Positions 1 through 41,636 of a DNA stretch of 41,636 nt are shown here, one piece after another. Every line of letters starts with the position of its first letter. The first letter of the stretch is position 1. A program made the translations under genes and the position numbers. Source of the DNA: Candidatus Geothermarchaeota archaeon (GTDB lineage Archaea > Thermoproteota > Nitrososphaeria > Geothermarchaeales > JDFR-13); NCBI GenBank assembly GCA_015523605.1, contig WAKC01000017.1, forward strand, positions 1-41,636. The letters run 5' to 3'. The notes under the pieces are model-generated. The model made no database searches. It was not told the origin of the DNA and saw nothing but the letters and a program-made list of their open reading frames with translations.

Positions 1-30
1 GGGTATACATTGGGGCACAGGTTTACATCC

Positions 31-37
31 TTATATA
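31..37 (+). promoter_or_regulatory. TATA box of rps24e
   Basis: TTATATA is centred about 28 bases upstream of the S24e ATG at 62. With the usual archaeal spacing of about 25 bases, transcription would start almost at the ATG, so the first message would be leaderless or nearly so. This is inferred from sequence and spacing only. Confidence 0.5.
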
Positions 38-61
38 CCATATACTAGTAAGAAATTAAAT

Positions 62-361
62 ATGAAGATTGAAATAGTATCTGAGAAGAAGAATCCATAT
101 CTAGATAGGATTGAAACAATATTGGAGGTTGAACATATAGGTGAGCCTACCCCAAGTAAGAAAGATATTGCCAATTTTATTAAAGATAGGCTTGGATATC
201 CTCTTGACAAGGTTTTGATAGCCTCTATTAAAACCCCTACTGGCATGAACAAGTCTGAAGTACTTATATATTACTATCCCAATGGTATTGATTGGTCTAC
301 AATCGAGCCTACCAAGAGGAATAAGGTGATCCAGATTGGCGAAGAAGAATCCGAAGCCTAG
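62..361 (+). CDS. rps24e: 30S ribosomal protein S24e
   Basis: 99-residue basic protein matching archaeal/eukaryotic S24e. The N-terminal strand begins [16 protein letters not shown], followed by the conserved [15 protein letters not shown] segment (residues 23-37) and a KTPTGMNKS-like segment near residue 58. Length is normal for the archaeal family. It is a small-subunit protein with no bacterial counterpart. The ATG at 62 follows a TATA box directly with no clear Shine-Dalgarno, as expected for a leaderless first gene. Its last 26 bases overlap the next gene, rps27ae, in another frame. In many archaea this pair continues the rpoE1-spt4-dephospho-CoA kinase operon, but here it faces the opposite way at the far end of that group. 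Confidence 0.95.
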
Positions 362-524
362 AAGAAAGAGGCCGAGCCCAAAGGTCTGGACATTCTATGT
401 GGTGGAGAACGGGGGTATAAAGAGGACTAGGAGGTTCTGCCCCCGATGTGGACGGGGGGTATATATGGCTGAACATCCAGATAGATACGCCTGTGGGAAA
501 TGTGGCTATACAGAGTTTAAATAA
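336..524 (+). CDS. rps27ae: 30S ribosomal protein S27ae
   Basis: 62-residue zinc-ribbon ribosomal protein. A Lys/Arg-rich N-terminus ([14 protein letters not shown]) is followed by CPRCG (residues 35-39) and CGKCG (residues 53-57), the four-Cys ribbon of S27ae. This is the ribosomal part that is fused to ubiquitin in eukaryotes. The start is a TTG at 336, supported by AGGTGAT 6-12 bases upstream and by the normal family N-terminus; no ATG exists in a suitable place. It overlaps the end of rps24e by 26 bases, implying translational coupling. The stop is followed by a pyrimidine-rich stretch and then, within 17 bases, by the convergent end of the next gene. Confidence 0.94.
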
Positions 525-540
525 CCCCTTTCCCTTCTAC

Positions 541-2148
541 CTATATACTATCATTCAAGTATCTATCGACAATCCTCTTTAGGTCTCTATATATGTTTGG
601 AGGAACCAGTGGGAGGAAGGCTAGCACCATCCTGAATCTCAATAGGTTTTCAAATATATTTTTAAACCTGGGATTCCCCTTTCTATATCCATCTAGTATT
701 GAAGATATTATTTCAAGACGTTCCCCAAACCTCCTGAAGAATATAAGTGTATATAGTGTAAGTTCAACTATGTCCCATTCATAACAGTCATCTGTGTTGA
801 ACTGTTCAAGGTCGACTAGGTATATCTTACCTCCTTTAACTATAAAGTTTTGGGGTTTAGTATCGCCAATCGTTAATCCAAGCCTTGAATGCACCTCACC
901 AATCATCTCACCAGCCTGCCTATAGAAGTCCTCGACCCCCTCTCTAACCTTGTCCAAACGTATCCCATCAATGTATTCCTCGATGACCATCCGGTCGCCC
1001 CATACCACGGCATAGACTTTAGGTACATTAAAGCCATTCCTCCCAAGGGTTATAAGCCCATCAACCTCCCGGTACATCCTCTCCCAAGGATTAAATGTGA
1101 ACCTCTTTAAGCCATAGAGCCAGATGACTAGCCAGATCCATTTTATAACTATGCTTAAGAGAGGGAAACTCTTAATTACAAGCTTCCTATGCTCTCCCTC
1201 AACATCTACATCCATTATATAGAGGTTACTAAGTAATCCAGCTCGATAGAAACTCTTTATCTCAGCCTTATATCCGAAGAGAGTCTTCACAAGCTCCTCC
1301 AAATCGATAGACTCTGCCGAGAAATATATTCCAGACATTTGTAGAAGTATCTCAGGATTATCAAGCTCCCTCGGGATCCTTATACTCCTGACACCCCTCC
1401 TAACCTTACCCCTCACTTCATCGAGAACAACATCCAAAGTTACAGAGGCAGATCTTCCATGGGTAAAATACATGGCTACCCCTCTCATAATATATTTGAA
1501 TATCTCGGTTAGGCTGGAGGGTATCCTATCCAATACAATGTTATATACATAGCCATCGCTATACTCGAATATACCGTCTAAATGAAGTTCATGAGCAGCA
1601 GATTCAAATCCATCAAGAGACTTACGGAAATTCTCTACACCCTTCTCCCCATAAAAGGTCTTGTAATAGCTATACTTTACTGGGGGATATGCCACTATCC
1701 TCTTCTTGAGCCTGGCAAGTAGGAAGTACTTCATCGGAATCCTCATATATTTGAGGAGTCTACCATACTTCAGTTTCAATAGTCTCAACTCCTCTAGTAT
1801 CGCCCTCTTCTTCAGGAGTATCTCTAACCTCCTAATATATACACTGTTTGTCAATGCTTTGTAGACACTATATAGACGGCCGGCAACAAATTCACCATGG
1901 GCACCTAGGTAGACATCCTCTTCAAGGAATGATTTATCAACAACTAGGATAGATATATACGTCCCATCAACCTCCCTATATATGTATTTAATCTTAGGCT
2001 TGAAATCCTCCACTATATAGATATAGTCATAGTCGCTATCTGGCCCGGCGTAGCCAGCCACCCTACTTCCATAGGCCAGTACAGCATATGCGTCAAACCC
2101 CACTATCTCTCTTAATATATCTAAAACTGCTCTATCCCACATACTCAT
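541..2148 (-). CDS. Nucleotidyltransferase domain fused to a RIO/Bud32-like kinase domain
   Basis: 535 residues in two recognisable parts. Residues 20-50 carry a Pol-beta-type nucleotidyltransferase signature: GS at 27-28, then DYD at 39-41, the metal-binding acidic pair. The C-terminal 230 residues look like an atypical protein kinase: a candidate VAIK-type lysine in LVIKSF, a hydrophobic WIWLVIWLYGLKRF stretch, EEYIDG as hinge, a catalytic loop GDTKPQNFIV (Asp429, Asn434), and DLE at 446-448 in place of DFG, then a WDIVEL segment. The middle (about 100-300) is basic and unassigned. True Bud32 has HGDLTTSN and IDFG, so this is a related but separate kinase-like family. Substrates are unknown. 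The start overlaps the end of the upstream HExxH gene by 17 bases, suggesting co-translation. Domain identities are by motif only. Confidence 0.75.
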   Translation of the reverse strand: MSMWDRAVLDILREIVGFDAYAVLAYGSRVAGYAGPDSDYDYIYIVEDFKPKIKYIYREVDGTYISILVVDKSFLEEDVYLGAHGEFVAGRLYSVYKALTNSVYIRRLEILLKKRAILEELRLLKLKYGRLLKYMRIPMKYFLLARLKKRIVAYPPVKYSYYKTFYGEKGVENFRKSLDGFESAAHELHLDGIFEYSDGYVYNIVLDRIPSSLTEIFKYIMRGVAMYFTHGRSASVTLDVVLDEVRGKVRRGVRSIRIPRELDNPEILLQMSGIYFSAESIDLEELVKTLFGYKAEIKSFYRAGLLSNLYIMDVDVEGEHRKLVIKSFPLLSIVIKWIWLVIWLYGLKRFTFNPWERMYREVDGLITLGRNGFNVPKVYAVVWGDRMVIEEYIDGIRLDKVREGVEDFYRQAGEMIGEVHSRLGLTIGDTKPQNFIVKGGKIYLVDLEQFNTDDCYEWDIVELTLYTLIFFRRFGERLEIISSILDGYRKGNPRFKNIFENLLRFRMVLAFLPLVPPNIYRDLKRIVDRYLNDSI

Positions 2149-2842
2149 CGATCAAATCCCTTACCCGCTCCAGAACAGAGTCTGGAAAGAAGATAGAGTT
2201 CCAGTCTTCAATCGATATCCTTAGTCTAAACTCTCTAGAGGCATACTTCTTTGACGGCTTACCCTTCTCAATCCAATTCCTCTTAATACTATTGGATACT
2301 TTAGACTTAGAAAGTACTTTATCAAATAGTGTGAGCATCTTGACATAAGACTTATCTTTAAATACCAGCTCAGGCCTAACTTGATAAACCTCGTCAAGGA
2401 ATACCCTGCCTGAATAGTTTGACGTATATATGTCAAGAGTTACTAGATGCTCCTCCCTTAGATATTTAATAGCTAGGTATATATAGTGGAGGAGTTCATG
2501 GGCAAATACAGCCTTCAATACATTAGTCTCCGAATATAGTAGGAATGGTAGGTAAGTCTCCACAACCGGATGGAGCCTGCCATCCCACTTCCTATAACTG
2601 ATATTTGCATATAGGATAGCATATACCCCGTCACTATGCTCTAAAATCCTGGCCTCAGGAATAACTATTATAGGTGGATATTTAACTCCTGATATAGATG
2701 TGATATCCCTCACAATCTTTGAGAGGGTGAATAACCTCTCAAAACCATTTGAAACAATCTTTTTAGATAAGACCTTATTTAAAGCGAGGTTTATGACACT
2801 ATCATAACTTATAGACACCTCACTATTATACACCTTATTCAC
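2132..2842 (-). CDS. Uncharacterised protein with an HExxH zinc-metallopeptidase motif
   Basis: 236 residues; I do not recognise a named family. The key feature is FAHELLHY at 114-121, a metallopeptidase HExxH (His115, Glu116, His119) inside a predicted helix, preceded by a strand-rich region. A third zinc ligand is not obvious; Glu residues downstream (for example in FLDEVYQ) are candidates. No signal peptide or membrane segment is seen, so it is likely cytoplasmic. The start is GTG at 2842, with GGGGTG overlapping it. The gene lies between dephospho-CoA kinase (8-base gap) and the nucleotidyltransferase-kinase fusion (17-base overlap), so the two unknown genes are probably made together. 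The protease role is an inference from one motif. Confidence 0.65.
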   Translation of the reverse strand: MNKVYNSEVSISYDSVINLALNKVLSKKIVSNGFERLFTLSKIVRDITSISGVKYPPIIVIPEARILEHSDGVYAILYANISYRKWDGRLHPVVETYLPFLLYSETNVLKAVFAHELLHYIYLAIKYLREEHLVTLDIYTSNYSGRVFLDEVYQVRPELVFKDKSYVKMLTLFDKVLSKSKVSNSIKRNWIEKGKPSKKYASREFRLRISIEDWNSIFFPDSVLERVRDLIDEYVG

Positions 2843-2850
2843 ACCCCATT

Positions 2851-3381
2851 CTAACCAAATATTATTTTATCCAACTCATTCTTTAACATTGGTGTAACCC
2901 TTACCAATACAATTCCCTGTTTAGGCTGTCCATATACCATGACGCTTCCATCCCTCAGTGAATAAATAACTGGAATCCCAACCAGATCATCCTCTCCACC
3001 TACTTTAATCAATACAGGTCTATTAGCTAGAGCTTTAACCACCAAGTCTTTAATAGCCATATTTATATATCCACGCATATTATCCACGTAAAATACCTCC
3101 TTAAACACCGCTTCATCAACTATATTTACTGGTCTCCTCCTCTCCATACAATCCACTACAGCTACATCAGGAATAATACCCCAGTCAATAAGGGTCTTAG
3201 TGACACGGTCCCCAACACTCGCTATATGCCCATCTCTTCTAGACCTTATCTCAAGCAGTAAATCTCTCAACCGTGGAAGCTCCTCGGGTGGGAATAACTC
3301 ACCCAACGGTTTAGACAGATACTTCCTAGCTTCTATAGATATCTCGATATAATTCCTAACATCATAATACCTTGACGGCAT
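2851..3381 (-). CDS. GTP-dependent dephospho-CoA kinase (DUF359 family)
   Basis: About 176 residues. It matches the archaeal DUF359 family, which performs the last step of CoA synthesis (dephospho-CoA to CoA) using GTP and is unrelated to bacterial CoaE. Visible family signatures are VGDRVTKTLI and IPDVAVVDCMERR in the first half, and VGGEDDLVGIPVI followed by VMVYGQPKQGIVLV in the second. The ATG at 3381 is chosen over a TTG at 3390; neither has a convincing ribosome-binding site, and both overlap the end of spt4. The placement directly after rpoE1-spt4 is the usual archaeal neighbourhood for this gene, which supports the call. Confidence 0.88.
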   Translation of the reverse strand: MPSRYYDVRNYIEISIEARKYLSKPLGELFPPEELPRLRDLLLEIRSRRDGHIASVGDRVTKTLIDWGIIPDVAVVDCMERRRPVNIVDEAVFKEVFYVDNMRGYINMAIKDLVVKALANRPVLIKVGGEDDLVGIPVIYSLRDGSVMVYGQPKQGIVLVRVTPMLKNELDKIIFG

Positions 3382-3565
3382 AGTAACCAATTTTATCTAC
3401 CCCAAGGATATCCTTCAGAATAGACTCTTCAGATATAATAATGATTAAGCCATCCCAGCGGGTGGTAAAGACGTTATAACCACAGTTCCAGCATGTATTA
3501 GCCTTTCTATCGTTGATGGCTTTACACTTGGCACAGGCTTTAAACGCTCTACTTCTCCTCGCCAC
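3362..3565 (-). CDS. spt4: Transcription elongation factor Spt4 (RpoE'')
   Basis: 67-residue zinc-ribbon protein. SRAFKACAKCKAIN and CWNCGYN give the two CxxC pairs, and the conserved WDGLIIIISEESILKDILG segment is the surface that binds the NGN domain of Spt5. It works with Spt5 to keep RNA polymerase processive. The start is the GTG at 3565: it gives the normal family N-terminus (VARRSRAFKAC) and has GGTGGAGG just upstream. A longer reading from 3610 would add 15 residues that lie inside rpoE1 and look unlike Spt4. It overlaps rpoE1 by 17 bases. Confidence 0.92.
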   Translation of the reverse strand: MARRSRAFKACAKCKAINDRKANTCWNCGYNVFTTRWDGLIIIISEESILKDILGVDKIGYYAVKVL

Positions 3566-4124
3566 CAGCCTCCACCTTCTGACCAGAGAGATTCTCCTCA
3601 ATCCATTCAAGCTTACCCAGATATGGACTCTTCATATAGAGGGCTATCTTCATAAGAGAGTTCTTCTTTGGAAGTGCGACATCCACTACTCTACCCCTAA
3701 CTACATCACCGACTCTAATAACCCGTCTAGTCTTCTTACCGATAACCATCTTCTCAACACGATTTATATCTACTATATCATCCATCAAAACCGATTTATG
3801 AGCCAGAGCATCTGCACCAGCTATCCTGACGAAGACCCCGAAATTCTGTATCTCCACTACAGTACCTTCTACGACTTCACCCTTAACCGGTTTAAATGAA
3901 TATACAAAGAATTCTGCTTTATGATTCGAGGATCCATCTTCAGCTATAATCTTGCCTAGGGTATCTACCTTCGGCCTTGAAATCATAATAACATATCCCA
4001 AGTCTTTATGGGGAAGACCCACATACTTATCTCTAAGCTGTTTCCATGCAGCCTCCTGCAAATCCTCTCTAAACATCTTTGGTTTTATATTTACTATATC
4101 CACAACCCTAAATCTATAGAACAT
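3549..4124 (-). CDS. rpoE1: DNA-directed RNA polymerase subunit E' (Rpb7-like)
   Basis: 191 residues. An N-terminal SHS2/RNP-like tip domain (MFYRFRVVDIVNIKP..) is followed from about residue 78 by an S1/OB RNA-binding domain with GEVVEGTVVEIQNFGVFVRI and VGDVVRGRVVDVAL. This is the archaeal counterpart of Rpb7; with subunit F it forms the polymerase stalk that binds exiting RNA and helps open the promoter. GGTGGTG lies just before the ATG at 4124, and an AT-rich TATA-like box lies about 35 bases up. It leads the group rpoE1-spt4-dephospho-CoA kinase. The C-terminal tail is charged and slightly longer than the S1 domain needs. Confidence 0.94.
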   Translation of the reverse strand: MFYRFRVVDIVNIKPKMFREDLQEAAWKQLRDKYVGLPHKDLGYVIMISRPKVDTLGKIIAEDGSSNHKAEFFVYSFKPVKGEVVEGTVVEIQNFGVFVRIAGADALAHKSVLMDDIVDINRVEKMVIGKKTRRVIRVGDVVRGRVVDVALPKKNSLMKIALYMKSPYLGKLEWIEENLSGQKVEAGGEEK

Positions 4125-4156
4125 ATCACCACCACACTATAGGAGTATTACATAGA

Positions 4157-4168
4157 TAATTAAATTAA
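4157..4168 (-). promoter_or_regulatory. Probable TATA box of the rpoE1 operon
   Basis: On the minus strand this reads ATTTAATTTAAT, centred about 38 bases before the rpoE1 ATG. The expected start would give a leader of about 13 bases that contains the GGTGGTG ribosome-binding site. Weak evidence, by composition and spacing only. Confidence 0.35.
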
Positions 4169-4178
4169 ATGTAACATA

Positions 4179-4574
4179 CTAACTTATATATAACTCCGAG
4201 TCTCGGATAAATAAAGTCTTTAGACCCTTCTCCAAAGCCCTCCTACGCACCTCCCTATCTGCTGTAGCCACAATACCATCCACATCCAAAGCTATTAGAA
4301 TCACATCCTCATCCGCCTTATTAGATCTAGACTGGACCACATCGAAAAAAGCCTGCTCAGTCTCCATAATCATCTTTAGGACGGTTACCTTTGAACCCCT
4401 ACCTCTAGACCTAGAGAGACGCTCCAACTCCCTCATAACAGACTCAGGTACCAAGAGTTTAAAAGGGAGGTATCTATCAATTAGCTGGTCAAAAAGTCGC
4501 TTCTCAACTAGGGCTATTAGAAAGCTTGTATCACATACAAAGATATACTCCTTTCTATACAATCTCTCCAACAC
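4179..4574 (-). CDS. PIN-domain protein (Fcf1/Utp24-like archaeal family)
   Basis: 131 residues. A PIN fold is indicated by FVCDTSFLIALVEK (first Asp), VPESVMRELERLSRS (conserved Glu), NKADEDVILIAL (Asp) and GIVATADREVRRRALEKG (Asp), the four-acid metal site of single-strand-specific RNases. There is no adjacent antitoxin, so this is unlikely to be a VapBC toxin. The gene overlaps the end of aIF2-gamma by 20 bases, a conserved archaeal arrangement in which this Fcf1-like protein is thought to take part in rRNA processing; that role is inferred from family and neighbours. RNase activity is likely but not shown here. Confidence 0.82.
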   Translation of the reverse strand: MLERLYRKEYIFVCDTSFLIALVEKRLFDQLIDRYLPFKLLVPESVMRELERLSRSRGRGSKVTVLKMIMETEQAFFDVVQSRSNKADEDVILIALDVDGIVATADREVRRRALEKGLKTLFIRDSELYIS

Positions 4575-5799
4575 CTATTAGACGCCATTTATTATCATAT
4601 CTAGCTGCTATAGCGGATTTCCAACCCTTATCGGCCACCACCGGCCGGGAGAGTCTAAAGGTTACCCTACCATCTCTAATATCTAAAGCAACGCCTAGAG
4701 TAGTTGCCGGACCAATATTTAATCTAAAGGGCTCTCCCCTCTGTATAGGCCTAACCTCTACAGCCTCATCAGTACCTACAACATATTTGAATAGTTTTAC
4801 CTCCATCGTCACTTCATAAAGGACTTCAGGTAGAGTACCAGGTCTACCCACTACATTACCAACCATTCCATCAGACTTGGTCAATGAAGGATCTAGATCA
4901 GTTTGCACACCTATCAAACCACCTGGGAAAGCCTCTTTAAGAGGAAGTTTACCACTACTTAGCGACAGGACCTCAGCATATAATGGCTGATTAACAATCC
5001 TATCCCTCTCTTTATATATATATCCTGGAGATATCTCGATCTCATCACCTACAGCTATCTTCCCCTCCAAGATGGCTCCTCCAAGGATACCCCCTACTAT
5101 ATCTTCATATTTAGTTCCAGGTTTATTCACATCAAAGGATCGAATAACATACATCATGAGAGGTTTGTTAGGATCCTTCTCAGGCTTGGGTATATATCTG
5201 TAGAGGGCCTCCACTAGATAATGTAGATTAACATTATGTATGGCTGAAACGGGGATTATAGGGGCATCCGCAAAGGAAGTTGTAGATAGAAACTCTCTAA
5301 TAGCCTCATAATTCTCATAAGCCTCTTTCTTAGAGACGAGGTCGATCTTATTCTGGACTACAACCACGTTTTTAACACCTAGAAGCTCCAAAGCCGTAGT
5401 ATGCTCCTTAGTCTGCGGCCTTGGAACCGGCTCATTAGCCGCTATAACAAGCATGGCTCCATCCATAACAGCAGCTCCAGAAAGCATATTAGCCATTAAA
5501 CTCTCATGCCCTGGACAATCCACAAAACTAACTACCCTAACCAATTCACCCTCCATATCCTCTAAACGGGGTCTAGACCAGAATACCTCAGACCCATTCT
5601 TTACAAATCTGTAGATGGGCATATCTGCATATCCAATCTTAATCGTGATCCCTCTTTTCAATTCTTCACTATGGACGGCTGTCCAAACACCCGTCAAAGC
5701 CTGTATAATAGTGGTCTTACCATGGTCAACATGACCTGCAGTACCAATATTTAACTCTGGCTGCCTAGGTATCGAAACCTCTTCATATATCTCCATCAT
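4555..5799 (-). CDS. eif2g: Translation initiation factor aIF2 subunit gamma
   Basis: About 414 residues. The GTPase core of the factor that brings Met-tRNAi to the small subunit. G1 is GHVDHGKTT (22-30), G3 is VDCPGHE, G4 is NKID and G5 is SAIH; two beta-barrel domains follow. Between G2 and G3 (about residues 62-88), where many archaeal and eukaryotic homologues have a four-Cys zinc knuckle, this protein has a segment of similar length with no cysteine. The ATG at 5799 is chosen (AAGGTTG upstream, one base after the S6e stop); an upstream TTG at 5817 would overlap S6e. The gene sits between S6e and a PIN-domain gene, a common archaeal order. Confidence 0.95.
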   Translation of the reverse strand: MMEIYEEVSIPRQPELNIGTAGHVDHGKTTIIQALTGVWTAVHSEELKRGITIKIGYADMPIYRFVKNGSEVFWSRPRLEDMEGELVRVVSFVDCPGHESLMANMLSGAAVMDGAMLVIAANEPVPRPQTKEHTTALELLGVKNVVVVQNKIDLVSKKEAYENYEAIREFLSTTSFADAPIIPVSAIHNVNLHYLVEALYRYIPKPEKDPNKPLMMYVIRSFDVNKPGTKYEDIVGGILGGAILEGKIAVGDEIEISPGYIYKERDRIVNQPLYAEVLSLSSGKLPLKEAFPGGLIGVQTDLDPSLTKSDGMVGNVVGRPGTLPEVLYEVTMEVKLFKYVVGTDEAVEVRPIQRGEPFRLNIGPATTLGVALDIRDGRVTFRLSRPVVADKGWKSAIAARYDNKWRLIGVGEIV

Positions 5800-5800
5800 T

Positions 5801-6166
5801 TCAACCTTCTTCCTCAACTATAACCATATTCACCTGATATATCTCAGGTGTGATAGTATTACCCCTGACCAATATCCTCCTCCTATAACCTTTCTTAGTC
5901 TTGCCCTTAATGGTCCTAAGACCTACACCCTTACCAGTCAAGATATATTTTTTAACACCCCCAGGAACATCAGGCCTCATAGGGAAGCCGGATGTGTCTG
6001 ATCCACCGGTGATCTTAAGTTTTTTATCTGGAAGCCCCACTAGACTACCATCTATAACATCCCCAATCTTCTTACCAATAAGGTTTAGACTATCAGGCTC
6101 ATCCAACTCCTTAGTAAATGCCGTCCCATCCTTTGGATTTGATATGTTAAGCTTAAACTTTACCAT
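5801..6166 (-). CDS. rps6e: 30S ribosomal protein S6e
   Basis: About 121 residues, the short archaeal form lacking the long phosphorylated tail of eukaryotic S6. Family signatures are MVKFKLNISNPKDGTAF at the start, LIGKKIGDVIDGSLVGLPDKKLKITGGSDTSGFPMR in the middle and KGYRRRILVRGNTITPEIYQVN near the end (each visible as continuous matches). The ATG at 6166 follows an AGGTGGTGG ribosome-binding site; a GTG three codons upstream is less likely. The stop is followed after one base by aIF2-gamma. It lies 54 bases after aIF5B. Confidence 0.94.
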   Translation of the reverse strand: MVKFKLNISNPKDGTAFTKELDEPDSLNLIGKKIGDVIDGSLVGLPDKKLKITGGSDTSGFPMRPDVPGGVKKYILTGKGVGLRTIKGKTKKGYRRRILVRGNTITPEIYQVNMVIVEEEG

Positions 6167-6220
6167 ATCCACCACCTTGTCTCAATTAATCACAATAACC
6201 CTTAAATATATATTAAGCTT

Positions 6221-8488
6221 CTATCCCCTTGCAAAGAGGGGATAGCGTCTCCTCATAATCTCTACAAACTCATCTAGAGCCTCTAAATAGTCGCTCGCCA
6301 TCTCATGTGCAAACTCCTTCAATAAAGTCCTAGCATCATCTTCAGGGATGTAAACATATAGTATATCACCCTCCTTAAAATCTCTCCCAGCCTCAGCCTC
6401 CCTAACACTTATAGCCACCTCCATACCTCTAGTCGCAATACCTACTGGTTTACCCATACTCTGGATCTGATGTATTGAACCGATAACCTTACCATCTCCA
6501 CGCATGAGACGGACACGAGGCCTGATCTCACCAGCCAGAACCCTTACACCGAAGATAGCTGGTTTACTCCTCCTAAAGATATATCCTTCGAGAACCTCTA
6601 CCTTACCTGGTTTAACCAGAGAGGCATATAGACGCTCCCTGGTTGACCTGGTATATTCATCGACCCAACCTAGATACTCCTCGATAATTCTATATAGGAT
6701 GTTTCCGGAGAAGATGGGTATCTTCTTGGATTTCGCGAGCTCCTCAGCATCTGGAAGAATATCTACATTGAAGGCGAGGATGACTCCGCGAAGAATATCC
6801 TTGTCCCTAACCACCTCTGCCTCTACAACATCCTTCTTAGATACATTACCTACATCGGCCTTTCTAATAGGGATACCCTTCTTTGTAAGCTGGGATATTA
6901 TAGCTTCCAAGGTACCTAGGGTATCAGCCTTTACTATAACACCTATCTTATCAGTATCAACCTTAATCCTAGATATCTCCTCTGAAACCTTCTTCATCAA
7001 CTCCTCAATAACTTCTGGGGAATCCTTCGAGACACTATAGAATGGGGACCCTGCATATACCTCTTCAAGGTCTGGTGCAGAAATTATTATACCAGCAGCT
7101 GGATAACTTACATCTATATTTCTAAACTTCTTCCTTGGATCCCTAAGTTCATCGAGTGGTGCAGGCATTAGTATAGAGCGCACCCTAGTCTTGACTACAC
7201 CCTCTCTACCAGCACTTATGAATATATCCCCCACCCTTATCACACCATCAATCTGGATAGCCTTGACGACCGCTCCAAGACCGGGCTCCTCAGAAACTTC
7301 TAAAACCGTTCCATATCCAGGCCTATTTAAATCTACTTCCAACCTATTCATAAGAAAACGTTGGACGAGTCCTATCAAGATCGTGAGTAGCTCCTGGATA
7401 CCTTCACCAGTCTTAGCACTAACCGGGACAATAGCTACAGTCCTCCTGAAATCTTTAATCCTATCGAACCTATCAGCATCAAACTTATATGTATTTAAAG
7501 CTGAAATGATATATGCTATTCTCTCCTCCAACCTAAGAAGGACATCTTGATTCTGATGTCTAACTGACTCGAGAAAGGATAGAGTATCCATCGACCGCCA
7601 ACCATATATCAAATCAAGCTTGTTAGCCGCGACTAAGAATGGAGTCCTCCTAGATAGAAGTATCTGTATACTCTCATGTGTCTGAGGCTGGAATCCCTTA
7701 GTAATATCTACAACTAGTATTGCTATGTCAGATGCTGATCCCCCGCGAACTCTAAGATTGGAGAAGACCTCATGACCAGGGGTATCTATTACAAGCAAAC
7801 CAGGTACTAAAACGTCGAATCCAAACTTTTTTAGTAATGGGCCACATATACTCCGGAGGGTTTCTGGAGGGAAGAGGCTCGCACCTATATGCTGAGTTAT
7901 ACCTCCAGCCTCCCTATGCTGTACCGCCGTCCCCCTAATCTTGTCCAACAGAGATGTATTATGGACAATCACTCCATCAGCAACGAAGTTGTTGAAACCA
8001 GGACTCTTCAAGTCATATAGGTATTTACTTCTGTATCGACGTGTTATAGACGAGACACTTACGAGATTGAATCTCCAGCCCTCCAATACAATAGTTTCGT
8101 CACCATCCAAGCTAAGCACTCTATCATTTGTTTCAAGCATCGCAGCCGGTACATATTCAAAGAGGTTATCCCCACGATATACGAGGAAACGATGTTCGGG
8201 AGAGGATTCGATAGATATATCATTGGAAAATCTTATTAGATATGTCTTATCAACCCGTTCCCTAGCTACACCACCTACTTCATTAAGTTTAAACCTTAGG
8301 CTTCTAATATCGAAGGAGAGAACATGTGAATCTCTGTATCCCCCAATATATGTCTCGTATAGCTCCTTCAAGGTTAGATTAGATCCATCTACTATAGATT
8401 CTCCTCCTATACATTTCCCACTATCAACATGGCCTAGGACGGTTATAATAGGTTGCCTTATAACTTTTTTATCTTCAGGATCCGACAT
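6221..8488 (-). CDS. infB: Translation initiation factor aIF5B (IF-2-like), host of a mini-intein
   Basis: 755 residues as translated; about 603 after intein removal, normal for archaeal aIF5B. It is a GTPase that promotes subunit joining and Met-tRNAi positioning. The P-loop reads GHVDSGK, is interrupted at Lys25 by an in-frame intein, and resumes with TSLLDKIRGTAV. Later motifs are intact: DTPGHEVFSNLR (G3), AANKLDL (G4), the beta-barrel domain II, and the domain III/IV region ending in YLEALDEFVEIMRRRYP. GTP cannot be bound properly until the intein leaves, because Lys and Thr of the GKT motif are in different exteins. The ATG at 8488 has GGGGGTGA just upstream. The gene lies 54 bases before S6e. 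Confidence 0.95.
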   Translation of the reverse strand: MSDPEDKKVIRQPIITVLGHVDSGKCIGGESIVDGSNLTLKELYETYIGGYRDSHVLSFDIRSLRFKLNEVGGVARERVDKTYLIRFSNDISIESSPEHRFLVYRGDNLFEYVPAAMLETNDRVLSLDGDETIVLEGWRFNLVSVSSITRRYRSKYLYDLKSPGFNNFVADGVIVHNTSLLDKIRGTAVQHREAGGITQHIGASLFPPETLRSICGPLLKKFGFDVLVPGLLVIDTPGHEVFSNLRVRGGSASDIAILVVDITKGFQPQTHESIQILLSRRTPFLVAANKLDLIYGWRSMDTLSFLESVRHQNQDVLLRLEERIAYIISALNTYKFDADRFDRIKDFRRTVAIVPVSAKTGEGIQELLTILIGLVQRFLMNRLEVDLNRPGYGTVLEVSEEPGLGAVVKAIQIDGVIRVGDIFISAGREGVVKTRVRSILMPAPLDELRDPRKKFRNIDVSYPAAGIIISAPDLEEVYAGSPFYSVSKDSPEVIEELMKKVSEEISRIKVDTDKIGVIVKADTLGTLEAIISQLTKKGIPIRKADVGNVSKKDVVEAEVVRDKDILRGVILAFNVDILPDAEELAKSKKIPIFSGNILYRIIEEYLGWVDEYTRSTRERLYASLVKPGKVEVLEGYIFRRSKPAIFGVRVLAGEIRPRVRLMRGDGKVIGSIHQIQSMGKPVGIATRGMEVAISVREAEAGRDFKEGDILYVYIPEDDARTLLKEFAHEMASDYLEALDEFVEIMRRRYPLFARG
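7958..8413 (-). other. Mini-intein (152 residues) in the aIF5B P-loop
   Basis: Residues 26-177 of the aIF5B precursor. Block A begins at Cys26 (CIGGESIVDG). Block B is IESSPEHRFLV (the S-x-x-H form of TxxH). Block F is LYDLKSPGFNNFVADGVIVHN, read with a conserved Asp and ending His-Asn; the first C-extein residue is Thr178. These are the residues required for class 1 protein splicing. No LAGLIDADG or HNH endonuclease lies between blocks B and F, so this is a splicing-only mini-intein that cannot home by itself. It splits GK|T of the P-loop, the site where IF-2 inteins occur in other archaea. No base-composition break is apparent. Confidence 0.93.
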
Positions 8489-8513
8489 CTCATTTCACCC
8501 CCATCCATATTTG

Positions 8514-8525
8514 ACTTGATCAAGT
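8514..8525. repeat. 12-bp perfect palindrome upstream of aIF5B
   Basis: ACTTGATCAAGT lies 26 bases upstream of the aIF5B ATG in a 142-base gap. Several TATA-like strings (for example GGATATAC on the minus strand) are nearby. It could be a regulator site, but no repeat copy or known operator supports this. Confidence 0.3.
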
Positions 8526-8574
8526 ATAGAGATTATGAGTATATCCCTATGTGTCAATAAGTATAGATGTATCT

Positions 8575-8585
8575 AAAAAATAATA
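8575..8585 (-). terminator. T-rich terminator of the L7Ae-S28e-L24e-ndk group
   Basis: On the minus strand, about 45 bases after the ndk stop, the sequence reads ATTATTTTTTAG. T-runs like this end transcription in archaea without needing a hairpin. Called from composition and position. Confidence 0.4.
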
Positions 8586-8630
8586 ATTGAGGCTTCTGAA
8601 TATGGATGGAGGTAGAATAAAGAGTATTCT

Positions 8631-9053
8631 TTATAGATTCTCTATATCCAACTCAGGAAATAGAATCTTAACTTCTCTCTCGAAACTTTCTCGAGAGTCG
8701 GATGCATGGACGAGGTTCTCGGTGATATCCAATCCATAGTCTCCACGGATTGTACCTGGGTCAGCCTCTACCGGATCTGTAGATCCTATAAGTTTCCTAA
8801 CCACTTTAACTGCTGACCTACCATATAGAACCATAGCTACTATCTTTCTATTCTCTAGGCTGCTGACCAGCTCTTCAAAGAAATGTTTTCCGCGGTGTAC
8901 TGAGTAGAATTCCTCGGCCAATTCCCTTGAGATAGTCATCATCTTCAACGCTTTAATCTCGAGACCCTTCTTCTCGAACCTAGATATAATCTCTCCGATC
9001 AAACCTCTCCTAATAGCGATAGGCTTTAAGAAGACGAGTGTGTATTCGCTCAT
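8631..9053 (-). CDS. ndk: Nucleoside diphosphate kinase
   Basis: 140 residues. It balances NTP pools by moving the gamma phosphate through a phospho-histidine. The active-site segment ENLVHASDS contains the catalytic His, GTIRGDYG forms part of the nucleotide site, and [14 protein letters not shown] is the Kpn-loop-adjacent region. One small oddity: the usual KPDxxxRG near the N-terminus is KPIAIRRG here, with Ile for Asp. Length is normal. The ATG overlaps the L24e stop in an ATGA arrangement, so the gene is translationally coupled to L24e. It is the last gene of the L7Ae group, a common archaeal cluster. Confidence 0.95.
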
Positions 9054-9247
9054 CCTCTCTTAATCCCTCCCTTAACATATTTAAGAGTCCATTTAAACTT
9101 TCTAGGATCCCGTTTAAAGTCTAGCATACTCCTTCTACATCTCCTACTGCAGAACCAGTATATAACCCCATTATTCATTACATACATTATACCTGTACCC
9201 GGTTCTATCTCATGCCCACAGAAGCTACATGTCCTCTTAGCAGGCAT
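9050..9247 (-). CDS. rpl24e: 50S ribosomal protein L24e
   Basis: 65 residues. Zinc-binding large-subunit protein: [13 protein letters not shown] near the start and FCSRRCRRS in the middle give the four Cys ligands, followed by the basic RDPRKFKWT segment. The ATG at 9247 (GAGGTAGG upstream) is preferred over a GTG one codon earlier. It ends ATGA with ndk and starts 6 bases after the end of S28e. Confidence 0.94.
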
Positions 9248-9253
9248 CACGAC

Positions 9254-9484
9254 CTACCTCAGCTTCCTAGCCTCCCTCTCAGTCTCCCTCAACATCAGGA
9301 TCATACCTTCTCTTACAGGACCCAATACATTCCTCGTGATTACCCGTCCCTTATCCTTCCCAGCCAATATCTTGACTCTTACCTGGGTAACCTCTCCGGT
9401 CATACCTGTTCTACCCACTATTTGAATAACCTCTGCAGGTGTGATATCCTCTCGATATGGATATTTACTCTTCTCTTCAGACAT
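9254..9484 (-). CDS. rps28e: 30S ribosomal protein S28e
   Basis: 76 residues. S1-like OB-fold small-subunit protein: [21 protein letters not shown] and [19 protein letters not shown], then the invariant tail [12 protein letters not shown]. The ATG at 9484 has AGGTTG about 8 bases upstream; a GTG codon directly before it is an alternative. It lies between L7Ae and L24e, the standard archaeal order. Confidence 0.95.
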
Positions 9485-9490
9485 CACCTA

Positions 9491-9871
9491 TCAACCTTGG
9501 AAATACCCCTGCTTCTTCAAATATCCGATGATCTCCTCAACCAGCTTACTACCCTCTCCCGGATCTACAATAGCCACTGAGGCGGCTGCAACTTCAAGAC
9601 CCGCCCTCTTACCAAGCTCCTGCTTCGACGGAACGAAGATATATGGGACCTTCCTCTCCTTACATAGGAGTGGTAGGTGAGCCACAATCTCTGGGGGATC
9701 TACATCTAATGCTATATAAACAAGTTTAGCCTGCCCCCTCTCAACAGCCTTTGTAGTTTCATTCGTACCTCTCTTTAGGCCCTTAACCTCTAAAGCATAC
9801 TTTAGGGCTTCATAGGCGGCCTCCAAATATTCGTCTGGTAACTCGAAAGTCTCGAATGGAAGTGTCGCCAT
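9491..9871 (-). CDS. rpl7ae: Ribosomal protein L7Ae (kink-turn RNA-binding protein)
   Basis: 126 residues. It binds kink-turns in 23S rRNA, box C/D and H/ACA guide RNAs and RNase P RNA. The RNA-contacting signature [15 protein letters not shown] is present, followed by [21 protein letters not shown] and [13 protein letters not shown]. The ATG at 9871 is chosen with GAGGTG just upstream; a GTG two codons earlier is possible. A TATA box lies about 43 bases up, giving a leader of roughly 15 bases. That is too short to hold the kink-turn used for L7Ae autoregulation in some archaea. It is the first gene of L7Ae-S28e-L24e-ndk. Confidence 0.95.
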
Positions 9872-9910
9872 TGCCACCTCACCTCTATCTTAAATGGTTA
9901 ATATACATAT

Positions 9911-9934
9911 TATTTAAAGGCTTTATATTAAAGC
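9911..9934 (-). promoter_or_regulatory. L7Ae promoter with an adjacent inverted repeat
   Basis: On the minus strand a BRE/TATA-like CCTTTAAATA is centred about 43 bases before the L7Ae ATG. Directly upstream is a 6-bp inverted repeat, GCTTTA and TAAAGC with a 3-base spacer (9920-9934). The repeat could be a regulator site or chance in AT-rich DNA. Confidence 0.4.
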
Positions 9935-9947
9935 AAGGATGCCACTC

Positions 9948-11636
9948 CTATTTATGGGCAAATACCACACGGATATAGCCGTCTTTATAGTCTATCCTGA
10001 AGTATCCAAGTCTCTCCAGCTGAACTACTCTATCCACATCGACCTCTTCAAGGCCTCTCTCGACATACCCTCTATATAACTTTCCAGGGTATAGAAACTC
10101 AGCTTTATATATATATCCACTAGGAATCCAATGGATAAATGGAAGGCCATTCTCCTTAGCCCAAGAGACATCATTATTTAGGAATCGAAGCCCATCATCC
10201 GAGACTATAAAATTGCCCAGCCCAATAAGTCTAACGGATTTACCTAGTGTTAAGTTGTGTATATCATCGAAGTCGATGAATACTTTATTGACACCTCTCT
10301 TCATGTGAAATATCCTATAGCCCCTATCTGGAAAATCGGGATGTAGCCGGATCCTAACCTCTACATCACTTTCTAGATAAATATTGAAGTTTTTAGGCTC
10401 TCGAACACCATAATACCTATTTGCATCCTTATCGATAATCTTCTTATTTTCTGCGGCGAGCATCGAGAAATCAATCGTTGTATTCGATAGTGAGACTCCA
10501 GTCTTCAAAATCACATTATATAAAGCCTTCGGATGATATCCACGCCTTCTAAGAGCTGCGATTGTCGCCAATCTAGGATCATCAATGTCGGTATATATAC
10601 CTTCCCGTATACCCTTCAATATTTTTGATTTGCTTAGGATACCCTCCGGTATAGCCACCCTCCCATGGTGGATATACTCCGGTATATTCCACCCCATGTA
10701 TCTAAAGATGTACTCCTGCTTAATTTCATTGACTTTATGCTCTGCACCTCTAAGTACATGGGTTATCCCCATAACGTGATCGTCAATAGCACATGAAAAG
10801 TTATATAGTGGCCAGACTATATATCTATCTCCTTTCCTTGGATGTGGATATTTAGAGGTATCAATAATCCTGAGGCCAGGCCAATCCCTCACAGATATAT
10901 TTGGATGCCCCAAGTCAGTCTTTATCCTTAGGACAGCCTCTCCCTCACCATAGTATCCAGAAAGCATTTTATCAAAGAGTTCATGATTCGTCTCCACAGC
11001 CTGGTCTCTATGGGGGCATGCCCTACCACTATAGACATAATCCTTAAACTCTTCACGCCCACATAGACACACATACGCCATGCCCTTCTCTATCAGACAT
11101 CTAGCCACATCATAATACAGATGAAGCCTATCACTCTGATACACATATTTATATGGCTTTATCCCGAGCCACTCAATATCCCTCTTAATAGCATCATAAA
11201 ACTCAGGCTCTGGCTTTTTAGTTTTGGGATCAGTATCCTCGAAACGGACGTAGAACCTCCCCTTATACATCTTTGCATATTCATATGATAGAATCAATGG
11301 CCTTAGAGAGCCGAGGTGAAGTACAAAATCTGGATTGGGTGCGAAACGGGTCGCCACAGAGCCCTCAACAGCATTGGGTAGGGGAGGGAGTTTAAACTCC
11401 TCTTTAACTTTCTTCTTCTCAGTTGGAGACCAATATCTACCCACCTCTTCTAACGACATCGAGTTGATCTCGTCAACCACCTCCTCTATAACCCTGATTA
11501 ACTCTTTAATCCTCCCACGATACTCCGGTTTAGATGCGATAACCTTACCTATGACAGCTTTAGATGAGGCTCTACCAAATTTGATTCTATTCTCAGCTGC
11601 ATATCTACGTATAAGATCTATATCAAATTCCATCAC
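9948..11636 (-). CDS. gltX: Glutamyl-tRNA synthetase (archaeal type)
   Basis: 562 residues, class I synthetase. The HIGH motif appears as HLGS (107-110) in RFAPNPDFVLHLGS, and the KMSKS loop appears as LSKSK; RFEDTDPKTKKPEPE is the conserved Glu-AMP region. The C-terminal half is a beta-barrel anticodon-binding domain of GlnRS/archaeal GluRS type, not the helical bacterial type. Archaeal GluRS also charges tRNA-Gln with Glu for later amidation. The start overlaps the prenyl synthase stop as ATGA. It is the last gene of the long super-operon; no clear T-run follows. Confidence 0.94.
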   Translation of the reverse strand: MMEFDIDLIRRYAAENRIKFGRASSKAVIGKVIASKPEYRGRIKELIRVIEEVVDEINSMSLEEVGRYWSPTEKKKVKEEFKLPPLPNAVEGSVATRFAPNPDFVLHLGSLRPLILSYEYAKMYKGRFYVRFEDTDPKTKKPEPEFYDAIKRDIEWLGIKPYKYVYQSDRLHLYYDVARCLIEKGMAYVCLCGREEFKDYVYSGRACPHRDQAVETNHELFDKMLSGYYGEGEAVLRIKTDLGHPNISVRDWPGLRIIDTSKYPHPRKGDRYIVWPLYNFSCAIDDHVMGITHVLRGAEHKVNEIKQEYIFRYMGWNIPEYIHHGRVAIPEGILSKSKILKGIREGIYTDIDDPRLATIAALRRRGYHPKALYNVILKTGVSLSNTTIDFSMLAAENKKIIDKDANRYYGVREPKNFNIYLESDVEVRIRLHPDFPDRGYRIFHMKRGVNKVFIDFDDIHNLTLGKSVRLIGLGNFIVSDDGLRFLNNDVSWAKENGLPFIHWIPSGYIYKAEFLYPGKLYRGYVERGLEEVDVDRVVQLERLGYFRIDYKDGYIRVVFAHK

Positions 11637-12628
11637 TTATCCCTTGAGACTATAAACTCTATAAGGTTTATGAGGAAGGACTTGGCATCCGAATCTTCAA
11701 ACCCCTTCAGAGTATCCCTAGCCCTCCTAGAATACTCCCCCATAAACTCCCTAGCATAATTTATGCCTCCATATTTAACAACTAGATCTATAGCCCGCTT
11801 CACAGATTCATCATCAGCACCCTCATTACCAAATACAGACATGAAAAATTCATACTCATCCTTATCCATCTTATCTAATACATAGAGAACTGGCAGAGTC
11901 CTCTTCCCATTCCTTATATCATTCCCTACAGGCTTCCCGGTTTTAGATGGATCCCCAACTAGACCCAAAATATCATCAGCCACTTGAAAAGCTATGCCGA
12001 TAGATTTACCCAACTCCCTAAACCTGTCAACCAGGTCTATACGTCCAGCGACAACAGCACCACTGGCCGTAGACGCCTCTATAAGAGAAGCGGTTTTTAG
12101 ATATACCATCTTAATATAGTCATCTACTCCCTTAACATACTTGTCAGGCTGGATATCCATGGCCTGACCAATACAGATATTTTCTGAGGCCTCGGCTAGA
12201 AGCTTAGTTAAAAACCGGGCCTCCTCACCACGGTAGTTCCTAGATACCAATCCAAAGACTAAACTAAATAGATAGTCTCCAGCCAATATAGCTGTTGAGA
12301 CACCATATAAAACGTGGGTAGTCTTAACACCACGCCTAAACATATCCTGATCCATGATATCATCATGTATCAAGGTAAAGTTGTGTAGAAATTCAATTGC
12401 AGTAGCCACTGGAAGGCTATGCTCCAGATCACCCCCTAACAACTCGGAGACCGAGAGGACAAATATCGGCCTAACCCGCTTACCCCCACTTAATATAAGA
12501 TGTGACGATGCACCACGTAGCTCAGAGGGAATATCAAGAGACGAGAGATAATCTTCTATATATTTATTCACCATCGCCCTATACTCCTCATATCTCGACC
12601 AGAACCATTCAGTCTGTGAATTATCCAT
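11633..12628 (-). CDS. idsA: Geranylgeranyl/farnesyl diphosphate synthase
   Basis: About 331 residues. Trans-prenyl synthase that extends DMAPP/GPP/FPP with IPP for archaeal lipid side chains. The first aspartate-rich motif is HDDIMDQD followed by RRG; the second is QVADDILGLVGD, followed by KTGKPVGNDIRNGKRTLP. The residue five before the first motif is Phe, which in the Sulfolobus enzyme goes with C20 product length, so GGPP is favoured. The ATG at 12628 follows GAGGGGTG; a GTG at 12637 is possible. It overlaps the isomerase upstream by 8 bases and gltX downstream by 4. Confidence 0.93.
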   Translation of the reverse strand: MDNSQTEWFWSRYEEYRAMVNKYIEDYLSSLDIPSELRGASSHLILSGGKRVRPIFVLSVSELLGGDLEHSLPVATAIEFLHNFTLIHDDIMDQDMFRRGVKTTHVLYGVSTAILAGDYLFSLVFGLVSRNYRGEEARFLTKLLAEASENICIGQAMDIQPDKYVKGVDDYIKMVYLKTASLIEASTASGAVVAGRIDLVDRFRELGKSIGIAFQVADDILGLVGDPSKTGKPVGNDIRNGKRTLPVLYVLDKMDKDEYEFFMSVFGNEGADDESVKRAIDLVVKYGGINYAREFMGEYSRRARDTLKGFEDSDAKSFLINLIEFIVSRDK

Positions 12629-13712
12629 CCCATACACCCCTCTGGATAACCCACTCTTTTAAGGGACCCAACAATACATATCTAGCCTCTTTAAGAGAAG
12701 ATATATCCTTTGAACCTGTTAATAACATACCAATCTTAATCTGAGTTATAAGCCCCTCCATAAACCTTTTTAGAGAATCTCCACCTTTGGAGAAAGCCTT
12801 CAAGAATGGAGATGCAAGCCCACCCATGTCAGCACCCAATACAATTGATTTTACGATGTCAAGGCCCGACCTCAAACCTCCAGAGGCTATTACTGGGATA
12901 TCCACCGAATTAACAACTTCTATTATAGAGGCCGCTGTGGGGATACCCCAATCCCAATATACACTTCCAACCTCTGAATGTTCAGGAGACTTCCTCCTAC
13001 TTCTTAAAATCTCAACTGCCGACCAACTTGTTCCACCAGCACCCGACACATTTATAGCCGAGACACCCACGGCTTCAAGAGACTTGGCCACCTCATACGA
13101 TATACCCGCACCAGTCTCCTTAACTATCACTGGAATATCGAGATAATCAGTCACTTCAGCAATAGCATCTAATACTCCCTTGAAATCCCTATCACCCTCC
13201 AGTTGGATAGATTCCTGAAGCGGATTAAGATGGATAGCCAAGGCATCAGCCTCAATTAAAGAAACTATTTTATCTACAACATCCCTAGGATCCTCTCTTA
13301 GATCCTGCCCTCCAATATTTCCAATGATAAATATGTCACTAGAGACATCCCTCATAACCTTATATGTATAGCCCAGCTCAGGATACTTTAGATATGCCTT
13401 CTGACTCCCACAAGAAACAGGAATATTATATTCATGAGCCAACTCTGCAAGAGCACGATTTATCTTATCAGTATCTTTACCTCCTCCAGTCATAGAATCT
13501 ATCAAGATTGGATAGTCAAACCTCCGCCCAAAGAGATTGACATGGGTATCTAACTCATCCATAGATAGTTCAGGAAGGGAGTTATGGACTAGATAGACAT
13601 ATTCAAGCCAGGTTGATATATGATATTCAGGATTCTCCTTTAGAACTATATCTATATGCTCAACCTTTCTATCCCTAACACCCACATCCTCTTCAAAAAC
13701 CATTATAATCAT
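12621..13712 (-). CDS. fni: Type 2 isopentenyl-diphosphate delta-isomerase (FMN-dependent)
   Basis: Up to 363 residues (360 if the ATG at 13703 is used). It interconverts IPP and DMAPP with reduced FMN and Mg. Signatures: RKVEHIDIVL at the N-terminus, LIDSMTGGG (FMN loop), HLNPLQESIQLEGD with the catalytic Gln and metal-binding Glu, VKETGAGIS, SGAGGTSW and ASGGLRSG (phosphate binding). Length is normal. It lies 17 bases after mevalonate kinase and overlaps the prenyl synthase, so supply and use of DMAPP are coupled in one transcript. Confidence 0.95.
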   Translation of the reverse strand: MIIMVFEEDVGVRDRKVEHIDIVLKENPEYHISTWLEYVYLVHNSLPELSMDELDTHVNLFGRRFDYPILIDSMTGGGKDTDKINRALAELAHEYNIPVSCGSQKAYLKYPELGYTYKVMRDVSSDIFIIGNIGGQDLREDPRDVVDKIVSLIEADALAIHLNPLQESIQLEGDRDFKGVLDAIAEVTDYLDIPVIVKETGAGISYEVAKSLEAVGVSAINVSGAGGTSWSAVEILRSRRKSPEHSEVGSVYWDWGIPTAASIIEVVNSVDIPVIASGGLRSGLDIVKSIVLGADMGGLASPFLKAFSKGGDSLKRFMEGLITQIKIGMLLTGSKDISSLKEARYVLLGPLKEWVIQRGVWDG

Positions 13713-13729
13713 CTCTATAATAGAGTGAT

Positions 13730-14662
13730 TCAGAAATAAATCTTTGGTGTGTAGACCCAGTACCCTCTACCCCTAAAATAAGATTCAATATCCCTAACAA
13801 TATCCTTATCAGCGAGTCCATATATGCATCCACCTCCACCAGCACCAGTCACCTTAGCCGCAATCCCCCCTAGATCCATAAAACCCATCACAATTTCATC
13901 CAACTTAGGCTTGTAAACACCTATGTACTTCAAAAGGTAATGGTTGGACTTAATCGCATTGGCTAGGGACTGTGAATCACCTTCTTTTATAGAACTCCAG
14001 CCGTATGAGACTATTGAATCAACCAAATCTATCACATCTTTCCTAATATCCTCTGGTAGACTATGTAGATTATATGTCACATTAGCAACTAATTTACCGG
14101 TTGACCGTCTTATACCCGAATCTATAACGACTATATGTGAATCACCAAGGTCTAGAGAGTCAATCCTATCTAAAACACCTTCACCCCTCCTATAAAGGAT
14201 AACCCCACCCTCAACCACTGTAGATAAGTCTATTCCCGATGGATTCCCATGCACGTATTCTTCAAACTTGGACCCAAAGTTATATATGACTTCCTTCTGA
14301 GGCTCCTCCCCCCGGTACATCTTGTGGAATAGTTTTGTAAGGAGAGATGCGAGTGAAGCCGAAGACCCTAAGCCGGCTGACGTAGGAAAGTTAAATCGTA
14401 TCTTTAATGAGGGTGTCGAGTCAACATCATATTCTTGAGAGAGAAACTTTACAAACCTTGTAACAACATTATCCCTAGATATGTCATACCTCTCAACATG
14501 GTCTAAATATGAAATTTCAATATTACCCATTCCATCATCAATCAGGACGCCCTCAACAAATACATCTAAAGCAGCACTAACCGCCCTCGATCCATGTACA
14601 ACAAAATGTTCTCCCAGAAGTATAAGCTTGGCGGGGGATTGGGATGCGACCTTGTACGCCAT
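13730..14662 (-). CDS. mvk: Mevalonate kinase
   Basis: 310 residues, GHMP kinase. It phosphorylates mevalonate with ATP, committing it to isoprenoids. Motif 1 is SPAKLILLGEHFVVHGS, motif 2 (ATP phosphate loop) is PTSAGLGSSASLAS, NPSGIDLSTVVEGG holds the conserved Asp, and motif 3 is KVTGAGGGGCIYG. Length is typical of archaeal forms. It sits between MEMO and the IPP isomerase; an isopentenyl phosphate kinase gene, often found here in archaea, is absent from this cluster. Confidence 0.95.
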   Translation of the reverse strand: MAYKVASQSPAKLILLGEHFVVHGSRAVSAALDVFVEGVLIDDGMGNIEISYLDHVERYDISRDNVVTRFVKFLSQEYDVDSTPSLKIRFNFPTSAGLGSSASLASLLTKLFHKMYRGEEPQKEVIYNFGSKFEEYVHGNPSGIDLSTVVEGGVILYRRGEGVLDRIDSLDLGDSHIVVIDSGIRRSTGKLVANVTYNLHSLPEDIRKDVIDLVDSIVSYGWSSIKEGDSQSLANAIKSNHYLLKYIGVYKPKLDEIVMGFMDLGGIAAKVTGAGGGGCIYGLADKDIVRDIESYFRGRGYWVYTPKIYF

Positions 14663-14682
14663 ACTAGATAGTATATTATGTA

Positions 14683-15552
14683 TTACTTATAGATTATGAA
14701 GGATGCATATGAGACTACATTTGAATCGTCGCCTGTAACTTCACCGCTATGTCCATATTTCAGTAGAGATGCTTTATATCCACCCAACTTCTCCGCTACA
14801 TATAGTAGGGTTGCAGTAGGGCCAAATCCACACATGGAAATGTCATAGTCATATACATTACGTATCAATTCCATCGAATCTATCTTTAATATCGCCTCGA
14901 AAGCCTTTTCATCCTTCTCTCTAGCACTCAAAGCGGATTCATAATGGGTAAAATCAGTTGATGCAATAATGAAGATGTCGTCTACACCATAGTTTTTGAG
15001 AACCTGCACTAGAGCGTCTCCAAGCTCAATAACACCATTTGAGGTCTGTAGAAGCATGGCTATAGGGACTATTTCAAATTCGAGGTTTCCAATACTATGA
15101 ATATATTGGAGGAATGGTATGTGAACCTCGAGTGAATGCTCATACTTATGCCCTAAATCATCAAGAGCTAGGTAGCCATTAAATCTAGATAGCTTTTCAA
15201 CAAATTCTTCATTCACTGAAACCTTACCTAGGGGAGTCTCCCACTCACCACCGGGATATATAGAGATCGATGCCCCTAGTCCATGATGGTTAGGCCCTAT
15301 AACTATAACCAGCTTTTTAAGGCCTGATCCAAAATAGGCTGCATATCCATGCGCCGCTATCTCACCACTATACATATAACCTGCATGGGGGAGGATAGCT
15401 CCAAGAACCTTCTTACCCCTCCATCTATCGTCTAAAACCTTACCAGGACCCCTATCACTCCTAAAGAGCCTATCCAACTCTCTAAGTAGAAGATCCTTAT
15501 CTCCAGGATAGAAATAACCAGCTACATATGGTTTCCTAGACAACCGTGGCAT
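14683..15552 (-). CDS. MEMO1 family protein
   Basis: About 289 residues, member of the widespread MEMO family related in fold to extradiol dioxygenases. Conserved metal-site elements can be seen: LPHAGYMYSG, IGPNHHG, YEHSLEVHIPFLQ, ASTDFTHYE and CGFGPT. The biochemical role in archaea is unsettled; eukaryotic MEMO1 has been linked to redox metal handling. The ATG at 15552 is chosen, giving MPRLSRKPYVAGYFYP, a normal N-terminus; a start 10 codons earlier would lie inside S2. It overlaps S2 by 17 bases. The S2-MEMO-mevalonate kinase order is conserved in many archaea. Confidence 0.9.
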   Translation of the reverse strand: MPRLSRKPYVAGYFYPGDKDLLLRELDRLFRSDRGPGKVLDDRWRGKKVLGAILPHAGYMYSGEIAAHGYAAYFGSGLKKLVIVIGPNHHGLGASISIYPGGEWETPLGKVSVNEEFVEKLSRFNGYLALDDLGHKYEHSLEVHIPFLQYIHSIGNLEFEIVPIAMLLQTSNGVIELGDALVQVLKNYGVDDIFIIASTDFTHYESALSAREKDEKAFEAILKIDSMELIRNVYDYDISMCGFGPTATLLYVAEKLGGYKASLLKYGHSGEVTGDDSNVVSYASFIIYK

Positions 15553-16174
15553 GCTCTGGAGACACCACGAAATCCTCAACACTCTTGTCGATTACCTCAT
15601 CCTCCTTAAGTAGACCCTTCTCTCTAAGATAAAGAACCGCCAAACTCCATAATAGAACCGCTATAGAATATTTCCCTTTGTTATTTGCTGGGATAGCAAG
15701 GTCTACATATTCACCGTTTGAATTAGTATCTACAAAAGATATTATCGGGAGTTTCATCTTGACAGCTTCATCTACAGCCTGTGAATCATAGGTATGGTCA
15801 ACCACGAAGAGTATCTGAGCATCTACATTATGCTCAAGCACGTAATTAGTTAGTGTACCCGGTAGAAACCTTCCCACCTTGACCTTAAACCCAGTCAGCT
15901 TTCCAACCTCTTCGAGACCTTTGAAGGCGAAGTCTCTTGCCGAGTGTAATAAGACAGTCTCAGGCTCATATCTAGAAAGTAGCTTAACAGCCGCTTTCAA
16001 CCTCTCAATAGTCTTGGTTACATCGATCAAGTAGAAGCCCTTTGGATGGATCCCATGTATAAACTTCTCACTAAATTTTGTCTTTATATTACGTCCATAG
16101 TGAACCCTATATTTAATTAGGAAATCCTTGTCTATCTCAACTTGTTTAACATCTGAAGCCTCTCCCTCACTCAT
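15536..16174 (-). CDS. rps2: 30S ribosomal protein S2
   Basis: 212 residues, archaeal/eukaryotic SA-type S2. Signatures are YRVHYGRNIKT, FIHGIHPKGFYLIDVTKT, LLHSARDFAFKGLEEVG, LPGTLTNYVL, VVDHTYDSQAVDEAVKMKLPIISFVDTNSN (visible in parts) and IPANNKGKYSIAVLLWSL. The short N-terminal tail and C-terminal acidic extension are usual. It begins 6 bases after enolase and overlaps MEMO. Confidence 0.95.
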   Translation of the reverse strand: MSEGEASDVKQVEIDKDFLIKYRVHYGRNIKTKFSEKFIHGIHPKGFYLIDVTKTIERLKAAVKLLSRYEPETVLLHSARDFAFKGLEEVGKLTGFKVKVGRFLPGTLTNYVLEHNVDAQILFVVDHTYDSQAVDEAVKMKLPIISFVDTNSNGEYVDLAIPANNKGKYSIAVLLWSLAVLYLREKGLLKEDEVIDKSVEDFVVSPEHATVV

Positions 16175-16180
16175 ACATCA

Positions 16181-17428
16181 TCACCAAATACGCTTAACCC
16201 CCTTACCACCATATAAATCTTCAATTAATAGAAGCTCATTATGCTTTATAACTCTCTCTCCATATACTGGGCTTACCTTAAACATATCAGCCTCAACAGC
16301 CAAGGCTAGATGAGCAAGATGGGGATAGTGAGTCTCACCACTTCTATGAGAGACTACAACTTTAAACTTGTTTTCAGAGGCAGTCTTAGCCGCCTCTATA
16401 GCAGATGATACATTACCAACCTGGTTAGGCTTTATAATTACACCATTACCCGACCTCTCATTCACACCCAACTTTATACGTGATACATTAGTTACGTATA
16501 GATCATCTCCCACAATCAATACACGGTCTCCCAACCGCCTCCTGATATAGGAGAATCCGGGGAAATCATCTTCATGCAGAGGATCCTCCACATACATTAA
16601 ATTATGCTTTTTAACCAGCTCAACAACGTATTCAATCTGTTCCTCCCTATCCCTACTTATACCAGACCTTCTATATACATATACCTTCGACTCGGCATCC
16701 CATATTGAGGATGCCGCCATATCAATACCTACACCAAATTTAACGCCTACTTCACTCCTAACCCTATCCACAGCATCCCATACAACATTGAAAGCCTCCT
16801 CATCCGTTAAAGTAGTTACCCATGCACCCTCATCATTCCTACCACCAGTAAAGAACATATCCCTCTCAGCCAATAGCTTCGAAATCATCTTATGAACTTC
16901 AACCACTGAGGTATAGGCATCTCTATAGCTCCTTGCATTCAAAGGAAAAACCAGGATCTCCTGGATATCTATAGACCTATTCAAAGCATGTTTACCTCCA
17001 CCGAGGACATTACATAGTGGCACTGGAAAAACAGGCTCCAAGTCTCCAGCCAACCACCTAAACATAGGCTTATTCAACTCTTTAGAAGCCATATCTGCCG
17101 CGGCGAAGGATAAACCCAGACTCACTACACTCCCTATCCTCTCAAATCTAACGCCACCATCGAATCTCCTTAAAGCATCGTCAAACTCGGTTTGTGATGA
17201 GAAGCTAAAGTTATGGAAGAATTTATTAGCTTCATCAACCATTTTCTTTGCTCCTAAGATTCCATCCTTAGGCAGTGGCGGAACCTCATACCGCCCTACA
17301 CTAGCCCCAGATGGAGATGCAAACCTACCTTTAACACCATTCTCAGAGGTTAGTGAAACCTCTATCGTAGGCCTACCTCTAGAGTCATATATTATATGAC
17401 CCTCAACCCTTCTTACCCTCACTTCCAT
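16181..17428 (-). CDS. eno: Enolase, divergent
   Basis: 415 residues. It converts 2-phosphoglycerate to phosphoenolpyruvate in glycolysis and gluconeogenesis. Catalytic and Mg sites are visible: RNDEGAW (acid), GIDMAASS (metal Asp), [10 protein letters not shown] (metal Glu), VGDDLYVTN (metal Asp), IIKPNQVG (catalytic Lys) and SHRSGET. Several segments depart from the family consensus: [11 protein letters not shown] for the mobile SxSTGxxE loop, [15 protein letters not shown] for GGxHAgN..xQE, and, after [22 protein letters not shown] instead of the nearly universal EDTFIADLxVG. Enolase function remains the best call because the core residues and the rpoN-eno-S2 context are conserved. It overlaps rpoN by 26 bases. 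Confidence 0.9.
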
Positions 17429-17627
17429 ACTCTATCCCTCTATATTGAAGGATATCATCAATAGCTTCTATATGAGATAAAAGCATCCTCCTACAACAGT
17501 ATCTCGTAACATTCAGATCATCCAATACATCCTTAGGATCCTCACCATTAGCTACCCTCGATATAAAGGGCTCCCATTTATCTCCGATCAAAGCTCCACA
17601 TGTAAAGCATCTAACTGGTATTATCAT
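17403..17627 (-). CDS. rpoN: DNA-directed RNA polymerase subunit N (Rpb10)
   Basis: 74 residues. Small zinc-bundle subunit: [19 protein letters not shown] and [11 protein letters not shown] supply the four Cys ligands, and [13 protein letters not shown] is the invariant core. It helps assemble the D/L platform of the polymerase. The ATG at 17627 has AGGTGAT just upstream; an upstream extension would only read through S9 out of frame. The C-terminus, after the family core, has a short basic tail that overlaps the enolase start. No rpoK gene follows, unlike in many archaea. Confidence 0.93.
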
Positions 17628-17634
17628 GGTATCA

Positions 17635-18042
17635 TCACCTATACGAAGTCTGCTTCTTCCTCCTAGGACCTGGTCCAAGTGGTTTCTTGGGTTCCGTTCT
17701 CCTCGGATCACCGGCCAGCAGATGACGATCGAAACTTTCATATATAGATTTCAGCCTCTTACTCTTGGAGACGCCGACCAGGGCGCGTGCAATCGCTATA
17801 CTTACCGCCTCCGCCTGGCCCATAAAGCCGCCACCTGAAACATATACTTCTATATCATACTTTTTGGCCACATCCCTAGCCAGGAGGAGTGTTTGGATAA
17901 CCCTCATCCTAGCGACTTCATGCCCCCAGAGCTCTACAGGGTAGCCGTTTATCCTAACATTTCCAGAGCCAGGTCTAACAATAGCCCTTGCAATAGCCTT
18001 CTTTCTCTTCCCAGTAAATATTTTTACCCCCGTCCTAGCCAT
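17635..18042 (-). CDS. rps9: 30S ribosomal protein S9
   Basis: 135 residues. Signatures: [44 protein letters not shown], and the basic tail [24 protein letters not shown], whose end reaches the P-site tRNA. (Each segment is read directly from the translation.) It starts 6 bases after L13 and ends 7 bases before rpoN, the conserved L18e-L13-S9-rpoN order. Confidence 0.96.
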
Positions 18043-18048
18043 AGACTA

Positions 18049-18516
18049 TCAACCCCCAATCCTCTCCTCAACCGGTATCCATCCAATATGTTTCGCCACT
18101 TCATATAATGTGACATACCCATATGGATTCTCACGGTAGAGTGTATCCTCAAAGACTTTTATCTCCTTATTAGCCAAGTTATTTGGAACACCTCTATATA
18201 CACGTAACCTCCTAAATGCCTCTTTACCTCTAGGCTTCCTCCTAGGGAGCATCCCCCTCACAACCCTCCTAAATATACCTTCTGGAGACCGAGGTTTAAA
18301 TGGTCCATGTCTACGTGGATTCACATTAGATTTTATCCATAATTTTCTCGTGAAATCTTCTAGAACCCTCTTCCTATCACCAGTTATAACTGCTTTATCA
18401 ACATTCACAACATGTACAGTATATCCATTAAGCAGGAGTTTGGCCACCTTCGATGCAAGTCTACCCACCACTGCATTCTCAGCATTAACGATGATCTCCC
18501 TATTCAACCCAGTCAT
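18049..18516 (-). CDS. rpl13: 50S ribosomal protein L13
   Basis: 155 residues. VVGRLASKVAKLL near the N-terminus, VVNVDKAVITGDRKR, RRVVRGMLPRRKPRGKEAF and RLRVYRGVPN identify archaeal/eukaryotic L13. The start overlaps the L18e stop as ATGA, so the two are coupled. The C-terminus is an acidic-basic mixed tail of normal length. Confidence 0.96.
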   Translation of the reverse strand: MTGLNREIIVNAENAVVGRLASKVAKLLLNGYTVHVVNVDKAVITGDRKRVLEDFTRKLWIKSNVNPRRHGPFKPRSPEGIFRRVVRGMLPRRKPRGKEAFRRLRVYRGVPNNLANKEIKVFEDTLYRENPYGYVTLYEVAKHIGWIPVEERIGG

Positions 18517-18872
18517 ATTATAATCTTCACCCCCTTACCATCGGGATATTTACTAACCAGATCCTCTATCAGGAGAACCTCACATCCAGCCTCTAAAAGC
18601 TTCTGCTTAGCAGTGAGTGAATAGCTATATGCACCAACCGTGATCTTATGGGAGATATATCCAGATCCAACTACCTTTCCTGGGACAACCACAACATCAC
18701 CATCAGAAGTATACCTATTAAGCTTTGAGATATTCACTGCAACCCGTTTCCTCTTAGGCTTCAATAGAATATCTCTTACAGCCTTCCATATATCCGCATT
18801 ATATTTATTAGCAGTCCTCCTCAAAAGATTAGCTACATATAACCTCCTTTTATCTACAAATTTAAGTGACAT
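18513..18872 (-). CDS. rpl18e: 50S ribosomal protein L18e
   Basis: 119 residues, archaeal/eukaryotic large-subunit protein in the L15/L18e superfamily. Signatures: RRTANKYNADIWKAVRDIL, VAVNISKLNRYTSDGDVVVVPGKVVG and ITVGAYSYSLTAKQKLLEAG (all visible in the translation). It overlaps rpoD by 11 bases and L13 by 4. Confidence 0.95.
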   Translation of the reverse strand: MSLKFVDKRRLYVANLLRRTANKYNADIWKAVRDILLKPKRKRVAVNISKLNRYTSDGDVVVVPGKVVGSGYISHKITVGAYSYSLTAKQKLLEAGCEVLLIEDLVSKYPDGKGVKIII

Positions 18873-19668
18873 TTACCTCTACCTCCTTAAACGACTTCAT
18901 AAAATTATCAAGCTTGTCTAGTAATATTTCAAAGGCATCCTCTAAAATCTCCTTTATAGTAAGCTGACCAATAGGCTCGAAATATAATAGGCTAGAAGAC
19001 TCATCTATATCGACCTTTACATACTCAGGAAACTCCTTCTCACATAACATACATAGTGTACATCTCAATGGATCGACTATTTCAACCTTTCCACGGGAAA
19101 GTTTGAATACACCCTTTGGACAGATCTCCACAATCTTCTTTGCCTTACCTCTTGGAATCTCATTAGATAGGGATATCTTTGGAACCCCCCTTACAACAGC
19201 TACAGATACCGGACTCCATTTGGCGTGCTCCGAACCACTTCCTACACGGGCCCAAAGCTCAGCCTCTATCGTCTGCCCAGGAGCCAATTTAGCGATCTCA
19301 ATATCACCGGATACCGGTTTAACAGCTCTGTCTTTAGACTTTAAGTCCCTCGAATAAACAGTTGTAAACTTATCTTTGGCTGATACATTAAGAACGAGTG
19401 TCACATAGTCGGTTTCATCCTCAGCATCAACAAGCTTCTTAATCTTCTTACGAGTTGTCTTAAGGGGGATTAAACCTAATCTATGGGCCAGTGTATCGTC
19501 ATTTAAAACAGAGCTATTCTTAAAAATGAAGACATCATCTATTGCGATTGTCCTAACCTCAGACATAATAACGCGTCTGATAGAGTTTGCCACTTCAACA
19601 GGTACATTTCTGAGAACTGCCTTGAAAACCCCATTACTCTCGAGAAGCTCGATTTTAGGCTTCTTCAT
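18862..19668 (-). CDS. rpoD: DNA-directed RNA polymerase subunit D (Rpb3), Fe-S-domain type
   Basis: 268 residues. Assembly platform subunit that pairs with subunit L. The alpha-like dimerisation part includes [21 protein letters not shown] and [16 protein letters not shown] ferredoxin-like insert near 180-225 keeps four cysteines: Cys183 (in ICPKG), Cys203, Cys206 and Cys209 (CTLCMLC), enough for one 4Fe-4S cluster; the second cluster of the dicluster ancestor is missing. It overlaps S11 by 4 bases and L18e by 11. The S13-S4-S11-rpoD order is universal in archaea. Confidence 0.95.
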
Positions 19669-20075
19669 AGCCTACGACCTCTCCTACCACCTGGCCGTCG
19701 TGTCCTGTCATGAGGAATAGGTGTTACATCCTCGACAATACCGATTTTCAATCCACTCCTGGCTAATGCACGGATCGCCGCCTGGGCTCCAGGGCCTGGT
19801 ATAGGTGAGAAATGCCCACCTACCCCTCTAACCTTGATATGGACCCCGGTAATCCCCTTAGCCTTCGCAATCTCAGCTGCCTTCTTAGCAGCCATCATAG
19901 CCGCATAGGGTGAACCTTCATACCTATCAGCCTTTACAAACATACCACCTGATGTAAGGGCTATCGTCTCAGCCCCTGTAAGGTCTGTAATATGTACTAT
20001 TGTATTGTTTAGACTACTATAGATATGGGCGACTCCCCATAATTCAACCTTCTTCTGACTCCTCTCCTTCGACAA
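19665..20075 (-). CDS. rps11: 30S ribosomal protein S11
   Basis: 136 residues. Signatures [43 protein letters not shown] and [19 protein letters not shown], with the very basic tail [15 protein letters not shown]. The start is TTG at 20075, supported by a strong AGGAGGTGA about 8 bases upstream and by the normal N-terminus. It overlaps S4 by 32 bases, so translation is coupled. Confidence 0.95.
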
Positions 20076-20586
20076 CCTCAGTCACCTCCTTCCAAATAGG
20101 ATGATTAGGATCGGCATATGGACTTGTAGGTCTAATCCTAACAAGATCCTCCTCATCACGATATATAAGCCTACTAGGCCTATCCTCCACCCGATCACCC
20201 ACCATTATATGGCCATGGACAACCATCTGCCTAGCATGATAAATAGATTTTGCAAGACCCTTCCTATATACAATCGTCTGAAGCCTCCTCTCAAGTAGAT
20301 CCTTAACCTCAAGACGTAACACGTCATCAAGAGTGGCATTCTCACCTAAAATACCCATTTTATATAATCTAGAGACGAGTGTACGCTCTGCCTCCCTCCT
20401 CTCATCGCCACGGAGACCATACGCCTTCCTAGCAACCTCCCTAATCTTCCTAAGCATCGTAGCTGCTCTCCTAAGCTCACGCTTGTTCTTGAGGCCATAT
20501 TCACCGATTAATCTAAGCTCCTCATATAGAAGCTCCCGGTCCCAAGGCTTAAAAGGACCCTCATACTTCTTCCTAAACCGCCTCAT
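20044..20586 (-). CDS. rps4: 30S ribosomal protein S4
   Basis: 180 residues. Small-subunit assembly initiator with an S4 RNA-binding domain in the second half ([39 protein letters not shown]) and an N-terminal [18 protein letters not shown] segment typical of archaeal forms. The C-terminus ends in an acidic [11 protein letters not shown] tail. It starts 8 bases after S13 and overlaps S11. Confidence 0.96.
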
Positions 20587-20594
20587 ACACTACC

Positions 20595-21038
20595 TCACCT
20601 CCTCCTCTTGACAACAAGCTTTTTATGCTTCCTACCAGTGGTTCTTGTACGCTGGCCACGAACTTTAAGACCAAGTTTATGCCTAAGACCCCTCCAGGAA
20701 TTGATATTCTTTTCAAACTCGATATCCCTTTCAACAACAAACTTAAGGTCTGCACCTATCAGATGCAGATCCTCCCCTGAATACCTATCAAACCTCCTAT
20801 TCACCATATAGGGAGGAACTATCTTAGCGACATTTTTAATTGCCTCCTCAATCTGCTTCAACTCTTCATCCGATAAGAAACCAATCCTTTTATTCAAAGG
20901 GATACCAAGTTTATGTAAAATAGCCCTAGCTATGGATGGACCTACCCCCCTTATCCGGGTTATACCCTCAACTACAGGTAGATTACCATTTATATCCGTC
21001 TCTAACAATCTAATCATAGCCTTAAATTCCTCTGACAT
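20595..21038 (-). CDS. rps13: 30S ribosomal protein S13
   Basis: 147 residues, archaeal/eukaryotic S18-type S13. Signatures are ITRIRGVGPSIARAILHKLGI near the helix-two-turn-helix, IKNVAKIVPPYMVNRR, and the tail SWRGLRHKLGLKVRGQRTR followed by a basic end. It contacts the large subunit and P-site tRNA. GGTGGGG lies directly before the ATG, and a strong TATA box lies about 50 bases up. It is the first gene of a transcript that probably continues through gltX. Confidence 0.96.
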   Translation of the reverse strand: MSEEFKAMIRLLETDINGNLPVVEGITRIRGVGPSIARAILHKLGIPLNKRIGFLSDEELKQIEEAIKNVAKIVPPYMVNRRFDRYSGEDLHLIGADLKFVVERDIEFEKNINSWRGLRHKLGLKVRGQRTRTTGRKHKKLVVKRRR

Positions 21039-21079
21039 ACCCCACCACGCCTAACCTTGAATAATACACAAAAAGATAT

Positions 21080-21092
21080 ATATATTTAAATA
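21080..21092 (-). promoter_or_regulatory. TATA box of the S13-gltX super-operon
   Basis: On the minus strand the sequence reads TATTTAAATATATAT, centred about 48 bases before the S13 ATG. The expected start gives a leader of about 24 bases containing GGTGGGG. No other gap of comparable size occurs before gltX, so this promoter probably serves all fifteen genes. Confidence 0.55.
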
Positions 21093-21101
21093 CTTTACAC
21101 A

Positions 21102-22922
21102 CTAGATTACGGTTACACTCTTAGCAAGATTCCTAGGTTTATCCGGGTCCAACCCCCTCAATACAGAGGTATGATAAGCTAATAGCTGTAGAGGAACAAC
21201 ATAGGTTATAGGGGTGAATAGGGCTGATACCCGTGGCACCTTTATCAGTACATCCGAAACCTCACGGACCTCTTCATCATCACTAGATGATATAACATAT
21301 GTCTTGGCACCTCTACTCCTAACCTCATGCAGATTACTTATCATCAACTTCTTAGTCTCATCATCCTGTACCAGACCTATCACCGGCACATCCTTCTCAA
21401 TAAGACTTATGGGCCCATGCTTATTCTCACCAGCAGGATATGCAAGGCTTGGAATATAGCTTATCTCCATAAGTTTGAGTCTACCTTCATAAGCCGTACC
21501 CGTATTCACACCCCTTCCAAGGAATATAACATACTTTGCATCCTTGATCTCATTTGCAACCTCCAAAATCTCCCGGTCACACTTCTTTAATATCATATCT
21601 ATAACATCGGGGAGCATATTCAATTCCTCGATAAACCTATCCATCTCATCCTGCCCAAGCTTACCACGCTTCCTAGCCAATGAAAACGCTAGTTGATATA
21701 GTATGGTTAACTGGCCAGTATACGTCTTGGTAGCCGCTACACCTATTTCTGGGCCGCTCTGCTGATGCAGGTATATACGGGCTACCCTAGTTAGAGTTGA
21801 GGCTAGAACATTTACTATTGCCAATATAGTTGCACCACGCATCTTCGCCTGTTCAACCGCCCACAAGACATCTCTAGTCTCACCACTCTGGCTAATCGCT
21901 AGTATAGAATCGTCCACGGTTATCGAATCCCCATACCTCGATACAAATTCAGAAGCGATAACAGGCATGCCGGTTATCCTCGCCAGCTTAGAAAAGATAT
22001 AGCTCCCGACTAGACCCGCGTGGTATGAGGTGCCTGCAGCCACCAAGAAGAGTCTTGAAGACCTATCTATAAAGTCGGCCATAAGCTCAAGATAATTCTT
22101 CTGTACGTTCAACGCATATCTAATACTGTAAGGCTGTTCAAATATCTCCTTCAACATATAATGTGGGTAGCCCTCTTTCTTAGCCTCCTCAACACCCATA
22201 TCGATCTTCTTAAACTGCTTCCTCACCCTAGAACCATCGGATATCCTCCTAATCTCAACATTATTAGGCGATATTATCGCATACTCTCCATTATCTAGAG
22301 GTGCAATCTTATTCGTAAATAATAGTAGACTTGGAATATCCGAAGAACAATATACCTCCCCCTCCCTAATACCCAGTACAAGTGGGCTCTCAACCCGGGC
22401 ACAGAAAATCTTATCGGGAGAGGCCGTAGAAATAACTGCCAGTGCATACGCACCCTTCAACCTTCTAATAGCATTTACGAATGCATCCTCTACATCCATA
22501 CCACGTTTAAGATTCTCTTCAATAAGATGTGCAACAACTTCGGTATCGGTTCTAGACCTAAACTTATGACCCTGTTCCGCCAACTCCGTCTTCAGATCCA
22601 TAAAATTTTCAATGATTCCATTATGAACCACAGCTATAGAGCCTGTACAGTCTATATGAGGATGTGCATTAACCTTATCAGGAGCACCATGTGTAGCCCA
22701 CCTAGTATGTGCAATACCTATCCTACCACTTAAAGTCAGAAAATCATATTTCTCATGAATCTCATCAATTTTACCCTTATCTTTAATGATCTGGAGATTC
22801 CCGTTGTTGATCACAGCCATTCCAGCTGAGTCATACCCCCTATATTCAAGGAGTTTAAGTCCTTTAAACAGTTTCTCAGATACATCCTCAGAGATATTTA
22901 CAATACCTATTATGCCGCACAA
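21102..22922 (-). CDS. glmS: Glutamine-fructose-6-phosphate aminotransferase (GlmS)
   Basis: 606 residues. It makes glucosamine-6-phosphate from fructose-6-phosphate and glutamine, the entry to UDP-GlcNAc. The N-terminal glutaminase begins MCGIIGIV; Cys2 is the nucleophile after Met removal, and RWATHGAP and CSSDIPSLL are conserved. Two SIS domains follow (VAAGTSYHAGLVG, ISQSGETRDVLW, FLGRGVNTGTAYEGRLKLMEISY) and the C-terminus ends KSVTVI. The start is TTG at 22922: it is the only codon that places Cys at position 2, and AGGTGG lies 8 bases upstream. It is followed upstream by a small membrane gene and a sugar-phosphate transferase that would use its end product. Confidence 0.96.
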   Translation of the reverse strand: MCGIIGIVNISEDVSEKLFKGLKLLEYRGYDSAGMAVINNGNLQIIKDKGKIDEIHEKYDFLTLSGRIGIAHTRWATHGAPDKVNAHPHIDCTGSIAVVHNGIIENFMDLKTELAEQGHKFRSRTDTEVVAHLIEENLKRGMDVEDAFVNAIRRLKGAYALAVISTASPDKIFCARVESPLVLGIREGEVYCSSDIPSLLLFTNKIAPLDNGEYAIISPNNVEIRRISDGSRVRKQFKKIDMGVEEAKKEGYPHYMLKEIFEQPYSIRYALNVQKNYLELMADFIDRSSRLFLVAAGTSYHAGLVGSYIFSKLARITGMPVIASEFVSRYGDSITVDDSILAISQSGETRDVLWAVEQAKMRGATILAIVNVLASTLTRVARIYLHQQSGPEIGVAATKTYTGQLTILYQLAFSLARKRGKLGQDEMDRFIEELNMLPDVIDMILKKCDREILEVANEIKDAKYVIFLGRGVNTGTAYEGRLKLMEISYIPSLAYPAGENKHGPISLIEKDVPVIGLVQDDETKKLMISNLHEVRSRGAKTYVISSSDDEEVREVSDVLIKVPRVSALFTPITYVVPLQLLAYHTSVLRGLDPDKPRNLAKSVTVI

Positions 22923-22977
22923 TTCATTTCCACCTTTTTAACCACTCAACAACTAAATTTAAGGTTATAACCAAGTA

Positions 22978-23232
22978 TTAATCTTTATCGTTACATACTG
23001 ATAGCCAGGAGTAGGAACGGTAATAAACAAATCTAAATATGTAGAGCCAGATTATACTTAAGAATCCTATAAACAAAGCCTTGAGAGCCTGGTCTATAAT
23101 TCTGATGGGTAGCAAGTCAATCCTAGCAATTGACCAAATAACAGGTAGAAAGATTATTATCAAGATTGTCTGTAACGTGAAGATACCCATCAAAACGAGT
23201 ATCGGATACCCACCCCTCATAAGAATCACCAT
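22978..23232 (-). CDS. Small two-helix membrane protein
   Basis: 84 residues (80 if the second Met at 23220 is used). Not recognised. Two hydrophobic segments, about residues 9-35 and 48-68, are separated by a short charged loop (RIDLLPIRIIDQ); the tail contains YYRSYSW and a Cys near the end. It overlaps the end of the GlcNAc-1-phosphate transferase-like gene by 7 bases and is 55 bases from glmS, so it is probably co-expressed with both. A helper of the membrane transferase is possible but speculative. Confidence 0.6.
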   Translation of the reverse strand: MVILMRGGYPILVLMGIFTLQTILIIIFLPVIWSIARIDLLPIRIIDQALKALFIGFLSIIWLYIFRFVYYRSYSWLSVCNDKD

Positions 23233-24197
23233 AAAAATACGAAGATAATTAGGGAGAGAAGCATCGAATAGATGAAGAGGATAGACATTTCCAAGACTAG
23301 ACGTGGCTCACTCTTAGGACCTGGGGAAACTAGATACTTAAGTAAAACAATTGGGGCTCCAGGCTCACATTGATCCTCAATCAAACCATCATTATTCAGA
23401 CTTGCGATCCTGTATCCATGTACCCTACGCTCTACGAACCTCTTAAACTTGTCAAGATAAAAGAGTCCATTTACTATGAAAGGGTACATAGCTATGACGG
23501 TTAGAAACTCTGTCCTATTATAAATGGCTGTAAAGGCAACCATCGAGCCAAGCAATATAGCTCCAACATTACCTAGAAATATTTCTGAGGGATATTTATT
23601 GAAGAATAGGAAGGATAATGTAGCGATAAGGAAAATGAGGCTGACCGTTAAATCCCCTCCTTTAAGATATGTGACGATAAGATTGAGAATTAATACAGTA
23701 GCCACTCCGATAGCAGCCGACCCATTAATTACATCTAACATGTTAACCGCATTAGAAGCCACTGAAAATCCAATTAAAATCAGTAGCAGATATATTATAG
23801 GTAGATTAAATACGATCCCATCAAAGAATTTCAGCCTTGGATTATATAGGCGGAAGATGATGATGGGGATGCCTATAAGCATAGCCGAGAGAGGCTTATA
23901 CCATCCAGGAAGTGTCTTCACAATATCGTCTATAAGTCCAACTATCGATGCTATAGATGAAGTCAGGAGTATTGCAAGGAAGATGTTAGTGGCGAGATAT
24001 CCAAATAAGTAAAATACAAAGGACGATATTGCAATGACTATAAATATCGGTATCCCACCAAAATCGACTACAGGAGTACCCACTTTTTTAAAGACGTCAT
24101 AAGCCACAAACCTGTTCCTCCCAATCAGGATATACGTTTTAACTACTACGAGACCTACTAATAAGAGAATTATAGAGAGAGTGACTTCCATAAACAT
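23226..24197 (-). CDS. GlcNAc-1-phosphate transferase-like membrane enzyme (MraY/WecA/AglH family)
   Basis: About 323 residues with roughly ten membrane helices. This family moves a sugar-1-phosphate from UDP-sugar to a polyprenyl phosphate on the cytoplasmic face, the first step of lipid-linked glycan synthesis. Visible motifs: FGGIP, GLIDDIVKTLPGWYKP with the DD pair, SNAVNMLDVINGSAA (NxxNxxD-like), and FLGNVGAILLG. In the last, the usual GDxG Asp, a metal/catalytic residue in MraY, is Asn here. The start at 24197 is chosen because a TATA box lies about 30 bases upstream and the reading further up runs into the tRNA. The context with glmS favours UDP-GlcNAc as substrate. Confidence 0.82.
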   Translation of the reverse strand: MFMEVTLSIILLLVGLVVVKTYILIGRNRFVAYDVFKKVGTPVVDFGGIPIFIVIAISSFVFYLFGYLATNIFLAILLTSSIASIVGLIDDIVKTLPGWYKPLSAMLIGIPIIIFRLYNPRLKFFDGIVFNLPIIYLLLILIGFSVASNAVNMLDVINGSAAIGVATVLILNLIVTYLKGGDLTVSLIFLIATLSFLFFNKYPSEIFLGNVGAILLGSMVAFTAIYNRTEFLTVIAMYPFIVNGLFYLDKFKRFVERRVHGYRIASLNNDGLIEDQCEPGAPIVLLKYLVSPGPKSEPRLVLEMSILFIYSMLLSLIIFVFLW

Positions 24198-24223
24198 ATT
24201 AATATGATGATTATCTGATTGGG

Positions 24224-24230
24224 TATAAAA
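24224..24230 (-). promoter_or_regulatory. TATA box of the transferase-glmS group
   Basis: TTTTATA on the minus strand, centred 30 bases before the ATG at 24197 and directly after the 3' end of the tRNA gene. The spacing implies a leaderless first message. It also supports the short start of the transferase. Confidence 0.5.
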
Positions 24231-24287
24231 TGTTTTTTGGCGCCGGGAGTGGGATTCGAACCCACGCGGGGCAGAGCCCCATCGGCT

Positions 24288-24300
24288 CTCCCGGCCCGGA
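24288..24300 (-). other. Canonical 13-base tRNA intron (37/38)
   Basis: Removal joins G37 to A38. The bulge-helix-bulge fits the textbook form: central 4-bp helix CTTG (32-35) with CGGG of the intron, 5' bulge AG^T and 3' bulge AG^A, each cut after the second base. Two of the four pairs are G-U. This is the usual site of archaeal tRNA introns, cut by the EndA splicing endonuclease. Confidence 0.7.
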
Positions 24301-24308
24301 CTCAAGGC

Positions 24309-24320
24309 CTAGGCCTGCGG
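24309..24320 (-). other. Noncanonical 12-base tRNA intron (29/30)
   Basis: The placement could shift by one base (24310-24321) without changing the product. A relaxed bulge-helix structure forms: outer helix CAAGG (24326-24330) with CCTTG (24303-24307), central helix GGTC (24322-24325) with GGCC (24312-24315), a six-base loop and a TAGG bulge at the 3' site. Introns at noncanonical positions are known in TACK archaea and need the broad-specificity form of the splicing endonuclease. Confidence 0.62.
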
Positions 24321-24382
24321 CGACCCCTTGGTCCTCTCGGGCATCCCGGCACAGAGATTATTCAATCAATATTCCATACAAA

Positions 24383-24396
24383 GTTATTTAAATAAC
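24383..24396. promoter_or_regulatory. Palindromic two-way TATA box
   Basis: GTTATTTAAATAAC is a perfect 14-bp palindrome. On the plus strand it lies about 32 bases before the ATG at 24422 (near-leaderless message); on the minus strand it lies about 40 bases before the tRNA 5' end (leader of about 10-15 bases). A symmetric TATA element could direct both transcripts. Confidence 0.5.
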
Positions 24397-24421
24397 ATTC
24401 TAGATGTTTATATGATGAACC

Positions 24422-25111
24422 ATGAGTATAATATCTAGGTTAAGTGAGATAAGCTACTATACAATTGAGTCTATAGGTAAATACAAGAGATTCTTCATAA
24501 TTGTTACAATTCTAATATTCTTGCTTAACCTCTTTACCCCATTACTCATACAGATTCTGATCACCCAAGAATTTAGGATTATAACAGGATTTGGAGAACC
24601 TCCAGAAAACATACAATATGGAGAGCCTCCGGTAAATCCATTGTTCTGGGTAGCAATTAGATATGATCAATACTTCCAATCTGTTAATGTTATTACCACT
24701 GGGGCTACATATTGGGTAATAATATATGATGTATCTACAATACTACTCTCACTTATATCGGCTGTGATAACAGGCATGGTATTCACCAGACTAAAATATT
24801 TTATTAACCTAACAAGAGGTAAATGCAGGATAGAGAAGGGAACAACGGCATTAGGTACAACACTCACAGTAATAGGGTTTTCAACTGTGGCATCTTCTGC
24901 AGTATCTTGTCCATCCTGTGGATTCACCGCCTTCATGACTCTAGCAGCGGTTCTGGTATCGGCGTCAACAGGTTCATTACTTGGTTTATCAGCTATTTAC
25001 ACAACACTCATGAACATACTTCTACTAATAGGTATACTAATTAACATGGGCGTCATCATCTATCTAGATAGTAAAATAAAGGGTTTAGGAGTTACTAGGA
25101 CGGGCAACTAA
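24422..25111 (+). CDS. Membrane protein with a CPSCG motif, beside oxidase assembly genes
   Basis: 229 residues; family not recognised. Four hydrophobic segments are seen: about 24-50, 100-125, 142-165 and 170-215 (the last long enough for two passes). An extracytoplasmic-looking loop (residues 50-90) is rich in Pro/Gly/Tyr with two GEPP repeats. The motif SSAVSCPSCGF (about 158-168) places a CxxC within or next to a membrane helix. Its 3' end overlaps the convergent sco1 gene by 27 bases, and the cytochrome oxidase operon is next. A role in metal or heme handling for the oxidase, or in thiol redox, is inferred from the motif and neighbours only. The start has a TATA box at the right distance. 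Confidence 0.65.
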   Translation: MSIISRLSEISYYTIESIGKYKRFFIIVTILIFLLNLFTPLLIQILITQEFRIITGFGEPPENIQYGEPPVNPLFWVAIRYDQYFQSVNVITTGATYWVIIYDVSTILLSLISAVITGMVFTRLKYFINLTRGKCRIEKGTTALGTTLTVIGFSTVASSAVSCPSCGFTAFMTLAAVLVSASTGSLLGLSAIYTTLMNILLLIGILINMGVIIYLDSKIKGLGVTRTGN

Positions 25112-25735
25112 TATCTGTATATCATTAAACACGTCATCGGCACTCCACTGTGGAGGAGATCCCAAAAAGAAAACCTCAATCTCAAAATTCTTGTTTATAA
25201 GATATACAATGCCGGTATGTGCAACTCCATATCCTAGATTAGGATCATCAACCTCAATCTTATCTACAAATACCCCATATGCCTCCCAAACCTTACTTAC
25301 ATCCTCATAATCTCCGGTTAGAAGGTATACACCCTCCAACCCATATAGATCCATCCACTCTCTAAGTCTGTCCGGGGTATCCCTCTCAGGGTCAACAGAG
25401 ATCATAACCAAAACAACATCATCTTCTAGGCCCTTCTCCTTAAGAAGATCCATGAGTTGGCTGAACCCAGCTGAAATGGCGGGGCATATGTCTGGACAGT
25501 GTGTATAAATAAAGGTAATAGCAATTACCTTCCCCTTAAAATCTGACAACCTAAATGGACGGCCAAACTGATCTATCAGTTCAAAGTCGGGAGCCGTAAC
25601 GGGATTTAAATATCTATTTCCACGGAATTGGGTGGGAATCGGTGAGAAAACGTTATTATAGAGCAGAAAGACTCCCACTCCACCAATAAGGACAAGTAAG
25701 GCTAAAATTATATACAGCTTTTTTTGACCCACCAT
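25085..25735 (-). CDS. Sco1/SenC copper chaperone for cytochrome c oxidase
   Basis: 216 residues. An N-terminal membrane anchor (about residues 6-27) precedes a thioredoxin-fold domain outside the membrane. Copper site: HCPDIC with Cys80 and Cys84, and His173 in YGVAHTGIVYL. FELIDQFGRPFRLSDFKGK and MISVDPERDTPDRL are typical of the family. It delivers copper to the CuA site of Cox II, encoded 4 kb upstream. It has its own promoter and a 73-base gap from the oxidase operon. Its tail overlaps the convergent CPSCG membrane gene. Confidence 0.94.
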   Translation of the reverse strand: MVGQKKLYIILALLVLIGGVGVFLLYNNVFSPIPTQFRGNRYLNPVTAPDFELIDQFGRPFRLSDFKGKVIAITFIYTHCPDICPAISAGFSQLMDLLKEKGLEDDVVLVMISVDPERDTPDRLREWMDLYGLEGVYLLTGDYEDVSKVWEAYGVFVDKIEVDDPNLGYGVAHTGIVYLINKNFEIEVFFLGSPPQWSADDVFNDIQILVARPSNS

Positions 25736-25766
25736 GTCAAATTCAAAAACATATTCAAAATTTAAG

Positions 25767-25775
25767 TATAAATAT
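25767..25775 (-). promoter_or_regulatory. TATA box of the sco1 gene
   Basis: ATTTATACT on the minus strand, centred about 36 bases before the sco1 ATG, giving a leader of about 10 bases. It lies just after the T-rich end of the oxidase operon. Confidence 0.45.
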
Positions 25776-25796
25776 TTACAAAGCAGAATATCTCGT

Positions 25797-25808
25797 AAAA
25801 TAAAAAAT
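25797..25808 (-). terminator. T-rich terminator after the oxidase operon
   Basis: On the minus strand, directly after the cupredoxin stop, the sequence reads AATTTTTTATTTTA. A T-run in this position is a normal archaeal intrinsic terminator. Confidence 0.45.
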
Positions 25809-26297
25809 TTAAGGGGATATTGTAATGTTACCCCACATGCCTAAATCTGCATGACCAGGTACTGTACATTGATACTGTAACGTTCCGACTTGGTTAAACT
25901 GTACAGTTAGGACTGCATCCTGATCAGGTAATACATTTCCGGTATCGTAATTATCTAGAAGTTCTGGATTGACAGGGTCCACCTTTAACACGACAGCTAA
26001 TGTATGTGGAACTTGACCTACATTCTTAAATATGAAACGGACAACATCACCTTGCTTAAATTCTAGATCCGGCCCCGGAGATACAATTTCATCTGGTGAG
26101 AATCCATATCCATATCTTATACCTTCATCGGTAACTATCTCACCACCATAAAGAACTACTTCGACATTTGGCTCAATACTAACAGCTGCACCTAGCTTAG
26201 GCTGAAGATCAAATAGTAGAACGGATATAATCGCTATATCTATTACTACAGCTACTGCTATCAATATTATTAGGACCTGCTTCATTGTGGTGGCCAT
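25809..26297 (-). CDS. Membrane-anchored cupredoxin (blue copper protein)
   Basis: 162 residues. One N-terminal membrane helix (about 8-29), then a cupredoxin domain outside the cell. A full type 1 copper site is visible: His98 in QVPHTLAVVL, and Cys144, His149 and Met154 in QYQCTVPGHADLGMWG. No second copper motif like Cox II CuA is present. No cytochrome c gene occurs in the window, so this protein is a good candidate for the electron donor to the oxidase, as sulfocyanin and plastocyanin-like proteins are in other archaea; that is inference from the operon. The ATG at 26297 has GGAGGT 8 bases upstream and overlaps Cox IV by 16 bases. Confidence 0.9.
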   Translation of the reverse strand: MATTMKQVLIILIAVAVVIDIAIISVLLFDLQPKLGAAVSIEPNVEVVLYGGEIVTDEGIRYGYGFSPDEIVSPGPDLEFKQGDVVRFIFKNVGQVPHTLAVVLKVDPVNPELLDNYDTGNVLPDQDAVLTVQFNQVGTLQYQCTVPGHADLGMWGNITISP

Positions 26298-26569
26298 ACC
26301 CCACTACCTCCTGTGAATACCATAACGATTAACAATGCGAAGAAGAGTGCCATCAAATAGAACCAGCTGATCGCCAAATCATCATACTTTAGATGTTGAT
26401 AATATAGAGCTACAAAGATGGCTTTGATGGCGGCTAATCCCAAAACACCTAAAAGTAGTAATAACGGTGGGAAAGCCATGGCAACCATCCACACTTCCAA
26501 TACCGTCAACCCCACCAAAAGCACCCAGATAATCGTATACAATTTAACCGCATTCGCATCTTCCATCAT
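26282..26569 (-). CDS. Cytochrome c oxidase subunit IV-like protein
   Basis: About 95 residues with three membrane helices (roughly 9-27, 32-55 and 65-87). The LYYQHLKYDD segment between helices two and three, with a conserved His, matches prokaryotic subunit IV (CyoD/CtaF type), which stabilises the oxidase. The start is the ATG at 26569 (or 26566), preceded by GAGGTGAGG; it begins 7 bases after the Cox I-III stop. It overlaps the cupredoxin gene. Confidence 0.85.
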   Translation of the reverse strand: MMEDANAVKLYTIIWVLLVGLTVLEVWMVAMAFPPLLLLLGVLGLAAIKAIFVALYYQHLKYDDLAISWFYLMALFFALLIVMVFTGGSGVWPPQ

Positions 26570-26576
26570 CCTCACC

Positions 26577-28919
26577 TCACAATAGGTAGAATAGGGCGAA
26601 GAGGAAGATCCAGACTATATCTATGAAGTGCCAGTAGATACCAAAGCTCTCAACACCCTCATAAACACCCGGTTTATACCTACCCTTAATAACCTTTGTT
26701 ATGAGATATACAATTGCTATCATACCTGCAATTACATGAGCTCCATGAACTCCAGTCAACACGTAGTATACTGATGCTGGCAACTCACTTGTAAGGGTAA
26801 ACCCCTTCATATACAACTCTGTCCATTCAACCGCCTTCAAAACCATGAAGAGACCTGCTAAACCTAGAGTAGCCAGTAATGAATATAATACGTTCCTGAG
26901 ATTACCCATCTTCGCATACACAACTGCAAGAGCAGCAGTCAAGCTACTTGTCAGTAATATCACGGTGTTTATACCTCCCAATCTAACATCATGAGCTACT
27001 GGGCCGGGAGGCCATACATCGATCATGTTGAATCTTATCAGGCTATATGCACCTATTAAGCCAGCGAACAGCATTGCCTCTGTAATAACTAGCATCCAGA
27101 CTCCAAACTTCACTTTAGTAGTTCTTTCAAACGGCCATCTCTCACTCTTAGTAGGCTCTGGAATCACGAATTTATCTAAGACATCACTCCAGAACCACTT
27201 CCCCAAAACCACAATTGTTAAAATAACACCTAAGATGAATATCGGAAAGCTCACTATAAGTCCAAGGAAGGTTACAAATAACGCGAGTGAGATATACATG
27301 GGTAGCGGCGTATAATGTTCAACATGTGGTTCTGGATGCCCACCATTGGTATATAGAGTCACCTGATCACCAGAGATAACTGGTTCAAAGTCGAAGTTAT
27401 GTGGCGGAGGCGGAGAGGTGGTCATCCACTCCAAAGTCCAACCGCCCCATGGATTGTTACCAGCTTGAGGCCCGGCTTTGAAGCTTTTATAGAAGTTATA
27501 TACTAGAAGTATGAATGACAGTCCGAAAATATAACCTCCCATAGTAGCCACATGGTTTAGAGGGATCCACTCAGGAACTGAATAGGTGTATACCCTTCTA
27601 GGCATATCATACATTATGAACATTGGTAGATAGAGTATATTGAACCCTATGAATGAGATTAAGAAGTGTAGCTTACCCAGTCTCTCATTGTACATCTTAC
27701 CAGTCATTTTGGGATACCAGTAGTATAGCCCCGCCAACAAACCGAAAAGTGCTGCACCCACCATAGCATAATGGAAGTGGGCAACAACCCAGTATGTCCC
27801 TCTTATTAAATGATTCAATGGGATGGATGAGTTGAAGACGCCTGTAATACCTCCTATGATAAATAGGAATATCGATCCTATCGCGAATAGGAATGGTGTT
27901 CTAATGTTTATCCTCGCCTTGTAGAGGGAGAATATGAATGAGAGCATTATTACACCGAATGGAACTGATATTGACTCTGTAGTTATACTCATAATCTTTC
28001 TAACAACGGGATTCATACCAGTGTTGAACATGTGGTGGACATAGACCACGAAGCTAATGAATGATGCTGAGGCCATACTAATAATTATGTATTTTCTTCC
28101 AAAGAGAGGTTTCCTGGTGAATGTTTCAATCACATCCCCTATAATACCTAGGGCGGGCATGAGGACTATATAAACTTCTGGATGGCCGAAGAACCAGAAG
28201 AGGTGCCCCCATAAAAACGCTCCTCCTTCAGGTGAGGTGTAGAATGCCGTACCTAAAACCCTATCCACAGCTAGTAACAGGACTCCAGTAGCTAATGGGC
28301 TAAAGGCGAATAGCATTATCAAGACTGTGAAGAGTATTGACCAAGTAAAGAGTGGTAGTTTGCTCCATCCAAGCCCTGGAGCCCTCATAATAGCAACTGT
28401 AACTATAAAGTTTATTGTTCCCACCGTGATTGACATTATCAACATTATGAGAGCTAAGCCAGCGAGTGTGACACCTGGTTGTGGTGAGAATCTGGCAGTC
28501 GATAATGGTGCATAATATGTCCAACCAACATCAGGAGCTCCACCTGGTATGAAGAATGTTATAGCCGCAAGTAGGCCACTGAAGAGATATAACCAGTAGC
28601 TTAGAGCATTCAACCTTGGGAAGGCTAAATCCTTGGCACCAATTTGCAGTGGAACAACATAATTGGCGAGGGCAAAGCTTAGAGGTGATACAGCCCACAA
28701 CACCATAATGAGGCCGTGCATGGTAACAGCTTGGTTATATGCTGATGCGTCGAGAATATTCATCCATGGAAATGCCAATTGTAGTCTGAAGAGAAGTGCT
28801 AAAGTTCCCCCAACCATTAGGAAGTATAGTGATGTAAAGAAGTAGAGAATTCCAATGTCTTTATGATTTGTCGTTGTAAGCCAATGCTTTATAGAGTAGT
28901 AATTTGGATGATCTCCCAT
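26577..28919 (-). CDS. Cytochrome c oxidase subunit I-III fusion
   Basis: 780 residues. Residues 1 to about 500 are subunit I: heme a ligands His68 and His383, heme a3 ligand His381, CuB ligands His246, His295 and His296, and the cross-linked Tyr250 in GHPEVY. Asp97 and Asn104 (GAKDLAFPRLN) and Glu248 keep the D proton channel, placing it with A1-type enzymes. The K-channel motif PTGxK is PFGVI (320-324), lacking both Thr and Lys. Residues from about 590 are subunit III: VITEAMLFAGL, GVHGAHVIAGM and FGIYWHFIDIVWIFLF. The join is a charged loop with TKSERWPFERTT. It pumps protons while reducing oxygen to water. It starts 5 bases after Cox II. Confidence 0.97.
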   Translation of the reverse strand: MGDHPNYYSIKHWLTTTNHKDIGILYFFTSLYFLMVGGTLALLFRLQLAFPWMNILDASAYNQAVTMHGLIMVLWAVSPLSFALANYVVPLQIGAKDLAFPRLNALSYWLYLFSGLLAAITFFIPGGAPDVGWTYYAPLSTARFSPQPGVTLAGLALIMLIMSITVGTINFIVTVAIMRAPGLGWSKLPLFTWSILFTVLIMLFAFSPLATGVLLLAVDRVLGTAFYTSPEGGAFLWGHLFWFFGHPEVYIVLMPALGIIGDVIETFTRKPLFGRKYIIISMASASFISFVVYVHHMFNTGMNPVVRKIMSITTESISVPFGVIMLSFIFSLYKARINIRTPFLFAIGSIFLFIIGGITGVFNSSIPLNHLIRGTYWVVAHFHYAMVGAALFGLLAGLYYWYPKMTGKMYNERLGKLHFLISFIGFNILYLPMFIMYDMPRRVYTYSVPEWIPLNHVATMGGYIFGLSFILLVYNFYKSFKAGPQAGNNPWGGWTLEWMTTSPPPPHNFDFEPVISGDQVTLYTNGGHPEPHVEHYTPLPMYISLALFVTFLGLIVSFPIFILGVILTIVVLGKWFWSDVLDKFVIPEPTKSERWPFERTTKVKFGVWMLVITEAMLFAGLIGAYSLIRFNMIDVWPPGPVAHDVRLGGINTVILLTSSLTAALAVVYAKMGNLRNVLYSLLATLGLAGLFMVLKAVEWTELYMKGFTLTSELPASVYYVLTGVHGAHVIAGMIAIVYLITKVIKGRYKPGVYEGVESFGIYWHFIDIVWIFLFALFYLL

Positions 28920-28924
28920 TTATA

Positions 28925-29539
28925 TCACCCCACAATTAATGTAGCTACCATATTTGCATGACCAACTCCACATAGCTCGTAACATTGGATTAAATATTCT
29001 CCACTTTGATGTGGTCTAATCCAGACATAGGTGTATGCACCCGGGACTGCATCCACACCTACCCTAAAATCTTTAATCTTGAAGTTATGGAGAACATCTA
29101 GACTTGTTATTTTAAAAACTATGGTTTTTCCCGCTGGAACCCTGACCTCGCCTACCGACTCTGTTCCGTTAGGATAGATAAATCTCCAGCCCCACTGGTA
29201 TCCTATCACCTCAATGACAATTACGTCTTCGCCTTGTGGGACATCCTCAATGTAATTTGTGAGGGGGATCGAATATATCGCCAGACTAAATAGTACAATG
29301 GCTGTAAAGCTGAAGAAGCCTAGGATAATCTTAACATTACTTCTCTCACCAGGAATCCTACCTGGCTTGATATCCTCAGGTTCATTGGACTTCCCATCCC
29401 TATATTTATATATGAAGTAGAACATCAAACCTAGGACTACCGAACCTATCGCAGCACCTAGAACGAAGTATAACTGGAATAATGAATACCATGTAGGCGC
29501 TGGATCTCCCGGCAGTTCAAATATAAGACTTGATAACAT
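28925..29539 (-). CDS. Cytochrome c oxidase subunit II
   Basis: About 204 residues from the ATG at 29539. Two membrane helices (about 20-45 and 70-92) and an outer cupredoxin domain. The binuclear CuA site is complete: His151 in DVLHNFKI, then Cys186, Glu188, Cys190, His194 and Met197 in QCYELCGVGHANM; GYQWGWRF is the electron-entry Trp region. No heme c is attached. The ATG has GAGGTTG 8 bases upstream; a TTG five codons earlier (29554) is possible. It is the first gene of cox2-cox1/3-cox4-cupredoxin. Confidence 0.95.
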   Translation of the reverse strand: MLSSLIFELPGDPAPTWYSLFQLYFVLGAAIGSVVLGLMFYFIYKYRDGKSNEPEDIKPGRIPGERSNVKIILGFFSFTAIVLFSLAIYSIPLTNYIEDVPQGEDVIVIEVIGYQWGWRFIYPNGTESVGEVRVPAGKTIVFKITSLDVLHNFKIKDFRVGVDAVPGAYTYVWIRPHQSGEYLIQCYELCGVGHANMVATLIVG

Positions 29540-29603
29540 TTCAAACAACCTCAAGAAAAACCTTTTTTACTTATAGCTTTATCGAGATAGACTAAAAAAT
29601 ATT

Positions 29604-29625
29604 GAACCCTTATATATCAGGGTTC
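29604..29625. promoter_or_regulatory. Inverted repeat framing a TATA box between the oxidase operon and its divergent regulator
   Basis: GAACCC and GGGTTC flank a 10-base spacer that contains TATATA, in the 150-base gap between cox2 and the HTH_10 gene. On the minus strand the TATA would start a message with a leader of about 50 bases; a second TATA-like string (TATAAG) lies nearer cox2 at 29570-29575. A protein binding the repeat would cover the promoter. A candidate operator, by symmetry and place only. Confidence 0.5.
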
Positions 29626-29657
29626 CTGTATATATAAAATGCAAATAGGTAAATAGT

Positions 29658-29666
29658 TTTAAATAA
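29658..29666 (+). promoter_or_regulatory. TATA box of the HTH_10 regulator
   Basis: TTTAAATAA is centred about 31 bases before the ATG at 29693, implying a nearly leaderless message. Confidence 0.5.
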
Positions 29667-29692
29667 TAATTCTCAAAACATTTTTATCGTTT

Positions 29693-30358
29693 ATGAATAA
29701 ACCTTTCTCAAAAGATGAATTTAAGGTGACGATGAGGATTGGACATTGTTGGCTAAGTAATGTCTGCAGTAAATTTCACCTAACAGGGGAGGTACTTAAA
29801 TCATATAACGACGAAGATAGGCTTTACATGTGGGAAGAGGTTAGACTCTATCTTTTAAGAGATGTCGAGAATGCTAGTCTCTACCGTAAAATTATTTCAT
29901 ATATCATGGATCATGAGCAAATTAGTGATGTGAAGGTAATCCAATCTGAAAACGGTCTTATCCATCTCTTGGTCAAGGTACAGAAATGCCAAGTGTATCT
30001 CATGCTTGAGCGTAACGTCCTAAACTATTCAAAAGAGATTGCAACGTCAAATGGCAATATCTCACTTAGAGTCAAAGCTAAAAAGAGGAGTCATGTTCAG
30101 AAGGTTATGACCAAGCTCATTAGGAAAAATGAGGATATAGAGATATTAAATATCGTTAAGATCAATAAGGACGAGGAATTGACAATACTTCAAGACAGGA
30201 TAGTCCGTATGGCCTGGTCTCTTGGATACTATGACATACCTAAAAAGATAACAATTAAAGAGATGTCTGATATTCTTGGTATCGCACCTGCGACACTCCA
30301 CGAAATTTTGAAGAGAGCCGAGAGGAAGATAATTAATAAATATGTAAAGTCTATCTAA
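29693..30358 (+). CDS. HTH_10 (bacterio-opsin activator-like) transcription regulator
   Basis: 221 residues. The C-terminal 55 residues carry a helix-turn-helix of the HTH_10 type: LTILQDRIVRMAWSLGYYDIPKKI, then MSDILGIAPATLHEILKRAERKI. The N-terminal 160 residues are a mixed alpha/beta domain that I cannot assign; it has three Cys residues (near 19, 26 and 99) and His residues that could sense metal or redox state. It is divergent from the cytochrome oxidase operon across a shared promoter region with an inverted repeat, so control of the oxidase is the simplest guess. Archease follows 45 bases later on the same strand. Confidence 0.85.
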   Translation: MNKPFSKDEFKVTMRIGHCWLSNVCSKFHLTGEVLKSYNDEDRLYMWEEVRLYLLRDVENASLYRKIISYIMDHEQISDVKVIQSENGLIHLLVKVQKCQVYLMLERNVLNYSKEIATSNGNISLRVKAKKRSHVQKVMTKLIRKNEDIEILNIVKINKDEELTILQDRIVRMAWSLGYYDIPKKITIKEMSDILGIAPATLHEILKRAERKIINKYVKSI

Positions 30359-30403
30359 CTTCTTGAAATACACTCTTCTCTAGGGTTATCTTAGGGGATC
30401 AGA

Positions 30404-30832
30404 ATGGAGAAGATATATGAATCACTTCCACATACAGCTGATGTAAAGCTCTTGGTAAGGGGAAAGGACTTGAACGAGGTGTTTGAGAGAGCCGCCTACG
30501 CCCTGATAGACACTACAGTGGATATCAACAAAGTTGAACCTAAAGAGAAAGTTGAGATAACTGTTACCGGTTCAGATATATATGAACTTCTCTATAACTT
30601 TCTAGAAGAACTCATAATACTTGTCGATGCCGACTCAAAGGTATTTTCTAAATTTAAGGTCAATATACACCAGGAAAATGGAGAGTATATATTGAATGCT
30701 GAGATGTGGGGAGAAAAACTAGATTTAAAGAAGCATAATCCGAAGATTCATATAAAGGCTGCTACCTATCATGAGATGGAGATTAGGAAGGAGGACGGAG
30801 AATATATTGCTAGCTTCGTGCTAGATATATAA
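30404..30832 (+). CDS. Archease (RtcB ligase activator)
   Basis: 142 residues. PHTADVKLLVRGKDLNEVFERAAYAL at the start, ELLYNFLEELIILVDAD in the middle and KAATYHEMEI near the end are the archease signature, including acidic metal-binding residues. Archease helps RtcB load GMP and join tRNA halves after intron removal, which is relevant to the doubly interrupted tRNA-Ser 6 kb away. GGGGATC lies just before the ATG. It is convergent with S10, separated by 8 bases. Confidence 0.94.
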   Translation: MEKIYESLPHTADVKLLVRGKDLNEVFERAAYALIDTTVDINKVEPKEKVEITVTGSDIYELLYNFLEELIILVDADSKVFSKFKVNIHQENGEYILNAEMWGEKLDLKKHNPKIHIKAATYHEMEIRKEDGEYIASFVLDI

Positions 30833-30840
30833 AAAACTTG

Positions 30841-31155
30841 CTAAGTTAATCTAACCTCTATAAAAACATCATCTGGGACTCTGAGACGAATTAAATGTTT
30901 CATGGTATTCTCGTTCTGCTCTACATCTATTAGTCTCTTATGAATACGTAGTTCAAACTTATCCCAAGTCTCTGAACCCTGTCCACATGGACTTCTACGT
31001 GTAGGGACTACAAGTCTTCTCGTAGGGAGATATACAGGACCAGAATATTTAGCGCCAGTCTTCTCAGCGATCTCTTTAACCTTCATCATAAATTCATCAA
31101 GGACTTTATGATCCGTCCCCATAACTATTATCCGTGTCTTATAACCCTTTATCAT
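30841..31155 (-). CDS. rps10: 30S ribosomal protein S10
   Basis: 104 residues. Signatures are VKEIAEKTGAKYSGPVYLPTRR and RRSPCGQGSETWDKFELRIHKR, plus IRLRVPDDVFIEVRL at the end. It follows EF-1A by 43 bases, the standard archaeal end of the str operon; a TATA-like GTTATATAC in that gap could give it an extra promoter. A T-run (TTTTTT) directly after the stop, within the archease 3' end, may end transcription. Confidence 0.96.
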   Translation of the reverse strand: MIKGYKTRIIVMGTDHKVLDEFMMKVKEIAEKTGAKYSGPVYLPTRRLVVPTRRSPCGQGSETWDKFELRIHKRLIDVEQNENTMKHLIRLRVPDDVFIEVRLT

Positions 31156-31198
31156 TTCCAGTGCACTAAGAAAAATTAAAGAGAGAGTATATAACTGT

Positions 31199-32515
31199 TT
31201 AACCCTTTATCTTTACGTCAGCCTTCTTCGTAATCTCCTTGACAACTCCAGCCGCAACTGTCTGACCCATATCCCTTATAGCAAACCTACCGATCTCTGG
31301 GAATTTACTAAACTCCTCGAAGGATACGGGTCTTATAGGTCTTAGCTTTACAATAGCTACATCTCCAGTCTTTAAGAAGCTTGGATTCTCCTCCACAACC
31401 TGACCAGTTCTCCTGTCAAGCTTCTTAAGTAGCTCTATAAACGTAACTGCCACTTGAGCCGTATGTACATGCATAACAGGTGTATATCCAACTCCAATAG
31501 CAGTTGGATGATATATTACGAATATCTGTGCAATGAACTCTTCAACCACTGTCGGAGGATCTGTAACATGGCCAACCACATCTCCCCTTCTTATATCTTT
31601 CTTGGAGACACCCTTTACGTTGAAACCTATGTTATCTCCAGCAACTGCCTCCTCCATAGGCTGATGATGCATCTCGATGGACTTAACATCACCCACTAGC
31701 CCTACAGGCATAAATACAACTCTGTCACCAACCCTCATCCTACCAGTCTCGATCCTACCTACTGGTACTGTACCAACTCCAGTGATTGAATATACATCCT
31801 GAATCGGAAGCCTTAATGGCTTGTCGATAGGCTTAGGTGGAACCTCAAACTCATCCAATGCCTCTATAAGAGTCGGACCATCATACCAGGGCATCTTATC
31901 GGATCTCCTCACCACATTGTCTCCGGTCCATGCTGATACTGGTACAAACCTGATCTTATCTACCTTATAACCTAGTGTCTTCAAGAGTCTTGCAACCTCA
32001 TTCTTAACCTCTTCATACCGCTCCTGGCTCCAGTTCACACCAGGGTCGTCCATCTTATTAATGGCCACTACAATCTGGTCTATACCTAAGATCTTAGCTA
32101 GGCTTGCATGCTCCCTAGTCTGACCACCTGGAGAGATACCGGCCTCAAACTCACCGGGCCTAGCTGAAATAACTAGGATAGCTGCGTCAGCCTCACTAGC
32201 ACCTGTAATCATGTTCTTAATGAAGTCTCTATGGCCTGGTGCATCAATCAATGTAAACTCATACTTTTTACTCTCGAATCTATAGAAGGATAGGTCTATT
32301 GTAAGACCTCTCTCCCTCTCCTCCTTCAACTTATCCATAACCCAGGCAAACTTGAATGTTTCTTTCCCGAGTTTCTTCGCCTCTTCTTCATACTGCTGGA
32401 TAATTCTCTGGTCTATGAACCCAGCTTCATACAATAGCCTACCCATTAATGTACTCTTACCATGGTCTACATGACCTATCGTGATTATATTCAAATGCTC
32501 CTTCTCCCTTGGCAT
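31199..32515 (-). CDS. tuf: Translation elongation factor 1-alpha
   Basis: 438 residues. GTPase that brings aminoacyl-tRNA to the ribosome. G1 [10 protein letters not shown]2 region [12 protein letters not shown]3 [16 protein letters not shown]4 NKMDDP and G5 SAW are all present, followed by two beta-barrels ([37 protein letters not shown]). Length is normal and there is no intein. GGTGAGGTAAT lies just before the ATG and a TATA box lies about 47 bases up, so the gene can be transcribed independently of S7 as well as with it. Confidence 0.97.
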
Positions 32516-32554
32516 ATTACCTCACCACTCAATTCAAGTTAAATATCCCATTAT

Positions 32555-32567
32555 GATATATATAAAC
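32555..32567 (-). promoter_or_regulatory. TATA box of EF-1A
   Basis: GGTTTATATATATC on the minus strand, centred about 46 bases before the ATG, in a 99-base gap after S7. The predicted leader of about 20 bases contains GGTGAGG. Fits an extra strong promoter for a very abundant protein. Confidence 0.5.
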
Positions 32568-32614
32568 CAATTAAGAAGCCATATATAAATGTGTTTATTA
32601 AAAAGATTAGGTGG

Positions 32615-33196
32615 CTATCTGGATGCAAGTGCAATCCTTTCTATCTCTACCCGTTTAGATATCGCATAGCTTGACAGGTCATTCCTAGCCGCAAGTATTA
32701 TCTCTCTAGCCAGAGCCTCTTCTATAGTCATTCTATTATTACGTGCAGCGTTTTTAGCACCTATAACAATATTCTTAAGTGCTACATCAATCCTACGAAG
32801 TGGAGAAACATCTACAGAGACTGTGTAAGCTGCACCACCATAGGCTATGGTAGTAACATCCTCACATGGACCTGCGTTTTCAATCGCATATATCAGAAGT
32901 TGGATTGGATTGTCTCCTGTCTCCAACTCTATAATTCTGAAGGCCGCCTCTACAATCTTAATCGCCTTAGCTTTTTTACCACCCATCTTACCAGGTCTCA
33001 TCAGCTTATTGACGAGCCGCTCAACAATATTCACTTTAGCCTTCTCAAATTTTCTATGTTCGTGTCGCCCCCCACTCCAGGGGAGTAAAACAGGTTTTAG
33101 AGATATATAGTCTTTAAGGCTGACATCCCTAACCTCTACATCCTTAAAAGAATACCTCCCAAAAAGCTTAAGCCATACAACATTTTTAGAGGCCAT
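32615..33196 (-). CDS. rps7: 30S ribosomal protein S7
   Basis: About 193 residues. Signatures: VERLVNKLMRPGKMGGKKAKAI, AIENAGPCEDVTTIAYGGAAY, VSPLRRIDVALKNIVIGA and LAREIILAARNDLSSYAI (all visible). It organises the head of the small subunit. The ATG at 33196 with GGGGTG upstream is chosen; a GTG three codons earlier is possible. It lies 20 bases after S12. Confidence 0.96.
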   Translation of the reverse strand: MASKNVVWLKLFGRYSFKDVEVRDVSLKDYISLKPVLLPWSGGRHEHRKFEKAKVNIVERLVNKLMRPGKMGGKKAKAIKIVEAAFRIIELETGDNPIQLLIYAIENAGPCEDVTTIAYGGAAYTVSVDVSPLRRIDVALKNIVIGAKNAARNNRMTIEEALAREIILAARNDLSSYAISKRVEIERIALASR

Positions 33197-33216
33197 TGTA
33201 TACACCCCTCAACTAT

Positions 33217-33657
33217 CTACCTCTTAGGTTTCTTAACCTTACCTATAACTAGTAGGTTAAGAGGGACCCCATTGACAAGAAATACACGGTATCTAACTCC
33301 TGGAAGATCACCCATGGCACGGCCTTGAGAACCGCCTATACCCTCTATCATCACCTCATCATGCTCATCAACCACGTTTAAAGCACCGTCTCCAGGTAAG
33401 AAGGCGGTAACCTGCTTACCATTCTTAATGAGTTGAACCCTTACACATTTCCTGAGAGCTGAGTTCGGCTGCTTAGACTCGATACCAACCTTCTCAATAA
33501 CTATACCCCTAGCCATCGGAGCGCCTTCTAGTGGATCTGCCTTCTCATCCAGCCTAAGCATTCTACGTCTATATTTAACATCACTCCATCTAAACTTTTT
33601 CCTCTTCATAACCAACTTTCTAGCTGCAAACATACCCTTCGGACTCTTTCTACCCAT
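33217..33657 (-). CDS. rps12: 30S ribosomal protein S12
   Basis: 146 residues. [20 protein letters not shown] and [17 protein letters not shown] are the decoding-site loops; [18 protein letters not shown] follows. The N-terminal extension ([19 protein letters not shown]) is the archaeal form. It lies between NusA and S7 as in other archaea. Confidence 0.97.
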
Positions 33658-33689
33658 ATACCCACACCCTTCTATATCCTATTCAAGAA

Positions 33690-34184
33690 TTACCTTATAT
33701 TTATTCTTTCTATCCCATAGAGGGCTTTGGAGAATATCCTGCCAGCCTTAGCCCTTATACCACCCCTACCGATAACTGCTCCCTTCCTATTCGGTGGAAC
33801 CACAATAGTAACTATTTTACGCCCCCCAGACTCGCTCATCATAATCTGAGAGTCACTATTTAAGCCGAAGAAACCACGTAAAAACCTTAATGGATCGGGA
33901 TAATAGGCAACGACATATGCAGGTTTATTGAGATTTTCAGAGATTAGTCTAGATAACTCCCTCAACACCTTCTCATTAGTAAGTTTACCACTGATATTCC
34001 TCCGGATCTCCTTACGCAGGACAGGGTCGGATAATAAAGTATAGACGTCTTCATGGGAGATAAGAAAGTAGACGACACCATCAACGATTTTACAGGTAAT
34101 TGGATTGACCCCTGTTAAACCAGTAAATATACTCATCAATGACAGTTCGTCGTTAGTCAAGGTGAATCGTGGCTCATTGGACAT
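33690..34184 (-). CDS. nusA: Archaeal NusA-like KH-domain protein
   Basis: 164 residues, two KH domains without the polymerase-binding N-terminal or S1 domains of bacterial NusA. The second KH shows VVPPNRKGAVIGRGGIRAKAGRIF. Its position between L30e and S12 is constant in archaea, and a role in termination or ribosome biogenesis is assumed from the family. It overlaps L30e by 11 bases. Confidence 0.9.
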   Translation of the reverse strand: MSNEPRFTLTNDELSLMSIFTGLTGVNPITCKIVDGVVYFLISHEDVYTLLSDPVLRKEIRRNISGKLTNEKVLRELSRLISENLNKPAYVVAYYPDPLRFLRGFFGLNSDSQIMMSESGGRKIVTIVVPPNRKGAVIGRGGIRAKAGRIFSKALYGIERINIR

Positions 34185-34503
34185 TTAGAATCTCCTCATC
34201 TATCGGAGCACTCCCAAAGTCGTAGATAGCCACAACCGAGACTGAATGGGGCCTCCTACATAAAGCTCCAAGCTCGAGATTTGTCTTCCGACTCCTTAGA
34301 ACCTTTACAGCCACACCCTTCTTCCTAAGTATCTCATTTATCTCCTCCTCCAATCCAGGCGGTGGATTCCTACATACGAGAACCGCTTTAATCTTATCAG
34401 GTTCATTCTCCAGAGCCCATAGAACATTATTCCTACCAAATAGTATCTTACCTGTCCTAGCTATAACCGGCATTACATCCTCAATCTTCTTTACCGTACT
34501 CAT
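34174..34503 (-). CDS. rpl30e: Ribosomal protein L30e
   Basis: 109 residues, L7Ae/L30e fold. TGKILFGRNNVLWALENEPDKIKAVLVCRN is the N-terminal RNA-binding part, and LELGALCRRPHSVSVVAIYDFG the second. It binds kink-turn-like RNA in the large subunit. It begins 2 bases after the rpoA stop and overlaps NusA. Confidence 0.93.
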   Translation of the reverse strand: MSTVKKIEDVMPVIARTGKILFGRNNVLWALENEPDKIKAVLVCRNPPPGLEEEINEILRKKGVAVKVLRSRKTNLELGALCRRPHSVSVVAIYDFGSAPIDEEILNVQ

Positions 34504-34505
34504 CT

Positions 34506-37500
34506 CTAACCACCGACTCTAATGTATACATTGACAGACCCGGTACCTACTGGTACACGAGACCCTACAATAATGTTTTCTGTTGGGCCTCTTAAATAAT
34601 CAACTTCACCTCTTACAGCGGCCTTCACCAGTACAGGCACTGTAGTCTCAAACGCTGCCTTAGCTAATACACTCTCCTTGGTAGCTACAACGCCGTATCT
34701 ACCCATCTGTTTAATAGCGCCATCCCTAGTCATCATATCGGCGACCAACATAACATGTCTAATATCCACGTCTAGACCCTGCTCATCCAAGACAGCTTTA
34801 ATCTCATCAATAATTGCATTCCTAGCTGCCTCAATACCTAAAACCTCATAGATCTCAAAGATATCGTTTGTCACCGTCCTAACAGGATCTACACCTTCGA
34901 ACTTTAAGACCTCTTTTAAATTACTACCTGTAGTATATAACACCCATTCCTCCTCACCAGTCTCCTCATTAATCACCTTATCAACAGTCACCCTGACAAT
35001 ACCCTGCACACCCGCTATATGCTTATCTAGGAACCGGTCTACAGCCCTTCTAAGCTTTGTGAGAATAAGACCCATATCCTGTATCTCCCCTTCTTTTGTC
35101 TTTAAAGAGGGTTTAACCGCCAATATATTACCATTTAACTCTGTAGAGTATCTCCTGCTAAACACCTTCTTAACATCCTTAGGAGTCAACCCAGTCTTCT
35201 CCAAAGCCTCCATATCCAACTCAAATACAACTCTACGACTCATCAAATCAATCTTAGCCGATTTAACCACATCCCTCAACTTAGTGCTCTTAATCCTATT
35301 AGCAATCTTCTCAGCCATCTCCTGTGAATACCTATGTTTCTCATCCAAGTATATAGTCATCCTCGGCGTAGAAGGCTTCTGCTTCGCATCAACAATCTCT
35401 ATAATCCTAGGCAGACCAATCGTTACGTTCTTCTCCTTAACACCTGCATAGTGGAAAGTCCTAAGCGTCATCTGTGTACCCGGCTCTCCAATAGACTGTG
35501 CAGTTATAACACCAATAGCCGTATTAGGATCTATCATCGCAGTTCTATAGTTGATAACGGCCTGTCTAATCGCCTCTCTAACCACATCCTTATTAGCCCT
35601 CTTCCTTATCAAAGTCTCACGAAGCTCCTCATACAGGGACTTTGGAATCTCATCCTTTACCTTCTCAAGAAGCTCGTCAATATACTTCACCCCAGCATAC
35701 TTCTTAGTCGGATACAATAGAGATATAGATTCCACAAGACGCTCAACGTTCACAGGCTTACCATGGTCGCTCCTCGCCGGATCTACCTTATCATCACCAT
35801 ATACAAACTGTACAATCTTACCATATGAAGTCCTAACAGTAAAGTCATTATCGACTTGTAGATGCTCGAGGGAGTATAATAGCCTCCTATAGAGATAACC
35901 ACTCTGTTGAGTCTTAACAGCGGTATCCATCAATCCCTCCCTACCACTCATGGCATGGAAGAAGAATTCAACTGGATTCAAGCCAGTATAGAAATTACTC
36001 TCTATAAATCCTCTAGCCTTAGCCCCTATATCATTCTCCTTAAATGTACTTAGAGTTCTATTTCCATACCCCCTAGATATACGTTCACCACGTATCGTCT
36101 GCTGACCCAGCATAGCGGTCAACTGCGCAACATTAATGTCAGTACCCCTAGCTCCACTCATAACCATTACATACAGTGGATTATCCTTATCCAAATTCTC
36201 TAATGCCTTTAGACCCGCCTGCGTCCTAGCTTCAGCAAGGATCTCGTGTATCTTCTGCTCTAAACTCTCCTCAGCAGATAATCCCTTGATAAGCTCAAGC
36301 CTTCCACTTCTATAGTCCTCAATAACCTTATCCACCTTTCTAGAAGCCTCCTCAGCAATCTTCTTAATCTCCTTAACAACCTTATCTGGCAACCTCAAAT
36401 CCTCAATTCCAATAGAGAACCCTCTAGCCTGGAGATACCTATCCAACACCCTAGAGAAGTTTGTTATAAACTTACCTCCAAAACGATTACCATACTCTCT
36501 AACAAGTCTGTGGAGCACACTATCGGCCTGCTCAGCACCGATAGACTTCTTATCGATAACACCCTTAACCAAGATACCCTGCTTAATAATAACATCCTCA
36601 TCCAATCTAGACTTCAACGAATAGGTAAACGTATCTGGGATTAAGATACTGAATAGAATATGCCCCAGATGCCCACCCTTCTTAATCAAATCTAGTTTAG
36701 GAATCTCATCATAAACAGATAATAGATTGAAGAAGAGTGGTTTATCAAGCTTCTTTTCATCCCTAGTCAATAGGAAAGACGATGTTAGATAGTCCTTCGT
36801 AAATCCGATGATAGGGGCTCCATACCTTGGACTGATAATCTGATTCTCAACCAGCATTAGGGATAAAGCTTCAGCAGATGCCTCACTATTCTGTGGGACA
36901 TGGAGATTCATCTCATCTCCATCAAAGTCTGCGTTATATGGTGGACAGACAGTAAGATGGAGTCTAAAGGTTCTATATGGCAATATCCTAGCTTTATGTC
37001 CCATAATTGACATCCTATGAAGGGATGGCTGCCTATTGAATAGTACGATATCTCCATCCATCAGGTGACGTTCAACAATATCTCCAACCTCTAGACTCTC
37101 AGCCAACATACTTCTATCGACAACATATTTCAAGCTATGTTTAACCAGCCTTCCATTCCTCATCTTAAGAATATAGTTTGCACCTGGATATTCATCTGCA
37201 CCTCTCCTGACAAGTTCCTTCAAAAATTCGATATTGAAGGGTGTAACAGACACTGGAACGGTAAGGATCTTAGCCATATCAATGGGTACACCTACCTCAT
37301 TAATGTCTAGATTAGAATCTGGAGAAATCACGGTCCTCGCGGAGAAGTTGACACGCTTACCAATCAAGTTATTCCTAAATCTACCCTCCTTACCCGATAG
37401 ACGTTGGACCAAGGTCTTAAGCCTCTTAACACCCCTATGAGTCGCAGGGGGTATACCAGGCAATTCATTGTTAAAGTATGTTACAACATGAAGCTGAAGG

Positions 37501-38342
37501 ACATCATAGTCGTTCTTAAGAGCCATAGCTACAGAGCCCGCAGCCTTATCCTTCTTAATTTTATTGTTAACCTTGACTATATCGACTAGCTTATGAGTTA
37601 GGTCATCCTCCCTCTTCTCACCACCCTCATGAAGAATCGACGGTCTAACCGTCAATGGAGGAACAGGCAGAACCGTTAGAATAAACCATTCAGGTCTAAC
37701 ACTATCTTTATCCAGACCATAGAGAATGAGATCGTCATCTGGAATTCTTTCAAATATCTCCCTTATCTCACTAGGCATCAACTCGATCTTCTCTCCCTCA
37801 ATGTCTTTATAGTATTTATACGGCTTCTCAAACACGATCTTCACATTCTCCATTCCACAATGGGGACATCTCTCAGATTCATATGCCTTTTTAATAACGG
37901 TCTTTACAAACGCACCATATAACTCAGGCAGATTCTTCTTAAGAAGTTTAGCTCTCTTTCTGAGAGCGTTTACCTCCTCCTCTGGAAGCTTTATTCTACC
38001 ACAGTTCATACATACGCCACGGAGGATATTGTAAATATGATCTGTAAATAGAACATTGATAACTGGGAGGGCCAAGTCTATATATCCGAAGTGTCCAGGA
38101 CAATTCTCCCTATCATTTCCACATACTGGACAGTAAGACCCTGGCTCAGGAGCCCCAAGCCTTGAATCCAACACACTGCCCGGTACAGGAGAGCCTACCT
38201 CATCCCTAGGTATGTCGTTTGTAATCTCTACAACGGACATCGACCTAATCATCTGAGGCGATAATACGCCAAACTTTATAGAGTCTATTCTATATCTCGA
38301 AGCCAACTCCTTATATCTAAAATAGTCGGTTGTAAAAGCCAT
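34506..38342 (-). CDS. rpoA: DNA-directed RNA polymerase subunit A, unsplit (A' plus A'')
   Basis: 1278 residues, the sum of A' and A'' of most archaea, in one frame. Zinc site 1: Cys71, Cys74, Cys81 and His84 (CPVCGNDRENCPGH). Zinc site 2: Cys111, Cys114, Cys159 and Cys162. Catalytic loop NADFDGD at 470-476 with the Mg-binding Asp triad. A'-type sequence runs to about residue 880 and A''-type begins by about 905; the trigger-loop/bridge region TAQSIGEPGTQMTLRTFHYAG follows at 947-967. Splitting of this gene is the rule in Euryarchaeota and classic Crenarchaeota, whereas fusion is reported for Thaumarchaeota and relatives. The ATG follows the rpoB stop with no gap. Confidence 0.97.
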   Translation of the reverse strand: MAFTTDYFRYKELASRYRIDSIKFGVLSPQMIRSMSVVEITNDIPRDEVGSPVPGSVLDSRLGAPEPGSYCPVCGNDRENCPGHFGYIDLALPVINVLFTDHIYNILRGVCMNCGRIKLPEEEVNALRKRAKLLKKNLPELYGAFVKTVIKKAYESERCPHCGMENVKIVFEKPYKYYKDIEGEKIELMPSEIREIFERIPDDDLILYGLDKDSVRPEWFILTVLPVPPLTVRPSILHEGGEKREDDLTHKLVDIVKVNNKIKKDKAAGSVAMALKNDYDVLQLHVVTYFNNELPGIPPATHRGVKRLKTLVQRLSGKEGRFRNNLIGKRVNFSARTVISPDSNLDINEVGVPIDMAKILTVPVSVTPFNIEFLKELVRRGADEYPGANYILKMRNGRLVKHSLKYVVDRSMLAESLEVGDIVERHLMDGDIVLFNRQPSLHRMSIMGHKARILPYRTFRLHLTVCPPYNADFDGDEMNLHVPQNSEASAEALSLMLVENQIISPRYGAPIIGFTKDYLTSSFLLTRDEKKLDKPLFFNLLSVYDEIPKLDLIKKGGHLGHILFSILIPDTFTYSLKSRLDEDVIIKQGILVKGVIDKKSIGAEQADSVLHRLVREYGNRFGGKFITNFSRVLDRYLQARGFSIGIEDLRLPDKVVKEIKKIAEEASRKVDKVIEDYRSGRLELIKGLSAEESLEQKIHEILAEARTQAGLKALENLDKDNPLYVMVMSGARGTDINVAQLTAMLGQQTIRGERISRGYGNRTLSTFKENDIGAKARGFIESNFYTGLNPVEFFFHAMSGREGLMDTAVKTQQSGYLYRRLLYSLEHLQVDNDFTVRTSYGKIVQFVYGDDKVDPARSDHGKPVNVERLVESISLLYPTKKYAGVKYIDELLEKVKDEIPKSLYEELRETLIRKRANKDVVREAIRQAVINYRTAMIDPNTAIGVITAQSIGEPGTQMTLRTFHYAGVKEKNVTIGLPRIIEIVDAKQKPSTPRMTIYLDEKHRYSQEMAEKIANRIKSTKLRDVVKSAKIDLMSRRVVFELDMEALEKTGLTPKDVKKVFSRRYSTELNGNILAVKPSLKTKEGEIQDMGLILTKLRRAVDRFLDKHIAGVQGIVRVTVDKVINEETGEEEWVLYTTGSNLKEVLKFEGVDPVRTVTNDIFEIYEVLGIEAARNAIIDEIKAVLDEQGLDVDIRHVMLVADMMTRDGAIKQMGRYGVVATKESVLAKAAFETTVPVLVKAAVRGEVDYLRGPTENIIVGSRVPVGTGSVNVYIRVGG

Positions 38343-41300
38343 CTAGACCACCTCCTTAACATTCAAACGTGGATATATAGTCATACTCTTCAACTCATCA
38401 AGGAGGAGTTTAAATGCATAGGAAACATTGACAGGCACGATTGGGGCATCAGGCCCGTCAACAGGACATACAAACCTCTCTTCACGGGCATCATAATAGC
38501 CCTCTAAGCCACACTCAGTACAGACGAATATCGTTGTCTTATCAGATGCATCTAACAATCTCTCCTTAATGATGGATGATGCTCCATAGGCAAGGAAGAC
38601 GTCCTTCTCCATATCTCCAATCCTCAGCCCTCCATCCCTAGCCCTACCCTCCGTAGGCTGTCTAGTAAGTATCTGTATAGGACCTATAGACCTGGCATGC
38701 ATCTTATCAGCCACCATATGATGGAGCTTCTGATAGTATACTATACCGATGAAGATATGCGCCTTCAACTTCCTACCTGTACGGCCATCATATAATACCT
38801 CCGTACCCATAGGCTCGAACCCAACCTCCTTAAGCATCTGAGAGAGCTCCTCATAGTTGAAAGAGACGAAGGGAGAACCGTCTACAAATCTACCGGCCAA
38901 GGCACCATATTTACCGGCGATAGACTCTAGGAACTGTCCAACAGTCATTCTAGATGGGAATGCATGTGGATTAATCAATAAGTCGGGAATTATACCATCA
39001 GCAGTATATGGCATATCTTCTGGAGGAGCCAAAAGCCCTATAACACCCTTCTGACCATGTCTAGACGCGAGTTTATCGCCGAGCTCAGGAATCCTATATT
39101 CACGTATCCTAACCATGGCAGTCAATTCACCATCCCTGTTGATCGTTAATAATACCTTATCCACTGTAGCTTCAAACTGGTCTATAGAGACCGAATAGTC
39201 CCTCCTCCTCTCTGTGAAAGACATCTCCCTAAACTCACTTTCAAATCTAGGTGGACCAGTCTTGCCTATGACCACATCATCCTTCACAAGTTTAGCCTCT
39301 AGGTATGGAAGACCATCCTCCTCCAAATTCCTATAATGGTCTTCACCCATATAGTTAATAACATCTGAAGTGGGAACCTCAAACCTATCTGCCACACCAC
39401 CTCCATGTAATTTAGCGACAGCCTCATATGTCTTATAGAAGAATGACCTGAGTAAGCCTCGATCAACCGCCGCCTTATTGATGACAACGGCATCCTCCAT
39501 GTTATAACTCTCGTAAGACAAAATAGCTACTACTAGATTCTGACCGATTGGCCTATCATTAAGATTAATCATATCCGTGATACGTGTCTGCACAATAGGG
39601 ATCTGAGGATATTCTAGCAGATGGCCCCGTGAATCCATCCTATAATTAATGTTTGTAAATGGAATTCCGAGGGCCTGTTTAGCCATAGCAGCCTCATATG
39701 AATTACGTGGACTTTGATTATGCTCTGCGAAGGGAATAATTGATGCAGTAATTCCGAGGAAGAAGTATGGAGCTAGCTCTAAATGTGTATGTTCTTTAGT
39801 TAACTCCTCTGGGAAGAATGCTGAGAGAATGTTAAATTCTTCATTGGCATCTATTAATTCTATAATACCCTGCTTAAGAAGATCTGAAAACTTGAGAGTG
39901 CCGTTTTTAACCATCTCAATATGTTCCTTCGTGAGAAGAGGTTTGCCATCAACAACCCTTATCAAAGGTCTTAAAACCCTTGCACTGCTACTATCGATAT
40001 AAACCTCAGGACGTATATTTTCATTCTCATATGTCCTGATTGCTATACTTACATCAGGTGGAATTATACCACTCCTTCTATAAGTCCTTATCTTCTCAAC
40101 AAATTCAAATGGATCCATGACGAAGCCGATAAAATCTCCATTTAGAAATACCTTCGAGCCAGAGGACCAGTGTTCCTCATTAGCTTCTTCAACCTTTATC
40201 AAACCCTCTTTAAGCAGAAGTTCCAGTATGAGATCTGCCGGATACTCGTTAGATACAACTGCAGATAAGGCTAGATTCTTAACCAACCCTATATTCTGCC
40301 CTTCAGGACTCTCAACTGGACATATCCTACCTAAGTGAGATGCATGAACCTCTCTAGCCTCAAACTGAGGCCTACTCCTACTAAGAGGACTCTGAATCCT
40401 CCTAAGATGGCTCAATGTAGAGAGGAAGTTTGTCCTATCCAACATCTGAGTAACTCCAGTGGTTCTCTGAGACCATGTACCTGTAGCCAAGGCATGGGTA
40501 AGCCTATGCGTTATCTTACTACCCCTAACAAGATATGTTAGTTGAACCCTTCCATTGTATAGATAGTGTTTGGATATATTATAACTAAGATCCTTCAGAA
40601 GGGATTTAAGGGACTTGGCAAATATCTGGCCGAGCAATGGACCTGCTAGCCTAAGCCTCTTATAGGCATAATGATCCCTATCATCCTCCTTCCTCCATCC
40701 AAGCTTCAACTCAATAGCTCTCCTAACCATTTCAGCAAGCAGATAAGCCTTCCTCAACCTATACTCCGGACCCATACCAACATGGGGGAAGAGGTACTTG
40801 TCTAGAATATGACGGGCTCGATTAATCCTCCTATCAATAGGTTGCTGAGACGCCTGGGTTCTATTACCTATATAGAGGAGAGCCTCATCCTGAGTCTTTA
40901 TATCCCTATATTTATTTAAAACCGGGAATAGATTATCCTGTATCTCCCTATGATGAGAAACAGCCTCAGCAATGTCACCCTCTTTAACGACACCTAAAGC
41001 CTTCATAACAATTGGGAATGGTATTGGAGAGAGTGTAAATGGAAGAGTAACAACTATCGTATCTCTCTTAAGCGTGACAACGACATGATTCCTTAACGAC
41101 CCCTTAACTGATAATATTCTAGAGGAATAGGACTTGGTTGATGAAGTTTTATCAACCCTCGTAATAATAGTGTTAGAAGCCAGATCTTCAACCGCGATAA
41201 TAGCTCTTTCACTACCATTTATAATGAAGTATCCACCCGGGTCATCCGGGTCTTCACCCATCTTAATAAGATTTTCTCTGGACTCCCCATGGAGATAACA

Positions 41301-41636
41301 AATTTTTGATTTAACCATAACTGGAAGCTGTCCAAGCTCAACCTCCTCAGTCAATTCAAAGCCTCCCTGTATCTTCTTAAATACCGCCTTGATCGGTGCA
41401 TAATAGGAGAACCCTCTAAGCCTACATATTGAAGGGATATACCCACTCTTCTTTGTTAGGGGGGCGCCGGAAACATCTTTTGTACTTGGGGGGTCCACCC
41501 AGACCTTAACAATCTCAAATATGACTTCTCCATGCTGGGTCTGAATCTTAAAACCTTTATTCTCCTCTACAATCTCATGAATCGTCTTATCAATAAATTC
41601 ATTATAAGAGTCAATATGTTGCTTAGATAAGCCAAA
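38343..41636 (-). CDS. rpoB: DNA-directed RNA polymerase subunit B, unsplit, 5' end cut by the window
   Basis: At least 1097 residues visible. The frame stays open to the window edge, and the residues just inside it, LSKQHIDSYNEFIDKTIHEI, are the usual N-terminus of B, so only about 20-30 residues are missing. A GTG at 41498 is internal, not the start. The chain is not split into B' and B''. Active-site parts: SYNMEDAVVINK, GDKLASRHGQKGVIG, and HHMVADKMHARSIGPIQ followed by the TRQPTEGRARDGGLRIGDME switch region. The C-terminal zinc ribbon has CTECG but then CPVDG, so the expected fourth Cys is Asp. The stop abuts the rpoA ATG. Confidence 0.97.
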   Translation of the reverse strand, partial: FGLSKQHIDSYNEFIDKTIHEIVEENKGFKIQTQHGEVIFEIVKVWVDPPSTKDVSGAPLTKKSGYIPSICRLRGFSYYAPIKAVFKKIQGGFELTEEVELGQLPVMVKSKICYLHGESRENLIKMGEDPDDPGGYFIINGSERAIIAVEDLASNTIITRVDKTSSTKSYSSRILSVKGSLRNHVVVTLKRDTIVVTLPFTLSPIPFPIVMKALGVVKEGDIAEAVSHHREIQDNLFPVLNKYRDIKTQDEALLYIGNRTQASQQPIDRRINRARHILDKYLFPHVGMGPEYRLRKAYLLAEMVRRAIELKLGWRKEDDRDHYAYKRLRLAGPLLGQIFAKSLKSLLKDLSYNISKHYLYNGRVQLTYLVRGSKITHRLTHALATGTWSQRTTGVTQMLDRTNFLSTLSHLRRIQSPLSRSRPQFEAREVHASHLGRICPVESPEGQNIGLVKNLALSAVVSNEYPADLILELLLKEGLIKVEEANEEHWSSGSKVFLNGDFIGFVMDPFEFVEKIRTYRRSGIIPPDVSIAIRTYENENIRPEVYIDSSSARVLRPLIRVVDGKPLLTKEHIEMVKNGTLKFSDLLKQGIIELIDANEEFNILSAFFPEELTKEHTHLELAPYFFLGITASIIPFAEHNQSPRNSYEAAMAKQALGIPFTNINYRMDSRGHLLEYPQIPIVQTRITDMINLNDRPIGQNLVVAILSYESYNMEDAVVINKAAVDRGLLRSFFYKTYEAVAKLHGGGVADRFEVPTSDVINYMGEDHYRNLEEDGLPYLEAKLVKDDVVIGKTGPPRFESEFREMSFTERRRDYSVSIDQFEATVDKVLLTINRDGELTAMVRIREYRIPELGDKLASRHGQKGVIGLLAPPEDMPYTADGIIPDLLINPHAFPSRMTVGQFLESIAGKYGALAGRFVDGSPFVSFNYEELSQMLKEVGFEPMGTEVLYDGRTGRKLKAHIFIGIVYYQKLHHMVADKMHARSIGPIQILTRQPTEGRARDGGLRIGDMEKDVFLAYGASSIIKERLLDASDKTTIFVCTECGLEGYYDAREERFVCPVDGPDAPIVPVNVSYAFKLLLDELKSMTIYPRLNVKEVV

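Follow-up and report, generated by a model that had tools for sequence, protein, structure and literature searches.

The archaeal initiation factor aIF5B is the archaeal homologue of IF-2, and inteins inserted into the GTP-binding P-loop of this protein have been described before. In Thermococcales and Archaeoglobaceae, they measure 541–555 amino acids, interrupt the motif at GHVDxGK|T, begin with Cys1 and end in HN|T; NCBIfam entry PRK14845.1 covers the intein-bearing form of IF-2. Under the homing-cycle model, an intein devoid of its endonuclease is expected to vanish over time. Two kinds of endonuclease-free mini-intein are among the closest known counterparts of the one described here. That of Pyrococcus horikoshii RadA (PDB 2LQM, 4E2T) is inserted into a P-loop, and its splicing responds to temperature and ssDNA through intein–extein contacts (PMC5790916). 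In fungi, mini-inteins of the essential spliceosome protein PRP8 occur in Cryptococcus and ascomycetes, their divergence tracks the host species, and the endonuclease-less form has been vertically retained in Cryptococcus (PMC1508164). A survey of eukaryotic inteins also includes members in IF2/eIF5B (PMC5784728).

The intein analysed here was found in a window of 41,636 nucleotides (the whole stretch of DNA that was examined) from a Candidatus Geothermarchaeota genome. It shares the insertion point, Cys1, the HN|T end and the splicing fold family with the Thermococcales and Archaeoglobaceae inteins but comprises only 152 amino acids. Like the RadA intein, which is its best match among solved structures in both sequence and fold, it occupies a P-loop and has no endonuclease, although the RadA host is a recombinase and conditional splicing has been demonstrated there. 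It resembles the PRP8 inteins, which lie at an unrelated site, in lacking an endonuclease and in diverging along with its hosts, but the depth of retention differs, being genus-level in Cryptococcus and spanning several genera in Geothermarchaeales. Taken singly, the intein is ordinary, as its site, kind and mini form are known or common. What sets it apart is its fixation across a whole family, and not its length or its missing endonuclease.

We consider it very probable (about 0.93) that the insert is a class 1 cis-splicing mini-intein that lost its endonuclease long ago and has since been inherited with its host gene. This reading is supported by the sequence, the fold, the conserved catalytic residues, the monophyly of the family's inteins, their congruence with the host gene and purifying selection in one pair of genomes.

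The aIF5B gene and its insert

The open reading frame at 6221–8488 (− strand) encodes a 755-residue aIF5B precursor, which scores above the cut-offs of both TIGR00491 (710 bits) and NF003078 (762 bits). The gene lies within a cluster of translation genes, with an S6e-like ORF and aIF2γ, both assigned by sequence, on one flank and NDK, L24e, S28e, L7Ae and GltX on the other. The aIF2γ gene of the window (4555–5817, − strand) carries no intein. A single strong aIF5B match and no second copy were found in this genome, which is 89% complete, so that a second, intein-free copy is conceivable though unlikely.

The N-extein (residues 1–25; 8414–8488, − strand) ends in the first part of the P-loop, GHVDSGK (residues 19–25; 8414–8434). 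The intein follows as residues 26–177 (CIGGES...GVIVHN; 7958–8413, − strand), is free of stop codons and has a calculated mass of 17.38 kDa. The C-extein (residues 178–755; 6221–7957 including the stop codon, − strand) resumes with TSLLDKIRG, whose Thr178–Ser179 (7952–7957) supply the +1 nucleophile and complete the P-loop as GK[T]S. The boundaries of the initial annotation, 152 residues between Lys25 and Thr178, were reproduced exactly by translation. Precise excision of the intein yields GHVDSGK|TSLLDKIRG, which agrees with the uninterrupted GHVDSGKTTLLDKIRG of a genome from the sister family (G011), and the insertion at GK|T identifies the IF-2 P-loop intein allele, identical junctions being present in 48 further distinct aIF5B inteins.

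Profile searches agree with this assignment. PF14890 (Intein_splicing, cut-off 35.8) matches the intein alone with 54.6 bits and the full protein with 49.5, and TIGR01443 scores 16.5 against a cut-off of 15.6, whereas the N-terminal model TIGR01445 scores 21.3, slightly below its cut-off of 24.5. No LAGLIDADG match was detected within the 152 residues, which bears out the earlier description of a mini-intein without a homing endonuclease; the insert is also shorter than the approximately 200 residues that bound this category. An AlphaFold2 model built from an alignment of 34 mini-inteins (pLDDT 96.8, pTM 0.89) gave 67 Foldseek matches in the PDB with E ≤ 0.001, the best of which, with TM scores of up to 0.83, are inteins. 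The inteins matched were those of P. horikoshii RadA, Ssp DnaB, CDC21-1, Mtu RecA, TFIIB and TvoVMA, and the matches with a TM score above 0.7 are all inteins (RadA, Ssp DnaB, Mtu RecA and TvoVMA). By sequence, the RadA mini-intein is the closest solved relative (E = 1.2e-8). The insert is thus modelled as an intein with a HINT fold.

Distribution in Geothermarchaeales and beyond

The family to which this genome belongs (f1, Geothermarchaeales) is represented by 11 genomes, and the aIF5B gene is readable in ten. All ten carry, at the same P-loop point, an insert of 143–170 amino acids with an open frame and no endonuclease; the eleventh genome (G009, 75% complete) gave no aIF5B match. G011, which alone represents the sister family within this order, has an empty site. 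Across the class, a pattern combining the P-loop with a following Cys was found in 20 of 400 genomes, namely the ten of f1, three of f5 and seven of the 34 of f11. No readable genome of this multi-genus family lacks the endonuclease-less intein, whereas its occurrence in related families is patchy, which makes it a clean natural test of retention without drive, setting a site that tolerates exact deletion only against a benefit to the host.

Endonuclease-less forms at the aIF5B P-loop also occur at least in Caldarchaeum, HR01 and Desulfurococcales and in one Methanococci-labelled and two Thermoplasmata-labelled MAGs. The initial annotation had correctly noted that the site is used in other archaea (Thermococcus, Archaeoglobaceae and Desulfurococcales); its further suggestion that a 152-residue form without endonuclease might be new in this lineage holds as a lineage record but not for the form itself, which runs throughout Geothermarchaeales and is also seen in the groups just named. 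A search confined to open-access literature returned no paper on these inteins. As far as checked, the lineage record and the fixation across the family are new, while mini-inteins, the IF-2 P-loop site and the vertical retention of endonuclease-less inteins were already known.

By Pfam, no intein other than that of aIF5B was detected in the four genomes of its own genus, and the remaining members of the family carry additional inteins sporadically. Outside this genus, further Geothermarchaeales inteins at other sites were seen on G007:C34, G008:C8/C36/C71/C107, G005:C6 (several), G006:C1 and G009:C114. The genome under study (G000) also contains four LAGLIDADG matches outside inteins (L108–L111, on C2, C5, C35 and C9). 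L109 and L110 resemble two pieces of related ORFs, and two of the four, L111 among them, open with helix-turn-helix-like repeats. An endonuclease acting in trans was considered and set aside, as all four ORFs lie outside the intein and no tie to the aIF5B site was found.

Catalytic residues and splicing

Conservation was assessed in 34 mini-inteins from aIF5B and aIF2γ that are 14–51% identical to the 152-residue intein. Five residues are invariant in all 34: Cys1, the nucleophile of the first step in block A (8411–8413, − strand), His74 of the block B motif SPEH (residues 71–74; 8192–8203), Asp134 of block F (KYLYDLKSPGFNNFVA, residues 130–145; 7979–8026), and the penultimate His151 and terminal Asn152 of block G (7958–7963). 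They constitute the catalytic set of class 1 inteins, whose signature is found here as C1, SPEH in block B, H151, N152 and T+1; class 3 is ruled out by the presence of Cys1.

The earlier statement that blocks A, B and F are intact applies to Cys1, His74 and Asp134, but not to the usual His of block F, which reads FNNF instead of HNF and has Asn141 at this position. This His is missing throughout the genus and in G007, and many homologues have Gln, Lys, Gly or Asn in its place. The SxxH variant of block B, also pointed out earlier, was confirmed (SPEH in this intein) and is common to the genus's four genomes; it is no novelty, since several other aIF5B and aIF2γ inteins have Ser in place of Thr. 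The two substitutions could slow splicing, but because they are genus-wide and recur elsewhere at these sites, inactivity of the intein is unlikely, and the conserved residues, together with the selection described below, agree with splicing activity.

In the cell, we infer, splicing would begin with an attack of Cys1 on the Lys25–Cys1 bond in an N–S shift assisted by Ser71 and His74 of block B. Thr178 of the P-loop would then accept the N-extein through transesterification, and Asn152, aided by His151 and Asp134, would cyclise to free the 17.4 kDa intein, leaving the joined product GHVDSGKTSLLDK with a P-loop, GHVDSGK–T, that would let aIF5B bind GTP. With Lys25 and Thr178 held apart, the precursor probably cannot bind this nucleotide, and aIF5B, a presumably essential factor, would be inactive before splicing.

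The host might have co-opted this dependence as a switch that keeps aIF5B off until a cue from heat, redox state, nucleotide or ribosome is received. Fixation without drive in ten of ten family genomes, placement in a nucleotide-binding loop and the similarity to P. horikoshii RadA, whose cue-controlled P-loop mini-intein (PMC5790916) is the closest PDB entry by sequence, would fit such conditional splicing. We nevertheless regard it as improbable: catalytic and core residues aside, the intein shows little conservation (27–51% identity between this genome and more distant family members, compared with 60–79% for the extein), no conserved regulatory surface is evident, and other Nitrososphaeria manage without it. 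A redox switch through a disulfide inside the intein is ruled out because Cys1 is its only cysteine; oxidation of Cys1 or metal binding by it is possible, and the redox dependence raised in the initial annotation could act on this residue alone. By analogy with RadA, some benefit of the intein to its host is possible.

That the intein is dead or capable of cleavage only, with active aIF5B coming from another copy or with a dispensable P-loop, is very unlikely. The loss of the block F His and the replacement of the block B Thr by Ser would be in line with decay, but all five catalytic residues are present in 34 of 34 sequences, the frame is open in ten of ten genomes, the G002/G003 pair bears the mark of purifying selection, and this genome yielded no second aIF5B copy.

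Phylogeny and inheritance

In a tree of 63 inteins from aIF5B and aIF2γ, those from aIF5B of the ten Geothermarchaeales genomes group together in a clade that holds no others (support 100/98). The long forms of f5 and f11 (337–523 amino acids) adjoin this clade with weaker support (87/80), and a wider group of 20 (100/98) includes the Geothermarchaeales clade, a 531-residue Micrarchaeota intein and the endonuclease-free aIF5B mini-inteins of Caldarchaeum and HR01 (159–162 amino acids), which occupy the same site but are not sister to the Geothermarchaeales clade. The Thermococcales and Archaeoglobaceae inteins form a clade apart from those of Nitrososphaeria (100/98).

Intein and extein distances within the family are correlated (Mantel r = 0.78, p = 5e-5; r = 0.66, p = 6e-4 once one member of the close pair is dropped), and the well-supported clades of the two trees are concordant, differences being confined to weakly supported nodes. 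In the G002/G003 pair, the only one in which substitutions are not saturated, the intein has dN = 0.10 and dS = 0.65 (dN/dS about 0.16) and the extein dN = 0.01 and a similar dS of 0.56, which shows that the intein of this pair is under purifying selection. The sequences most likely reflect a loss of the endonuclease before the family radiated, followed by vertical descent during which selection maintained splicing. A recent horizontal arrival, for which one might invoke the general spread of inteins by homing and their patchiness in other families of the class (seven of 34 f11 genomes), is highly improbable in view of the exclusive clade, the congruent distances, the matching dS values and the absence of an endonuclease from ten of ten inteins.

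For the inherited mini-intein, we propose the following history and cause of persistence. An ancestor would have gained the intein at the aIF5B P-loop site as an endonuclease-bearing element, the endonuclease would have gone before the f1 radiation, with co-inheritance with the host gene thereafter, and the intein would stay because only a precise deletion spares the P-loop. Possible stages of such a decay are seen nearby. L070 of the f5/f11 group (523 amino acids) has a clear LAGLIDADG domain, whereas in the f5 inteins of 337 and 365 amino acids (L017 and L032) no such domain exceeds the threshold, and these two resemble intermediates in endonuclease decay. Other aIF5B inteins of intermediate size with weak or no LAGLIDADG matches are the L047/L055 group (320–358 amino acids) and L063 (425 amino acids); these intermediates apparently represent decaying endonucleases, with lengths at this one site grading from 570 down to 143 amino acids. 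Endonuclease-less forms (Caldarchaeum, two Desulfurococcales groups, L089, L062 and L069) are dispersed over the tree, which points to repeated loss. Since the Micrarchaeota intein groups with Caldarchaeum/HR01 and the long f5/f11 forms with Geothermarchaeales, the loss in Caldarchaeum/HR01 was probably separate from that in Geothermarchaeales.

Mini-inteins in aIF2γ

The nearby paralogous GTPase aIF2γ has P-loop mini-inteins of its own (GHVDHGK|C...HN|TT), which are a more unusual by-product of this analysis than the aIF5B intein. They were identified in L009, L010, L011, L012, L017, L032, L094–L106 and L112–L130, and no paper on them was found in the open-access literature. They form a single clade (96/94), which rules out that they are ectopic copies of aIF5B inteins of the same genome. 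Six genomes (G004, G005, G008, G010, G030 and G032) have inteins in both initiation GTPases. Together, the aIF5B mini-inteins and some aIF2γ mini-inteins of the same genomes might form a domesticated post-translational gate on initiation in thermophilic members of the Nitrososphaeria class, kept for coupling GTPase activation to a condition, although we think this improbable. The aIF2γ inteins occur in four families of the class and are mostly endonuclease-less (146–166 amino acids), with lengths of 164–166 amino acids in G004, G008 and G010, 158–160 in G030 and G032 and 146–152 in seven f7 genomes; those of G046 (206 amino acids), G005 (257 amino acids) and f11 are longer.
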